Assembly (NCBI GenBank): GCA_023374025.1
Contig: SIJG01000001.1
Span: forward strand, 3,681,946-3,745,945
From: Heterodera schachtii
Lineage: Eukaryota; Nematoda; Chromadorea; Rhabditida; Heteroderidae
DNA: 64,000 nucleotides
Direction of reading: 5' to 3'
Below the pieces are notes generated by a model that searched no databases, was not told the DNA's origin, and saw only the letters and a program-made list of their open reading frames with translations. The translations under genes were made by a program, and so were the position numbers. Positions within the stretch are counted from its first letter, which is position 1; the number at the start of each line of letters is the position of its first letter. Shown here in pieces: positions 1 to 64,000 of the stretch.

Positions 1-3000
1 GTCCCTTTTTCTGCCAACGATTCATTTCCGTTTGATTGGCTTCGCATTTCTCCACGCACTTTGGCAATTTCATTCTCCGCGCAAAACCTTTCACAATTGT
101 CGAATTCAATTGGAGCTCCTGCGGGTGAATTGGTGATGGTCAGTGTTTGGTCTGTCATTCTTTTCCCTTTCCCTAATTTTCATTTGTCCATTTATTTCTT
201 CTGCCCCTTACGCTCGTTTATTCATTTGTAGAGCCCGGACAGGAACATGAGCCGTGCAGGATTTTCCAGGAATCCCGGTCCTATTCCCGCATTTTTGAGG
301 GGAATTTGCAGAAAATAAATCCAATAAAAACATTTTTTTCCGCTGGTTTACATTCGGCACTATTTTCAACCCTGTTCCTGTTTCGGCATTTTCAAAATTC
401 CGTGCTTTCGCTTTGTCCACCTGCCGAATTGCATGCCTCCTGTCCTAACTCAGTCTCTTCCTGTTGACCGTCCGCAGTTGCCACTTTCACCACACATTGC
501 CTGTGCCTTTTGCGTGTCTCAAAAACACTGCAAGACGCACAATTGGTCCATTGGGACCAATTTGACCACTGAAAATAAAAGGGTTTTGTGTGTGTGTCGT
601 TTGTGTGAACTGCCTGAGGGCATGGGCCAAGAACGCATCGCTTTTGCTCTCTCAAAGCCTCCCCGGGAGGACAAAGTCCGTTCAAGCATCGTCGAAAACG
701 TTGCTGAATGCCTTGGCCACAGGTCCGGGAACAAACGCTCCACAGAGACCACTCACTCCACACGGGCATGCCGAGGACGCGGGAACAGTCCTAAGAGGCA
801 AGTGGCCAAGGCTTGGCGTGGGCATTCACCTGAACATTGCATGTCCTCGCCTGCTTCGCGCTGTTGGTACATGGTCCGTCTGCGCAAAGTCTTTCTCTGA
901 ACTGAAACCCGATGCCGCAACTCACTGAGCACGGTTGCCACTGCAAATTGGCAAATGATTTTTGCGGTTTTTATCCCCCGGGGGTCGGTAACTCACTTCG
1001 CCCCATTGCCCTCCGTCGTTCACTGGTGACAATTCGCACTTTGTGTCGTTACATCTCTCTCTTTGAACTGATTGTCCCCCACAGCCCAACTCGGCATCGC
1101 CCGCCCCTTCTAACAAATGGGTCATTTTCATTAATTACCTTAATGTGCTTAATTGCCCCTCCCTAATTGCCTCTCTTCTCACCTTCCATTGAGCATTTCC
1201 TTTCTCTGCTCATTTCGCCCTCTTCGCCACATTTTCCAACACATTCTGTCCACTCGCCCCACGAGCTCCATTCCGCACAGTTCAACTTTAATAATCAAAA
1301 TAGGCATGGACATTTCGACAAATATTCCCCGTCCTCCCTTTGGGTGCTTTATAATAACCTCACAACGTCCATTCTCTCCCCCCCCCCCCCCCTCTTTTAG
1401 GATGATTTACCCCCCCCCCCCCCCGTTTCGACTCATCCCTAATATCCGACCCTCCGGCATTGCTCCGTCTCTTCCGTCGGTTCCGTGCATTCCCTCTCGC
1501 CCCCCGGGCACTTCCGTCGCCGTCTCCGTTTGCCCATCTGTCCGCACTTTCCCTCACATTCGGACCACCCTTTCAATTTGAGTTCGAATTCGTCATTTCA
1601 TTTGCCTCCCTAAAACCTGTCCATTCTCCGTAAATTCCTTCGCACTTCGGCGGTGTCGGCTCACACGCCCTCACTTCGCTGTCTTTCCCCGCACATTCCT
1701 TCAAACATTTGCCATTGATCGTTTCCAGCCTTTGTCTCTTTTTTACTGACCGATGCCACTGGGAATCGGCACTTTCGTGTCCTTTTCTGAACGCCAAAAT
1801 TGCCACATGTCGCGGAACAGTCGGACCATTGGCCCCATTGGTCCCATTTTTCGGATTTAGTCGAATGTTTTCGGAGAGTGTCCCCCGAAGTGATGAACTG
1901 AATGATTACCAATTATTCCAATGAATGCTTTTGTTGGCTTAACGCTTAATTCTGCCGAATCTGAAGGACAATCGGACGAATTCTGAACCAAAGCGCGCCC
2001 ATCACAGCCCAACTGAGTACAGAGAATGGGGGGCGGGTGAGTCATAACGGAGGGAACGGCACAAAAGAGGCAATTATTACCATCAAACACACACCGCCAA
2101 CACAGAAGTGGTTGGGACCGCAAGGAGAACCTAAGGCAAATTGCTTGATTACAACCAAACAGCCAATTAGCTAATTGCCATTTGGGAATTGGCCTTTGTT
2201 GCGAATTAATTCCGAGTCTCTGACGTGGCACCAAATTTTGCACGGCTGACTTTGGTCTGACAAAGAAAGGGACGCAATGAGCCAAAAGAAAAGCAACGAA
2301 CGTAAAAAGCTGTGTCCGCTCAGCTGCTTGTCCGGTCTGAGCTGATCGTTCCGAATGGCACTGCAAATTCTGTCGCCGAATTCCTTGCGCGTAAACCCTT
2401 CGCAGAGGGAACGCGACCCCCCGCAAACGACGCCCCTTACGTTGGACCCTTCGCAAGGGCGGCCGCCGTTGTTGGGCCTGAAATCAGAACAAAATAAGCC
2501 GAGGCAATGCTGAATTACGCTGGTGCTGTGCAAGTGCGCAGTTGGCTGATCAGGGCGATTGAGCCGGTGATTTGGCACTGAGTGATCGGACATTGCTTCT
2601 CAGCCGAAGTCCAATCGGACCATCTTCCGTCCACTTCAGTTGGGAAGTCGCCCATTTGAGGGTGCCATTCTTCACATTGCCCACGGTGGCACCACTGTTT
2701 GACAAGGATTAGCCGAACAATCCCGGACCGATTTCTCTTTGATCACCCGTTGGGGTCCGCACCAACTGCCCTCCAAGGCGGGGTGAGCGGTGGAAATGGT
2801 GGAGCCACTGTTGCCGCACCAAAGAATGCGACAAATGTCCTAACAAACAATCAAGACAATCAGAGACCGACTGATTGGCATTTGATCAGGGCAAAGACCT
2901 CAAAAGAGCGGCCGTTGGGAATTTCCACTTGAAAGTCTCTTCCCCAGAAGTACGAACACTGCTGATCAGCGGTAAAACGAAAAAGGAAACACAGTGGGAT

Positions 3001-5177
3001 TTAATACAGAGGAAAAAGCAATTTGATTATGGATAAATCAAAATGAAAGTACCGTTGGCCCGGAAGTCGGCCGTCCTTCAAATGGTCGTGCGAAGCGATT
3101 GATTCTGCGGGGTCGCGCAGGCAATTGCCCCTGCCACTCTCACTGAATGACAAATTAATGCGACGAATAGGAAATATTCACAGCACGATAATGACATTTA
3201 TTTTCGTGCATTTTCATTTTAAAGCATGGAGAATGTAATACTTACTCCAATTGAAGCAGAAATGAGTTGAATTCGCGCACTGAACAGCTGCTCCACGTGG
3301 TCTTTCCGGCGCCGTTCACTGCCGACATCAAACAGCAGCTTCGTCCGCACTGATTTTGCACTCCGTCGTGCACCATTCCCATGCTAATTAATGGGTCGGC
3401 TTTTGTTCCCTTTTCCTTCCTTTTCCCCTCACTTATGGCCCATTTCGTGCGCGAGCACAAAAGAACGCCCCAAATGGAGGCCCTCCACGAGGGAACACGC
3501 GAAAAGTTCGTCGCACATTCGGCCAACCGGAGCAACGCCAGCGACGCTCGAAGTTGTGTGGTAAATGTCGTAACTGAACAAAAGGGACCACAAATTCAAT
3601 GAAATAACTTTTGTGCTCAATTAACAAATACAAGCGGATTGTCTGACTAATTATGACTAATTAAGGAGTGATTACCCCGTGAGGAGCACCGCATGGTCCC
3701 AATGGTTCGGGTCGGTCAAATCAGTGGCAGGATTGATTCTGGCCTGGTGACGGCAGAACGCATCCAACTGAGGACAAATAACAGCTAAAAACGGAATCAA
3801 AGTCCAACCAGCGACTGGGCCTGGCCATTTCTGTGCACTTCCGTCGCCAAATGGGCCTTAATGGGATGCTTTGGCATGACAATTAATTGCCGAATGAGAT
3901 TACTGGTTGGGAAATCCACAATTCAAAATGGACGATGACAATGTCCAAGTTGGGGGAGAGGCTCGGTTGTTGGTAAAGGACGTGCACCTTTTAGGGGAAC
4001 CGACCGAAACATTACGAAACCCATACCATGGGCGAACATTGTTAATCAGTGCCAACGAAAAGTCAGTCAAATGCTGCTCAGGCTCGGCAGTGAACTCACG
4101 CTGGAAATGCTCGAAAAGCATCGAATCCAAGAAAAGGCCGATTTCCTAACAAAGAAAGGAAAGGGGCGCTGAGGGGGTGAGGGAAAGCCGAGGGATTGCC
4201 AAAGTGATGGGGTCCAATTGGGGGAAGATGAACAGCGAGTTGAGGTTGGCAGCAGAGGGCAGCGTATAATTGGCCAATTCGGCGGGGAGCAGCGACAGAG
4301 TGCCGTTGTCTGTTCAGAGGGACAATAAGCGGTGGATTGGACGGGAGAACGAACACTGACTGGAAACGTCGCAGAATAATTGTCCATCCTCCGCAGCAGC
4401 GGCTTCTCTCTCGGCATTCTCTGCCCCTTCCCCTTGGCCAAGTTCGAACTTTTGACCGAGGCTTTCTTCCACCGTCTTCCCCTCTTCCGCTCTCTTCCTC
4501 TCTTCCACTGTCTTCCACATTGGCCACTCGTCTTTCGCTCTCATCCCCGTCTCTCGCTGATCTGCAGTTCCCTCGTCGCCCTGCGGTGGGCGATCTCTCT
4601 CACTTTTCCGCTTTGTTCTTTTCCATTTTCCGAATTTGGCTTCATCAATTTCCTTCCGCCTGTACACCAAATATTCCTCCCCATTTTCCCATTCTTCGTC
4701 CCCTCTTTTCCTCCTCCGCTTTTTCCTCCTCATCCTTTCCGGAACCGTTTGCAAAATCACAAAATGGTCTTCCTGCACGATTATTCCCATAAGTCTGTGA
4801 CAGTCCGAAATGGCCGCGCGGAAGCCGCCATGGGAAAGAACGCGGCCATGGAAATGGCAATTTGAAATTGGCCGGTGGGGAAGGCCTCGGTGAGTGACTG
4901 TGCGATTGGCATGGCGCACAACTGAGATCTGAGTGATCAGAAGACCAAATCAAAAATGAATGATCAAAGGACTAAATCACTGATTGTCTATAATTTGATC
5001 CTTAAACGTTCCCTCAACTTACTGACCAAGTGCGGACTGATCAGTCTGTCGTTCGGACGAAGTTCGACCAAAAAGGACGAGTTCCATGCTCGGAAATGTA
5101 TCCTCCGCGTGAGTCCATCGGAGCTCCGCTCGCGTTTAATTGAACTCAGCAAATTGTACTCCGGGACGAGCTCGTGA
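1..5177 (-). CDS. ADAMTS-family secreted metalloprotease with TSP1 repeats (partial, multi-exon)
   Basis: Zinc endopeptidase of the ADAMTS group, expected to cleave extracellular matrix; C. elegans relatives are GON-1 and ADT-1/-2. Read on the minus strand: propeptide pieces near 5027-5177 (ending LRPNDRLISPHLVSK) and 4640-4810 (ILQTVPERMRR, then EYLVYRRK). The catalytic domain starts near 4150 (EIGLFLDSMLFEHF) and continues at 3666-3777 (LDAFCRHQ) and 3434-3575. The zinc motif is split by an intron between 3434 and 3386; joining gives HEMGHNMGMVHDG, a complete HExxHxxGxxHD. CCLMSAVNGAGKTTW follows at 3243-3386. Disintegrin-like cysteines lie at 2690-2990 (CRILWC, EGSWCG). TSP1 modules follow at 2400-2660, 1600-1912, 780-1131 and two at 392-769 (WSEWSLWSVCSRTCGQG; FQWSNWSQWTNC). 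The signal-peptide exon is not resolved and the 3' end lies beyond the window. Confidence 0.85.
1378..1425. repeat. Paired poly-C tracts in an ADAMTS intron
   Basis: Two runs of about a dozen C or more, separated by about 22 bases, inside an intron of the ADAMTS gene (G-runs on the transcribed sense). They belong to the window-wide set of G/C homopolymers. Confidence 0.8.
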
Positions 5178-7203
5178 AGGTCAACTCCAAAAGTGTGCCG
5201 AAGCTCAGAAACGGTGAAAGTGCGGTGAATGGCCTAAGGGAAACAAACGGTAGAAGGAAAAGGCGGGGGGGGGGGGGTAAAGCGAACCCAAAGATGGTGA
5301 GGGAGGAGGAGGAGAAGACGGAGCAGTACACGGAGGAGGAAGGCACCGGGGGAAGGCATTTAATCAGCAGACGAAAAATGGCACTTTGGTCATTCTGACG
5401 AAAGAGTGACGAACTCAATTTGTGCTGAACTGATGGAAAAATGCTTGCGATAAAAGGAAAGGAAAGGAAGGACAAAGAAAGGAAAGCGAATGATCAATCG
5501 ACGATTTGCTCAAACTCTTCCCAGTCCACTGATCACTTCCACCGATCACTTTGCTCATCCTTTGCATAATCAGCCCTCGCCAATATACACATCGGTCGAG
5601 AAGGAACTCAGATGAACGAACAACCGAAACCAGTTGATTGGGAGTTGTTTTAGCTGATTTGGGAACATGGAGAGAAAAAGGAGGAGGAAACGAAAAAGGA
5701 AAATAAAAGAGAAAAAGGAGGAAGGGAGAAAAAGTGGAGGAAAAGGAAGGGAGAAAGAAAAGGGAATACGGATAGGAGAAGAATGAAGGAAGAGAAGCGT
5801 ACCGGCAGCCTAAGCTAATTTTGTGAGACAATAGAAGACAGTCAAAGGGACTGGACAATGGGCGTTAATTTTGACAAAATCAAATGGATTTTTGGGCTTT
5901 CACGGAAAGGGATCAATCCGTCGGTCCGTCCTTCGGTCCGTCTGTCCGTTTGCATTTATCCACCCACACATCAACTTTATTCTCTCTGGGAACGATCCTC
6001 CGGGCGTGTCCGGCTCAAGTGCCCTTCAGCAAAGTGGCAACGGATTTGATTGGGCGGGGGGGGGGGGAGACAATGGTCAGTGGGGGGGGGGGGGTGCATT
6101 CGAACGAACGGTCATTCGTCTGCAACTTCGCAATTTGCCCATATAAAATAAAAAATAATCCCTTGGCCGCCATTTGTTTGAAAACTGAAGAAGCGCGATC
6201 TGTGTGATTGGGAAAGGGTCGCCGCGGGCGATTGACGGGAGGGGCGAAAAAGAATGCCCGGGGGCATGGGAAAGGATGGAATTTCGGATGAATGGTAAAG
6301 GAAGACAGCAGCAGATGGGCAGGAAAGGAAGAGGAGAGATTGGAGGGGAAGTGGGGGGAGAAAGGGAAAAAGAGGGGAAGGGAAGGGAAGGGAAAAAGAG
6401 GGGAAGGGAAGGGAAGGGGGAAGGATGGGAGGGGAAGGGAAAAGAGGGGAATGGGGGGGAAGGGAAAGAGGGAAGGGAAGGGAAGGGGAAGGAGGGAGGG
6501 GGGAGGAAAGGGAATCTGCTTTTGGCGCCATCCCCCCCCACCCCCCCCCCCCCCCCCCCCCAGTGCAACTGGTTGTGCTGTGTTTCTGTGAGTGTTTTGT
6601 CTGTCCCATTAAAAGTGAAGAGAAAGTCCGAGCGGATTTAAGCATGGGATTGAGGGAAGAATCAAAAACAAATGAAAAATCAGTTGGAAAACATTGAAGC
6701 TGACCGAGATGATACGCGCCGCAATGAAAGGGAAGCGAAAGGGAAGGGGAGGGGAGGGAAGGGAAGGGAGGGGAAGGGGAAGGGGAGGGAAGGGAAGGGC
6801 CGGTTGGGGGAGCATCGAACGCCGGGGGAGGGATTGAAAAGCCCATAAATAAAGAGGGGAGCGAACGGTGTTCCCCACTTTCGCACAATGACTCCCCCCT
6901 CCCCCAATTCATCCTCTCTACTTCCGCTTCTTTCCCGTTTTTGTTAGCGTTCGAAAATCCGCCAAAGTAAAGAGAAAGGGACACTCCAAACGGACGAATG
7001 GTCCGAAAGAAAAGAAAACAAAAATTCAAGGCACTTTTGCCGTAAATATTGTCAGCAGGAAGGATTAATTCAGTTTCTTTCCGATTGGTACCAAAAAAGG
7101 GATTTCTGTCAAATTCTCTCCACGCTCCATAAATCGCTGGTGACTCCGTTTTTTGCGAATGAATGGAAATGGGAATCAGTCCAATTGAAATTGAAATGAA
7201 GAT
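5178..7203. other. Non-coding, purine-rich spacer between the ADAMTS and RtcB genes
   Basis: No exon could be supported here; the missing ADAMTS signal-peptide exon may lie in the first 700 bases. The stretch holds poly-G runs near 5265, 6056 and 6081, GA-rich DNA at 5670-5800, and the purine block listed separately. Long open frames in this stretch are all low-complexity Pro/Ser/Leu or Gly/Lys/Glu runs made by the GGGAA/CCCTT repeats. Confidence 0.6.
6317..6561. repeat. GGGAA-type purine tract ending in a long poly-C run
   Basis: About 215 bases of almost pure G and A, mainly GGGAA and GGGGAA units, followed by two C runs (8 and about 21 C) separated by a single A. A related purine block lies at 6719-6800. 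The homopurine/homopyrimidine mirror character would allow triplex or G-quadruplex folding (inference). Confidence 0.85.
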
Positions 7204-7209
7204 TTTATT
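7204..7209 (-). terminator. Poly(A) signal AATAAA for the RtcB gene
   Basis: On the minus strand AATAAA lies about 55 bases past the TGA of the RtcB coding region, a normal distance for a nematode 3' UTR. Confidence 0.6.
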
Positions 7210-7264
7210 CATTAAATTTTGTTAAAATCAACAAATTAAATAAATTATATAACATAATTTTCCT

Positions 7265-9424
7265 TCATCCTTTGATGACAGCGATGGGCCGAAGTTTCAC
7301 AGCCTAACAAATAAGCAGAAAATTAGCTAATTGTAAGAAATAAATATGTAAATAAAGAAAGTCACCTTTTTCGAAATTCCGGCGATATGACACGTGTCCA
7401 CAACATCACAAACATTTTTGTAGGATTCCGGAGCCTAAAGAGAAATGAATCCATGGTTTTTAAGGGGAATGAATGAGTGGGTGCCTCTTCCATGACGAGT
7501 TTTGGAGATGCCACCCGAATGGCAATGCCCTGCTGTTTCAGTCTGTTCAGAACTTGCTCAAAGCCCAGTGCCCTCCGAGACTTTGCACGTGACATTGCCC
7601 TCCCCTGACAAAAGATAAAGCAAATAGCAGGCGGTTTTTGGAATGAAACGGCCTACCGCCCCGTGGCAAGTTGTGCCGAACGTGTCGTTTAAGCCTTTCT
7701 CTGTGCCGGTCAGTACGTAACTGCACGTGCCCATTGTGCCTCCGATTAACACGGGTTGGCCTCAAAACGACAATTGCTTTTGTTGTATTTATGATGGCAT
7801 TACCTGTGAGTTGATAGTCAACGGGAATCAGCGGGTGATGAGCAGGGAAAGCGCGGGTTGAGCCCTTTCTGTGAACACACAATTGCTTCGGGCGTCCGTC
7901 GACCAAATGCTCTTCAAATTTGGCGATGTTGTGGCTGACGTCGTAAATCACGTGCATGTCAAGGTCATCGGGCGAAGCATTGAACACTTTGGCAAAAGCC
8001 CAAAAGAAAAAACAAATGTGAGAGAAGCGAAATGCGTTTTTCTTTTAAACCCGAAAACATTCACCTGGCGAATACAAAATGTCATGCAAGATCGGTTAAC
8101 AAAGGCAAAATTAGCCGCTGCCGCCATTCCCTTCAGATAATCCTGTCCTAAAGGGATGGATTTTATTGTTTAGTCATAATAAAGCTAAATGAACAGTGCC
8201 TTCCTGACTGCCAATCCTGGCACATGCCAACTGCCGGTCATTGACGCCAATTTGGTCCCGAGCCATCGCTTTTTCCATTGCAACTAACTTTGGAGGAGAA
8301 AACAATTTTAAAACAGAAAATAAAAATTACAGCATCCGTGGCCACTTGATGACCAAGGCCTCTGCTGCCGCTATGGACCATTCTAAAAATCAAAATTCCG
8401 TTTTTTTCCTCAAATGTTTGGGTTTACATGCACACTTTTCCTATCGCATCAAGTCCCATTTTTTGCGCTGCGTATCGGTCGTAAATTTCTTCTACGACTT
8501 GCACTTCTCCGTAATGATTCCCCGCGCCCAATGTGCCGAGCTGAGTTTGGCCTTTTATTTGAAAATGCTAAAACTCAAAAAGACCTGCGGAAGGCCCCGT
8601 TTCTTTGCTCTCAAAGAAACTTTTGAAGCATCGGCCTGAAGCATTCTGCCTGATAAAAGGGGTTCTTTAATTCCTCCTGCATTTTTTGCGAAATGACCAT
8701 ATTCTTCACAATGTTCCTTGTCTTCCGCCCATGAGTAACCCTCGCGAAGCGTCCAATCCATTCCCTAATTTATGAAATTGATGAACTGTTCGACAGGTCG
8801 GAAATTCACAAACCATCTCAAGGCATTCTTCGAAGTCTCTCACATTAATTGGGATAATCCCTTTTGAGCCGATCCCAACGGGAATATAATCGAACATTGT
8901 CTGCGCAAGCTGTTCCTTGTGAGGCTGAACGTCCTTTTCGAAAAGATTTGTTCTGATCAGTCGTACGCCACAGTTAATATCGAAGCCAACACCGCCTAAG
9001 AAAAACAATGCAATGAATAACAGTCGAAGCAATTTCAGCAATTTGCCTGGTGAAACAACGGATTGTGGGTCAGCTGAATCAAAAGCGGCGATGTTTCCAA
9101 TTGCGAATCCGTAGCCGGAATGAACGTCGGGTAGTCCGATCGAATTTTTAACAATTGCAGGTAATGAGGCAACATTTCCAATTTGTTTCACTGCAGGCAG
9201 AAAACCAGCAGCCGAACTTATCGTGCTAACTTCCAACTCATCAAACATCAGTTTCTCCAGCGCTGCATTCACATAAAAACGACCTTCCACCTTAACTAAC
9301 GAGCTGTTTCTGAACAACCGAGCAAACTTACATTCATATTTGGCACGAACCCTTTTTTGATTTTAAATTCGACAGGAGAAATCCGTTCAATGAAATTGAG
9401 CTCATCTTTGTAAGTTCTGGGCAT
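7265..9424 (-). CDS. rtcb-1: RtcB tRNA-splicing ligase (RNA 3'-phosphate ligase), multi-exon
   Basis: RtcB/HSPC117 joins tRNA exons by 3'-phosphate/2',3'-cyclic-phosphate ligation using Mn2+ and GTP; in animals it also ligates xbp-1 mRNA during the unfolded protein response. The start is the ATG at 9424 ([17 protein letters not shown]) and the end is [12 protein letters not shown] then TGA at 7265. All active-site blocks are present in order: [28 protein letters not shown] (metal Asp and Cys), [49 protein letters not shown], and TCHGA continuing into GRALSRAKSRR (the family's guanylylated His). Introns are about 45-60 bases. One of them, at about 8145-8195, lacks a GT donor: exon ...GGAAG is followed by GCACTG, and GC-AG splicing is needed to make [12 protein letters not shown] see no missing catalytic residue. 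Confidence 0.95.
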
Positions 9425-9654
9425 TGTGAATTTTTAAATAAATAATAATAATGTAATAGTATTTTAAAGCTCTAAATTTCTAGATATGTTTGGTTTCAAA
9501 GACAAGAGCTAGAGGAAAAACAATCACATAAACAGCTTGGAGGAGGTACTGAATATACTTATCAAAAAAATTTTTATTGGCGAAATGATTAGAAATTATG
9601 GGACTCTCGGAATAGGACGGTTCGGTGCCAGCCCAAGTTTTGGACTACAACTTT

Positions 9655-9925
9655 GTTGACCAAATCTAACAATCTTGGTATCATTCGAAAGCCCTTCACA
9701 AGCTCTACTAGCCTTACAAAAAACAAAAAAAAGTTTTAGCTTGTAAAAAAGTTTAAGAAAAAACTTCCAAAATTTTGGTTTTTTTTTGTTATTTCATGTT
9801 ATAACTTTTTTGGTAATTGTCTAATCGCTAAGCAATAGGTTAGAAAAAGCTTCTAAACATATAAAGCTTTCTAATGATACCAAGATTATTAGATTTGGTC
9901 AACAATGAAAAAAGTTAATTCAAAA
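9655..9925. repeat. Foldback (inverted-repeat) element with GGTATCATTCGAAAG core
   Basis: Inverted arms: ACCAAATCTAACAATCTTGG and ATCATTCGAAAG near 9660-9690 are matched in reverse complement by AATGATACCAAG...TAGATTTGGT at 9873-9901. AT-rich sequence lies between them. The core recurs at 12.8, 46.36, 59.0, 59.17 and 62.1-62.3 kb. One edge of the ORP segmental duplication falls inside this element. Confidence 0.7.
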
Positions 9926-9929
9926 ACTC

Positions 9930-10310
9930 GGCTAGCGAGAAAACGGTACTTGTAGGTTTTGCTACCCCCCCCCCCCCCCCCCCCTAAAAATGTCATGGCC
10001 CAGACAATGGAAACCACTTTTCTAGGGTAGTTTTAGGCGCTGAGCAAGAATCCGAAGTCAAGACTGCAAAAATCTATGATTTATCAATGATTTTCATCTT
10101 GATTTTGTCAATGATTTTTCAAAAAAAGAAATAACGAGTTTTTTCGTATATCAATCGATTCCTTTAATCGAGAGAAATTGAATGGTACTTGTTTCAGGGT
10201 TTTACGATGTCTCTATCAAAGTTATAATCCCGTTCAAAGCTTTTTTCGAAAATCACTGACAAAATCACATTGGGGGGTAGCAAAACCTACAAGTACCGAG
10301 AAAACGACCT
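9930..10310. repeat. Palindromic element upstream of ORP copy 1
   Basis: Left arm at 9930-9984 (GAGAAAACGGTACTTGTAGG, TTTTGCTAC, then 20 C) is the reverse complement of the right arm at 10271-10310 (GGGGGGTAGC, then AAACCTACAAGTACCGAG). About 285 bases separate the arms. The same structure sits upstream of ORP copy 2 at 46420-46790. Confidence 0.75.
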
Positions 10311-10747
10311 GGTCCGAAAAAAATCATCATATAACCAAATAAAACATTTTTATATCTTCGATAGCCCAAGCGGCACGCTGTCAAAACGCCGATGCATCGA
10401 AGTGTCGACAAAGCTAAAGTTAGTCGAACGCCGATTTAAAAAATTAATTAAAAAATATTAAATATGCATTTATACTGCAAATTATTAGTAACTAAATTGT
10501 GGGCGAAAATCCATTGGAAAGCGTTTATATATAAGCCTAATTCTCTCCCAAAACGAAATGTTTTGAAAAATTTCTGTATAAAAGTGTCGATTTCTCCTCT
10601 TCACCTCCACAATTCCTTTTCGTCTCATTTCTCTACCTTTCCCCCCCCCCCCCGGTTCATTTTGGAGCAAAATACTCAAATAAAAACACGACAAAAAATT
10701 CCTTTTTTTTTTCAATCAATCCTAATGATTTTTCCCCTCAATTTAGC

Positions 10748-10763
10748 GGCAACGGTTTTCAAA
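10748..10763 (+). promoter_or_regulatory. Candidate spliced-leader (trans-splice) acceptor of ORP copy 1
   Basis: A pyrimidine-rich run ending TTTAG stands 16 bases upstream of the ORP ATG with no recognisable upstream coding exon. This is the usual layout of a nematode SL acceptor; a 5' UTR cis-intron is the alternative. The sequence is the same upstream of copy 2. Confidence 0.4.
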
Positions 10764-12397
10764 ATGCAAGCGCCAGATTGGGGCAACTACGACACCAACG
10801 GAACCGACTACGACTACATCTACAACAACTCGGACGAACAGGACAACTGGAACAGCGAGCAGGCCGGCGTGTTCCAACATTTAGTGGGCCAGGTGGACGA
10901 CGCGTTGTTTGATGAATTGAGTGTTTAATAGAAATTCCCCTTTTCAGCTCGGCACCGGTCAGACTCTGCAGAATTTGGCGCTGCCCACCTTCGTGCTGGA
11001 ACGACGCTCTCTCCTCGAAATGTACGCCGACTTCTTCGGTGAATAAATTGCTTTTTTAATTTTTCACAAATTCAACTTCCCTTGTTTTCAGCTCACCCAG
11101 ACGAACTGATCGCCGGCGCCTACGAGGATACGGCTGAGAAACGGTGTTTTTCCCGATTGTTTGACTGACAACGCTTCTATTTTCAGATTCCTTGCCGTCC
11201 TCAAATACTACTTGAACTCCTTCTACCCTGCACGCAAAACCGACGACGCGAAGAAGCCGTACAATCCGATCCTGGGCGAAGTGTTCCGTTGCCGTTGGAC
11301 CCTGCCTGGCGTGCCGTTGTCCGCAAGCCGAACCGCCGGTGGACCGTTCCCGGGCTCAGCAACCAACCAGGTCCAGTTTGAGGCATAGCCACGTCACTCA
11401 ATTGAGAAATCTAAATTTGTTCCCACTTTGCAGATGACGTTCATCGGCGAGCAAGTCAGCCATCATCCGCCCATCTCCGCCTTTTACGTCGAACATCCTG
11501 AATCCGCCGTGACCTGCACATCGCACATTTACACCGAGTCACACATCGCTGGGCTTACATCAGTGGGCGTCCGCAACATCGGCCGGGCGACTGTTCGACT
11601 CCAAAACGTGAGTTTTGGAATTCTTTGTGACATTTGTTTTATGGCGTTTAATCGTTCCCCATTTTCAGCACAATGAGACGTACATGGCCACCTTCCCAGA
11701 TGCCTTCGCGCGCAACGTGATCGGAAGGCCGTGGTTTGAACTCGCTGGAAAAGTGGGTCCATTTTGCTCAGTATTGGATTTTTAGTAAACAATTTTTCCA
11801 CAGCAGGTTGAAATGAGCTGCTTGCAAACCGGATACAGTGCCAAAATCGAGTTCCAAGCGCGGCCCATGTTCTTCGGAAGTGCGCACCAAATCCATGGTC
11901 GAATCTACCACAGAGAAGTGGCGGTGATGCAACTGAAAGGCGACTGGCGAGGCGAAATTGTCCTGAAGCGAAGTGCCCGCGGAGCCTTCCAACCCTTTAC
12001 AAATGTGCGGGCGAAGTGCGACGTGACAAAGGTGAGAAAAAAATTTCCAAAAAAAATGAATTTTAATGCACCAATTTCAATTTCCACAGGAATGTGTCAA
12101 GGTGCTGGACCAGAAGGACAACGAAAGCCGAAAATTGTGGCGTCATCTCACCGCTGCTCTGTACTTCAATGACACAAAAATGGCGAACCAAGGTGGGAGA
12201 GGGGAGGGAGGAATTTGGAATTATGAATTAATCAGTTTTCCCTTTTTTCAGTCAAGCGCTTCATCGAGCAACACCAGCGTGACGAGGCCAGGCGACGCAA
12301 AGAACAACGGAGACCCCAGTGGAGGCCGCGCCATTTTCAACGCGTTGGGACTGGCACGCCGACCGACGCCTGGAGATACCGCGACGCGCAGGAATGA
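10764..12397 (+). CDS. Oxysterol-binding protein-related protein (ORP9/10/11-like), copy 1
   Basis: Lipid-transfer protein carrying an ORD domain that moves sterol or phosphatidylserine/PI4P at membrane contacts. The ATG at 10764 begins [18 protein letters not shown]. Eight or nine short exons give, in order, [54 protein letters not shown], the family signature [21 protein letters not shown], and a basic tail ending WRYRDAQE then TGA at 12395. There is no PH domain, as in short ORP9 forms. Introns have GT-AG ends and are 40-70 bases. A poly(A) signal lies at 12590-12595. It differs from copy 2 at a few residues (A/G before VTCTSH; REVAV versus RKVEV; IVLKRS versus IFLKRS; RDEARR versus REEARR; YRDAQ versus YHDAQ). 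Both copies look intact. Confidence 0.93.
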
Positions 12398-13092
12398 GGA
12401 ACGAATGGGATGGCGATTCGTGCACACCTCCGAAGAACGAACTGTGCTGCCTGCTGATGTATTAAAAGAGGATGTTTGTAAATCACTTGGCCCTGAGTTG
12501 CCTCTCTGTATATTCACTGGTCAAAATAACTTATTTTGTATGTTATTTCGATTCACTATTGTGCATTTCCTAAATCTTGGCAGACCTGGAATAAACTAAT
12601 TCTTTATGTGTTGTGAGTGCGTTGATTCGAGTGTGCGGCGGTTTTTTAGCGCAATAACCAAATGACCTATTTGCACCAGTTTCCCTGCATTATTTTGGTA
12701 CTGAAGTGTCAATTTTCACTTGGACCCAGTTGTCCCAGTGCTCTGATGGCATCGGCTCGACTTTATTCTTTGATTTTTAGACTTCGCTCGTCAAGTGTTT
12801 TCGAATGATACCAAATTTGTCCGAATTTGACCGTTTTAAAAGGTCAGGAGCCGGCAATGGTAAAGAATTGTGGTCCCTAATTTAACTTTTTTATTTCGGG
12901 CTCGAACCCCATTTTAAGAGGTTTTCGAGGGTGCTGATTACGAATTTGAACTCGAACCCCGGACCAGAATTCGAACAAAAATTTGAAAGAATTTTTTAAT
13001 AAAAGTTAAAACTGGGCAAGTTTTGGTGCAAATTACTCATTTTTATCCAATAAATAATTGAAGCATTATTTTACATCAAAATAAATAGTTGT

Positions 13093-13310
13093 TGAAACAT
13101 ATGAACGAGCGGGGAAGCTTTTGAGGGAAAAACTATGGGGCGGGCCGGCTTTGAACCGGCGTCTCTGGCTTTCCGGACCAGTGTTCTACCAGCTGAACTA
13201 CCGACCCTGCCCTCTCCAGCTCCCCACTTTGCTCGATCATATAGGATCAATTGTTGCCTCAATTGATCCATTAATCTTCCTCTCGGGGAAGCTTCTTCTT
13301 CTCTATCTCA
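13093..13310 (-). repeat. LTR-like direct repeat A (3' LTR on the minus strand)
   Basis: 218 bases beginning TGAAACATATG and ending TATCTCA on the plus strand. It matches 13480-13697 without a visible difference. It contains the tRNA-like gene at 13136-13207. Confidence 0.8.
13136..13207 (-). tRNA. tRNA-like gene in LTR A (anticodon position reads GGA; C33)
   Basis: 72 bases fold as a full cloverleaf: acceptor GGGTCGG/CCGCCCC (6 of 7 pairs), D stem GTTC/GAAC with AGCTGGTA loop, anticodon stem CTGGT/GCCAG with loop CCGGAAA, four-base variable region, T stem GCCGG/CCGGC with loop TTCAAAG, discriminator A. A run of five T follows after three bases, a Pol III stop. Position 33 is C instead of the near-invariant U. 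A GGA anticodon would specify Ser, but there is no long variable arm. It is therefore probably a tRNA-derived promoter/transcript, not a decoding tRNA. Confidence 0.6.
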
Positions 13311-13658
13311 TTCCGGGCCTCTCTTATGGACGTCCTCGTCCATTCTCTTCTTCTCTGCGTCAGCTGCTGCTCGGCTGAAGGTTGCAGATTCGATCACTTC
13401 CAGTGCCAGCTTTATCCTCTCTCTTCTTTTTCGCTTCTCTGCTGCTGCTGGGTGAACTGGAAGCCGCCAAGGGTCGCCATGAAACATATGAACGAGCGGG
13501 GAAGCTTTTGAGGGAAAAACTATGGGGCGGGCCGGCTTTGAACCGGCGTCTCTGGCTTTCCGGACCAGTGTTCTACCAGCTGAACTACCGACCCTGCCCT
13601 CTCCAGCTCCCCACTTTGCTCGATCATATAGGATCAATTGTTGCCTCAATTGATCCAT
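13308..13658 (-). CDS. Short open frame running from the 5' LTR through the TRIM interior
   Basis: 116 codons starting MDQLRQQLILYDRAKWG in the LTR, crossing the tRNA-like gene and ending at the far LTR edge. The part outside the LTR (about 57 codons) is strongly charged and Ala-rich (AAAEKRKRRERIKLALEV...). I recognise no domain; it may be a gag relic or chance. Confidence 0.25.
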   Translation of the reverse strand: MDQLRQQLILYDRAKWGAGEGRVGSSAGRTLVRKARDAGSKPARPIVFPSKASPLVHMFHGDPWRLPVHPAAAEKRKRRERIKLALEVIESATFSRAAADAEKKRMDEDVHKRGPE

Positions 13659-13697
13659 TAATCTTCCTCTCGGGGAAGCTTCTTCTTCTCTATCTCA
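13480..13697 (-). repeat. LTR-like direct repeat B (5' LTR on the minus strand)
   Basis: Second 218-base copy. Zero observed differences from repeat A implies a recent insertion, because LTRs are identical when an element integrates. Confidence 0.8.
13523..13594 (-). tRNA. tRNA-like gene in LTR B (identical to that in LTR A)
   Basis: Same 72-base cloverleaf, A- and B-box motifs and T-run as at 13136-13207, displaced by 387 bases. Confidence 0.6.
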
Positions 13698-14062
13698 TTG
13701 TTAAATGAATTAGAAGCTTTTACCCCAGAAAAACGCATCCTTGGAAAAAAGTTTTCAACTTTTTGTTCGAATTCGGGTCCGGGGTTCGGAATTAGACAAA
13801 TCCGCTTTCAGATCCGTAATCAGCACCCTCGAAAACCCGTTAAAATGGGTTTCGAGCCCGAAATAAAAAAATAAATTTAAAAAAAAATAAATTCGGGACC
13901 ACATTCTTTACCATTGCCCATTTTTAAGCTTTTCTATCGTTCTCAGCACCTAAGAAAACCTATAAAAGTGTTTTTGTGCGATTTTGAGCCGATACCGTAT
14001 TCGGCAATTTTTCCCAAATTGTTTTGACCTTGGTTTTTTAATTTCTCCATTTTTTTTAAGGA

Positions 14063-17000
14063 ATGTCGAATCAAGATAATTCAGAAACTACAAATATTGA
14101 GAGTTTTCAAGCACCAGTATTGGAGCTTGGCGATCAACCTTCGAAGGAATTTCTAGAGCTTTTTTCAAGATTGGACTCATTGATCAGTGGGGAACTTATT
14201 GAAAAAGCATGGAAGCAATACGACACAGTCGGCCAACAGATTATTTTGGAGGCATCCAAACATTAGTATCCTTTGTAATTATATTTTTAGGGCAACCGCT
14301 TTTCTTGGATGGCCTGTGCATTTTTTACTACTGTTTGGCAGGCGACACCATTTGGACAAGAGCTCATCTGCAGATACTCCCTTTCTAAATTACTCTCCGT
14401 TTGTGAAATCACCGTACTTGAGTTTTTCGACAAGCTTAACAGTTGGGTGGAACTAATTTCCGCTTCTCGTCGGCTTTTCGATCATGTAAGGCGTGTTCAG
14501 TCCAATCTGGCAGTGGCTGCTGTGGTCTTCAAAAAAGTTTTTTTTTGGCATCATACGTTACTCGACCATTTTTTAAGTTTCTTCCCATTTTTCGACGCGT
14601 ATTTGTCGATGACACTCAACAAACTTCAACAATAATTCCGTCTCAAAAGGCCAAATACAAAGATCCGTTCGATGATCTCTCGTGTTCTTCGCTCTTTGAT
14701 TTTATATGGACATTATTTGTAGCCTTACGAAGTTTGTTTTTAGAAAAGAAGTTTATACTTCAGATTAATTGATTAATTAATCCTTTGTTATTTCATAATC
14801 ATGCCGCCTTTACAGAACAATTCAGCCAATCTCAAGAAGACTTGTTGTGTTCGTTTCACCTCCTTTTGTGTTTGGTTGACTATGTTTTTGATGCTCTTCA
14901 GCGCGTTGGGCAGCAGAGACTGTTGTGTTCTTCGTTTGGTCATTTGTTCTGAAATGATTTTGGTAAAATTTTGTTTTAGTCCGATCTCTCTGTTCCGATG
15001 GTCGGTCTTCACTTGAGTTTCTCTGTGATGAGTTTGACGGAGTTATTTTGGAGGCTAAGCATTTGCAAATTCATTGGCTGTACCCCCGGCTTAACAAATT
15101 GTCGGCAGAAGCGGAGATTGTTGGTTATGGAGCAGCCAACGGCGGATTGTTATTTAACATCGATGAGAATAGGTCTTTTGGCATCTTTTTTCAATATATT
15201 TTGTTCTTTGAAGAAGAATGTTTGACCAGCTTTACACCGAAGCATTGATGGTCCGTTCTGAAATCGATGAGCGAATGTTTTTGGTGCATTTTCTACAGAA
15301 TTTTCAGTTGCTTTATGATCCTCAATTTGATGGTGGGTGTACTTTTTTGATCAATGTTATCTTTTTCATTCTTCAGAGCAAGCTGTGTCATTTTTATTAA
15401 AGTTTGGCGATTTTGAAAAACGACCTATAAACGCCCAATTAATGATCAAAATGACCTCACAAAATTGTTTCGAGAAGCTAAGCAAGCACAAGACAAATAG
15501 CAGACCTCCATTCGTCGGCAAATCATATGTTATAACCACAGAAGTAACTTATTTTCATATTCAAAGCTTTTGGAAGAAGTACGTTTACGTCATTTCTCGA
15601 ATGTCGTTTTAAGACTATGTTTTAACAATTTTAGAATATCATCTTATAATTCTTTATCATTGTACGATGAAAACGGTTTAAATTAACAAAAACAAATAAA
15701 TTAAAAATTTGGCATGGTATGTGAGATATTTTTTGAGCGAGAAAGGAAAGAATCGCAATAAGGTTTTATGATATTGGACGGAGGCTGGATTCCGAAACGA
15801 CCTGTAGCCCAAGAAGTCATTTATATTTGTAAGTATAAAATGTTAATTTTAGACAATTTGTCCAAGCGCATTGTCTTCGGATGAGCAAAACGAAGCACAA
15901 AAGATTCGCAATTTGTTGTCGTCATTTAAGGGAATCGAAGACGATCTTCTTGGTTATTTGTTCGAAGACTGTTTGGAAAATCCAAAAGAATTTGTTGCAG
16001 ACCAAGGCAAAAATCACCACATTTATCAACTCTATTTTATTTTCTTATCTACAAATTTCAGTTGAAACTTGGTCCCGGAATTTTGCCTGCAAAGCTGCCA
16101 AAGAAATCGCTTTGAATTCCAAATTTGACAGCGAATTTCAATCAGAAATTGCCATGCGAATAACCGAAGTAGGGAAAAAGAGCATTTTAAGTTAGTAATA
16201 AAACAATTTCAGATAGAATTATTCTTTTATTACCTGCTGCAAAAAGTTGTAACCAATGACAGAGAAAGAACAGTGAATACGGGCATGGAAAGGCATTTGG
16301 ATTTGGGGGTATGCAAATAATAAAAATTAATTGGTAAGGGAACGAGGAATCTAATTTATTTGCTATAATGCTTCGTTTAATTTGCTTTATTTAATTTTAG
16401 GTGATCTTTCAGAACTTGGATTTTTTGGCTTCCGTTTTTCTCTGTTCGTCCGAATTGATTTTGTTTGCTTGCAATAGTCAACGACATTTCCCATGGACAA
16501 TGGAACTTTTTCGGGACGTCGTTTCGCCTATTTCTTTTTACAAAATCTTTGGATTGGTCGTTGGGGCGAACACCGGACTTAGCAGAGAAGCAGTGAACCA
16601 TCTGAACAGAGTGGGGGGGGGGGGGAGAATGCCGTGCCATTTAGGAAAGTCCACAATCAGATCGAAGAGAGCGTTTTGGAAGAATTTGCATGGGCAAAGA
16701 ATTCTCAGCTTTGGTCCGTCCTCAACCTTAGTCATTCGTTCGATGCCTACGGCGAACCTTCGCCCGTGCCCGCCTCACTCATTTTGGGCCCTTCTTCCGC
16801 CTCGTACATTCAGCGCAGCATTGACCTTTCTCCTCCCATCATCATTTTCTTTAAAAAGGTAACTTTGCTCACAATCAGTGTTTTATGGCGCTGGGCACCA
16901 ATCACATGCCGTTTTAGGTTTACCATTTGGCTGCGATCCGTCTTTCCGATCTTTGTGAACGTTTACGTGTTGCGGACGAACTGATCCGGCACAAAGCTTG

Positions 17001-17832
17001 GACTCTCTTCGAGGTACGTTTTCCAGAAGAAGGGTCACGGCGGTTGTCCGATATTTCGGACGAATCAAATAGAAATTGGCAATTTTAGCACGTTTTCCGA
17101 ACAAAAACCCATCTTTTGATGGGCCGTCACTTGGACCAGCTTCTGATGTGTGTGCTGTACATAATCGCAAAGATTTGCTTGTTGGACACCACTTTTCAGG
17201 AGATAATGTGATGATACGAACACAAACCATCGAACTTTGCATTAATTTCAACATTTCCTTTTTAGGTTTCATTATCGCCGTCAACCTCAAGCGACGAGTC
17301 GAATTTACAGAACGGTCCTAATGGAAGACGGAAACTCATCGGAGGATGAGCCGGAAAAGAATTACGACGACTTAATAAGGTGGACGGCGGTGAAGCATCT
17401 CCGAATTGGAATGTTTGAATTTAGCTTTTACAATCGAGTCTTTGTGAATTGCGTCAAAGATATTGTCAAAGTGTTACATTCTCCCGGGTCTGACGGCAAA
17501 GAGGTTGAATATGGCATTACGGCATGGCTTACCTTGGCTTTTGCTTCAGAATATCGGTCCGCTGATCCCATTTCCGAAAATCTCGCTGAATCCGTTGTCC
17601 CCCTTCAAAATGATCGCCGACCGAGTCAATGTCATGTCAATGTCGCAATATGCACAGAATGTGGCCCCCCCTCAGCAAATTTCGGCCTCTGTCCCGCGCG
17701 GCCGTTACACTTTCCATCAGTCACCTTCGAAGGTGTGCAAAAGCATTCAATGTGAATCCCATTGAGGCAAATTACATTAATTAGGACCTGAAAAGCATTA
17801 ACGCACTGATTGGCTGTCCGCCCATTCTTTGA
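14063..17832 (+). CDS. lin-35: Retinoblastoma-family pocket protein (LIN-35/p107/p130-like)
   Basis: Transcriptional repressor that binds E2F and DREAM-complex partners and restrains the cell cycle. The ATG at 14063 follows TTTTAAGGA, a possible SL acceptor. N-terminal fold: FSWMACAFFTTVWQATPFGQ, LSKLLSVCEITVLEFFDKL, QSNLAVAAVVFKK, SLFDFIWTLFVALRS, LLCSFHLLLCLVDYVFDALQ, SEIDERMFL. Pocket A spans about 16200-16850 (ELILFACNSQRHFPWTMELF). Pocket B spans about 16900-17450 (VYHLAAIRLSDLCERLR, GRHLDQLLMCVLYIIAK, HYRRQPQASSRIYRTVLM, FYNRVFVNCVKDI). The C terminus has ISLNPLSPFKMI and SPSKDLKSINALIG, ending TGA at 17830. The Asn that in human RB contacts LxCxE peptides appears kept in FYNRVF. One early intron at 14252-14290 needs a GC donor (ATTTTGGAG then GCATCC) to join ILE to GNRFSW. 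Poly(A) signal at 17921. Confidence 0.88.
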
Positions 17833-17942
17833 ATGAATGCGAAGTTTCAAATGATTTGGATTTTTCCAATCATTTCTCAACACATTCCATGTATTAATTA
17901 ATATTTTCAAACTTTGCAAAAATAAATTCTTTAATGAATAAA

Positions 17943-20340
17943 TCAACATATTTTGCACGATCTTTTGCAGAACAATTTCATAAACTTGGACCCCTTCTCG
18001 CACTCGCCGTTCTGTGCCCAATAAGTGCAGAAATGGTTCCTGTCAATGCACGACTGCAGTTGGTCCGCTAAATCAATGATTTATCATCGTTTTCGGCACT
18101 TTTTCTTAACTCACTTCGCTCTCTTTCCTTTTCATCACAGAAACCGCACGATTTGCGGCAATAATGGCGCATATATTTGGCAGAGTGCACACAATGGCCC
18201 AACCGTTCCCACATTTCGCAGTGCGCGTTAAGGTCCACGCATCGCTCTCTCCCACTGATTTTGCTGAGTCCCCTCGTCCTCCCGCCTTTCGGTGTGCCAT
18301 TGCCTGCAAATTGAACAGCGATTGGTGTGTTTTCGCTTTTGTGCCTTGCCTTTGTTATGCCTCCGTTCGCCCCGCGTTGACCAAATGGACAAAGTGATGA
18401 ACTTCTTGGCCACATTTGGCCACTTCGTTCTCCTCTCCTTTGGCTTCGTTTTGTTTCGGAATGCCAAATGCGTCGTCGTTTTCTCTGGCTCCGTTTCCGT
18501 CTCTGTCGTTGCCGCTGTCTCTTCCGTTGTGCCTCTCTCTGTCTCTTCCGTCGTCGTCTCCGTCTCTGCCCCGTCGTCCGTCGTCGTCTCTTCCGTTTGC
18601 TCTGTCGTTTCCTCTTCCCCCGTCGTTGGTTCGCTCTCTTCCGTCGTCGTTTGCTCCTCCGTCTGCGTCGTCTTCGTTTCCGCCGTCGTTTCGCTTGTCC
18701 GCTTCGGTGCCGTCGTCGTCGTTTCCGTCGCTGGGCCTTCGCTGTCGCATCGGTACAATTTGTTCACTTTCATCGCATCGATTTCACTCAATTTGTGCCT
18801 AAATTCGTCCTCTGATTTCTTTGCCCAATTTCCCTTCAAACCTTTGTCCAATTTCCACGCTTTTCGACTTCTTAGAAATGCAATTGTCAGAATGCCCCCT
18901 CCCTTTTCCCAAACCGGCACAATCGTCGCCCTTCCATTGCGTGAAAATGCCAATTTGTGGTAATGCATCACCGAGCCGTAGTCATACGGCATTCCAAGAG
19001 GGTCGATGATTTTCTTTGGGTACTTCTCGAAGTTTCGCAGCATTCCCGGCCGCACATTGTCCTCCAAAAGATCCACGTATTCGTCTCGGTCTGTGCGCGA
19101 ATGTTCGTGGAAAAAGCCCAACGCATGCATCTGAACAGAGGGGGGGGGGGGGGGGATGAATCGGTGGCAAAGTTCGATTGGACATGCCAATTCGTGGGCA
19201 ATGATTCCCTTGGAGAAGCATTTGTCCACCTCCAAAGACACCGTCTGATTTCCCCCCGCTCTTCCGACGTACGAAGAGCACCTGACAAAGGGACCGACCG
19301 CCGCTTTTCATGCCAAAACCACGCCTTACGCACCCCAATCCGAAGTTCCGTCTCACATAAATGAAGTCGGATTCGGTACTTTGTCTCGGGACGAAGCGAA
19401 TGCACGTTTTGCCTTAAGGCATTGGCCCTTTTTTTCTTTCGTTTGGCCAATCCTTCCCTTCCAAATTGCGACTTGCCTTTGTATTCGTCAAATGCGCTGG
19501 CAATGGCGGCTCTTTGACTGGAAATGAGTCCATTTGTCTCCGTAGTGCCAACCCCTCACTCACAGCGCACTCATTCCCTCCTCAAGCATATACGGCACTC
19601 GCCCTTCGTGCCACAGTTTGTTCGGGTACGTTTGAGTGTTCAACGAACTGTAATACTATGGTAATGGGACGATTATCTGTTCAAATGTAGCAAAGAAAAT
19701 CAGCGCATGTCAAAAATTCCTTTTTTGTCCTTCCTTTGGTTTTTCCTTTGCTTTTTGGCCTCTCATTAATTTTTTATTTCATTGGCATACAAAAATGAAC
19801 TGAACTGATCAATCCCTTAATTAGGCTTACCCCCCCCCCCCAAGTGACGTTAACTTTCACTTACTGGCTGAGAAAAGATCCGATCAAAGTCCCCTTTTGT
19901 CCGTTGTCGTCCTTCGTCAGCTACGGACATTTGTCGTAAATTGCCAATTGTCTGTGAGTTTTGGTCGGCTTTCGTTGTCGGAGGAGCGGTCATTCCGAGG
20001 ATATCGCCTTGAGAATGATTAAACCTTCTTTTATGAACAAATCACGCAATCATTCGCTTCCCTTTTCATTTATTACCTTCGAATAATTCGTAGTTCAAAA
20101 TCGAGTCCAAATCCTTCAAAGTCGGTTTTTGGGCTAAAATTAAATTGGTTTTAGCAAAGCCCAATTAATTCGACGGGTCATTCGCTCACTCGGAGTTTTC
20201 TCCGCGAGATCGAAATCCTCGGGGAGGAGAAAGTGTTCAGCAATTTCTGTGGGAATAAAGTAATTAAAGAATGTATTAAGAGGAAATGGAAATGCCAAAA
20301 AACACCCAATGAAAAAAGCGGAGAAAACCAAAAAGCCAAC
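17943..20340 (-). CDS. Astacin metalloprotease (nematode NAS type) with two ShK domains
   Basis: Secreted zinc protease. Hydrophobic segment near 20250-20340 ([19 protein letters not shown]), then propeptide ([37 protein letters not shown]). The catalytic domain begins [17 protein letters not shown] and continues [49 protein letters not shown] joined to [19 protein letters not shown] (HExxHxxGxxHE), and the Met-turn [13 protein letters not shown] Thr/Glu-rich linker (about 18470-18740) precedes two ShKT domains: [17 protein letters not shown]... and [17 protein letters not shown]...CKRSCKIC, then TGA at 17943. Two introns use GC donors: AAAG|GCAAGT near 19485 and TTG|GCATGT near 19195, the second splitting the zinc motif. 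The start codon is unresolved. It is convergent with the pocket-protein gene. Confidence 0.9.
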
Positions 20341-20975
20341 TTTCGTATTCCTCGCGATTGATTGTGTATATTCTCTCGTCAAGTAAGGCGGTAGGACAAC
20401 AAAAAGACGAAAGGGAAATGAAAATGGAGAGAAAAAGGAGACGAGGAATTGGCGGCACAAAAGAAAGACGACAAAGCACCGATTTGACCCATCGGAATTG
20501 GCGGAACATTAGGAAAATGAGGCAAAATTGTTGGATGGAAAGGCCGATTAACACGAAACGAGCATGATTTGGCCAATCGTTGAAGCAAAGTCGGACAGGA
20601 CAGAAGAGCAGCCGAAGATAAATGGACGACGGAGGACGGACAATGAAAGCGATCGGAAGGGGGGGGGGAGAGGGAGGAGGGGCACTGATCGGAGAGAGTG
20701 GGGGGGGGCACCGATTGGGCCCGGCCCACTCACTCACTCACTCGCTCGGTCATCGCCCTTTGCTGAAACTCTCTCCAACCCTTCGCATTATGCACAAAAA
20801 TAGATGCCCCCCCCCCCCCCGTCGCGCAGTGTCTTTCTTCAACGACCCGCTGAACTGTGCTCCTCTGAAGCACTTCCCTACACTTCTCCGATCAGTCAAT
20901 GAATGTCCGTCCATGAGATACATTTCCTTCGCAGCTGCTGAAGACAGTCGGATGGACGGGAAAACGGACGGCCAC

Positions 20976-20998
20976 GGGGGGGGGGGGGGGGGGGGGGG
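20976..20998. repeat. Poly-G tract of 23 bases
   Basis: Uninterrupted G run, among the longest in the window; it lies between the astacin gene and the next candidate coding piece. Confidence 0.9.
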
Positions 20999-21212
20999 AG
21001 GGGTCAGTCAGTAGCCCCACCCCACCCAACCCAACAGACAGATAAAAAATAAAATTATAAAAATGAATCCTTTTTTTTGGCTAATGGACAGTTTTTATAT
21101 ATTGCGGTTCAAATTCTGATTTCAGAATCACTTTTACAGATTTTATTGTTTTTATTAACCTCAGTTTTCGGTATTTAATTTCGCTTCATTTTTTCTATTA
21201 ATTTCATAATTT

Positions 21213-21839
21213 ATTAATTTTTTTCGCCGCACGAAGTAACAGAACTTCCTGTTTTGACTTTTGTGAATGGAAAACTGAAAAATTTAAATTGGCAACATAT
21301 GATTTTTTGAGATAATTAGTCAATTTCACTTCCTTTTCAATTCCATGGAGTGAATTTGGTTTTTTGGTTCGGCTTGGCCCTTTTCTCCAGTGATTTTGGC
21401 CCCGTGCCATTCGCTCCGCCGGTCGTTTCCAAGGCGACGCCGTGTCAATGACCAATCCGTCGGTGAGGGCAAAGACAATCCAATAAAATTTTCCGGAAAG
21501 GAAGGCTTTTTGCACTTTCACTTTTCCTCCATTTCTTCGAAAATTGGTAAAGTCCAAATTCACTGCCCAAAATGTTCCAATTGGTGGCCAATGAACGAAA
21601 GAAAAGGCCAAATGAGAGGGAAAAAGTGCCGGAAATGACCAAGAAAAACAACGAACGGAGTAGGGGCAAAAGTGCACACTTTTACAGACAGTACGTGGGA
21701 AAGTCGAACATTTTTGGAGAGACACATTGCCAAAACGGACGATGGCCTGCCAAGAAGTCGGAGTTCGGTGCCACAATTCGGCGAGTCGAAAATTTGTGAA
21801 GATGAGGATATGAACATTTCGCAGGATGTCCGACTCCAA
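21213..21839 (-). CDS. Unrecognised open frame, possibly a 3' exon
   Basis: About 200 codons without a stop on the minus strand in mixed-composition sequence. It contains stretches that read like a folded protein (PPIGTFWAVNLDFTNF, KVKVQKAFLSGKFYWIVFAL, DGLVIDTASPWKRPAERM). An AATAAA lies close to its end. I recognise no family and no confident splice partners. It could be chance. Confidence 0.25.
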
Positions 21840-22029
21840 CCCGACGTCCGCTCAATTGGAATGGCAGCGCCAGCGGAGGGCCCGCGCGATGAGTGCCTCG
21901 GGCGCGTCGACCACTTCCGGGTTCTGTGCCGGGCCGGGCGGAATTGTGCAAAGACATGCCGAAATGCGATCATATTTACAGCATTGCCAAAGGGTAAAAT
22001 AAGGAAAAGACCGAACGAACGTTCAAAAA

Positions 22030-22566
22030 TTGGAGGTTTTAAACGCACGCGCGCGAGTGGACAGTTCAGTCTCAACAGCGAAACGAATGTCGCGGCCAAA
22101 TTCAACGCTGTCCCGTTTTGCAATGAACACTTTGGAGACGCGGAGAATGGACAACGACGGGCCGAAGGAGCGATTGGGACGAAGGACGACGAGGGCAAAA
22201 TCAGTGCCGACGAGTGGGGTAAAAGAAGGGAAGAAAAACAGAGACAGGAAAAGTAGAAGTTCGACATTTTGGGGGACAAATAATCGACGACAAAGAGTCG
22301 ACACTTTTTGGGACAAAGGATGGATAAGGCAAAAGAGTCGACACTTTTTGGGACAAAGGATGGATAAGGCAAAAGAGTCGACATTTTGTCCATTTGACAT
22401 TTCGATATTTATTACGAGCATTAAATTCTCAAAGTTGCAGAAAAGCGAGCGGATCAGAGAAGACAATGAAAAACTTCTGAACAAACTTCTCCAAATCGGC
22501 TTGAGATCGCCGCCGCGGTACGCTTCCTTTTCTGCTTCAAAACGAAAAAGCAAAGGCGAAAAATGA
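22030..22566 (+). CDS. Possible CFAP97/hemingway-like fragment (two exons)
   Basis: A basic Ser/Thr-rich piece (SVSTAKRMSRPNSTLSRF...RAKSVPTSG) ends at a GTAAAA donor near 22220. After an intron carrying 40-base tandem repeats, a CAG acceptor at 22440 opens KSERIREDNEKLLNKLLQIG, followed by RSPPRYASFSASKRKSKG and a stop. The (R)I.(R)(E)(D/N)N..LL..L pattern resembles the repeated helix of CFAP97/hemingway ciliary proteins. The resemblance is short, so confidence is low; upstream exons were not found. Confidence 0.3.
   Translation: MEVLNARARVDSSVSTAKRMSRPNSTLSRFAMNTLETRRMDNDGPKERLGRRTTRAKSVPTSGVKEGKKNRDRKSRSSTFWGTNNRRQRVDTFWDKGWIRQKSRHFLGQRMDKAKESTFCPFDISIFITSIKFSKLQKSERIREDNEKLLNKLLQIGLRSPPRYASFSASKRKSKGEK
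22287..22390. repeat. 40-base tandem repeat (about 2.5 copies)
   Basis: Units begin AAAGAGTCGACACTTTTTGG and end ATGGATAAGGCA. It lies in the proposed intron of the CFAP97-like fragment. Confidence 0.85.
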
Positions 22567-22691
22567 GAAAAATCAAATCGATGTAAAAAGAAAAGAGAAA
22601 GACGGAGGAAAAACGAACGAAATGAAAGAGAATTAATGGAAAATCAAATGGGAAAATCACTGATCAGAATTTTATTTAATTTTTAAATATA

Positions 22692-22988
22692 TTAGAAATG
22701 AAAGCATTTGGAAAAAAAGTTAACAGCCTTTGCCTTGGGCCTTTTGCTCGTTTGTCCGTATTTGACAAAACAAACTTTTGCCGCCCCCCCCCGCCGCTTT
22801 TTCCTTTTTCTTCCGATGAATGCTAACCCAACCCAAGCGAGTCGCGGACCGGAATTGAAGGACTTTGCAGCGGTTCTATTCTCGGATTTTGATGATTTTG
22901 AGAGGGCGGAGAGTGTTGAGCAGCGAAAAGAAGCAAACTGAGAAAAGAGCAGCAGCAGACGGGACGAATGGAGCACAAAAAGACACAA
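22692..22988 (-). CDS. Small secreted-peptide-like open frame (uncertain)
   Basis: 99 codons. A hydrophobic start (MCLFVLHSSRLLLLFSQFAS) is followed by SGPRLAWVGLAFIGRKRKKR, that is, a Gly next to a polybasic run as at amidation/cleavage sites in neuropeptide precursors. AATAAA follows the stop on the minus strand at about 22676. There is only one such site and no repeats of it. A plus-strand frame (MEKKLTAFALGLLLVC...) overlaps and also looks signal-like, so this may be coincidence. Confidence 0.2.
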   Translation of the reverse strand: MCLFVLHSSRLLLLFSQFASFRCSTLSALSKSSKSENRTAAKSFNSGPRLAWVGLAFIGRKRKKRRGGAAKVCFVKYGQTSKRPKAKAVNFFSKCFHF

Positions 22989-23159
22989 ATTATGTAATAC
23001 CTAATTGACCATTGCAATTAAAAGTGCAAAGGCAAAGGGACGACGGACAAAGCATCCGCCGAAGGACAAAACGCACTCAATGCCCTCCCTCTGATTGTCA
23101 GCCGAAGAGTCGATCCGATCCCAACTCTCTGCCGAACTGTGTCATTCATCGATCAATGA

Positions 23160-23390
23160 TTGCCCCCCCCCCCTTCTCTTCTCCCCCCTTCGCCCACTCT
23201 CTTCCCCTCTCCCCCTTCTCTTCTCCCCCCTTCCCCCTCTCTCTTCCCCTCTCCCCCCTCTCTTTTCCCCCTCTCTCTTCCCCTCTCCCCCTTCTCTTTC
23301 CCCCTCTCTCTCCCCTCTCCCCCTTCTCTCTCCCCCCTTCCCCTCTCTCTTCCCTCCCCATTCTCTTCCTCCCTCCCTATTCTTTTCTTT
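23160..23390. repeat. CT-rich polypyrimidine block (CCCCTCTC units)
   Basis: About 230 bases of nearly pure C and T in irregular repeats such as CTCTTCCCCTCTCCCCC. The frames open through it on both strands are low-complexity and are not annotated as genes. Confidence 0.9.
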
Positions 23391-23696
23391 GTTCGGCGTT
23401 TCTTTAAATTAGGATTTGATTTCATTTTACTAAATTAATTAGTTTCTTTCCCCCCCCCCTTTTTTTTTGTATTTTTTCTTCTTCTGCCCCCTTTTTATTT
23501 TCTAATTATATCATAAGCGTGTCCAGTAAATACACATAAAATTTGAATAACACGTAACTAAAAAAGATGAATTTTTATCAAATAATTTCTATTTTTCCCC
23601 CGGAATGAATTTTGTCCAAAAATTTTTTAAAGATTGAAAAAACCCCAAAAAAGCATGAAAAATTAGGCGAAAGTTAAAAATCCCATTTTTAAGGGA

Positions 23697-23975
23697 AGAG
23701 GGGGAGATAGAGAAAGAGAGAAAGGAAAAGACAAGGGAGCAGGAGACAAAAAACAGAGGGAGAAAGTGAAAGTGAGAAAGAGATGAGAAAAGATTGGGGA
23801 AGAACGGGGAGAACAGAAAAAAAACAAGAGAAAGAGATAGAGATAGAGAGAGAGAGAGAGAGAGAAAGAAAGAAAGAAAGAGAGAAAGAAAGAGCCAGAA
23901 GAGAGAGTGAGAGAGAGAATAGAGAGAGAAGAGAGAGAGAAAGAGCGAAAAGAGAGGAGAGAGAGAGAGAGTGAC
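23697..23975. repeat. GA-rich purine block (GAGA/GAAA units)
   Basis: About 280 bases dominated by GAGA and GAAA, with an (AG)n core near 23845-23865. It lies upstream of the ABL start and has no coding support. Confidence 0.9.
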
Positions 23976-24180
23976 CTCTTCTCTCCCCCTCTGCTGCTGC
24001 TCAAGCCACTGAATCTATTTAACCATTCAAAGCAAAAAGAAAGCCCCGAGGGTAAATTGGTTGGCGAAGATTTGTTTTTATTTCTGTTTTCCATTTTCTT
24101 TTTTGCCGATTCGACCAGAGAAACAATGGCCAATAAGCAGCCAAAATTCATTCAAATTGTCTCAGACAAAAAAGCTTAAA

Positions 24181-27100
24181 ATGCCGTGGAATAGTGCCGT
24201 CGACGGGGGATTGCCTTTTGCAATGGCAATGGCACATCAGCAGTTAGACGGAGGGACGGAAGAGAGCGGAGGGGGCGAAGGCGCGGAAGGGGGCGAAGAG
24301 AGCGGAAGCGCATACTCCGCCAGTGTGTTCGTGGCCCTGTACGACTTCAATGGGTTGGGAGTGGAGAAAATGTCGATGAGGAAGGGGGACCAGGTGCAAA
24401 ATGGCGAACGAAGAATGGCACGGCCTGGGAGTGCCCGCGATGACTGTGCCATCGCTTTAGGTCCGCGTTTTGTCCTACAACAAAAGCAGGGAGTGGTGCG
24501 AAGTGCAGTTGGTCCGTCGTTGTGCCTCTGCCAAGTTGGCCAGTCCAAGTGTTCAGTCCAACTTGGCCACTTGCTCGGCCACGCTCGGCTCCTCCTCCTC
24601 CTCGTTGGCCTCCTCCTCCAGCCAAAACGGACAGATCGGATGGGTGCCAAGCCTTTACATTGCCCCGGCCAATTCTTTGGACAAACACAGGTTTTTGGCC
24701 ATGGATGGCCACGCCACGGGTTGACTTTTCCAACCTCAGCTGGTACCACGGCAAAGTCACCCGGGCGGAGGCCGAGCAGTTACTCGGCTCGGGCATTAAC
24801 GGCTCATTTTTGGTGAGGGAATCGGAGACGAACCCCGGCCAATTTTCCATCTCTCTGCGACACGAAGGTTCAAATGAAAGTGAATAAAGAGAAGGCAAAG
24901 GCATTAAAATCAAAAACAAATTAAAATTCGAGCGTTTCTTTCGCCTTCCCCTACAGTACCTTCCTTTATTAGGTCGTGTCTACCATTACCGTATCAGTTT
25001 CGATGCCAATTTTCGGGTTTGATCATTTCCCATCACTTCGTTTACCCTGCCAATGGCATTTCCCCTCCCACCTCATTCAGCTGTTTATCACTGAAAGTGC
25101 CAAATTCAAATCCCTTGGTGAGCTCGTCCACCACCACTCCATGTCCGCCTCCGGCTTAATCTGTTCGTCTTCCTATTTTCTCTTTTGTCACTTCTTCAAA
25201 AGGCACTTTAATGTATCCGGTGAACAAACGGCCAACCGTCGGTCAGCCAAATTCGCTTTTGTTTTCGCCGTCGCACGCTCAGCCGGACGAATGGGAGGTG
25301 GACAGAACGGAGATAACGATGAACAACAAATTGGGCATGGGACAGTACGGCGATGTTTACGAGGCGATTTGGAGGAGGACGGGCAGCCCAAAGCGGGACG
25401 GAGAAGCGGACGAAATGCTGGTGACAGTGGCAGTTAAAACACTCAAAGTCAGCAGAGGGGGGGGGGGGGGGGGGGGGGGGAAGATGACAAAAGGGATGGG
25501 CCAAATGGTCAAAAGGGGAGGGCAAAACAGGGACAAAAGGGATGGGACAACGGGTCAAAAGGGAAGGGCAAAACAGGGACAAAAGGGAAGGGCAAAACAG
25601 GGACAAAGGGATGGGACAACGGGTCAAAGGGAAGGCAAAACAGGGACAAAAGGGATGGGACAACGGGTCAAAAGGGAAGGGCAAAACAGGGACAAAAGGG
25701 AAGGGCAAAACAGGGACAAAAGGGATGGGACAACGGGTCAAAAGGGAAGGGCAAAACAGGGACAAAAGGGATGGGACAACGGGTCAAAAGGGAAGGGCAA
25801 AACAGGGACAAAAGGGATGGGACAAGGGTCAAAAGGGAAGGGCAAAACAGGACAAAAGGGATGGGACAACGGGTCAAAAGGGAAGGGCAAACAGGGACAA
25901 AAGGGAAGGGACAACGGGTCAAAAGGGAAGGGACAAAACAGGGACAAAAGGGAAGGGCAAAAACAGGGACAAAAGGGATGGGACAACGGGTCAAAAGGGA
26001 AGGGCAAAACAGGGACAAAAGGGAAGGCAAAACAGGGACAAAAGGGATGGGACAACGGGTCAAAAGGGAAGGGCAAAACAGGGACAAAAGGGATGGGACA
26101 ACGGGTCAAAGGGAAGGGCAAAACAGGGACAAAGGGATGGGACAACGGGTCAAAAGGGAAGGGCAAAACAGGGACAAAAGGGATGGGACAACGGGTCAAA
26201 AGGGAAGGGCAAAACAGGGACAAAAGGGATGGGATAAGGGTCAAAAGGGAAGGGCAAAACAGGGACAAAAGGGATGGGACAAAGGGTCAAAAGGGGATGG
26301 GACAACGGGTCAAAAGGGGAGGGCAAAACAGGGACAAAAGGGATGGGACAAAGGGTCAAAAGGGGATGGGACAACGGGTCAAAAGGGGAGGGCAAAACAG
26401 GGACAAAAGGGATGGGAACAACGGGTCAAAAGGGAAGGGCAAAAACAGGGACAAAAAGGGATGGGACAACGGGTCAAAAGGGAAGGGCAAAACAGGGACA
26501 AAAGGGATGGGACAACGGGTCAAAAGGGAAGGGCAAAACAGGGACAAAAGGGATGGGACAACGGGTCAAAAGGGGAGGGCAAAACAGGGACAAAAGGGAT
26601 GGGACAAAGGGTCAAAAGGGGATGGGACAACGGGTCAAAAGGGGAGGGCAAAACAGGGACAAAAGGGATGCGCCAAAGGGACAAAAGGGAAGGGGGGGGG
26701 GCAAAAGAGGAGAGGGAATGGGACAAAATGGAGGAGACAAAGTGTAGCAAAGCTTCTTCGACGCAGGAGGACGCGATGGCACTGCCCGACTTTTTGGCCG
26801 AGGCGGAAATTATGAAGGGACTGAGTCACCCCAATTTGGTCCAATTGCTCGGCGTTTGCACCCGCGAGGCGCCCTATTTCATTCTCACTGAATTCATGTG
26901 CCACGGCAATTTGCTGGACTTTTTGCGAAATTCTGACCAAAAGCAACTGCCCCAATGGTCGTTGTTCCACTTGGCTGTTCAGGGTTTGTTTTGTCTCTTT
27001 TCCATTTCTTTTTTCCTTTTTCTGTGCCATCTTTGAAACCCTTCCCTTCCCTCTCTTTTAGTTGCCTCCGCAATGGCATATTTGGAGAGTCGCAATTTCA

Positions 27101-30100
27101 TCCATCGGTTGGTAAATGGCACAGATTGACAATGCCTTTTTTTATTGGATGTTCAGAGATTTGGCCGCGCGGAATTGTTTGGTCGGAGAAGAAAATGTGG
27201 TGAAAGTGGCGGACTTCGGATTGGCACGGTTTATGCGCACAGAAGACACTTACACGGCACAGACGGGCGCCAAATTCCCCATCAAATGTTTGTGCCGTTT
27301 TAAGATGTGAATGAGTGGCAAAAAATGGAGGGAAACACTTTAAGGGACGGCGCCCGAGGGGTTGGCGTACAACACATTCAGGTAAAAGCAGGGAAGAGCA
27401 GAAGAGACACGGGCAAAGGCAATTTGAAGAGGCAAAGGCAATTTGAAGAGAGAGGCGGGGGAGGGGACGAAATTAAACGGGGAAAAGCGAGGAAAAGAGG
27501 GGCGACCGAACCGGAGACCAATGTGAACGGGGAAGCGGGGACTGAAAGAAACCCCCGCGGGGATTTTCCCCGCTCCGTCTGAATTTTGCAATTCACTTCA
27601 AATAAATAAATTTGAATGCGCAGTGAATTTTATCCCTTTTTACCAATGATTCGCCGCTTTTCTTCAGCACCAAATCGGACGTGTGGGCTTTCGGAGTGCT
27701 TTTATGGGAGATTTTCACCTACGGAATGGCCCCTTACCCCGGCGTGGAGCTGAACAACGTTTACGTTCTGTTGGAGCGCGGCTTTCGCATGGATCCGCCG
27801 CCGGAGTGTCCGGACTGTGTCTATCGGCTGATGCTTCAGTGTTGGAATTGGTCCCCATCTGACCGGCCTCGCTTTAAGGATTTGCTGCTCAGTCTGTCCT
27901 CTCAACAGCCTTCGGAAAGCGTCGACTCGGAACGGCTCCGATCGGCGAGCTCTTTGGCATTTGCGGCCGCTTCAGCGGCACAAAAAAGGGAAGAACGGAA
28001 GCGCACTGAGCGAGAAGGAACGGAGATGAGCCCGAAACGGTGGGAAATGCCAAAAAAGGCTAACGGTGAAGGGATTGCCATCAAAGGAGTGCCGAAGGCG
28101 GTGGTGCCACCGGAGCGGTCCTTTTGCTGAACAATGCCCGGCTGTCATACTCGGAATGTGCTGCCAGCCGAGCAAATGTCCTCAGGGAAAGGGCACTTTC
28201 GTCGGGCGAATCGCGTGCCTTCCCTCCCCGCGTCCGTCCGCCGTCCCCCGACGCGCCGCCTCCGCCCCCGCGGCCCAATCGCAGTCAACAGAAGAGGGAC
28301 ACGCGTCAGCAGCAACCGCAGCAGCAGTTCGCCTCCACTTTTCGACCGGCAGAACCCGCACAAATGGTCGGAGGAGTGCAAATACTCCGCGAAAACAGTC
28401 CAGCAGGAGGCATTGGCGGCAGAAGTCCCTCTGAACGATATTCGCCTTTTGGCACGCGCAAAACGCCGCAGCAAAATTCTCCGTGCGGTGCCATTCAAAT
28501 GAAAAACCCGCAAAAAACATTTTGGGTGCCAAAAGCGCAATTGGCAGAGAAAAGCATAAAAGGTTAAAGGATTGATGAAGGGGTAAATTGAATATGGTAT
28601 TTAAGCAGAAACAATGGACGAATGTTCCGACAAAGCGACGATGGTAAGGGAATTAGAAACAAAGAGGGAAAAAAAGCAATGGGACATCAAATTCAGGGGG
28701 AGGAGGAAGAGGAGGAGGAGGAAAGAGGAAGAGAAAACGGAGGAGGAGGAAATGGAGGGGAAGAGGAGGAGCAGCAACAGTGGGAGAGGAGGCAGAAGAG
28801 CAGGTGGAGGAAAAGCGGGGCAATCAGTGGAAGCAGCAAAACATTTAGGACCAGGGGCCATCGGACGGACGAAACAAACGACGAATTGCCGGGGGCACTG
28901 CCATTGGACCATTTGAAATTGCGGCTGAAAAAGACCGTCTCCGAAAATAGCACAATGAGCAGCCCTCGAAGTGAGGCGGAGACGGGGAACGACCCGCTGT
29001 TGAAGAGGCCGGAGCCAAAGCCAAGGCGATCCATCGAGGGGAAGACGAAATCGACGAGCATGGAGACGAGGGACACGCCAAGTTCAAGCAGTTCAAGTGG
29101 GAACAGACGGAACAGCACAACACGAACCATTCTCAAAGCGAATTCAGACCAAGCGAAAACGGCACGGATCAGAACAATTGACAACACATTCGTACCAAGA
29201 GAAAAGGAAAGCAGCGAAGAAAGGGAGGAGGAGGGGACGGAGGAGGCGGAGAACGAACTGCGCGCGAAGATACGACAGTTACGCCATGTGCAGCGGAAGG
29301 AGGAGGAGGAAAAGGAGGAGGACAGGGACGGGTGGGCGAGACGAAACATTAGGACAATGGAAGGGAATGATGGGACCAAATTTGGCAGAAGAGGAGCCGA
29401 GTTGGCAACACCGAAGGTCGGGGAGGCGAAGATCCGGCACCTCATCACGCAGAAAGTGGCACCGCTGCAACACCACCGGTGGGCCATTGGTCCAATGTTC
29501 ACTCACCCTTTGCTGCTGTTCCTTGCCTTAGGCCCTTTTCGATGCAAGCGGCGGTCTCTGAGGGGGCCGAGGGAAAGGAAAAGCCAAAGGACGGAGCAGA
29601 AAAGACGGAGTCGGACAGTGGGAACAGCGCACGAGGGGAAAGCTTAAAAAAGGGACAGCGAAAGGAATGGGCGGAGGAAAAGGCCGCGGGAGAAGCGAAC
29701 GGACGAACGGCACCACCATTCGCAACACTGCAGCGGGGCAACAGAACACAGAGGGTGCGTGGCCAAGGATGGGGAGGGGGAGGGGTTGGCCAAGGATAGG
29801 AGGGACGGGCCATGGCATGGCCTAGGATGGAGAGAGCGGGGGGGGGGGGGATAGGCACGGCACTGGTGGGGAGGGGAGGGGGCAGTTCGTTGCTTACGGA
29901 CAGTCAATTCATTCTCAGAAACAATTTTGTGTCTATCCGAGGGGAGTCGCCGTACAATTTGGGGATTGTGAGGAGGAGCAATTGGACAATCGAAACATTG
30001 GGGAAGAGAACACAGAACAAAAGCAAAGGCAAAGTGAAAGCGAAGGGAGGGGAAAATGGAAAGAGACGAAACGAAGCGAACGGAGCAGCCAAAAGCCGAG

Positions 30101-30238
30101 AGGTAAATGAACACTGACAATGAATGCTTTATGAAGGAGAGGGAAGGAAGCTTTTAAGGGCGGGGGGGGGGGGTTTGAACCGGACGGCGTCTCTGTCTTT
30201 CCTGACCAATGCTTTACCAATCTCTCTCCCTCTCCCTT

Positions 30239-30329
<91 letters not shown>

Positions 30330-31152
30330 CTTTCTCTCTCTCTCAACACTTTTCGGGGGTCGGATCGGATTTGCTCTTAGTTCCTCCCCATTCCGACTTT
30401 TAAAGCAATGAAATGACTTCCGCGCAGATCCGCGTTTCATTACGCCGCTTTCTTCTTCCTCTTCTGAGCCCATAAAGCGCCGTTCTCTGCTGGTGGAGCC
30501 AATGGCACCGCTCGAAGATCACCACGAGTTGCCGGTGGTCGTTTTGCAAGAGGAGCGACTGAACTCGCAACCGCCGGTCAGCAAGGAGTACCTGCAGGAA
30601 CTGTTCGTTCAATTGGACGGTTTGTCCACTGCGTTTGCTTCTTCCGCATCACCGTCCCTTGCTTTTCCTTCGGTTTAGTCAGCTTCAACGAATTGCACAA
30701 CCGCCGGCCCCCCTCTTCGGCATGTCCCTCCGGCGCCGCCCCTTCCGCCCAATCCGTCGGTGTTTTCCTTTTGTCCAAAGCGATCGTTGCCAAAAGTTCG
30801 CATGGCGTTGGGCTAAACGACGCGCACCAAAGCCAACGGCACGTCGAGCTGATCAGAATCGGCGACTTGCTGCAACAGTTTCACGACACGTGCAAAATAT
30901 TCGCTGAGAATATCACTCCCTACTCCAAGTTCAAATTCACGTGCGCTTTTGGCATTCCGTCGCTTTCCCGCGCCATTCATTGCTTTTCCTTCCAGCGAAC
31001 TTTTGTGCCGCGTCGAGGGGTCCATCCGCCAACTTCGTTTGTGTGTGCCGGCAGTTGGCAAAGTCTGCGCAACAAATGTCAGTAAAGACCAGCAGATTTT
31101 GGCGGACACAGAATTATTAGTGCGACAAATAATGCAATTGGTCAACCGATGA
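24181..31152 (+). CDS. abl-1: ABL-family non-receptor tyrosine kinase (SH3-SH2-kinase-F-actin-binding)
   Basis: Cytoplasmic tyrosine kinase linking receptors to actin. The ATG at 24181 opens [12 protein letters not shown]3 ([29 protein letters not shown]) leads directly into SH2 ([52 protein letters not shown]). Kinase: P-loop [85 protein letters not shown], ending near 27900. A Pro-rich piece follows (28124-28560, [18 protein letters not shown]), then a charged Ser-rich tail (28600-29650). The C terminus is an F-actin-binding domain: [64 protein letters not shown] at 31150. Exon joins between 28050 and 30450 are uncertain. The intron at 25448-26769 is almost all minisatellite. Confidence 0.9.
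25457..25480 (+). repeat. Poly-G tract of 24 bases just inside an ABL intron
   Basis: Begins nine bases after the GTCAGC donor that follows VAVKTLK. It is the longest uninterrupted G run I found in the window. Confidence 0.9.
25490..26690 (+). repeat. Intronic minisatellite, unit about 46 bases, roughly 25 copies
   Basis: Unit of the form GGGATGGGACAACGGGTCAA plus AAGGGAAGGGCAAAACAGGG plus ACAAAA, with variants lacking single bases, or replacing ACAACGGG with ACAAAGGG, or repeating only the GGGAAGGGCAAAACAGGGAC half. It fills the ABL intron between VAVKTLK and [10 protein letters not shown]. One reading frame stays open from the upstream exon through nearly the whole array, and another into the downstream exon. 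I interpret these as a by-product of a unit with few stop codons, not as protein. Confidence 0.92.
30124..30228 (-). repeat. Diverged third copy of the tRNA-like LTR segment
   Basis: Shares with the LTR tRNA-like region the order ATTGGTAAAGCA, TTGGTCAGGAAAGACAGAGA, CGCCG, GGTTCAAAC and a TTAAAAGCTTCC tail ahead of TTCATA. The 5' half of the tRNA-like part is replaced by the adjoining CT repeat, and a poly-C run is expanded inside. It lies in an intron of the ABL tail. Confidence 0.55.
30243..30327. repeat. (CT)n microsatellite, about 42 dinucleotides
   Basis: Uninterrupted CT repeat in an ABL-tail intron, followed after TTGC by more CT units. Confidence 0.95.
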
Positions 31153-32587
31153 TAAGTTTTTGGTTTCATTTAATTTGGCATTTTCCTACTTTTCGCTCAC
31201 TTTGCCTTATTTTACTTCTTTTAAGCTTACCCAATGAGCTTTCATTTCTAATTAAGATTTATTTGTGTGTATTATGTGTATTTATTTGTTTATTTAATCG
31301 TTTATTTTCCCTCTCTTTTTTTGTTGGCATTAAATTATTTTTCTTAATTTATTTTCAAATTGCTTTTTTGCTTATCTCCATTTTGTCCCTCTTTTTGGCC
31401 ACTTTTCCTACTGATCTTTTTGATGATTAATGCTTTATCTTTTCTCTCCCATTTTCTCCAAATATTCGATCGATCATTAAAATGAATGTATGTAAATGGG
31501 ATCAGCAATTGCTACTGATAAAATTCTATTTATTATTTTTTTTTCATTTAAAAATGTTAATTTTTTTTACGCTAAATTTAAACAATTAAAGTACTCTTTA
31601 ATTGCGATTTTACCAACATTCAAAAAAAAAAATTCCGGGAGGGATCCCACGGGATTAACCCGCAATTGCCAAAAAAGGCAGGATCGCGGAACGCGCTATA
31701 CTTGAGCGGGCTCAAGTGTAGCCAACAAACAGATACTGAAATGGGACGGGTCACCCAAAACAGCGCACATTCGGCTAGGCGGCCAATTGGTGGGGTATCG
31801 CATCGCCCGCCCTCCGTTTGCTTTGGCATCCCTTCCCATTCACTTTCACTTTTCTCCGTCCGCCTTGGCATGCCCACTTTTGGGGTGCCGGTTCGCAGCC
31901 CTCAAAGCTTTGGTTTTTTATTTGGAAGGTCATTGGCAAAAAGTTGCTGATTAATGTATTAACCTAAAACTTCCCAAAAAGAGTTTTTTGTTTTTATTTG
32001 TTTGGATTATTAAATTTTGGGGGTGCGGCGGTATAACGGAAAAGCAAAAGCACCCCCTCCCCCTTCTCCCTTTCTTTGGCTTTTTGTTGCCATGCCAATC
32101 ATTCGCCCTTGGCATTGCCCGTCTTTCTTTCTGTCACTGACAATTCCAGCGGAAATCCTCGCTTAAATCATTATAAACCTCGTCCGGTCCGCCCCCCTTT
32201 TCCATGGACTTTCGCTCGCCTTCTTCCCGTCCTCCTTCCGCTCGTCCCCCCACGCGCCAGCAGCAGCGGCCCGGAACTGCGAATGTGCGAAGGCCGAAAA
32301 CGGCAGGACGAAGTGAGCCGAAGAACCATTGGAAGATTAATATTTTGGTCTGATCATTTACGGACACTCGAAAAACTCCACCGCCCAAACTGACGAATAA
32401 AACGTAAAGCAATAAAATCCCGAAATCGTTTCGGATTTTTCATTTTGCGGTGCCACTCGTTCATTGGTTACGGTTCCTTCAGTCATTGCTGTCATTGGCA
32501 ACCAATGTATTTTTTTGGCCATTGTTTTTTTTTTTTGCGTTTTTGACAGATTCCGAACGGCCCCCTCTTTCTCAGCAATTCCAAATT
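31153..32587. other. ABL 3' UTR and intergenic DNA
   Basis: 31153-31630 is AT-rich and probably holds the ABL 3' UTR. 31640-32060 is GC-richer and contains no motif I recognise. 32060-32580 is the presumed upstream region of IFT74, ending in a TTTGACAG-type acceptor near 32549. No further gene can be supported. Confidence 0.5.
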
Positions 32588-35342
32588 ATGGCCAATCGCC
32601 CAAAAAGTCGAATTGGACTTACAAGTGAAGCGATTGACGACTCAGCAGCGCAAAGACCAATGACAGGTGAAAAACAAAGAACCAACAGACTCTATAATAA
32701 TTTTTACTAATTACGGGTAATTAATGCAAAGGAATGGCCCGGGGCGGTGATGGAATCGGCACAAAAAGCCCTTCTGAATTGGCAGCGGTAAAACATGCCA
32801 AGCCAACTCACAAATCAGTACAAATCTTCAAAGGATTCTCTTCGTTCTGCAAGTCGTCGCGGGCTCCGTTCAGCGGCATCGCGGCAACCCAACGCATTGC
32901 TAAGAACGGCGGGGGGAGGAAAAGCAGTGAATCAGCAACAAAGACCGATCACTCAGCAGGGAATAAGCGGCGCTGACAAACCAGTGCCGGGGTCGAGAAT
33001 GGCAAGTCGAATGGGAAGTAAGTGATTGGGAAGGGGAGACAATGAAGGGAAAAGAGTGATTAGGAAGGGAAGACAATGAGGGGAAAAAGAGTGATTAGGA
33101 AGGGAAGACAATGAAGGGAAAAGTGATTGAAAAGGAAAGAAATGGGAGAAAACAAAAAGTTGTCGGGAATATTAAAATGAAATTCGGAGAGAAATTTCAG
33201 CGGTTATGAGGGGAAGAACGGTTGCGGACAAAAGTTACTTTATTGGCCTATTGAACAACCAATTAAACGCACTCGAGAATGAGGTCGTTTCGCTTGGCTT
33301 TGAATTGGAAAAGGCGGAAAAGGGAAAAGAGAATTTATTGGCCTACGAACAAAGGTAAATTATTAAAAGAAGGAAAAAGGAGGGAAAAAGAACAATTGGC
33401 ACAGAGCAGAAGAACAGGCCAACGAGTTGAAGCAGTTGCAGGGAACACTCGCGGATTACAACACGGTAATTAGCAAGTAATTAGCAAATGAGCAAAGCTA
33501 AAGCAAATGCCGACAGATTATTGACCGACAAAACACCGATTCGAATCTAAGGGCATTGGAGGGCGAAATTTTGGAGGCAAATCGAACGAATCAGGGCAAA
33601 TTGAGCAAAAATAATACGGGGAAAAGGAAAACGTTCAGAAATGGTGGACAGAGTGGAGAAAACGTTCAGGGAGAGGAAGCAAAAGGAAGAAACGGCGAGC
33701 GAATTGGAAGAACGAATTGGACGAATCAAAGCGGAAAATGCGACGAAAATGAACGAAATGGTTGGCATTTGGGGGGAAAGAGGGAAAGGGACAAAGAAAT
33801 TGAGGGAAATGAGTTGGAAGAGGAATTCGGAAGAGTGACGAGCGAAGCGGAGCAATTGGCCGACCAATTGGCCAAGAGACAGGCCCAATTGGAGGAGATT
33901 GGCCGGAGGAAAGAGCAATTGGACATGGCATTGGCCAACTCACCGCTGAAACAGCAGACCAGTGGGGGGGGGGGGGAGCTTAAATGACAATGGGACGGAG
34001 CTTAAGTGATGCTGGAGGAACAGCTGCAGGAGCTGCGCGAGCGGAGGGCGGCCATTGTAAGCGAATTAAACGCGGAGGAAACGCCCGAGGCGCAGCGCGA
34101 CCATTTCGCACAGCGAATCCAACGCGACAACGAGGAAATTGCGCAGATGCAAACGCAGTGGGCCGGGCGGGGGGAGGGGGAAATGCCATTGAAGAAACTC
34201 AGTTTGGCATTTTGAGACTGCAAGAGACGAAAGAACGGATGGCACAGGCACAGGAGGAATTGCAGGAAATGCAAAACGAATTCGAAGTGTTGGCCGGGGG
34301 CAAAAGTGACAAATTTCGCGAGTTGAAAGGACGGGAGCAACAAATGGACACTTTTCTGGTCCTTTCCTTTCCTTCCCTTTTTTCATTTGCCATTTCCCTT
34401 TTTATAGGAGAATTTTGAACTGTCCAAGTCTCAGAGAGAGGAGCACATCGGTACCATTTCGGCACAGATTGTGCGCCAACTGCAGCTTATTTCGCTGAAC
34501 TGCCGGCACTTGGAATTGGCGGTGGCCAATGTCAGCGGATTGGACGAGTCCGTCTTGGCCATGGGCAGTGCCGGGGTCAGTGCGGCAGAACTGCAACAAT
34601 GTGAGTGAGCAGCGAATGAATGGCAAACCGACGGAATGCCAATGCCAACCGATAACTTTTAGTGCACTTGCGACTGCAAGAAGAACTGATCAGCCTGGAC
34701 CAGCACCAAATTCTGTTGAGCAATGAATTTGACTCAATGCGATCCAAACAGACGGAAATCGAAGCCGAACTTGGAAAGATGGCGAATTTGGAGATGATTA
34801 AAGCCGAATTTGGAGCAAAGGGACGGGTGAGTCATTAACAGAAAGAACAACGGAGGAAAAGTGAAGTTGAGGAATTGGAAGCGAAGAAAGTCCAAGTTGA
34901 GGAGGAACTGCTGAGGACGGAGACTGAATTGGCTGTGCTCAGAGAGCAGCGGGAAACAGCGGAAAAACGGACAGAAAAAAACGCACAAATGGCAAAAGTG
35001 AGAGAAGGCGGAGGGGGGGGGGGGGGGGAGGGGAGGATAAATAAGGACTAATTAAGCGCAAAATTATAATTAAAACAAAGTTGCGACAAATGAAACAAAC
35101 GGTGGACGAATTGGAGGAGGAAAAAGCGGCGACGGAGGAAAAAACGAAAGAGCAAATGGCAAAATACGACTTCGAATCGGCAAAACAAAAGGTGAAAAGC
35201 AAAAGGGAAATAATGGAACAATTTAAAAAATAAAAATTCAAACGAACGAAAGACACTCCAAAAACGAACGGAATTCAACGAAATGTTGACGAATGGAACA
35301 ATGAACAGCAGCAGCAGCAACAGGACGAAAAAAGCAAAATGA
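32588..35342 (+). CDS. ift-74: Intraflagellar transport protein IFT74 (coiled-coil), multi-exon
   Basis: IFT-B core subunit that pairs with IFT81 and helps carry tubulin into cilia; in nematodes it acts in ciliated sensory neurons. The ATG at 32588 gives MANRPKSRIGLTSEAI, then PMTGMARGG. The basic Arg/Ser/Gly-rich head (32813-33016) carries the family motif QQRPITQQGISG and ends GSRMASRMG. VADKSYFIGLLNNQLNALEN (33228 on) starts the long coiled coil: LEKAEKGKENLLAYEQR, EELQEMQNEFEVLAGG, FRELKGREQQMD, SLDQHQILLSNEFDSMRSKQ, KVQVEEELLRTETELAVL. Introns are short; two start GTGGGGGG or have a G run close to the donor (33963, 35016). The 3' end is placed at the TGA near 35340, but the last exon is tentative. 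Confidence 0.82.
33012..33130. repeat. Tandem repeat of about 38-40 bases, three copies, in an IFT74 intron
   Basis: Units of the form GTGATTAGGAAGGGAAGACA followed by ATGAAGGGAAAAGA with small changes. Confidence 0.85.
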
Positions 35343-36435
35343 AAACAAAAAACGAAATACGAAAAAAGGAAATACGAAAAATGAAAACGAAATATGAAAA
35401 ATGAAAACGAAAAATGAAATACGAAAAAACGAAATACGAAAAATGCAAAATAAAAACGAAAAATGAAAATTCGCAATTTCCTCCGTTAAATCCTTGTAAA
35501 TGTGAAAAGAACAGCTTCCAATGAGTTTTTGCATTGACCCGTCTCACATTGTTTTTTGCATTTTGGCTTTGGGAAGAGTGACCAACAGGAGACCAACTGC
35601 CTAAATAAAAATTACAAACAATCATTTAAAAACATTTTATTATTATTTTAATTTTTATTTATATTTCAACTATTTCTCTGTCTCTTTCTCTCCGTCTTTC
35701 TCTTGCCTCCGTCTCTCTCTATCTCCCATTTCTTTGTCTCTCTCTCCGTCTCCCTTTCTCTCCCTTTTCTACCATTCGCTCTCTCTCCATTTCTCTACTT
35801 CCCGTTTTTTTTTTTTGTCTCTCTCTTCGTCTTTATCTATCTCGCGTCTCTCTTTCTCTCTCTTTTCTGTCTCTCTCCCGCTCCTCCTCCCCTCTCACTG
35901 ATCGCAGCGACAAATCGCTCTTCCACAGCCGCCCATCCGTTCGTTTTTTGCCTCGTCACACTTCGCAATTGTTTGTGCCGTCGCCGATCCGTCCCAATTT
36001 CGGCACTGCCAATCATAATGACTTATGTACCGATTGATCGGTGAACAAAACCCGGCAAAAACAGAAAAATCATAACACAAATCATGCATTTGACAACATC
36101 TGCTGATGGGGGGAATTGAAGACGAAAACGGAGAAAGAAAATTTACGAGTCAATTCCATCCAACGCAGTGCCATTGCCACCAATGCCACAGCTAAAAACA
36201 ACAAACATCTGATCACCACTGATCATGTGACTTTGATTGGGTCATACGATTCGCTACTACTACTGCCATTTTCGAGTGTCTTTTCTTTCAGCTCCCGCCC
36301 CCTTTCATTTTCCTCATCCCATCCCCCCGCCCTCATCCCCCCTCATCCCCCCCATTTCCCCCATCTGACAAGCATCCGTATCCGTTGTACGTCAGTTCAG
36401 CACTTCGGTTGAGGCTGCAGCGGGACATCTGCTCA
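35343..36435. other. Spacer between IFT74 and the cadherin gene
   Basis: Begins with short imperfect repeats of ACGAAAAATGAAA and ACGAAATACG (35340-35470), followed by AT-rich sequence, a CT-rich block (35680-35890) and ordinary intergenic DNA. No supportable gene. Confidence 0.55.
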
Positions 36436-39400
36436 ATGTTCCACAAGCCAATAAAGCTTTTGTTTTGGTCGTTTTGCTTAATTTGTTCGGCACTTCCAAC
36501 CAAACTCAAATTAATGCGATTTGCGATCAAAAAGTCGGAGAACGAAGAGAAATTAAGCAAATTGGGAAGAGTGAAACGGAATTGGAGAAGAAAGGGGAAA
36601 AGGAAGAAGAGGAACATTTGGACAGATTGGGGAGGAAATGGCAAAACGAAAATGGAAGGACGACGGACGAACACCACGGGGGAGGATAAGAGGATAATCC
36701 CGGCTAAATGAGCAATTAAACTGCATAGACGCACAATTTAAGTGGGAATGGATTAAAACAATAAAAGAATTCCGCAGATTATCGACATTTTGAGGGATTG
36801 AAATAATTGTTGTTCGATTAGCGAAATGATTGTTTCTCTAACGAATTAATTAAAGCTTAGCCAGCGGAGAATAACAGAACAAACAATGCAAATCCGAGAT
36901 AACGGAGGACAAATCGAAGCGAAGGGGGGGGGGGGGGGGGGACGGGCCGATTTTGCGGGGATCGCTTCGCGCAGAGCCAAGGAAAAGCATTGGCCACCCA
37001 TTGGCTCAGTCCGTCGCTTTCCGTGGCCATTCATTCGCTCGTCGGAAGAACTTTTCAATTCATTTGACAATTGCGAACACTTCTTAACCAATCTCATCAA
37101 ATGGTCCTTTTCCCCATTCAAATCTGTCCGTCGCTCCGTTTTTGCCTCTTTTTGGCCCTTCTCTCCCGTCTTCCCCTCTTTTGTGAGTGACATTCCTTCT
37201 TTTGGCACATTTAACCCAAAACCAAGCTCAGCAACAGCAAACCCAACTCGTGGCACATCCCCGAGTGCTTTTCCTGGACGAAGATTGGCCAGTCGAAAAG
37301 GAATTGGACGTCAAAATATGTTCCGAAACTGAAATAGGCAGAGATCGGATTGAGAAACAAAAAGGAAACGACAGGACTGAATTGACCGGCGTTCGTTTGG
37401 TCCGGCACGGAAATGGAAAGTCGGACAACGCCGAGCAGTTCAGCGTCGTCCGTACCAACGGGACTTGCTTCACCCTGAAGCTGAACAGACCGTTGGAAGC
37501 GGACGTGTGTTGGGCACGGATTGGTCTATCACTTAATGAAATGCTTTGTCCCTCTTTAGCCCCCTTTCCCCTCGCCCAATTCATCCGATGCTTTTCCCCC
37601 GTCCTCTTCCCCCTCATTTTCTCTGCTTTTCGAGAGAGACGGCACCGGCGATCACGCGTCTGTCCAAGTACAATTGGTCGATGTCAATGACAATGCTCCC
37701 CGCTTCTTCGGCGGCCCTTTCCCCGCCGAAGTGATCGTCCCCGAAGTCCTTTCCCCGGCAGCAGTTTTCTTGTCCATTAGCCTTCTTTTTCGCTTTTTAC
37801 AGCTCTCTTCCCCCGGTTTCCTTCTGCGCCGTTTGGAAGTGATTGACATTGACAGAGGAATTGGCGGAATTTGTCGCTTTTCATTGGAGAAAACGCAAAA
37901 CGAAAAAGGGGCGGCGGAGAAAGGGGAAATGTTCGCATTGGACTCTCAGCAGTGCCAATGGCCACGATGTTGGGCCAACCTTCGCTTGAAAAGGCCAATG
38001 GCAGAGGGAGAAGTGGCCAAAGTGCGAGTGAAGGCGAGGGACGGGGCGGGGATGACGAGGAGGGCGAACGAAGCGACGGTGGAATTGGAAGTGATCGGGG
38101 CGGGCGCAAATGGAGCGGAGGGAGGGGGAGGAGAAAAGAGGGGACACGGAAGAGGGGAAAAAGAGGGGCGGAAGAAGGAACACGAAACAGAAGAGGCGAA
38201 AGTAGTGGAAGATAAAATAAACAAAAAAGAGGGGAGGAAGGAGCAAAACGGAAACGGAAGGAACGTGGGAGAAGGAAGAGAAAGAGGAGGAAGAGAAGGA
38301 GGAGGGACCGAAGAAGAGGGAGGAAGAGAAAGGGAAAGAGGAAAAAAAGGAGAAGGAGGAAGAAAAGGAGGAGAGGCCGAAGAAGAGGGAGGAAGAGAAA
38401 GGAAAAGGGGAGGAGGGGAAGGAGGAGAAAGAGGAGGAGAAGTAAAAGAAGAAGGAAGTGATAAACGAAAGATAGAAAGAAAAGAAGAAAAATTAAAGGA
38501 GGGCACATCCTTAGACGAACACAGAATGCCAGGTTTGTTTTTTTTTGTGAGTTTTTGCCTTTTTTCTGCCTATCTTTTTATCTTTCGTCCCTCCCCTCCC
38601 TCTGCTTCTGCTGTAGTCTCTTCTTCCTCTCTGCCTTCTCTTCCATCCTCCACTTTTGCCTCTTCTCTCTCTCTGCGCACTTTTCTGATCGATCGTCTCA
38701 GCGAAGATGCCCCCGCTGGGTTTGAACTGCTCCGTCTGCCCTTCCCTTCCGATCAGTCCTTCCATTTCGTCGTGCTCAATTCCAATGGATCGAATGATGC
38801 CTTAAGAATGTTCGCGAATTGTTCGGTGCGTGTCAAAGGTCCGTTGCACGTCCATAAAACCAGGGAAATTGTCGCGGAAGTTCGGAGAATGGGGGATGGA
38901 GATGAACACGCGGTGGCAGTGATTCGGGCGAGGATTTGGCCGATGATGGACCAATTTAGAGAATGGATGGACAGAGAAATACCCCAAAACGGACAAATTT
39001 GGCCAACAGCGACGGCAACGGGACGATGGATTCGCGTGTTGAAAATGCCGGAAGAATTGAGCAAATATGCGTATGTTGTAAAGGGAAAAGGCGTGAAAAT
39101 AGTCGGAAGGGAATTAGTGATGGAAGACGATGAGAGAGAAGAAGGAAGTGAACAGAGGGGAAGAGAAGAAGGGACAGAGGGAAAGAGAGCAGAAGAGGAA
39201 GAGGAAAAGAAGGGGAAAGAAGGAGGAGAAAGGAATGGAGGAACAGAAAAAGGAAAGGAAAAAGAAGAGGAAGAAGAAAGTGAAGAGGGAGGAAGAGAAA
39301 AAGAGACAGAGGGAAAGAGTGAAGAGGAGGAAGAGGAAAGGAAGGAGAAAGAGGGAGAAGAAGTGGAAGGAAAGACGAAAAGAGCAGAGGAAGAAGAAGG

Positions 39401-42302
39401 AAAGGAGCAACTCCAGCGGAAGAGGTGCTTCGAGTTGGAGTTGCGCTTCCGCGGCCATCGCCTGCGGCGCCGTCTCTGCGTCCGCCTCCCCCCCAGGCGA
39501 TGGCTTCTTCGCCTCCAATGGCCTCCTTCCGCTGCTTTTCGTCTCTCTTTCTCCGAAGTTTCTTCCCGCCTCTTCCCCTTTGAGTTTCTTTTCTCTTTAG
39601 AATTTGCCATTGCCTCGCATTATTTTTCGGCCGAATGTTCGCATTATTTTCCCGCCATTCGCTTTTCCCTCATTTTCGCTGCTTTTTAATTTTACGGTAA
39701 ATTAACGATCAATGCCTTCCACCCATTTTAATTATTACTAATTAGCTAATTAATTGATAACTAATGTTCTCAGGACAGTGCCAAATTTGTCATCGATCCA
39801 ACCTCTGGCGATCTGTCCTTCGCCAATTCTTCGCGCACTTTCGACTTCGAAACTCAGAGTTTTTATTCTGTCGGAGTGTCCGTTTGTGTTTCGGCTGGGA
39901 GCAGAAGAAGCGGCTGCCAACAGTTCGTTTTGGGCTTCGATGTTTTGGACTCAAATGACAACTGCCCTAAATTTGAAGGCCCAAAAATGGACAAAGTTGG
40001 CATCCAAACAATGCCTTTGAAATTGGCACTTTCTTTCATAGAATGTGAACATCAGTGAGGACTTTCCGCCAAGTTTAACCCTCCCAATTGCGCACTTTGC
40101 CCGAGCAACCGATGCCGACGGCACTGATCAGTGGCGTTCCGTTTGTTACCGACTCGCCAATTCATTTGGGCAGACATTTGTCATCCCTAAGCCAGAAAAG
40201 GCCGAATTATTTCTGACGAAGGGTTGGCCATAAGCAAAACAAAGCTATCGAATGTACAATTTTAAGCACTTGATAAAGAGAGGGCCGCTTCATACGAATT
40301 GCAAATTGAAGCGGACGATTGCCCCGGGGTTGGCCAACGGTGTGCCGACCCCTCGCGCCATTCGTCGGCACTTTCACTCTCTGCTGATGCTTTTCCTCCT
40401 GCTTCTCCTTCCTCATCCCTGCGATTGTTTCTGTCCGTCGCCGATGTGAATGACAATGCTCCTCGCTTTATTCGACGTCATTTCTTCGCCCCGATTATCC
40501 GTTCCGCTGTTAAGCCCGGAGCTGCTCTTATCCGATTGAGAGCGGACGATCCGGACGAAACTGATCAGAAAGGAGCACTGAGATTTCATTGGGGAGAAAG
40601 AGTGGCCAAAACTGAAGGCGAAGTGAGTGCTTTGAAAGTAATCAGTGGTTAGAAAAGCTGATCAATCTTCTCACTCGATCGTTAGTCATCCTTTACCTCA
40701 CTATCTCACTGAAAACTGATCACTGATCAGTTTCTCACTCCAACACTGATCATTGCTCTTTAGCCCGTCCCAATCAGTGCCATTCCGTTCTTCCTTCACA
40801 GCGTCACCGGTGATTTGTCGCTTAAGGATGGCTTTGATGAATCCGCGTCTTTCCCTTATCTTTCGTCTGTTTGTCTTCCGCTTATTTATTCGTTTTTTCT
40901 TTCACAGATACACTTTCCAAGTGATTGTTCGTGATTCGGGCGCAAAACACGAGGACATTTCCGTCGTTACGGTTTCTCTCTTTTGCCGCGCCCTTCCGCT
41001 TAAATGCCACCCTTTTTTAGGTCTCCGTTCTCGACCCCTCCCTGCACATTGCCCTGTTTCGTTTCGGCGTCGATTTCTCCCTTTTGGCCGATTCTCTCGA
41101 CCTAATCGAGCAGTACTCACCCCCCCCCCCCCTCTGCCGTCTTTGTGTTGTGCCATTCCTTCCCCTCAGATTGCTTTCCATTGCCATTGGTTTCGATTTG
41201 CGTGTGCTCAATCAAAAATTGAGTCATTGTGGCAACAATTGCAGTCGGATGAGTGTTTATTTTCTGGCCAAAGGCACTTTTCAACCGATTGAAGCTGAAA
41301 AAGCACTGAATGAATTGAAAACGGTGCCAATGAGGGGAAATGACGAGCAGAAAATGGCACAAAAAGCACTGAAAGAGCGATTTGAATTGACAATGGACGA
41401 GGAAAATGTGAGAGAAGGGAAAAACCAAAAGACCGTACTTTTGCATTCAAATTTCGAGTTCCGAATTAAATTAATTGGACCCTTTTTAAAATTTTTATTT
41501 TACAGTATGACTCTTTGGAAGATAAAAATTCAATTCCATCAATTTTGGTGTTATTCTCTCACAATGTTGAAAATCAGTGCCATCCCTTCCCCCTTTTCCC
41601 CCTCCCTTTTTTCAGTCCCTTCCCTTCGCTTTGCGTCGCCCTTTTCTCCTCTTTTCATCCTCTTCATCCCTTCTTCTCTGCTGCTCTTCCGCGCTTCTTT
41701 CGCTGTTTTTCCTTCTCTTTTTCATTTTCACTTTTCGTCGCCGCCGGCGGAGCGGCGAAAGCATTCGGAAGAGAGCGAAAGTTTTGCAATTTGTTGGCAC
41801 AATGGCAAAGAATGGGCCGAGAAATGAGGTGATCGAAACAGAAACAAATTCAACGGAACGATCATTTGGCGGGAGAAGCGATCAATGGCAGCAGAAGAGG
41901 TGATCAAAAAAGTGAATGCTTTTTTAATTCGGGGGGGGGGGGGAGAAGACCCCCGGGCCCTTGGGACCTTACAAAACTGAGAAAAGAGAAGAAAATGAGG
42001 AGAACAGAGAAATGCGCGAGTTAAAGGGAATTAAATCGAATTCGAGCACAAATCAAAAACCCTTTCAGCGACTGTTTTGTGCAAACGCACGACGAAACAG
42101 CGAATTTGGCATTTTGCGTTGGCACTTTGCCTTTGTTTATCCCTCGGGTGAAAGCATCGAATGGGCGGACAATTCGAACAGAGTTTTGAAAGAACACAAG
42201 CTTCAATTAGAATCTTTGCTTTGTTACGCTTTTTCGTCTGCTGTTCGCATTTTGAATAAAGGCGTCGAATTTGCCGACTTTTGCAATTGCTTTAGCGCGT
42301 AA
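36436..42302 (+). CDS. Cadherin-family adhesion protein (exon structure partly unresolved)
   Basis: Calcium-dependent adhesion protein. A possible signal peptide begins at 36436 (MFHKPIKLLFWSFCLICSAL). Cadherin evidence is strong in the middle: VDVNDNAPRFFGGPF (about 37675), GFLLRRLEVIDIDRGIGGI (37810), RLSEDAPAGFELLRLPF (38695), TSGDLSFANSSRTFDF with DVLDSNDNCPKF (39800-39980), VADVNDNAPRFIRRHF (40436), RLRADDPDETDQKGALRF, VTGDLSLKDGFDE and FQVIVRDSGAKHEDISVVTV (40800-41030). Membrane-near sequence follows (GFDLRVLNQKLSHCGNNC, 41190). Two purine-rich stretches (38110-38500, 39110-39420) keep the frame open as Glu/Lys/Arg/Gly-rich sequence between cadherin repeats; they may be exon or intron. 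Ends and transmembrane helix are not fixed. It does not match one C. elegans cadherin clearly enough to name. Confidence 0.7.
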
Positions 42303-43408
42303 ATTTAATTTGTGCCCGGCAATCCATCCGACCGCACTTCGCATCTTCTCCCCCCCCCCCTCACATTTGTTTTGTCTCAAAAGAATGAATGAATGGTAAA
42401 TGTGCCAAAATGAGCGACGGGAAAAACGCCGCGGCAGAGAGTCTTCGGAAGGTTTTCGTGAGGGAATCGAACCCCCGCCCATTCTTCCAATAATTCATTT
42501 GCATATTTCATTTTTCATATTCCATTTCCCTTTGGAAAAGCATAGGGTTAAAAGCAGGGGGGGGGGGGGGCGCGAGGACGGGGAATCCCCGGCCAGCCGA
42601 CGTTTCATTCATCTCCCCCCCCCCCCCCCCCTCTCCATGTTTTTCCACCCCCGGAAACGGTGACTCCCCCTAGATGAAATGCCCCCTTTAAGATGGCTAT
42701 TTCAAAAAATTTGCGGGCAAAATGTTACGCCTCGGGGGGAATTGAAACACGCGCCTCCCATTTCCATCCCATCACTTTCACTTTTTGTTCCTCACCTCCC
42801 TTTCTTCCATCACCTTTCTCTTCCACTTTGCATCATCATCTCGTCTCCTCCGTCTCGTCTTTCTCTTTTTTCTCTCCGTTTTTCCCTTACCATTTGCGTT
42901 ATTAAATTTCTGTCAAAAATATACCGAACACAAACATGCGTTTCCCGTCACTCATTTCATTTGGTCCTCATTTGACCTGGCATTTCCGTCAGACATTCAT
43001 CCGACGAATGAGTGAATGTCCGTCCGCCTTTTTCGATGGCATTTTTCTGATGAGTGCCGTGCCTTTTTCCTTTTCCCAAAATATTATTCCTTTCTTCATT
43101 CTTTAGCACCCTTTTTGACCTTTCTCTATTGGGTCATTTCATAGAAGCATATTTCACATTTTTTAATTATTTTGGGCTGAATTTTGTTTATTAGAAGAGT
43201 TAATGAACTCAAAAAATGGGAACGAATGGGCGAACGGAGGCACTGACGAACAGAGGGGGGAGCCGTTCATCCGGCAAAATTGGCAATCCGAGTTGGACCA
43301 ACAGCAACAGACCACGGCCGAACCATTCCAAAGATCAGCACACACTGATGTCCGTTCCGTTTATAATTTGTTGATTTAAATATCGAAATTTCTTCAAAAT
43401 AGGCCAAA
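42303..43408. other. Intergenic DNA between cadherin and GPCR genes
   Basis: Contains poly-C or poly-G runs near 42350, 42558 and 42616, a CT-rich stretch (42770-42900), and an isolated B-box-like GGTTCGATTCC on the minus strand near 42465 without a matching A-box. No gene. Confidence 0.6.
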
Positions 43409-45725
43409 ATGGCCGCCGTTCTCTTCTGCGATGTTTTGGGTGCGTTGTGCATTTTGCTGAATGCCTTCGTCATTTTGGCCCTTCTCCGCAACCGTCGCCG
43501 CGTGCTCATCAACGTTTTCTACGTGCTCGTGTTGCATTGCGCTGTGGTCGACCTGATCAGGGGCGGCTGTTTGATCGCCTGGGGCATGCCCCATCTGCTG
43601 ATCCACACAATGCGATCCATCGATGCCCGGCTTAACGCCCTCAAAGTGATTCTCCGATCGGTGCCAATCACTGCCTGGGCGTTTGTTCCTCCGATCAGAT
43701 CAACCAATTCACACTGGTCATCCTCCGCTCGTGCAACATGCTCACCATCTTCAACTTGCTGGTGTTCACAACCAATGAATTCATCGTCATCAAATATCCC
43801 CTTCACTACCGGCGTTACTTTTGCCGTCGTACCGTCGTTCTGATCCTCGCAATTTGGTCGCTCGGGTTAAAGGCGGTCAATGTGTTGGCACTTTCAGTTG
43901 GTTGGTCTCTCTTCTGTTCGGCATTGGGTCGGTGTTCGCCAATTTGTTCGCCTCTTCCCATTTGGTTTTGGTCCTAATGAACAGAACAGTTTCATTGGAC
44001 CAGCAAAATGACAAAATGACCGAGGAAGGAGAGGGGGCGGCGGAGGGCGACGACGACGGAATCCCCCGCCGCATGGACCCAAGCGGAGTCCAACGCCGAC
44101 AGGTGGCCGGCCTTTCTGTCAACGTGTTGTGCATGTTAATGGTTCGTTGGTTTGCCTTTCTCGGCACTTTCCCCCGTCCGTTTGGCCTTTCAGATTTTCG
44201 TGCTTTGCTATGTTTGCCTCTTCACCGTTTTGATTTGCTATGGCAAAATTTTGAGAACAATTCGCCAATTCCAACGGCACGGGGGCGACGGACAGCGGCG
44301 GACATTGGCAATTTCAGTGGGCAGTCAGAAAAATCAGTCGAAGGGAGTGGACAGAAGCGGGTCGGTTTACCACAAACGGTGCGAAAAGGGAAAGGGACGA
44401 AACGAAAGCAAAACGAAGACGAAAAGCCACAGAAAAAGCATGAATGTTCAGTTCTGTCCACCAACAAAGGATCAGCAATTATCAGCATCATTATCATAAT
44501 CAGCAGCAGCAGCCGGGCGAAAGCAAAAGGGAGGAAAAGCGAACGGAGGCGGGGAGAGAGGGGAGCCGAAAGGAAAGTCAGTGGAAGAAAGTGTCCGTCC
44601 CGGGGACACCGCAAAGTCAGAACAGCCAGCAGACAAACTGTGGACGATGCGCCAATTGTACGACAAATTCGGGGGCCGAATTTGGGAAAAGGTGCAAATT
44701 GAGAGGGAAAATTGTTGGGGGGGCCATGGAAAGGCCAAAGGGGGAACAGAAACAGAGCAACCGGTGAATGATTGGCCGACATTTGCACCGCTCAACAAAA
44801 ATGTGGACAAAAAAATATAATAGCAATTTGGTTGTGCGGCGCAAATGTGGTCGCAACAGTTCAATGTCAGCCAATTCAGCCGCCGCTGCAATTCGCACCG
44901 AAAATGGCGCACCCATCTGATGTCACGCCACAAATATCTGATCGTCATTGGCACTGTCCTCTTCGTGGACATCCTTTTCCTCTTCCCTTATTCCGGCATC
45001 CAAATGGTCGCTTTGCTTCACCTCAACAATTTGCTTGCCACTTCCCAAATGACAACACTAATTCGGTGGTGTCTTCAGGTAATGGGCCTTCCTTTGCTCC
45101 AATTAGCACTAATCACTTGCCCGATCAGATTCTGATCGGAGTTCACTCCGTTTGTCAGCCTCTTTGTTATTTCCGGATGACAGTGAGTAAAGAAATAGCG
45201 CAGCCAATTGCCGTTGTCACGAATCTGTAGGAATTTCGCCGTCTTGCCTGTTGTCTGGGCCAAAAGCGTCGTTTTGTGGGCAGCGGAAGCAGCGCGGGCG
45301 GATCCGTTTTTGGTGGGGCGACGGCCGGCACAATCAGTCGAACGACAAAAGGGAACAGAAACGGCGGCATCGACGAGCCCCAGCCGACCACGAAGAGAAG
45401 CATCGTATTGAGGACAGTGTTCTCCCAGGGAATGGCCCGGACAGAAGAAATAGAGACGATGGGAGAACGAACAGAGCGAAGGGAAGAGAGCGCCGATTGG
45501 GTAAGAGAGAGAGAGAGAGGGAAATGCCAAACCAAACGATGGCAATGGCAAAGCCAAAGAACAGTTTCAGACAATCCCAGCCGTGGATGGGCCGCAAATG
45601 TTGCTGATCACCCAAAGACGGAGATGGACGCGCAATTTGAGCTTATTGTGCAAAGAAGAGGGCGAGGAATTGGAAATGTTTTTGGCCAGAGAATATCGGA
45701 AAAGAACGACAGAAAAATACGGTAG
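43409..45725 (+). CDS. Orphan rhodopsin-like (class A) GPCR
   Basis: Seven-helix receptor, ligand unknown. The ATG at 43409 starts MAAVLFCDVLGALCILLNAF (TM1). TM2 is VLINVFYVLVLHCAVVDLI. TM3 ends LVFTTNEFIVIKYPLHYRR, so the usual D/E-R-Y is N-E-F here. TM4 is TVVLILAIWSLG. TM5 is MLMIFVLCYVCLFTVLICYG followed by KILRTIRQF. There is a very long third cytoplasmic loop (about 44270-44900) rich in Lys, Ser and Glu. TM6 is YLIVIGTVLFVDILFLFPYS. TM7 is ILIGVHSVCQPLCYF, where NPxxY is QPLCY. Helix 8 and tail start EFRRLACCLGQKRR and run to a stop at 45725. Four or five short introns. Poly(A) signal at 46165. Confidence 0.82.
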
Positions 45726-46164
45726 GAAAGAGAGTGCGGGGGAAGAGAGCGGAAGTGAGGAAAAGCAAACGGTTGCGGGAGAGGGAGAACGCTGCTGGAT
45801 GAGAGGAGGAGGGTCGTTGAGAGAAGGGAGAGTACGACGAAAGAAATGGGAAAGAACGGAGGAAGAGGAGAGACCGGGAAAGGCGACGAGAAAGTGAATG
45901 AGAAAAAGACGGGGATTTAACGAGCAAGGGAAGTGGAGAAAGAGAGGAAAACGGGAGTTTCTACAAAGAGTCGGACGCCGACCGTTGTCAAAATATCAAA
46001 AACATTTTAAAAGTGATGGTTTGACGTTTGTTGTCTAAACTCTAGCAGATAAAATCTATGTAAGACTCCACCTCAAACGCTTCCGAATGTACGGAAAAAC
46101 ACCGCAAAGAAATAATTTAATTGAAACCCATGAAACAAATGAAATGTATTATTACTTCTTGATA

Positions 46165-46170
46165 AATAAA
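46165..46170 (+). terminator. Poly(A) signal AATAAA, GPCR gene
   Basis: Within TTGATAAATAAAGAC, 440 bases past the GPCR stop codon. It is the first AATAAA I noticed in the tail. Confidence 0.45.
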
Positions 46171-46356
46171 GACTCAGTCTCTTCAGTACAAAGTTTTTGT
46201 TAGGCTGTAACTTTTCGTACACAAGCAATTCGTACATAGGGTTAAGCTAAAAAGTTCGAAAATCTGGTTTCTGATGTACTTTTGGCCATAAGTTTGTTCA
46301 AAATATGAAATTTTTTCGCAATTTTTCAGGCTAATAGAGGACACTTAGGGCTTTCG

Positions 46357-49150
46357 AATGATACCAAGAAAGTTGGATTTGGTTGACAATGAAAAAGTTA
46401 TAATTCAAAAACTCGGCTAGCGAGAAAACGGTACTTGTAGGTTTTGCTACCCCCCCCCCCCGTAAAAAAGTCATGGCCCAGACAATGGAAACCACTTTTC
46501 TAGGGTAGTTTTAGGCGCTGATCAAGAATCTGAAGTCAAGACTGCAAAAATCTATGATTTTATCAATGATTTTCATCTTGATTTTGTCAATGATTTTTCA
46601 AAAAAGAAATAACGAGTTTTTTCGTATATCAATCGATTCCTTTAATCGAGAGAAATTGAAAGGTACTTGTTTCAGGGTTTTACGATGTCTCTATCAAAAG
46701 TTATAATCCCGTTCAAAGCTTTTTTCGAAAAATCACTGACAAAATCACATTGGGGGGTAGCAAAACCTACACGTACCGAGAAAACGACCTGGCCCGAAAA
46801 AAATCATCATATAACCAAATAAAACATTTTTATATCTTCGATAGCCCAAGCGGCACGCTGTCAAAACGCCGATGCATCGAAGTGTCGACAAAGCTAAAGT
46901 TAGTCGAACGCCGATTTAAAAAATTAATTAAAAAATATTAAATATGCATTTATACTGCAAATTATTAGTAACTAAATTGTGGGCGAAAATCCATTGGAAA
47001 GCGTTTATATATAAGCCTAATTCTCTCCCAAAACGAAATGTTTTGAAAAATTTCTGTATAAAAGTGTCGATTTCTCCTCTTCACCTCCACAATTCCTTTT
47101 CGTCTCATTTCTCTACCTTCCCCCCCCCCCCCCCCCCGGTTCATTTTGGAGCAAAATACTCAAATAAAAACACGACAAAAAATTCCTTTTTTTTCAATCA
47201 ATCCTAATGATTTTTCCCCTCAATTTAGCGGCAACGGATTTCAAAATGCAAGCGCCAGATTGGGGCAACTACGACACCAACGGAACCGACTACGACTACA
47301 TCTACAACAACTCGGACGAACAGGACAACTGGAACAGCGAGCAGGCCGGCGTGTTCCAACATTTAGTGGGCCAGGTGGACGACGCGTTGTTTGATGAATT
47401 GAGTGTTTAATAGAAATTCCCCTTTTCAGCTCGGCACCGGTCAGACTCTGCAGAATTTGGCGCTGCCCACCTTCGTGCTGGAACGACGCTCTCTCCTCGA
47501 AATGTACGCCGACTTCTTCGGTGAATAAATTGCTTTTTTAATTTTTCACAAATTCAACTTCCCTTGTTTTCAGCTCACCCAGACGAACTGATCGCCGGCG
47601 CCTACGAGGATACGGCTGAGAAACGGTGTTTTTCCCGATTGTTTGACGACAACGCTTCTATTTTCAGATTCCTTGCCGTCCTCAAATACTACTTGAACTC
47701 CTTCTACCCTGCACGCAAAACCGACGACGCGAAGAAGCCGTACAATCCGATCCTGGGCGAAGTGTTCCGTTGCCGTTGGACCCTGCCTGGCGTGCCGTTG
47801 TCCGCAAGCCGAACCGCCGGTGGACCGTTCCCGGGCTCAGCAACCAACCAGGTCCAGTTTGAGGCATAGCCTCGTCACTCAATTGAGAAATCTAAATTTG
47901 TTCCCACTTTGCAGATGACGTTCATCGGCGAGCAAGTCAGCCATCATCCGCCCATCTCCGCCTTTTACGTCGAACATCCTGAATCCGGCGTGACCTGCAC
48001 ATCGCACATTTACACCGAGTCACACATCGCTGGGCTTACATCAGTGGGCGTCCGCAACATCGGCCGGGCGACTGTTCGACTCCAAAACGTGAGTTTTAGA
48101 ATTCTTTGTGACATTTGTTTTATGGCGTTTAATCGTTCCCCATTTTCAGCACAATGAGACGTACATGGCCACCTTCCCAGATGCCTTCGCGCGCAACGTG
48201 ATCGGAAGGCCGTGGTTTGAACTCGCTGGAAAAGTGGGTCCATTTTGCTCAGTATTGGATTTTTAGTAAACAATTTTTCCACACAGGTTGAAATGAGCTG
48301 CTTGCAAACCGGATACAGTGCCAAAATCGAGTTCCAGGCGCGGCCCATGTTCTTCGGAAGTGCGCACCAAATCCATGGTCGAATCTACCACAGAAAAGTG
48401 GAGGTGATGCAACTGAAAGGCGACTGGCGAGGCGAAATTTTCCTGAAGCGAAGTGCCCGCGGAGCCTTCCAACCCTTTACAAATGTGCGGGCGAAGTGCG
48501 ACGTGACAAAGGTGAGAAAAAAATTTCCAAAAAAAATGAATTTTAATGCACCAATTTCAATTTGCACAGGAATGTGTCAAGGTGCTGGACCAGAAGGACA
48601 ACGAAAGCCGAAAATTGTGGCGTCATCTCACCGCTGCTCTGTACTTCAATGACACAAAAATGGCGAACCAAGGTGGGAGGGGAGGGAGGAATTTGGGATT
48701 ATGAATTAATCAGTGTTCCCTTTTTTCAGTCAAGCGCTTCATCGAGCAACACCAGCGTGAGGAGGCCAGGCGACGCAAAGAACAACGGAGACCCCAGTGG
48801 AGGCCGCGCCATTTTCAACGCGTTGGGACTGGCACGCCGACCGACGCCTGGAGATACCACGACGCGCAGGAATGAGGAACGAATGGGATGGCGATTCGTG
48901 CACACCTCCGAAGAACGAACTGTGCTGCCTGCTGATGTATTAAAAGAGGATGTTTGTAAATCATTTGGCCCGAGTTGCCTCCATGTATAATTGTATATAT
49001 GCATATCACTTGGCCCTGAGTTGCCTCTCTGTATATTCACTGGTCAAAATAACTTATTTTGTATGTTATTTCGATTCACTATTGTGCATTTCCTATATCT
49101 TGGCAGACCTGGAATAAACTAATTGTTTATGTGTTGTGAGTGCGTTGATT
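46357..49150 (+). repeat. Segmental duplication, copy 2 (ORP gene plus 5' flank)
   Basis: Second copy of 9873-12627, same orientation. It again starts inside the GGTATCATTCGAAAG foldback core and ends after GTTGATT. The 3' UTR carries an extra internal near-duplication around TTTGGCCC...GAGTTGCCTC (48960-49025) absent from copy 1. The poly-C tracts are 12 and 18 long, against 20 and 13 in copy 1. Confidence 0.9.
47246..48875 (+). CDS. Oxysterol-binding protein-related protein (ORP9/10/11-like), copy 2
   Basis: Same exon plan as copy 1, from [18 protein letters not shown] to WRYHDAQE and TGA at 48873, with [12 protein letters not shown] and [12 protein letters not shown] intact. All introns keep GT-AG ends and I see no frameshift, so both copies can make a full-length ORD protein. 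The handful of amino-acid changes relative to copy 1 cluster around HRKVEV...EIFLKRS. A poly(A) signal lies at 49113-49118. Confidence 0.93.
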
Positions 49151-49322
49151 TCGTCAAAACACCTTCCCGGTTTTCTGCAGGGTTACTGATTTACTGATCA
49201 GTGATTACGAAAAATTGTCAGGTTTTTGATGGTCACAGACAACTCCACAGGAAACTATAACTAAAATTCAGGTTTTTTCCACCTTACAAATTAGTCCAAA
49301 ATTCGGTTTTTTATATATACTA

Positions 49323-49471
49323 GAGTTGAGCGGGACCGGGAATTTTGACAAAACGGGAATTTTTGGCTGGGAAAATCGGGAATTTCCCGGTCAAAATTGG
49401 TCAAAACCGGGACTGGGTACTCAGTTGTACCCGTTTTTTTCAGTACCAGTCCCGGTCCCGCTCAACTCTAA
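49323..49471. repeat. Short inverted-repeat element (MITE-like), GAGCGGGACC termini
   Basis: Ends TAGAGTTGAGCGGGACCGGG and its complement CCGGTCCCGCTCAACTCTA, 149 bases in all, flanked by AT-rich DNA. The TA at the outer edge could be a TA target duplication. Confidence 0.75.
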
Positions 49472-49497
49472 TATATACATACATAAATTTTAAAACC

Positions 49498-49978
49498 AAT
49501 TTTGGTACTTATGTGGTTTTGACCACATAAAAAAATTTTGTTTTAAAAGGCATTATAAACATATTTCCAGGGGTTTTCGGGGTCGCAAAGCACGAATCTG
49601 AACTCAGATTAATAAAATTTCGAACCCCTAACCCCGGATTCGAACATTTTTCGAATTTTTTTTTCAAAAAATTTTTTTTTTTTGCCGCCGCCTCCAGTGC
49701 AATTCCATACGATTGATTTTACACACATTATTTTGCGTTTTGTTAAATTTCGCTCTTTTAGATTAATGATTTGTTGTTTCTTAGGCGACGGCAAAAAAAA
49801 TGTTTTGAAAAAAAAATTCGAAAATGTTCGAAATCGGGGTTAGGGGTTCGAAATTTTATTGTTATGAGTTCAGATTCGTGCTTAGCGACCCCGAAAACCA
49901 CTGGAAGCATGTTTATAATGCCTCCAAAAAAAAAAAAAAATTTTTATGTGGTCTAAACCACATAAGTACCCCAATTTT
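49498..49978. repeat. Palindromic element, TTTTCGGGGTC / CACGAATCTGAACTC family
   Basis: Left arm (GGTACTTATGTGGTTTTGAC, GGCATTATAAACAT, GGTTTTCGGGGTCGC, CACGAATCTGAACTCA, TTCGAACCCCTAACCCCG) is mirrored by the right arm to 49978. A short loop carries GCCGCCGCC and its complement-like GGCGACGGC. Confidence 0.75.
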
Positions 49979-50215
49979 TATAGGTTTTCGGGGTCATTGA
50001 TCACGAATCTGAACTCAGAATCATGCTATCCCGAACCCGAATTCGAACATCTGCAAACATTTTTTCCAAAATTGATTCACTAATTTCGAGTCAACAGCCA
50101 ATTCGTTGGTTATGTTACATTTGCATTTTTGCAGCTGTTCGAATTCGGGATTCGAAATAGCATGATTCTGAGTTGAGATTCGTGATCAGTGACCCTGAAA
50201 CCTATAAAAATTGCT
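49979..50215. repeat. Second palindromic element of the same family
   Basis: Starts TAGGTTTTCGGGGTCATTGA and TCACGAATCTGAACTCAGAA, mirrored by TTCTGAGTTGAGATTCGTGA and TCAGTGACCCTGAAACCTA. It directly abuts the preceding element. Confidence 0.75.
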
Positions 50216-50432
50216 TTTAATTAATTTAAAAACAAAAATTTTATGGGGCGTAAACTGCACAAGTACCGAGTTTGTCATTGACTCGTAACTTTTATTAAAG
50301 TGTCGCCGCGTCCTAAATGGTACTATTGTGCTTCTCTATTTCTTCGAGAAGAATCCAGGATTATAAATGCATGTGAATTTTCCGGAATTGAATTCACTTT
50401 CTAATATTACGCCGACTTAAACTTTCTCAGAA

Positions 50433-53210
50433 ATGACATCAAAAATTGAATCTGCTATCGCCAGCAGTTTTCGAAAATTTCTTTTTTGGTTTCGTTATGA
50501 TGGTTCAAAATTCCCAGCCATGGCAAAGGGTTCTGACCCTCGCAACGGGCCAAGTGTCATGCAGGTTGTCGAATCGTGTCTTCAAAAATTATTCGCTACA
50601 GAGAATTCAGACCAAATCAAAACGTTCGCTATAAGCAGGTAATCAAAGAATTTTTTCATTCATTGTTAATTAATGTTATTGTTTTAATTTAAGAACGGAT
50701 GCGAAAGTGCATGCCATTCGATCGCCGATTCTCATCGGATTGCCCGTCGCTTGCGATTGGTTCAGTCAGTCAGAATTGGCCAGGACAGAATTCCTTCTAT
50801 GTTTTAATGGTATTTATTAAGGAATATCAGGACATTAGACGGAGTTATGACCACAGGCTGCCAACTGTGAGGTTTTAGCCAGGCCTAATTTTCAAAATGA
50901 GTCTATGTTTCTTGGAAAAATCCTCACAAATTGGTAATTTTTAAGTTGGCAGCTTGCTGCGAGGTCGGATTTATATTTTTTTAAACTGCCAAATATTGGT
51001 TAAAATTAACTTCAGACCAAATTCGCAATAATGGATTTACGAATGCGATCGAATTGCTTCAGGTTGACCCCGTCGCAATGGGATTTCACCCGTGTTTTCA
51101 TGTTTCCTATAGGTCTGTAATTTATTCGTTTCCCTTTGTCTCATTTCGGTATAAACAAATGCTTTTTGGCATCTGTCTCATTAATATAAATCATAATTTT
51201 CCAATTTTAGGCGTTATGTCTATCGTCTTCGCGTCATTTCGACAGAGCAAAGCCTTAATTACCCAAATCGCTTCTTCGCCCATTTGTCCCATGTAATTCC
51301 CTCGGACCCTTCGCTGGCGTCCCTCTCCGAATTCAATTACAGTTGGACCATTCCGCCGACTTTTAACATCGAAAGGGCCCAATTTGTGTGCGACCTCCTG
51401 AAAAGACCTGGACAGAATTTTGCCTCATTTTTCTTACACCAAATGCGCCAAAGGATAAATAACAAAGAATACAAATCAGTGACCAGGAGACGTCAACTTT
51501 TGCAGTTGCAAATCAGCAAAGGTATGGTGTAATATTGCAAAAAAAAAGATTTTCGGAGGCCTCGGAACCGCCGAGTCCCAAATAAGAGACAAAGGCAAAC
51601 CTTTTATTTTGTTTTTCACAACAATTTTTGCGGCCCTTTTTAAAATTTTATGGAACACAAAACTCGAGCGCCATCGGAAAATGAAAAAAAACCAATGCAA
51701 ATTTTAGAAATACTAGAGAGTAAATGGCACGGAACAGGACAAAACACAGCCGAGACATAACACAGCCATACATAAAAAAGGGGGGGTGGGTCGGAAAAAA
51801 TTTTTGCGAAGGGGGGTCGGTCGCCGATGACCTCTTTTTTTTTTTTTTTTGCTTTTCAAAAAGCGTCTTTTTTCGGCGCGCTTTTTCCAAAAAATTTCGG
51901 GAACAGGGGGGCCGGCGGTGCCGATAGGCGCCGCCGGGAAAATTTTTTGGGTTTTAAATGAATTTGTTAAGAAAATTTCCAAAATTTGCGGCCCCAACTC
52001 GCCGCGAACCCCCTCCCCCCACCTCTTTTACACCGGCCCCCCCTTCGCTGCGAACCCCCCCCCCCCCCTCGCTGGCCCCCTTTGCGAGCGAGGGGGGGGG
52101 GGAGTCCGACCCCCCCCCCCCCCTAAAAATTGTATGAACACAGCCGGGAATAAATTTTTAAAAAAATTTTCAAACTTAGAAATTTTCAAGAAAAAAATCT
52201 TAGAAAAATTTTTCTTTAAAAATTCTATGAAAAAAAAATTTCCAAGAAATTTTCAGCGATTTTCTTTGAAAATTTTAAAAAAAAATTATTCCCGGCTGTG
52301 TTATGTCTCGACTGTGTTTCGGCCGGCTGTGTTTTGGGGTGTACCGTAAATGGCAACCTAATTGCAGATGCGATTATACGTTTCTTATTCGGATATTACA
52401 TAAAATACTAATTTCTACCGCAGGTGAATCCTATCATGATTTTACTGATTGTGAGGACGAAGCGCAGTTTTATAACCTGGACTTTGTTGGACATGGTTTC
52501 ATGAGGCAACAGGTAATTATTATTTTTGTTTTATAATTGCGCATTATCAGAATATTAATTTTGAGACTAGCCATATTAGGAAAAATCAATTTCTGTAGGT
52601 ATCGCGAGGAAAAATTAAGGAAAATTTGTTCAAAAAGTTGGGCAAGGGCATAAGGATTCGTGACAATCTTATAAATTATGAAGAAAAGAAAAGCACTGGT
52701 AACGGTTGTAAATCAGAGTCATAGTTTCATACCAAATTCAAGAATTTATTATTTGTGGCACGAAAATTTTTGATAAACTGAAAAATATTTTTTCAATTTT
52801 ACAAGAAAGAGGGGTCTTTACTACATCATAATTTTCTATTTACTAATTTCGATTCGACGAATGGTGTCTTTGATCGTCAATGTTGCATGTGATACGAGCG
52901 GACGCGACCCGAGAAGAATTTACGATTTTCTGCTCAAGGACCCGGACCCGCTAAGATTTCACCAAGCTCGTTTGAACCCCGCTCCAGCTTCTGGATTATT
53001 TCTAGGTCATTTTTGATATTTTAATTTACTTTTCATTTTTTAGCGGATGTGGTCTACGATCCTCGAATGTTTATGAACCCGATTCCGGAGTACTTTAGTT
53101 CATGGGAAATAGACAATTTTGAATATTTCGACGAGAAAGAAGGGAAAGGAGAGAATGAAGAATCCGAAAGTGAAAGGGATAAGAAATGTGCTGAAATAGG
53201 GTCTTTTTGA
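50433..53210 (+). CDS. tRNA pseudouridine synthase, TruA family (PUSL1-like)
   Basis: Converts uridine to pseudouridine in RNA; PUSL1 proteins are usually mitochondrial. The ATG at 50433 comes three bases after a CTCAG acceptor, a likely SL site. Motifs in order: KFLFWFRYDGSKFPAMAKG, the catalytic SRTDAKVHAIRSP (Asp of RTDA), a helix-rich middle (YVYRLRVISTEQSLNYPNRF), TDCEDEAQFYNLDFVGHGFM, RRMVSLIVNVACDTSGRDPR, and an Asp/Glu-rich tail ending CAEIGSF with TGA at 53208. A 0.9 kb intron (about 51521-52422) holds an inverted-repeat element. The exon starting IRRMVSLIV (about 52850) lacks an AG in front of it (sequence ...TAATTTCG), so the gene may use a non-standard acceptor, be damaged, or carry a base error. 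Confidence 0.82.
51745..52335. repeat. Inverted-repeat element with AACACAGCC ends inside the PUSL1 intron
   Basis: Left end AACACAGCCGAGACATAACA and CAGCC are mirrored by GGCTGTGTTATGTCTCGACT and further GGCTGTGTTTT at the right. The interior holds poly-T, poly-A and several poly-C/poly-G runs, and the GCCGGCGG-like segment CGGCGGTGCCGATAGGCGCC that recurs inverted at about 54800. Confidence 0.75.
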
Positions 53211-53315
53211 TCAAGTTAACTTTGTTTTTGTTGAATTGTTTTAACTGCATACCATTTTTTGACATGTTTAATTTTATATAATTTTATATTTTAAATAGCA
53301 GATTTTGAGGCAAGC

Positions 53316-54127
53316 ATTAAGAATTGGTGTTCCGACGAAAAAAAAATGTTAAAAATTTTTCAATTATTTTTTCTAGGCTTAAAAAATGCGCTGATCACGA
53401 ATCTGAGCTCAGATTTTGAAAATCATTGATTTTTATCTATGATTTTTCATCAACTACTTGATTTTTTTTTATTATTGTAAAAAAGTTTTTAGCAATGAAT
53501 TTTGGGTTAAAAAATACTCCGATCACAAATTTGAGCTCTGGTTATGCATACACCGTCATTTTGTCTATGATTTTTGGTAATACTTTAGATGGTGGGCCCC
53601 CTTTTTGGAAAAAATTTCTTTTTGATCTAAAAAGTCGTGAAAACATGTTTATGTGGATTTTAAGGGTCGGGGAACCCGAATCCAACATTCATTTTGACCA
53701 ATTTCGAATCCCGGACCCGAATTCGAACAAAAAGTTGAGAATTTAAATTTTTCAAAATTCTCATTTTTGTTCCTTTGACCATTTTTTGATGATGCAATGG
53801 TTTTTTTTTCTAAATTTAGCTTGATTTGAACAATTAAGGAACAAAAATGAGAATTTTGAAAAATTTGAATTCTCAACTTTTTGTTCGAATTCGGGTCCGG
53901 GATTCGAAATTGGTCAAAATGAATGTTGGATTCGGGTTCACCGACCCTTAAAATCCACATAAACATGTTTTCACGACTTTTTAGACCAAAAAGAAATTTT
54001 TTCCAAAAAGGGGGCCCACCATCTAAAGTATTACCCTCAGATTCGTGATCAGCGCATTTTTTAAGCCTAGAAAAAATAATTGAAAAATTTTTAACATTTT
54101 TTTTTCGTCGGGACACCAATTCTTAAT
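53316..54127. repeat. Large foldback element (about 810 bases), nearly complete palindrome
   Basis: Outer ends ATTAAGAATTGGTGTTCCGA and TCGGGACACCAATTCTTAAT. Outer arms carry GATCACGAATCTGAGCTCAG; inner arms carry GATGGTGGGCCCCCTTTTTG and its complement. The open frames that mirror each other on the two strands here (about 53500-53740 and its complement) are products of the palindrome. Confidence 0.85.
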
Positions 54128-54284
54128 GATTGCCGATTTTGATATTGATAGCGTGCTATTGGTGGATGTTTCGCGCTGTTTTTTTTCAATTTTTCAAAAA
54201 TGATCAAATATATTTAAAGAGACATAATTATTGTAACTTAGATATTAAGATGTTCCTAAGCAATTAATTGATTTTTTCTAGAGT

Positions 54285-55225
54285 GCGACGGGACCGGGAC
54301 CCGGGCCGGGAATTCCCGGTCATCCGAGGTCCCGGTCCCGGTTGGTCCCGGGTTTGAAAAGCTCAGGTCCCGGTCCCGGTAGGGCAACCGGGAACCGGGA
54401 AAAAACAAGCACTGGTAAGAATGGGGGTCTGAGTGGAAAATTAGTGATGAAAATTGGAGTCAAAGGAAAAAAAAACATTAAAAAAATGATTAAAAATATT
54501 CTTTAAGAGTGTCGTAAACCAATTGTGCAAATGGCCTAGTGGCTAGTCTCCTTGACTTTTCTATTCTTCTTTCCCTGGTTCAATCCCTCTACAGAATTTA
54601 AAATATTTTGAATTTTCTTTGTATATTCATGGTTTCCTATCGACAAAAATGACTTCTCATATATTTTTTTATTTATATATATTTTATTATTTTTTTAAAT
54701 GAAAATATGTCATATTGAGCCTAATAAATCCCAAAAAACAAGCAATTTTGTTGAAAATCTGTTAACAAATCACACTGAAATTTTCAAAAATTTTCCCCGG
54801 CGGCGCCTATCGGCACCGCCGGTCTCCCCTTCTCAACAAAAGTTGTTTGCAAAAAGCGCGCCGAAAAAATGATCATAAAGTAATATAAATTTCTAATAAT
54901 ATTCGATCATTTAGTCCAAAAATGATTATTTTTAAAATAATTTAAATAAATTTAGCTTGAAAATTTTCATTAATTTAATTATGCTTTAACTTTTGGATTT
55001 TATTAAATAAAAAATAAAATAAAAATTTAATTTGTGTTATTTTCAATTGAAATAAATTAAAATTTGAATTTTTTAAAAATTTTTGAATTTTTTTGAATTT
55101 TTAAAAAGTCCCGGTTGGTCCCGGTTCCCGGTCCCGGTCCCGAAAAAAAATTGAGGTCCCGGTCCCGGCTTCTCAGGTCCCGGCAAGTCCCGGTCCCGGT
55201 TTTGCCCAAAATTCCCGGTCCTTTT
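54285..55225. repeat. Element bounded by inverted CCCGGT/ACCGGG minisatellites
   Basis: Left block 54291-54405 and right block 55108-55215 are both built from CCCGGTCCCGG units, arranged so that GGTCCCGGTTGGTCCCGG and related segments appear at both ends. The AT-rich interior holds a tRNA-like stretch. Termini resemble those of the 49323 element (GACGGGACCGGG). Confidence 0.6.
54525..54600 (+). repeat. tRNA-like/SINE-like remnant with A and B boxes
   Basis: TGGCCTAGTGGCTA at 54532 fits an A-box and GGTTCAATCCC at 54577-54587 a B-box, at tRNA-like spacing. I could not fold a good acceptor or anticodon stem, so this is a remnant or the head of a SINE. Confidence 0.4.
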
Positions 55226-55257
55226 TTCAAACCTTTGTTTGATTTTTAAAAGAAGTT

Positions 55258-55365
55258 CCAAAAAATACAGGTACAGGCCTGGATCCAGGCCTTGAGGGGC
55301 CTGTATTTTTCCTGTACCTGTATTTTCCTGTACTTTTGTACAGGAAATACAAGTAAGTACAGGAG
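55258..55365. repeat. TACAGG-rich partly palindromic block upstream of the GALNT gene
   Basis: Contains repeated TACAGG/CCTGTA words and the palindrome AGGCCTGGATCCAGGCCT, ending 22 bases before the start codon. It may be a regulatory region or a degraded element. Confidence 0.5.
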
Positions 55366-55386
55366 CTCATTTTGGACGTTGTGTCG

Positions 55387-58094
55387 ATGAAAATGCGTCG
55401 TTTTGTTCATCGCTATGTCCCAAAAAGACTTCTGCTTATTATTTTGTACTTTGTATTTATTGTCTTTTTGGTTTGCTTTTACCAACGAATTGTGCCCGGA
55501 AGGGAAAACAATGGAATTGGTGCGCCATTATAAAAAATAATTGCTAAAAACAGAGAACCAATTATAGAAGAAATAAGCGATGGAAAGGACCCATTTTTGA
55601 TGTACAGAGAATTGGGAAGGAAAGACTGGTTGGACCATGAACAATATGATAATGAGCAGAAGCGAGAAGGAAACGGGGAGCAGGGAAAGGCATTTTCTGT
55701 AGAAGCCGATGCCAACGAAACATTGCGACGGTTAATGGTCGGTGGCCAATTCATCCTTTGACTCAATCGTGGCACTGTTTTTCGTAAAGGATGAGCTCTA
55801 CCGGGCCAACGGTTACAATGCCTTCGTCAGTGATCAGATCGCACTCGACCGCAGTGTGAAGGATATGCGGCATTCGGGCTGCAAATCGGCCACTTACCTC
55901 GAGCGACTCCCTTCCGTCTCCGTCATTTTGCCTTACCACGACGAAGTGGAAATGATCAACGGTTTTACGTTTTATCTTTTGCTTTCAGCATTTTTCGACT
56001 CTGTTGAGGAGTGGTTATTCGATTATTCGAAGGTCGCCCAAAGGCATTTTGAAGGAAGTGATTTTTGTGGATGACGCGAGTTCAAAGCCCGACCTAAAAG
56101 AGCCATTTGAGCGGCATTGGAAGAACAAAGGACTCGACCATATTGTGAAAGTTGTCAGAACCAAGTGAGCAAATCCAAGCAACAAAACGGTACTCCATCA
56201 AACATTGACAGAAAAAGGGAAGGGCTTATCCGAGCAAGAGCCATCGGGGCGAGAGAAGCGAGCGCGGAAATTTTGGTGTTTTTGGACTCGCATTCCGAAG
56301 CCAATTACAATTGGTTGCCGCCGCTGGTGGAGCCCATTGCTTTGGGTAATGTCTCAAAATGCGAAAACTCATTTAAGCAAATGGAAATCCCAATCAGATT
56401 ACCGGACTGTGGTGTGCCCTTTTGTGGATGTGATCGATTGTGACACGTACGAATATAAGGCACAAGACGAAGGGGCACGAGGTAATGGCAAATCGGAGCA
56501 GAAAATCTCAAAAACCCGCTTCCTATTTGTTTTAGGCTCTTTTGACTGGGAGTTCAACTACAAAAGACTTCCCCTCACTGAGGAGGACAAGCAAAACCCG
56601 ACCAAACCTTTCAAAAGTCCGGTGATGGCCGGGGGCTATTTCGCCATCAGTTCCAAATGGTTTTGGGAATTGGGCGGTGATTTGAATAAATGCTTTATTT
56701 GGAGTGTTATGGCGATTATTGTTAAGGCTACGACGAGGGATTGGACATTTGGGGAGGGGAACAGTACGAACTGAGCTTCAAGGTGTTGTGTTGTCGGCTT
56801 CGGGCCAGGGATGGCTGACCATTCGCTTTTTTAAGGTTTGGCAGTGCCATGGCCAATTGGTGGATGCCCCATGTTCCCGGGTGGGCCATATTTATCGCTG
56901 CAAATACATCCCATTTGGGTTCGTATTCGTCAATTGCTTAAACAACTAATCAACATCACTTGCAAAGAAACCCTGGCGTTGGCGATTTCATTTCCCGAAA
57001 CTATCGAAGAGTTGCCGAAGTTTGGATGGACGAAGTACGCCTTGGGGTTTGTTTTTCTTTTTCGAGTCCAACTGAATTTTCAGTATGCTGAACATTTGTA
57101 CAAACGAAGGCCGGCACTGAGAACAGTCGACGCCGGTGGGAGGACAAATGTCGAATGCATTCATTCATTCGTACTTTAGGGGACATGGGACGCCAAAAGG
57201 CGGTCAGGGAACGCCTGAAGTGCAAGTCGTTCGACTGGTTTATAAAGGAAATTGCATTCGACCAGGACCAATTTTATCCGGCAATTGAACCACCGGACGG
57301 AGCCAACGGTAGATCAAAAAACATTTGACCAATTAAAGTTTCGGTTTAGGGGAATTGAGAAATTTGGAGGCTCAAAAATGCATTGACTCTGGTTTTAAAG
57401 GGACCGGTGAAAAATTACAGCTTAGAAAGTGCAAAAGCGAAGACTCGACCTCGGACGGAGAGCAGGTTGGTCGTGAATCTCATGAAAAGGAGTGAATCGC
57501 CGTAGGGCATTTTTTTTTATTTGTGTTGTCAATTTATAAGCGCGACTGTTGGGCAACATTTTGTGGACTCTCATATTCCGTTTCATCGTTTGTTTTAGGA
57601 GTTACGACTTTCTTTTTGGAATGATATCAGACCCAAAGGGCGGACTATGTGCTTTGATGTGTCCAAATCGTTGCCAAGAACACCCGTGGTACTTTTTGCA
57701 TGCCACGGAATGGGCGGGAATCAGGTGATCTGAAAGGAATTGAACGTTGGAAGGGTCGAGAGAAGTTCTTGTCCTTTGGGTCGCCGGGTTTAATTGCCCT
57801 CATTTATTAATTGTAAGCAATTAGACACTAAAGCGTACTTCTAATGAATGTCCGCTCTCATTAAAACGAAACTTTCCCCAGCACTTCAAATATCGCCCAA
57901 AGTCCAAACAATTGTTCCACAAAGTGTCCAACCTTTGCATGGATTGCGATACGACTGGCGGCGAAGTGTTCATGAATCCATGCAATTTTGAGAAGGGCAC
58001 GCAAAAATGGGAATGGACCAAAGTGGACGAGAAAGTGTTGGAGGAATGGGAGAAAACAGCGGCAGCCAAAGACAGCAAAAACAAAGGGTTGTGA
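55387..58094 (+). CDS. Polypeptide N-acetylgalactosaminyltransferase (GALNT10-like), with ricin-type lectin domain
   Basis: Golgi type II enzyme that starts mucin-type O-glycans by adding GalNAc to Ser/Thr. ATG at 55387: [14 protein letters not shown] then the membrane anchor [18 protein letters not shown]. Stem ([20 protein letters not shown]), then the catalytic domain: [69 protein letters not shown], the metal site FLDSHSE, and [36 protein letters not shown] follows, then [18 protein letters not shown] and [29 protein letters not shown] joins to [10 protein letters not shown]. The lectin region (57350-58094) has [41 protein letters not shown] and [19 protein letters not shown]. About twelve short GT-AG introns. 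All catalytic motifs are intact. Confidence 0.93.
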
Positions 58095-58688
58095 CCACCA
58101 ATCAGAGGGGAAGGGGGCAACTCCGCATAATTCGCAAATTCAATGTCAACACCTACAAATTGAACCGACGGTAAGGCCGGACAATGCCGTCATATACAAG
58201 CATATCCGAAATTGACGACTCAAAATTTCCAAAACAAAACACATTTACATATAAATATAGCAGGGCTCCAAAATGTGTAACTTTGGAACCTTGAAAAAGA
58301 GAATATTTGTTCTGAAATCACAACTGTGCCGTATCCCCCCGAATTGTCTTTCTCTTTTTTTCCGTTGGCCAATTTCATTCCTCCGACTTCCGCAGTTTGT
58401 CCGGCCTTTTCCTAAGGAATGCCTTTCACTGTCATTCGTTTTGCGTTTCATTCATTTGGGCCTCTCTCTTTGCCTATCGTTCCATTTGACTTGCATAATC
58501 TTTCGTTTTCTTTGCCCGGTCGAATTCGTTGTTTTCTTTTTTCGGGTCGATTCTTTCATTTCATTCTGCCCAATGTAAAAACAATTGTTCCTTCTTTATT
58601 TTGTGAAATATGATGTGATACCAATTTTTTTTATACTTTTAATTTATTTTATTGTTACTTAAATTATTAATGGGAAATTTGCATAAAG
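58095..58688. other. Intergenic DNA between convergent GALNT and phospho-lyase genes
   Basis: AT-rich, with minus-strand AATAAA signals (plus TTTATT at 58643-58653) for the downstream gene. No coding support. Confidence 0.6.
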
Positions 58689-60809
58689 TTAATTTTGTTT
58701 CGTTTTCTCTTCTTCCGTTGTGAATTCGGCCAATGCTTTGTCGAGTGCATTCACCGCTTTTCGTAAGTCGTCTTCCCCAAAACAAAGTGGGGGTTTGAAT
58801 CTGAAAGTCGCAGTTGGAAGAGATCATCGGCAGGGGACGCGGGGGAGGGGGGGGGGGGGGGGGGGGTGCCGTTCCGGTTCTAATGCACTTTATGAGTCCG
58901 ATCGACTTTTTTATGAGTCCAATCAATTGACAATCCCGGGTTTTTATACAATAACTTTTTCCATGTTCGAACAAACTCTATCTTTTTGGTATCATTCGAA
59001 AACACAAAGTCTAACGAAGCTAAAATATATAAAATCGCAGCGTTCAGGCAATTACCAAAAAAGATTTGATTAATTAATTAACTGATTATTTTCGTTTGTA
59101 ACTTTCTTGAAATGTTAGAATTCTCTTGTTTTCTCGTTTTATTACATTATTAGACTTTGTGCTTTCGAATGATACCAATAAGATAGGGTTTGTTCGAATA
59201 TGAACAAAGTTATTGTATAAAAACCAGGTATTGTCAATTTATTGGACTCATAAAGTGCATTAGAGCCGCCGTTTCTGCATGCTTTTTCTAAAGTATGCTT
59301 TTCCATCCCCCCCCCCTCCTCCATTTTCCGTTTCGCTTACTTCAAAATGTTTCCGTACGGTCCGTCCGAACTGAGCAGAACTCTGTCCTGCCGCTTCAGC
59401 CGCAGTATCACGCGTTGTGCCAACTCCGAATTGGGCTCTCTGCTGCGTCGGCTCTTCACCAAATCGACCCCCCAAAACATCCCCGTCCCTCTCACGTCCC
59501 CAACACTTTGGTGCCGTTCTTTCAATGCGTTCAGTTCTTTCCGGAACAATTTGCCCATCTCTCGGCAATGCTCCAACAAATTTTCCTCTCTGATCACTTT
59601 GAGCACGGAAAGCGCAGCGGCGCACGACACTTAAAAAGAAGCGAAAGGAAAAACAATGGACGAAGGGACGGAGAATAATGCTCACCGGGGTTGCCACCGT
59701 ACTGAAAATGAATTTTCGATTGTACAGTATCGCCAAATGGTGCGCTTTACCGTATTGAAATAGCACACTTCGCCACAGTGTCTGTCGGCGATTTCTTTGC
59801 GCGTCACAACAGCCGCGACGGGGTGCCCTTAAAGCATTGCGCATTTGCCAGTTCCCCCCCCCCCCCCGCGGCGTACCGTTTCCCATCGGTTTGCCCATTG
59901 TGACAATGTCGGGGATGAATTGCTCGCCTAAACTGTTCCAATTGTGGATTGTTTGTTTGCTGCTGTTTGTCTCCTGCCCGTGCCTTCTCCGTCTCTGTCC
60001 AATTGATGGGCCCAAAATGCGTCGCCCACTCGACCAAACCCCGTCTGCACTTCGTCCACCACCACCACTCCCCCAAGGGAGTGCACCACTTCGGCCACCC
60101 TTCGGAAGTATCCCTTCGGGGGCATCACTTGCCCTCCGCAACTTTGCAGTGCCTCCGCGACGAATGCGCCCACTTTTCTCCCTTTTATTTGCGCCTGTTC
60201 AAAAGTCTGTCGGATGTCCTCCACATATTTGATGCACAATTCGGTCCGCTTTTTCTCATTCTCAAATTCATCGTCCTTTAAGCGATATTTCCCGCGGTAT
60301 AAATCGGGCGTCGGACACTGAAAAATGTAATGTTTTTGTATTTGAATTTTATTTGGCCTTCGCTGCTTACCACGTGGACCCATTTGGGCTGTTTGATTTT
60401 GGCTCCTCTGTCGAATTTGTATGGACTCATTTGCATCTGATGGCCATTCGATTAGTATGCCAATTAGCGTCACCCTTGGACAACCGCCGTTGTCTGATGC
60501 CCGTGGTACGCGTGCTCCAACACAGCGACATCCTTCGTCCCGGTCCAATCCCTGGCCAATTGCAAGGCCAAATCATTTGCTTCTGAGCCCGAATTGCAAA
60601 AGAGAACAGTGTCCAATTGAGCCGGCAGAGTCTGAAGCAGCGATTCGGCACATTCGGTCAGAAGCGGAGAGAGAAACCTTCGCTAATTGGCAAATAAATT
60701 AATGGGAAGGCTTACCGAATGTTGCAAGTGGACAGTCGCATTTGGCAGTGGACAGCCTCAACGACACGCGGATGGCAATGGCCAACATCTGTGATGAGAA
60801 TAGGGAGGA

Positions 60810-60848
<39 letters not shown>

Positions 60849-61149
60849 AGAGAGAGCGAAAGAGAAAGAGAGAGCGAAAGAGAGAGAGAGAGAGAGGGGC
60901 GAGTGATTGAAGAGGGTGTAAGGTGAGGTACGAAAATTACGTTGCACATTCGAAATACAGTCCAGGAAACGTCTCCCATTCTCATCGAAAAGGAATTGCA
61001 TCGACGCGCGAGTGACCAAAATGGGCTCCTCGGCGTAAAATGTTTGGCATTTGCTGCTGAAAGTCGGCAAACATTAGGCATATGAACTCTGATCAATGCC
61101 TTATCATTTTCGCTCTTTTGGCCACTAATTCGGCCTTTTCCGTTGCCAT
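58689..61149 (-). CDS. PLP-dependent phospho-lyase, class III aminotransferase fold (ETNPPL/PHYKPL-like)
   Basis: Relatives break down phosphoethanolamine or 5-phosphohydroxylysine, releasing phosphate, ammonia and an aldehyde, usually in mitochondria. Start proposed at the ATG at 61149 (MATEKAELVAKRAKMI); the frame is open further upstream to 61386 with a hydrophobic start. Order: FYAEEPILVTRASMQFLFDE, HVGHCHPRVVEAVHCQM, VLFCNSGSEANDLALQLARD, VAVLEHAYHGHQTT, PYKFDRGAKIKQPKWVHV, KVGAFVAEALQSCGGQVMPP, VVVVDEVQTGFGRVGDAFWA, IPDIVTMGKPMGNG (PLP Lys), RHCGEVCYFNT, SVGDVRGTGMFWGVDLVK, VLLSSDGPYGNILK, and the last exon FKPPLCFGEDDLRKAVNALD ending at 58689. The first intron lacks a GT donor (ATAAG then GCATTG) and must be GC-AG to give KMISSKCQTFY. 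The last intron holds a 400-base foldback element. Confidence 0.9.
58847..58866 (+). repeat. Poly-G tract of 20 bases
   Basis: Lies in the last intron of the phospho-lyase gene (a poly-C run on its sense strand), right beside the foldback element. Confidence 0.9.
58873..59275. repeat. Foldback element with GGTATCATTCGAAA core in the phospho-lyase intron
   Basis: Left arm CGGTTCTAATGCACTTTATG, AGTCCAATCAATTGACAAT, TTTTTATACAATAACTTT and TTTTTGGTATCATTCGAAAA is mirrored through 59275. CCGTT occurs next to both ends and may be a target duplication. Confidence 0.8.
60808..60898. repeat. (GA)n-rich microsatellite in a phospho-lyase intron
   Basis: About 90 bases of GAGA with GCGAAA interruptions, between the exons encoding CISNVQ and HVGHCHP. 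Confidence 0.9.
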
Positions 61150-61951
61150 TTCGCCGCCTCCGCCGTTTGTTTCGTCCTTTTTTATGTTGTGTTGCTGAAA
61201 TTGCTGTTCCTTCTCGGATTCCGAAGATTGTTTAGTGAAAAAAGTGCCAAAGGAAGGAAAATGGCCGATAAATTGTGTAAAATAATCCATCGGAATAAAC
61301 GGAGGGAAGGGAAACGATTTTTTGGTGATGACTTGAGTGATCAGCAGAAGAAGAAATGATAAATGATAAGCCACTGATAAGGGCAAATTTTGGAAGAGAG
61401 GGAAATTAAGGGGAAATTGAGGAGGAGGAGGGAGGGAGGGGGAGAAAAAAACAAAACATTTAAATCCACGCCCTTTTCAAGGGACAAATCGGCGGATAAG
61501 TTCAATTTAAGGCTGAAAAAATCTTAGCCGATAAGCATTCATTTGTGCCCCCCCCCCTCGTCCTTTTGAGTGTCCCTTTCGTTGGATTTATTCCATTCAA
61601 TTCAATTCGTTTGCCTTTCTTTCAGCGTTTTCTGGCAAATTCCGATCGCTCAGTTTGCCACTTTCTCGCGCCTTTGCCAATTTTTTCTGATCACTTCCAA
61701 ATGTTCTCTTTGAAACATTCTCAACTTGCGCTCCCCCCCCCCCAATTTGTTCTTCCGCTTCGCTGCTGTCCTTTGTTTGTTCCTTTTCCGGGATGCGTTT
61801 CGTCTTGACGAAGGCTAAAGATTGACGCGGAGATTGTGCTGATATCCCTGCCCATCCATTCACTCATCCGCCAATTCATTCGCTTCGTTTCTCTTTCGAT
61901 GTATCATTTTGGGCATAAAAAATGGGTGGAAATTCATTTCTTTATTTTATA
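61150..61951. other. Upstream region between divergent phospho-lyase and DB-module genes
   Basis: Possible promoter region for both genes. Contains poly-C runs near 61547 and 61733 and a GGAGGAGG block near 61420. A minus-strand frame from 61386 joins the phospho-lyase start in frame and could be an N-terminal extension. No other gene seen. Confidence 0.45.
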
Positions 61952-62401
61952 TGGGTCCACTGCGTTTGGGCGCTGGCGTTTGGACGCTGGCGTTTGGGCG
62001 CTAGCGTTTGGGCGCCAGCATGTTTTTGGCTATAACTTTTTTCTTTGTAAACCAAATCCAAAATTGTTGGTGTCATTGGAAAGCTTAATCTATTTAGAAG
62101 CTTTTTCTAAGCTATCGCTTCGCGATTAGACAATTACCAAAAAAGTTATACATGAAAATTGCGAAAGGTCGAAATTTTTGAAGTTTTTCTTCATAAAATT
62201 TTTTCCAGGCTTAAAAATCTTTTTATTTTTTGTTAGGCTAATAGAGCATGTTAAGAGCTTTCGAATGATACCAAGATTATTGGCTTTGGATGCCAAAGAA
62301 AAAAGCTTAAGTGGAAAAACGAGCTGGCGCCCAAACGCCAGGCCCAAACGGCGCGCCCAAACGCCAGCGCCCAAACGGCCGCGCCCAAACGCGTGGGTCC
62401 C
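61952..62401. mobile_element. Foldback element with terminal GCGTTTGGGC tandem repeats and 7-base target duplication
   Basis: 450 bases flanked by TTTTATA (61945-61951 and 62402-62408). Each end carries five to six GCGTTTGGGC units with changing spacers, in opposite orientation. Interior arms hold GGTGTCATTGGAAAGC and, inverted, GCTTTCGAATGATACC, the core found in the other foldbacks. No coding capacity. Confidence 0.85.
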
Positions 62402-62450
62402 TTTTATACATATGTGAAAATATTTTTTTAGATTTCGATTTCTTTTGGAA

Positions 62451-63573
62451 ATGATTGTGACCGTCGAGCCGAACGAAACCGAAAGTGAAACCATTGCGAA
62501 AAACGAAGCGAAAACGCATATTTATGGCATTGACCAAAGCCAAGTGAGGAAGCCGACACGGCACAATTCGTACAGGTCAATCGGCAAATTGCACTCAGAT
62601 TTCGTTATGTTTCGCCGTTTGTTGCTTAAGGCTTTTTGCTCTTGGCGTTTTGGCTACGGTTTTTCTTTTGCTGATTATTTGTGCCAACGTTCAAATGGCA
62701 TTTGGAGTCAGTCGTCAGCTGACTTTTGATGAATTGGCGGACCTTTGCCCAGACGAAAAAGAGTTCTGTTATGAAACGGCACTGTTGGGCAATTGTTTTG
62801 GGAAATCAGTGAAGGCAAAACTCGGAAATTTTATTTTATCAGAAAGTGTAAAAATTAGGCAAAATTGCTGGCCAAACAGTGCAAATGTTCTTGTGAAAGT
62901 GCACAGCACAGACGCATTCAGAACTGTTGCAGAACGGTGAGTGGTGAAAGTCGTCGGATATCTTTTCAAAAAGCAGTGATTTGAAGGTCGGAGACCACGA
63001 CATGAATTTTTGCCTCCCCCTCTGCGGCTATAACACCACCGTTAATGAGGTTCCTTCCCTAATTGCCCTTATTAAATTACTCAATGCCATTGTGCTCATT
63101 GTCAGCTGGGAAGTGCCCTTGGCCTGAAGTGCGTTTCGCAACTGACAACATGGGCATATTGCGCCGGGGGTTGGCCAACCTTTTAAGCCCAAGAAACATT
63201 CGCTGCTTAAGATGCCAATGACAACACAAAGTGTTGCAGGGGGAAAGGTCGACAATTATTGGCAATCAGAAAACACTGTACTTTTAGGAGTTGAGGACAA
63301 ATGTTTGAGCTTTTGCAAGGGCGACGTGTAAAAAACAATTGGGTGCCTAATTGAGCTTAATCCCTTCAATTTTCAGCCCCACCTGCGACGTACAAAGCAT
63401 CTTTTCTTATCAGGTGAAGAGGAAAGAAAATGTTTGACTTCAATTGGTTTCTGAATTTATAGCCGTGCCTAATGAACCTTAAAAAAATTCTTGAATGCCA
63501 AATGGAGAATTTGGACGGCAAACCGAAGTTCGACCCGCAATGGAGGCCAAACTGCGATTGGGAAAGGAAGTGA
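62451..63573 (+). CDS. Membrane-anchored, cysteine-rich DB-module protein
   Basis: Nematode-type DB-module protein, function unknown, probably facing the cell exterior or secreted. The ATG at 62451 (MIVTVEPNETESETIAK) gives a short charged head of about 40 residues. A membrane segment follows (LFALGVLATVFLLLIICA, about 62630-62690), then FDELADLCPDEKEFCYETAL. Cysteine pattern: CKCSC...IQNCCRT, HDMNFCLPLCGYNTT; then LGLKCVSQLTTWAYCAG, DNTKCCRGKGVEDKCLSFCK, matching the DB-module signature (W..C, CC...GV...CL..C). A tail follows (PTCDVQSIFSYQ, CLMNLKKILECQMENLDGK) ending CDWERK and TGA at 63571. Eight or so short GT-AG introns. The anchor without an N-terminal signal suggests type II topology. 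Confidence 0.8.
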
Positions 63574-64000
63574 AGGAAAGGAGTGACTGAGACCAAAGAG
63601 AAGAAATGCATAATGGATGAATGAATCATTAAGAAACAAAGTGCCATATTGTACCGTAATGATTTACCCATGTACAGTATAAGCCATGTGCACTTTTGCT
63701 GTTGGGGGCCCCCGAAGAATTCCAACGGGGGGACCCTTTTGTAGGGATTTTGAAGGTTTAAATAGATGTCAGATTTTTGATTATGACCCCGAAAACCCCC
63801 ATGAACAATTGACAAAAGAAATTTGCAAATTTCTTTTTACAAGCTTTCTTTTTAAAATTTATGAAATTTTCTGCTGTTAGGTATATTTTTTATTGACCTA
63901 TTATTTAGCAATTTTAATGTTTTTTGTTTCAATTACATAAATACCAAAACTGTTCAATTAATTTGGTTGTCAGAGATCCCGAAAATTTTTTAATTTTTTT
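63574..64000. other. 3' flank with a foldback-family fragment
   Basis: AT-rich. 63765-63810 (CAGATTTTTGATTATGACCC, CGAAAACCCCC) resembles the TTTTCGGGGTC palindrome family and is cut by the window edge (GAGATCCCGAAAA at 63975). No gene seen. Confidence 0.45.

What the first reader, a model, noticed from the sequence alone, without database searches (positions are those of the whole stretch)
13093..13697. Young TRIM-like element carrying a tRNA-like gene in each LTR
Seen: two apparently identical 218-base direct repeats with TG...CA ends, a TTGT target duplication, a 169-base interior, a TGG-starting PBS-like sequence directly inside one repeat, and a purine-rich run at the other. Each repeat holds a 72-base cloverleaf with Pol III A/B boxes and a T-run. 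Known: Cassandra-type TRIMs of plants carry 5S rRNA promoters in their LTRs. An LTR with a tRNA-type promoter in a nematode would be a parallel arrangement I have not seen described. Inference: LTR identity implies recent movement by an autonomous partner.
Basis: partly seen in the sequence, partly recalled or inferred. Interest (0 to 1): 0.85.

Follow-up and report, generated by a model that had tools for sequence, protein, structure and literature searches.

The report
Nematode mini-retrotransposon with tRNA-like LTRs
A tiny, recently mobile, protein-less retrotransposon of a cyst nematode carries a tRNA-like, probably Pol III, promoter in each of its end repeats; the type was named Helenus in 2024 from other organisms, and this is a nematode example with two unrelated sister families found in the same genome.

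Summary
Read on the minus strand, the window holds LTR(218)-interior(169)-LTR(218). The LTRs are identical, the target duplication is TTGT, and each LTR carries a 72-nt tRNA-like sequence (Rfam 60.5 bits). It is a mobile family: 7 intact loci in the same genome (2 are LTR-int-LTR-int-LTR arrays), and 13 complete solo LTRs among 30 fetched loci, 12 with 4-bp duplications, all different. A paralogous empty site shows a single TTGT.
The window is Heterodera schachtii or a very close relative. Two further families have unrelated LTRs and interiors: family 3 with a clear tRNA match, family 2 with a tRNA-like unit that I recognised by eye only. In all three a T run follows within 4-6 nt. Families 1 and 2 share a 14-nt primer-binding site; family 3 matches 18 nt of tRNA-Arg(TCG).
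The kind is known. Kojima (2024, PMC10886601) described "Helenus" (TRIMs with tRNA-like LTRs) from six animal phyla, without nematodes. So this is a new member in what appears to be a new phylum. Pol III transcription is inferred; no autonomous helper was found; the tRNA-like part is not significantly more conserved than the rest of the LTR.

The parts
13089..13092 (.). target site duplication TTGT (left copy)
   Evidence: sequence; single copy in the paralogous empty site
13698..13701 (.). target site duplication TTGT (right copy)
   Evidence: sequence
13480..13697 (-). 5' LTR of the element (218 bases, TG...CA)
13093..13310 (-). 3' LTR of the element, identical to the 5' LTR
13311..13479 (-). 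interior, 169 bases, too short for the usual retrotransposon proteins
   Evidence: 23 matches in the genome
13464..13479 (-). primer-binding site TGGCGACCCTTGGCGG directly after the 5' LTR; first 10 nt complementary to the tRNA-Arg 3' end with CCA, then one extra T, then GGC
13311..13325 (-). purine-rich tract AAGAGAGGCCCGGAA before the 3' LTR (putative PPT, interrupted by CCC)
   Evidence: sequence
13523..13594 (-). tRNA-like sequence in the 5' LTR (A box TAGTTCAGCTGG, B box GTTCAAAGC)
13136..13207 (-). tRNA-like sequence in the 3' LTR
13515..13519 (-). T5 run (putative Pol III terminator) 4 nt after the tRNA-like sequence, 5' LTR; present in 33 of 33 aligned complete LTRs
13128..13132 (-). 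T5 run, 3' LTR
13631..13656 (.). 26-base hairpin palindrome (10-bp stem) in the U3-like part of the 5' LTR
13244..13269 (.). the same palindrome in the 3' LTR

Best explanation
It is a Helenus-type TRIM: a non-autonomous LTR retrotransposon whose LTR carries a tRNA-derived Pol III promoter and terminator. Shown here: dispersed precise insertion with a 4-bp duplication, LTR pairs more alike within an element than between elements, solo LTRs, a PBS next to the 5' LTR, and a tRNA-like unit with a T run in sense orientation in all 33 complete LTRs aligned. Inferred: Pol III starts at the tRNA-like unit of the 5' LTR, some transcripts read through the first T run and end at the same T run of the 3' LTR, so the tRNA-like sequence is the R region (U3 about 103, R about 80, U5 about 35 nt). 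The RNA is packaged and reverse-transcribed in trans by a Gypsy-like element, primed by tRNA-Arg, and integrated by that element's integrase. Identity as a Helenus-type TRIM: about 0.95. Pol III steps: about 0.5-0.75. Read-through with the tRNA-like unit as R: about 0.35.
For: Copies, duplications and solo LTRs. In 9 adjacent LTR pairs of 7 loci 0-1 positions differ (mean 0.33; one pair also has a gap), against a mean of 2.6, range 0-6, between those loci; a variant private to L007 is in both its LTRs. Empty site. tRNA-like unit with A/B boxes and T5. Two further families without shared sequence but with like anatomy: family 3 (L101) and, more weakly, family 2 (L084). Primer: four tRNA-Arg genes with a fitting 3' end; family 3 PBS 18 nt perfect to tRNA-Arg(TCG), families 1 and 2 10 nt contiguous and then one extra base. 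Precedent with 4-bp duplications in animals: PMC10886601.
Against: No expression data. A T5 run inside the 5' LTR should stop most Pol III transcripts before the interior, so read-through must be assumed. The tRNA-like part is not significantly less variable than the rest of the LTR (11 of 72 against 35 of 146 variable columns, Fisher p 0.16; minor variants per base 0.8% against 2.1% before and 1.3% after it). Degraded copies exist that have lost much of the tRNA-like unit (L014, L050, L039, L040). The tRNA-like unit of family 2 is found by neither Rfam at E<=1 nor ARAGORN, its B box has a mismatch and its fold is not significant (z -0.84); that of family 1 folds with z -1.68. The PBS of families 1 and 2 is an imperfect match to tRNA-Arg. 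No autonomous partner shares interior or LTR in what was scored. 3 of 7 intact loci (L003, L005, L006) lack a target duplication.
Confidence: 0.75

Rival explanations
1. An ordinary Pol II TRIM that captured a tRNA gene or tRNA-SINE in its LTR as a passenger; the tRNA-like part does nothing for its transcription.
For: The tRNA-like part is not significantly more conserved than the rest of the LTR; the T5 run would block a Pol III genomic RNA; the C at position 33 and the missing long arm show it is no working tRNA-Ser.
Against: Three families of unrelated sequence in one genome each have such a unit in sense orientation about the middle of the LTR, each followed by a T run after 4-6 nt (family 2 by eye only). 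T5 is kept in 33 of 33 complete LTRs and the 18-nt A-box stretch in 26 of 33. Kojima reports conservation around the boxes in other Helenus families.
Confidence: 0.2
2. Tandem duplication or a multicopy tRNA gene cluster, not a transposon.
For: Two family-1 loci are LTR-int-LTR-int-LTR arrays.
Against: Dispersed copies on many contigs with different flanks, TG...CA borders, distinct 4-bp duplications, an empty site.
Confidence: 0.01
3. A tRNA-SINE moved by a LINE.
For: tRNA-like A/B boxes.
Against: Two LTRs around a PBS and interior, fixed TG/CA ends, 4-bp duplications of fixed length.
Confidence: 0.02

Closest known systems
Helenus (Kojima 2024, PMC10886601)
   Same: TRIM length (605 bp; range given there 311-1263), tRNA-like sequence with A/B boxes in each LTR, PBS and purine tract, 4-bp duplications as in animal Helenus, solo LTRs, several families per genome, mostly no functional tRNA, tandem arrays (reported there for LTR-11_DR)
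   Different: Nematoda is not among its six animal phyla; a search of its main text for terminator words found them only for Cassandra; no sequence comparison with the Helenus consensus sequences was possible here
Cassandra (plants)
   Same: TRIM with a Pol III promoter and terminator in the LTR; short tandem arrays of about three LTRs (passages)
   Different: carries 5S rRNA, not tRNA; plants; PBS TGGTATCAGAGC
Ajax (nemerteans)
   Same: TRIM with a Pol III promoter-like part in the LTR
   Different: 5S rRNA-derived, 5-bp duplications (abstract)
TRIMs of other animals (ant PbTRIM, bivalves, Echinococcus)
   Same: small LTR-interior-LTR elements without proteins (titles and abstract starts only)
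   Different: no small-RNA promoter in the LTR mentioned in the lines I saw

Membership tests
Helenus | short LTR-interior-LTR element without proteins (TRIM) | tested here: met
   218+169+218 bases; 7 intact loci
Helenus | tRNA-derived sequence in the LTRs | tested here: met
   Rfam RF00005 60.5 bits in both LTRs of the window; by alignment present in 33 of 33 complete LTRs; partly lost in some degraded copies
Helenus | A and B box conserved | tested here: met
   both consensus patterns in families 1 and 3; family 2 A box only, B box one mismatch. 26 of 33 family-1 LTRs keep the 18-nt A-box stretch, 28 of 33 the B-box stretch
Helenus | PBS complementary to a tRNA just inside the 5' LTR | tested here: met
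   family 3: 18 nt perfect to tRNA-Arg(TCG); family 1 (the window): 10 nt contiguous, then one extra T, hence weaker
Helenus | polypurine tract before the 3' LTR | tested here: inconclusive
   AAGAGAGGCCCGGAA in family 1 is purine-rich but interrupted by CCC
Helenus | 4-bp target duplications in animals | tested here: met
   family 1: 12 of 13 complete solo LTRs and 4 of 7 intact loci; family 3 CTTT, one locus; family 2 unclear: 4 bp in one, 5 bp in two places
Helenus | sequence similarity to a described Helenus family | not testable with these tools
Helenus | mobilised by an autonomous LTR retrotransposon (Gypsy in animals) | tested here: inconclusive
   no partner sharing interior; LTR search scored 40 of 214. 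None of 150 scored integrase matches (of 602 candidates) lies within 10 kb of the PBS places or of the nine places outside family 1 (by eye); a weak test, as few coincidences were expected by chance and 452 candidates were not scored
TRIMp3 | transcription by Pol III | not testable with these tools
   no RNA data
Cassandra | 5S rRNA sequence in the LTR | tested here: not met
   Rfam scan of the window gives tRNA only
functional tRNA-Ser gene | long variable arm, U33 | tested here: not met
   72 nt; anticodon loop CCGGAAA in 32 of 33 LTRs, the other with one extra base; the requirement itself is recalled

The most novel reading that the evidence does not exclude
The LTR is a complete Pol III transcription unit, tRNA-type promoter plus terminator, and the retrotransposon genome is a Pol III read-through transcript whose R region IS the tRNA-like sequence. 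This design arose at least three times in one nematode genome, in unrelated elements held together only by a shared tRNA-Arg primer, and hence perhaps by one helper. Each element would make two RNAs: an abundant tRNA-sized one that ends in the 5' LTR, and a rare genomic one of roughly 465 nt.
Probability: 0.35. Interest if true: 0.6.

Novelty: new member of a known kind. Interest (0 to 1): 0.42.

Why it matters
It extends tRNA-promoter TRIMs (Helenus) to nematodes, as far as my searches could see, with three unrelated families in one genome that point to the same primer tRNA. Such copies can inflate tRNA annotations. The near-identical LTR pairs, private 4-bp duplications and the conserved T run make it a good case to test whether an animal retrotransposon genome can be a Pol III read-through transcript.

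Tried and rejected
Autonomous partner by interior: 22 of 22 first-look candidates scored, 23 matches. All 23 lie in loci seen, and each has LTR pieces of the same TRIM beside it, intact or degraded. By LTR: only 40 of 214 candidates scored, so a partner may be hidden. By integrase: 150 of 602 candidates scored; by eye none within 10 kb of the PBS places, a weak test.

PBS leads. TGGCGACCCTTGG occurs 23 times, reversed control 0: 14 in family 1, 3 in family 2, 6 elsewhere. Of these 6, C32:184068 follows a CA but has no frame over 114 aa in the 6 kb read downstream. C38 and C39 are a related pair without an LTR-like end, and L079, L082 and L083 belong to the repeat group below. C42:466586 (one mismatch) is not next to an LTR end. 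CATGGCGACCCT occurs 23 times, but the reversed control gave 8. Of 7 places outside families 1 and 2, six were new and were read: one (C86) is family 3; the other five were set aside by eye, some because ATGGCGACCCT may be a start codon context.

Larger repeat group: TGGCGACCCTGGCAGG occurs exactly 33 times and 3 times with one mismatch; the reversed control gave 4 at up to one mismatch. I read 16 of the 32 exact places other than family 3, as 156-base pieces. An LTR-like CA stands 2-3 nt before the PBS; no Rfam match at E<=1 in them. I could not see whether they code for proteins.

Primer: no tRNA gene fits the family-1 PBS over 13 nt plus CCA (one mismatch allowed). The tRNA-Arg match came from a looser pattern: 8 places, control 2. 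Four are the tRNA-Arg genes; the other four were not looked at. Selection on the tRNA-like part: not significant. Absence of T runs in the interior as a Pol III sign: dropped, as about 0.4 runs are expected at that composition (my arithmetic) and family 2 has one. Other nematode genomes could not be searched. I changed one score after checking: confidence of the best explanation from 0.9 to 0.75, because family 2 is recognised by no tRNA program and because the statement includes untested Pol III steps.

Full report
WHERE IT IS. The genome searched (G000) has 178.5 Mb in 356 contigs. Of eight long reading frames of the window scanned against Pfam, one matched: an astacin-like frame at 18228-19304 on the minus strand. 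Its best hit is a Heterodera schachtii protein. The exon stretches align almost without mismatch; the overall 76% comes from intron gaps and a diverging 3' end. Globodera pallida is next at 55%. I take the window as H. schachtii or a very close relative, on this one protein.

OBSERVATION. The element lies on the minus strand: LTR 218, interior 169, LTR 218, the LTRs identical, TTGT duplicated. In this orientation the tRNA-like sequence is in sense, the PBS (TGGCGACCCTTGGCGG) follows the 5' LTR without a gap, and a purine-rich stretch precedes the 3' LTR.

A MOBILE FAMILY. The genome search gave 46 matches with the whole element, the window copy included (40 of 196 candidates scored), 41 with the LTR (40 of 214 scored) and 23 with the interior (22 of 22 scored). 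The LTR counts are lower bounds. Seven loci hold intact LTR-interior-LTR (C1, C86, C89, C28, C93 and the arrays on C15 and C36). Four of the seven have a 4-bp duplication; L003, L005 and L006 do not. Among the 30 best-scoring fetched loci, 13 are complete solo LTRs: 12 have a 4-bp duplication, all 12 different, and L029 has none. Solo LTRs beyond those 30 were not read. Within the seven loci, adjacent LTRs differ at 0, 0, 0, 1, 0, 0, 0, 1 and 1 positions (one pair has a gap besides), against a mean of 2.6 (range 0-6) between loci. A variant private to L007 is in both its LTRs; one shared by both LTRs of L005 occurs in L012 as well. This is as expected if both LTRs come from one RNA. Two align across the junction with element-free sequence: the window copy with L017 (131 of 181 identities, a single TTGT) and L017 with L019 (97 of 127). 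So insertion was precise and duplicated 4 bp. Degraded copies exist too, some without much of the tRNA-like unit (L014, L050, L039, L040).

THE tRNA-LIKE UNIT. Rfam scores 60.5 bits in each LTR of the window. In the 33 complete LTRs aligned (drawn from the best-scoring loci), the T5 run 4 nt after the unit is kept in 33, the 18-nt A-box stretch is unchanged in 26, the B-box stretch in 28, and the anticodon loop CCGGAAA in 32. Columns vary in 11 of 72 tRNA positions against 35 of 146 others (p 0.16), so I do not claim special conservation. The call Ser(GGA) is not credible as a decoding tRNA: no long variable arm, and C at position 33 (that both matter is recalled knowledge).

TWO MORE FAMILIES. 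Following the PBS led to two others. Family 2 (L084, C229): LTR 205, interior 302, an LTR-int-LTR-int-LTR array. Its LTR holds a tRNA-like unit that I recognised by eye: pairing ends, an A box, a near B box and a T5 run 6 nt on. Neither Rfam at E<=1 nor ARAGORN reports it, and its fold is not significant, so this family is the weaker case. Its genome search gave 16 matches from 9 of 9 scored candidates, among them a head-to-head inverted pair on C9. Its duplications look like TGAT (4 bp, L089), AGCGT (5 bp, C229 array) and TCGAC (5 bp, L090). Family 3 (L101, C86): found through and read. LTR 237 and 234 (the only difference a 3-base gap, inside the tRNA-like unit), interior 130, duplication CTTT, tRNA matches of 45.6 and 48.1 bits, T4 run after 4 nt. 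I found one locus of it and made no copy search. BLAST at E<=1 finds nothing shared between the three families except the first 10-14 nt of the PBS and matches of 9-14 nt. If the one T run of 4 or more fell at random in each LTR, being within about 10 nt after the unit in all three would have odds of about 1 in 10,000. This is my arithmetic, after the fact, with the family-2 borders set by eye.

PRIMER. Four tRNA-Arg genes, two ACG and two TCG, end in CCTGCCAGGGTCG or TCC-variants of it at the T loop. The family 3 PBS is complementary to 18 nt of tRNA-Arg(TCG) with CCA; families 1 and 2 to 10 nt, then one extra T, then GGC. The patterns showed no tRNA gene that fits families 1 and 2 better; four of the eight places were not looked at. 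The same PBS, 18 nt fitted to tRNA-Arg(ACG), stands in a larger repeat group: 33 exact places of the 16-mer in all, family 3 included, of which 16 others were read as short pieces (the 18-nt fit computed for L103). I would look for the helper there, but could not show that it codes for anything; none of the 150 scored integrase matches (of 602) lies within 10 kb of those places (by eye; weak).

HOW IT WORKS. Shown: structure and history of an LTR retrotransposon, and a tRNA-like unit with T run in sense in the 33 complete LTRs aligned. Inferred: Pol III transcription, with the tRNA-like unit as R region. Cassandra is the model: its transcription runs from the 5S sequence of the 5' LTR to that of the 3' LTR (statement in PMC10886601; [quoted passage not shown] PMC10853983, two passages). 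The difficulty is that the T run in the 5' LTR must be read through.

KNOWN OR NEW. [quoted passage not shown] I read its abstract, sections 2.1, 3.1 to the first part of 3.6, 4, the tables and legends, and passages of the rest. Animal Helenus has 4-bp duplications, its PBS region resembles Gypsy elements, and tandem arrays are noted for LTR-11_DR. The words nematod-, Heterodera, Caenorhabditis and Globodera do not occur in its main text. Searches for Helenus/TRIMp3 with nematode, Helenus with retrotransposon, Heterodera with LTR terms, TRIM with nematode, and solo LTR with nematode listed no nematode report by title or abstract start. Only open-licence PMC papers are covered, one search listed 20 of 261 papers, and Repbase and Dfam were not searchable. 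PMC12859917 mentions Helenus in one sentence (passages). So: a new member of a known kind, in what appears to be a new phylum.

VERDICT. Interest moderate.

Noticed in passing
window 12869-12996 and 13745-13903: The TRIM sits between the arms of an imperfect inverted repeat (73- and 44-nt arms 89% and a 24-nt pair 88% complementary). Related sequence lies in L017; possibly a foldback or MITE-like element used as landing site.
   Followed up: partly
window 13631-13656 and 13244-13269: A 26-nt hairpin palindrome in the LTR. Of 33 LTRs, 15 have loop TGGCGA (equal to the start of the PBS), 14 AGGCAA, 1 another loop change, and 3 a stem base changed or lost.
   Followed up: partly
L092 (C9:2739800-2740590): Family-2 LTR and interior pieces form a head-to-head inverted pair without an evident target duplication, perhaps a rearranged or self-integrated cDNA.
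   Followed up: no
L102-L117, also L079, L082, L083: A repeat group with an LTR-like end 2-3 nt before a tRNA-Arg PBS. L079, L082 and L083 have the same 14-nt PBS variant as families 1 and 2; L079 and L082 have downstream tandem units of about 100 bp.
   Followed up: partly
L003, L005, L006: Intact family-1 copies with identical LTRs (one gap in L006) but no target duplication: possible ectopic recombination products.
   Followed up: no
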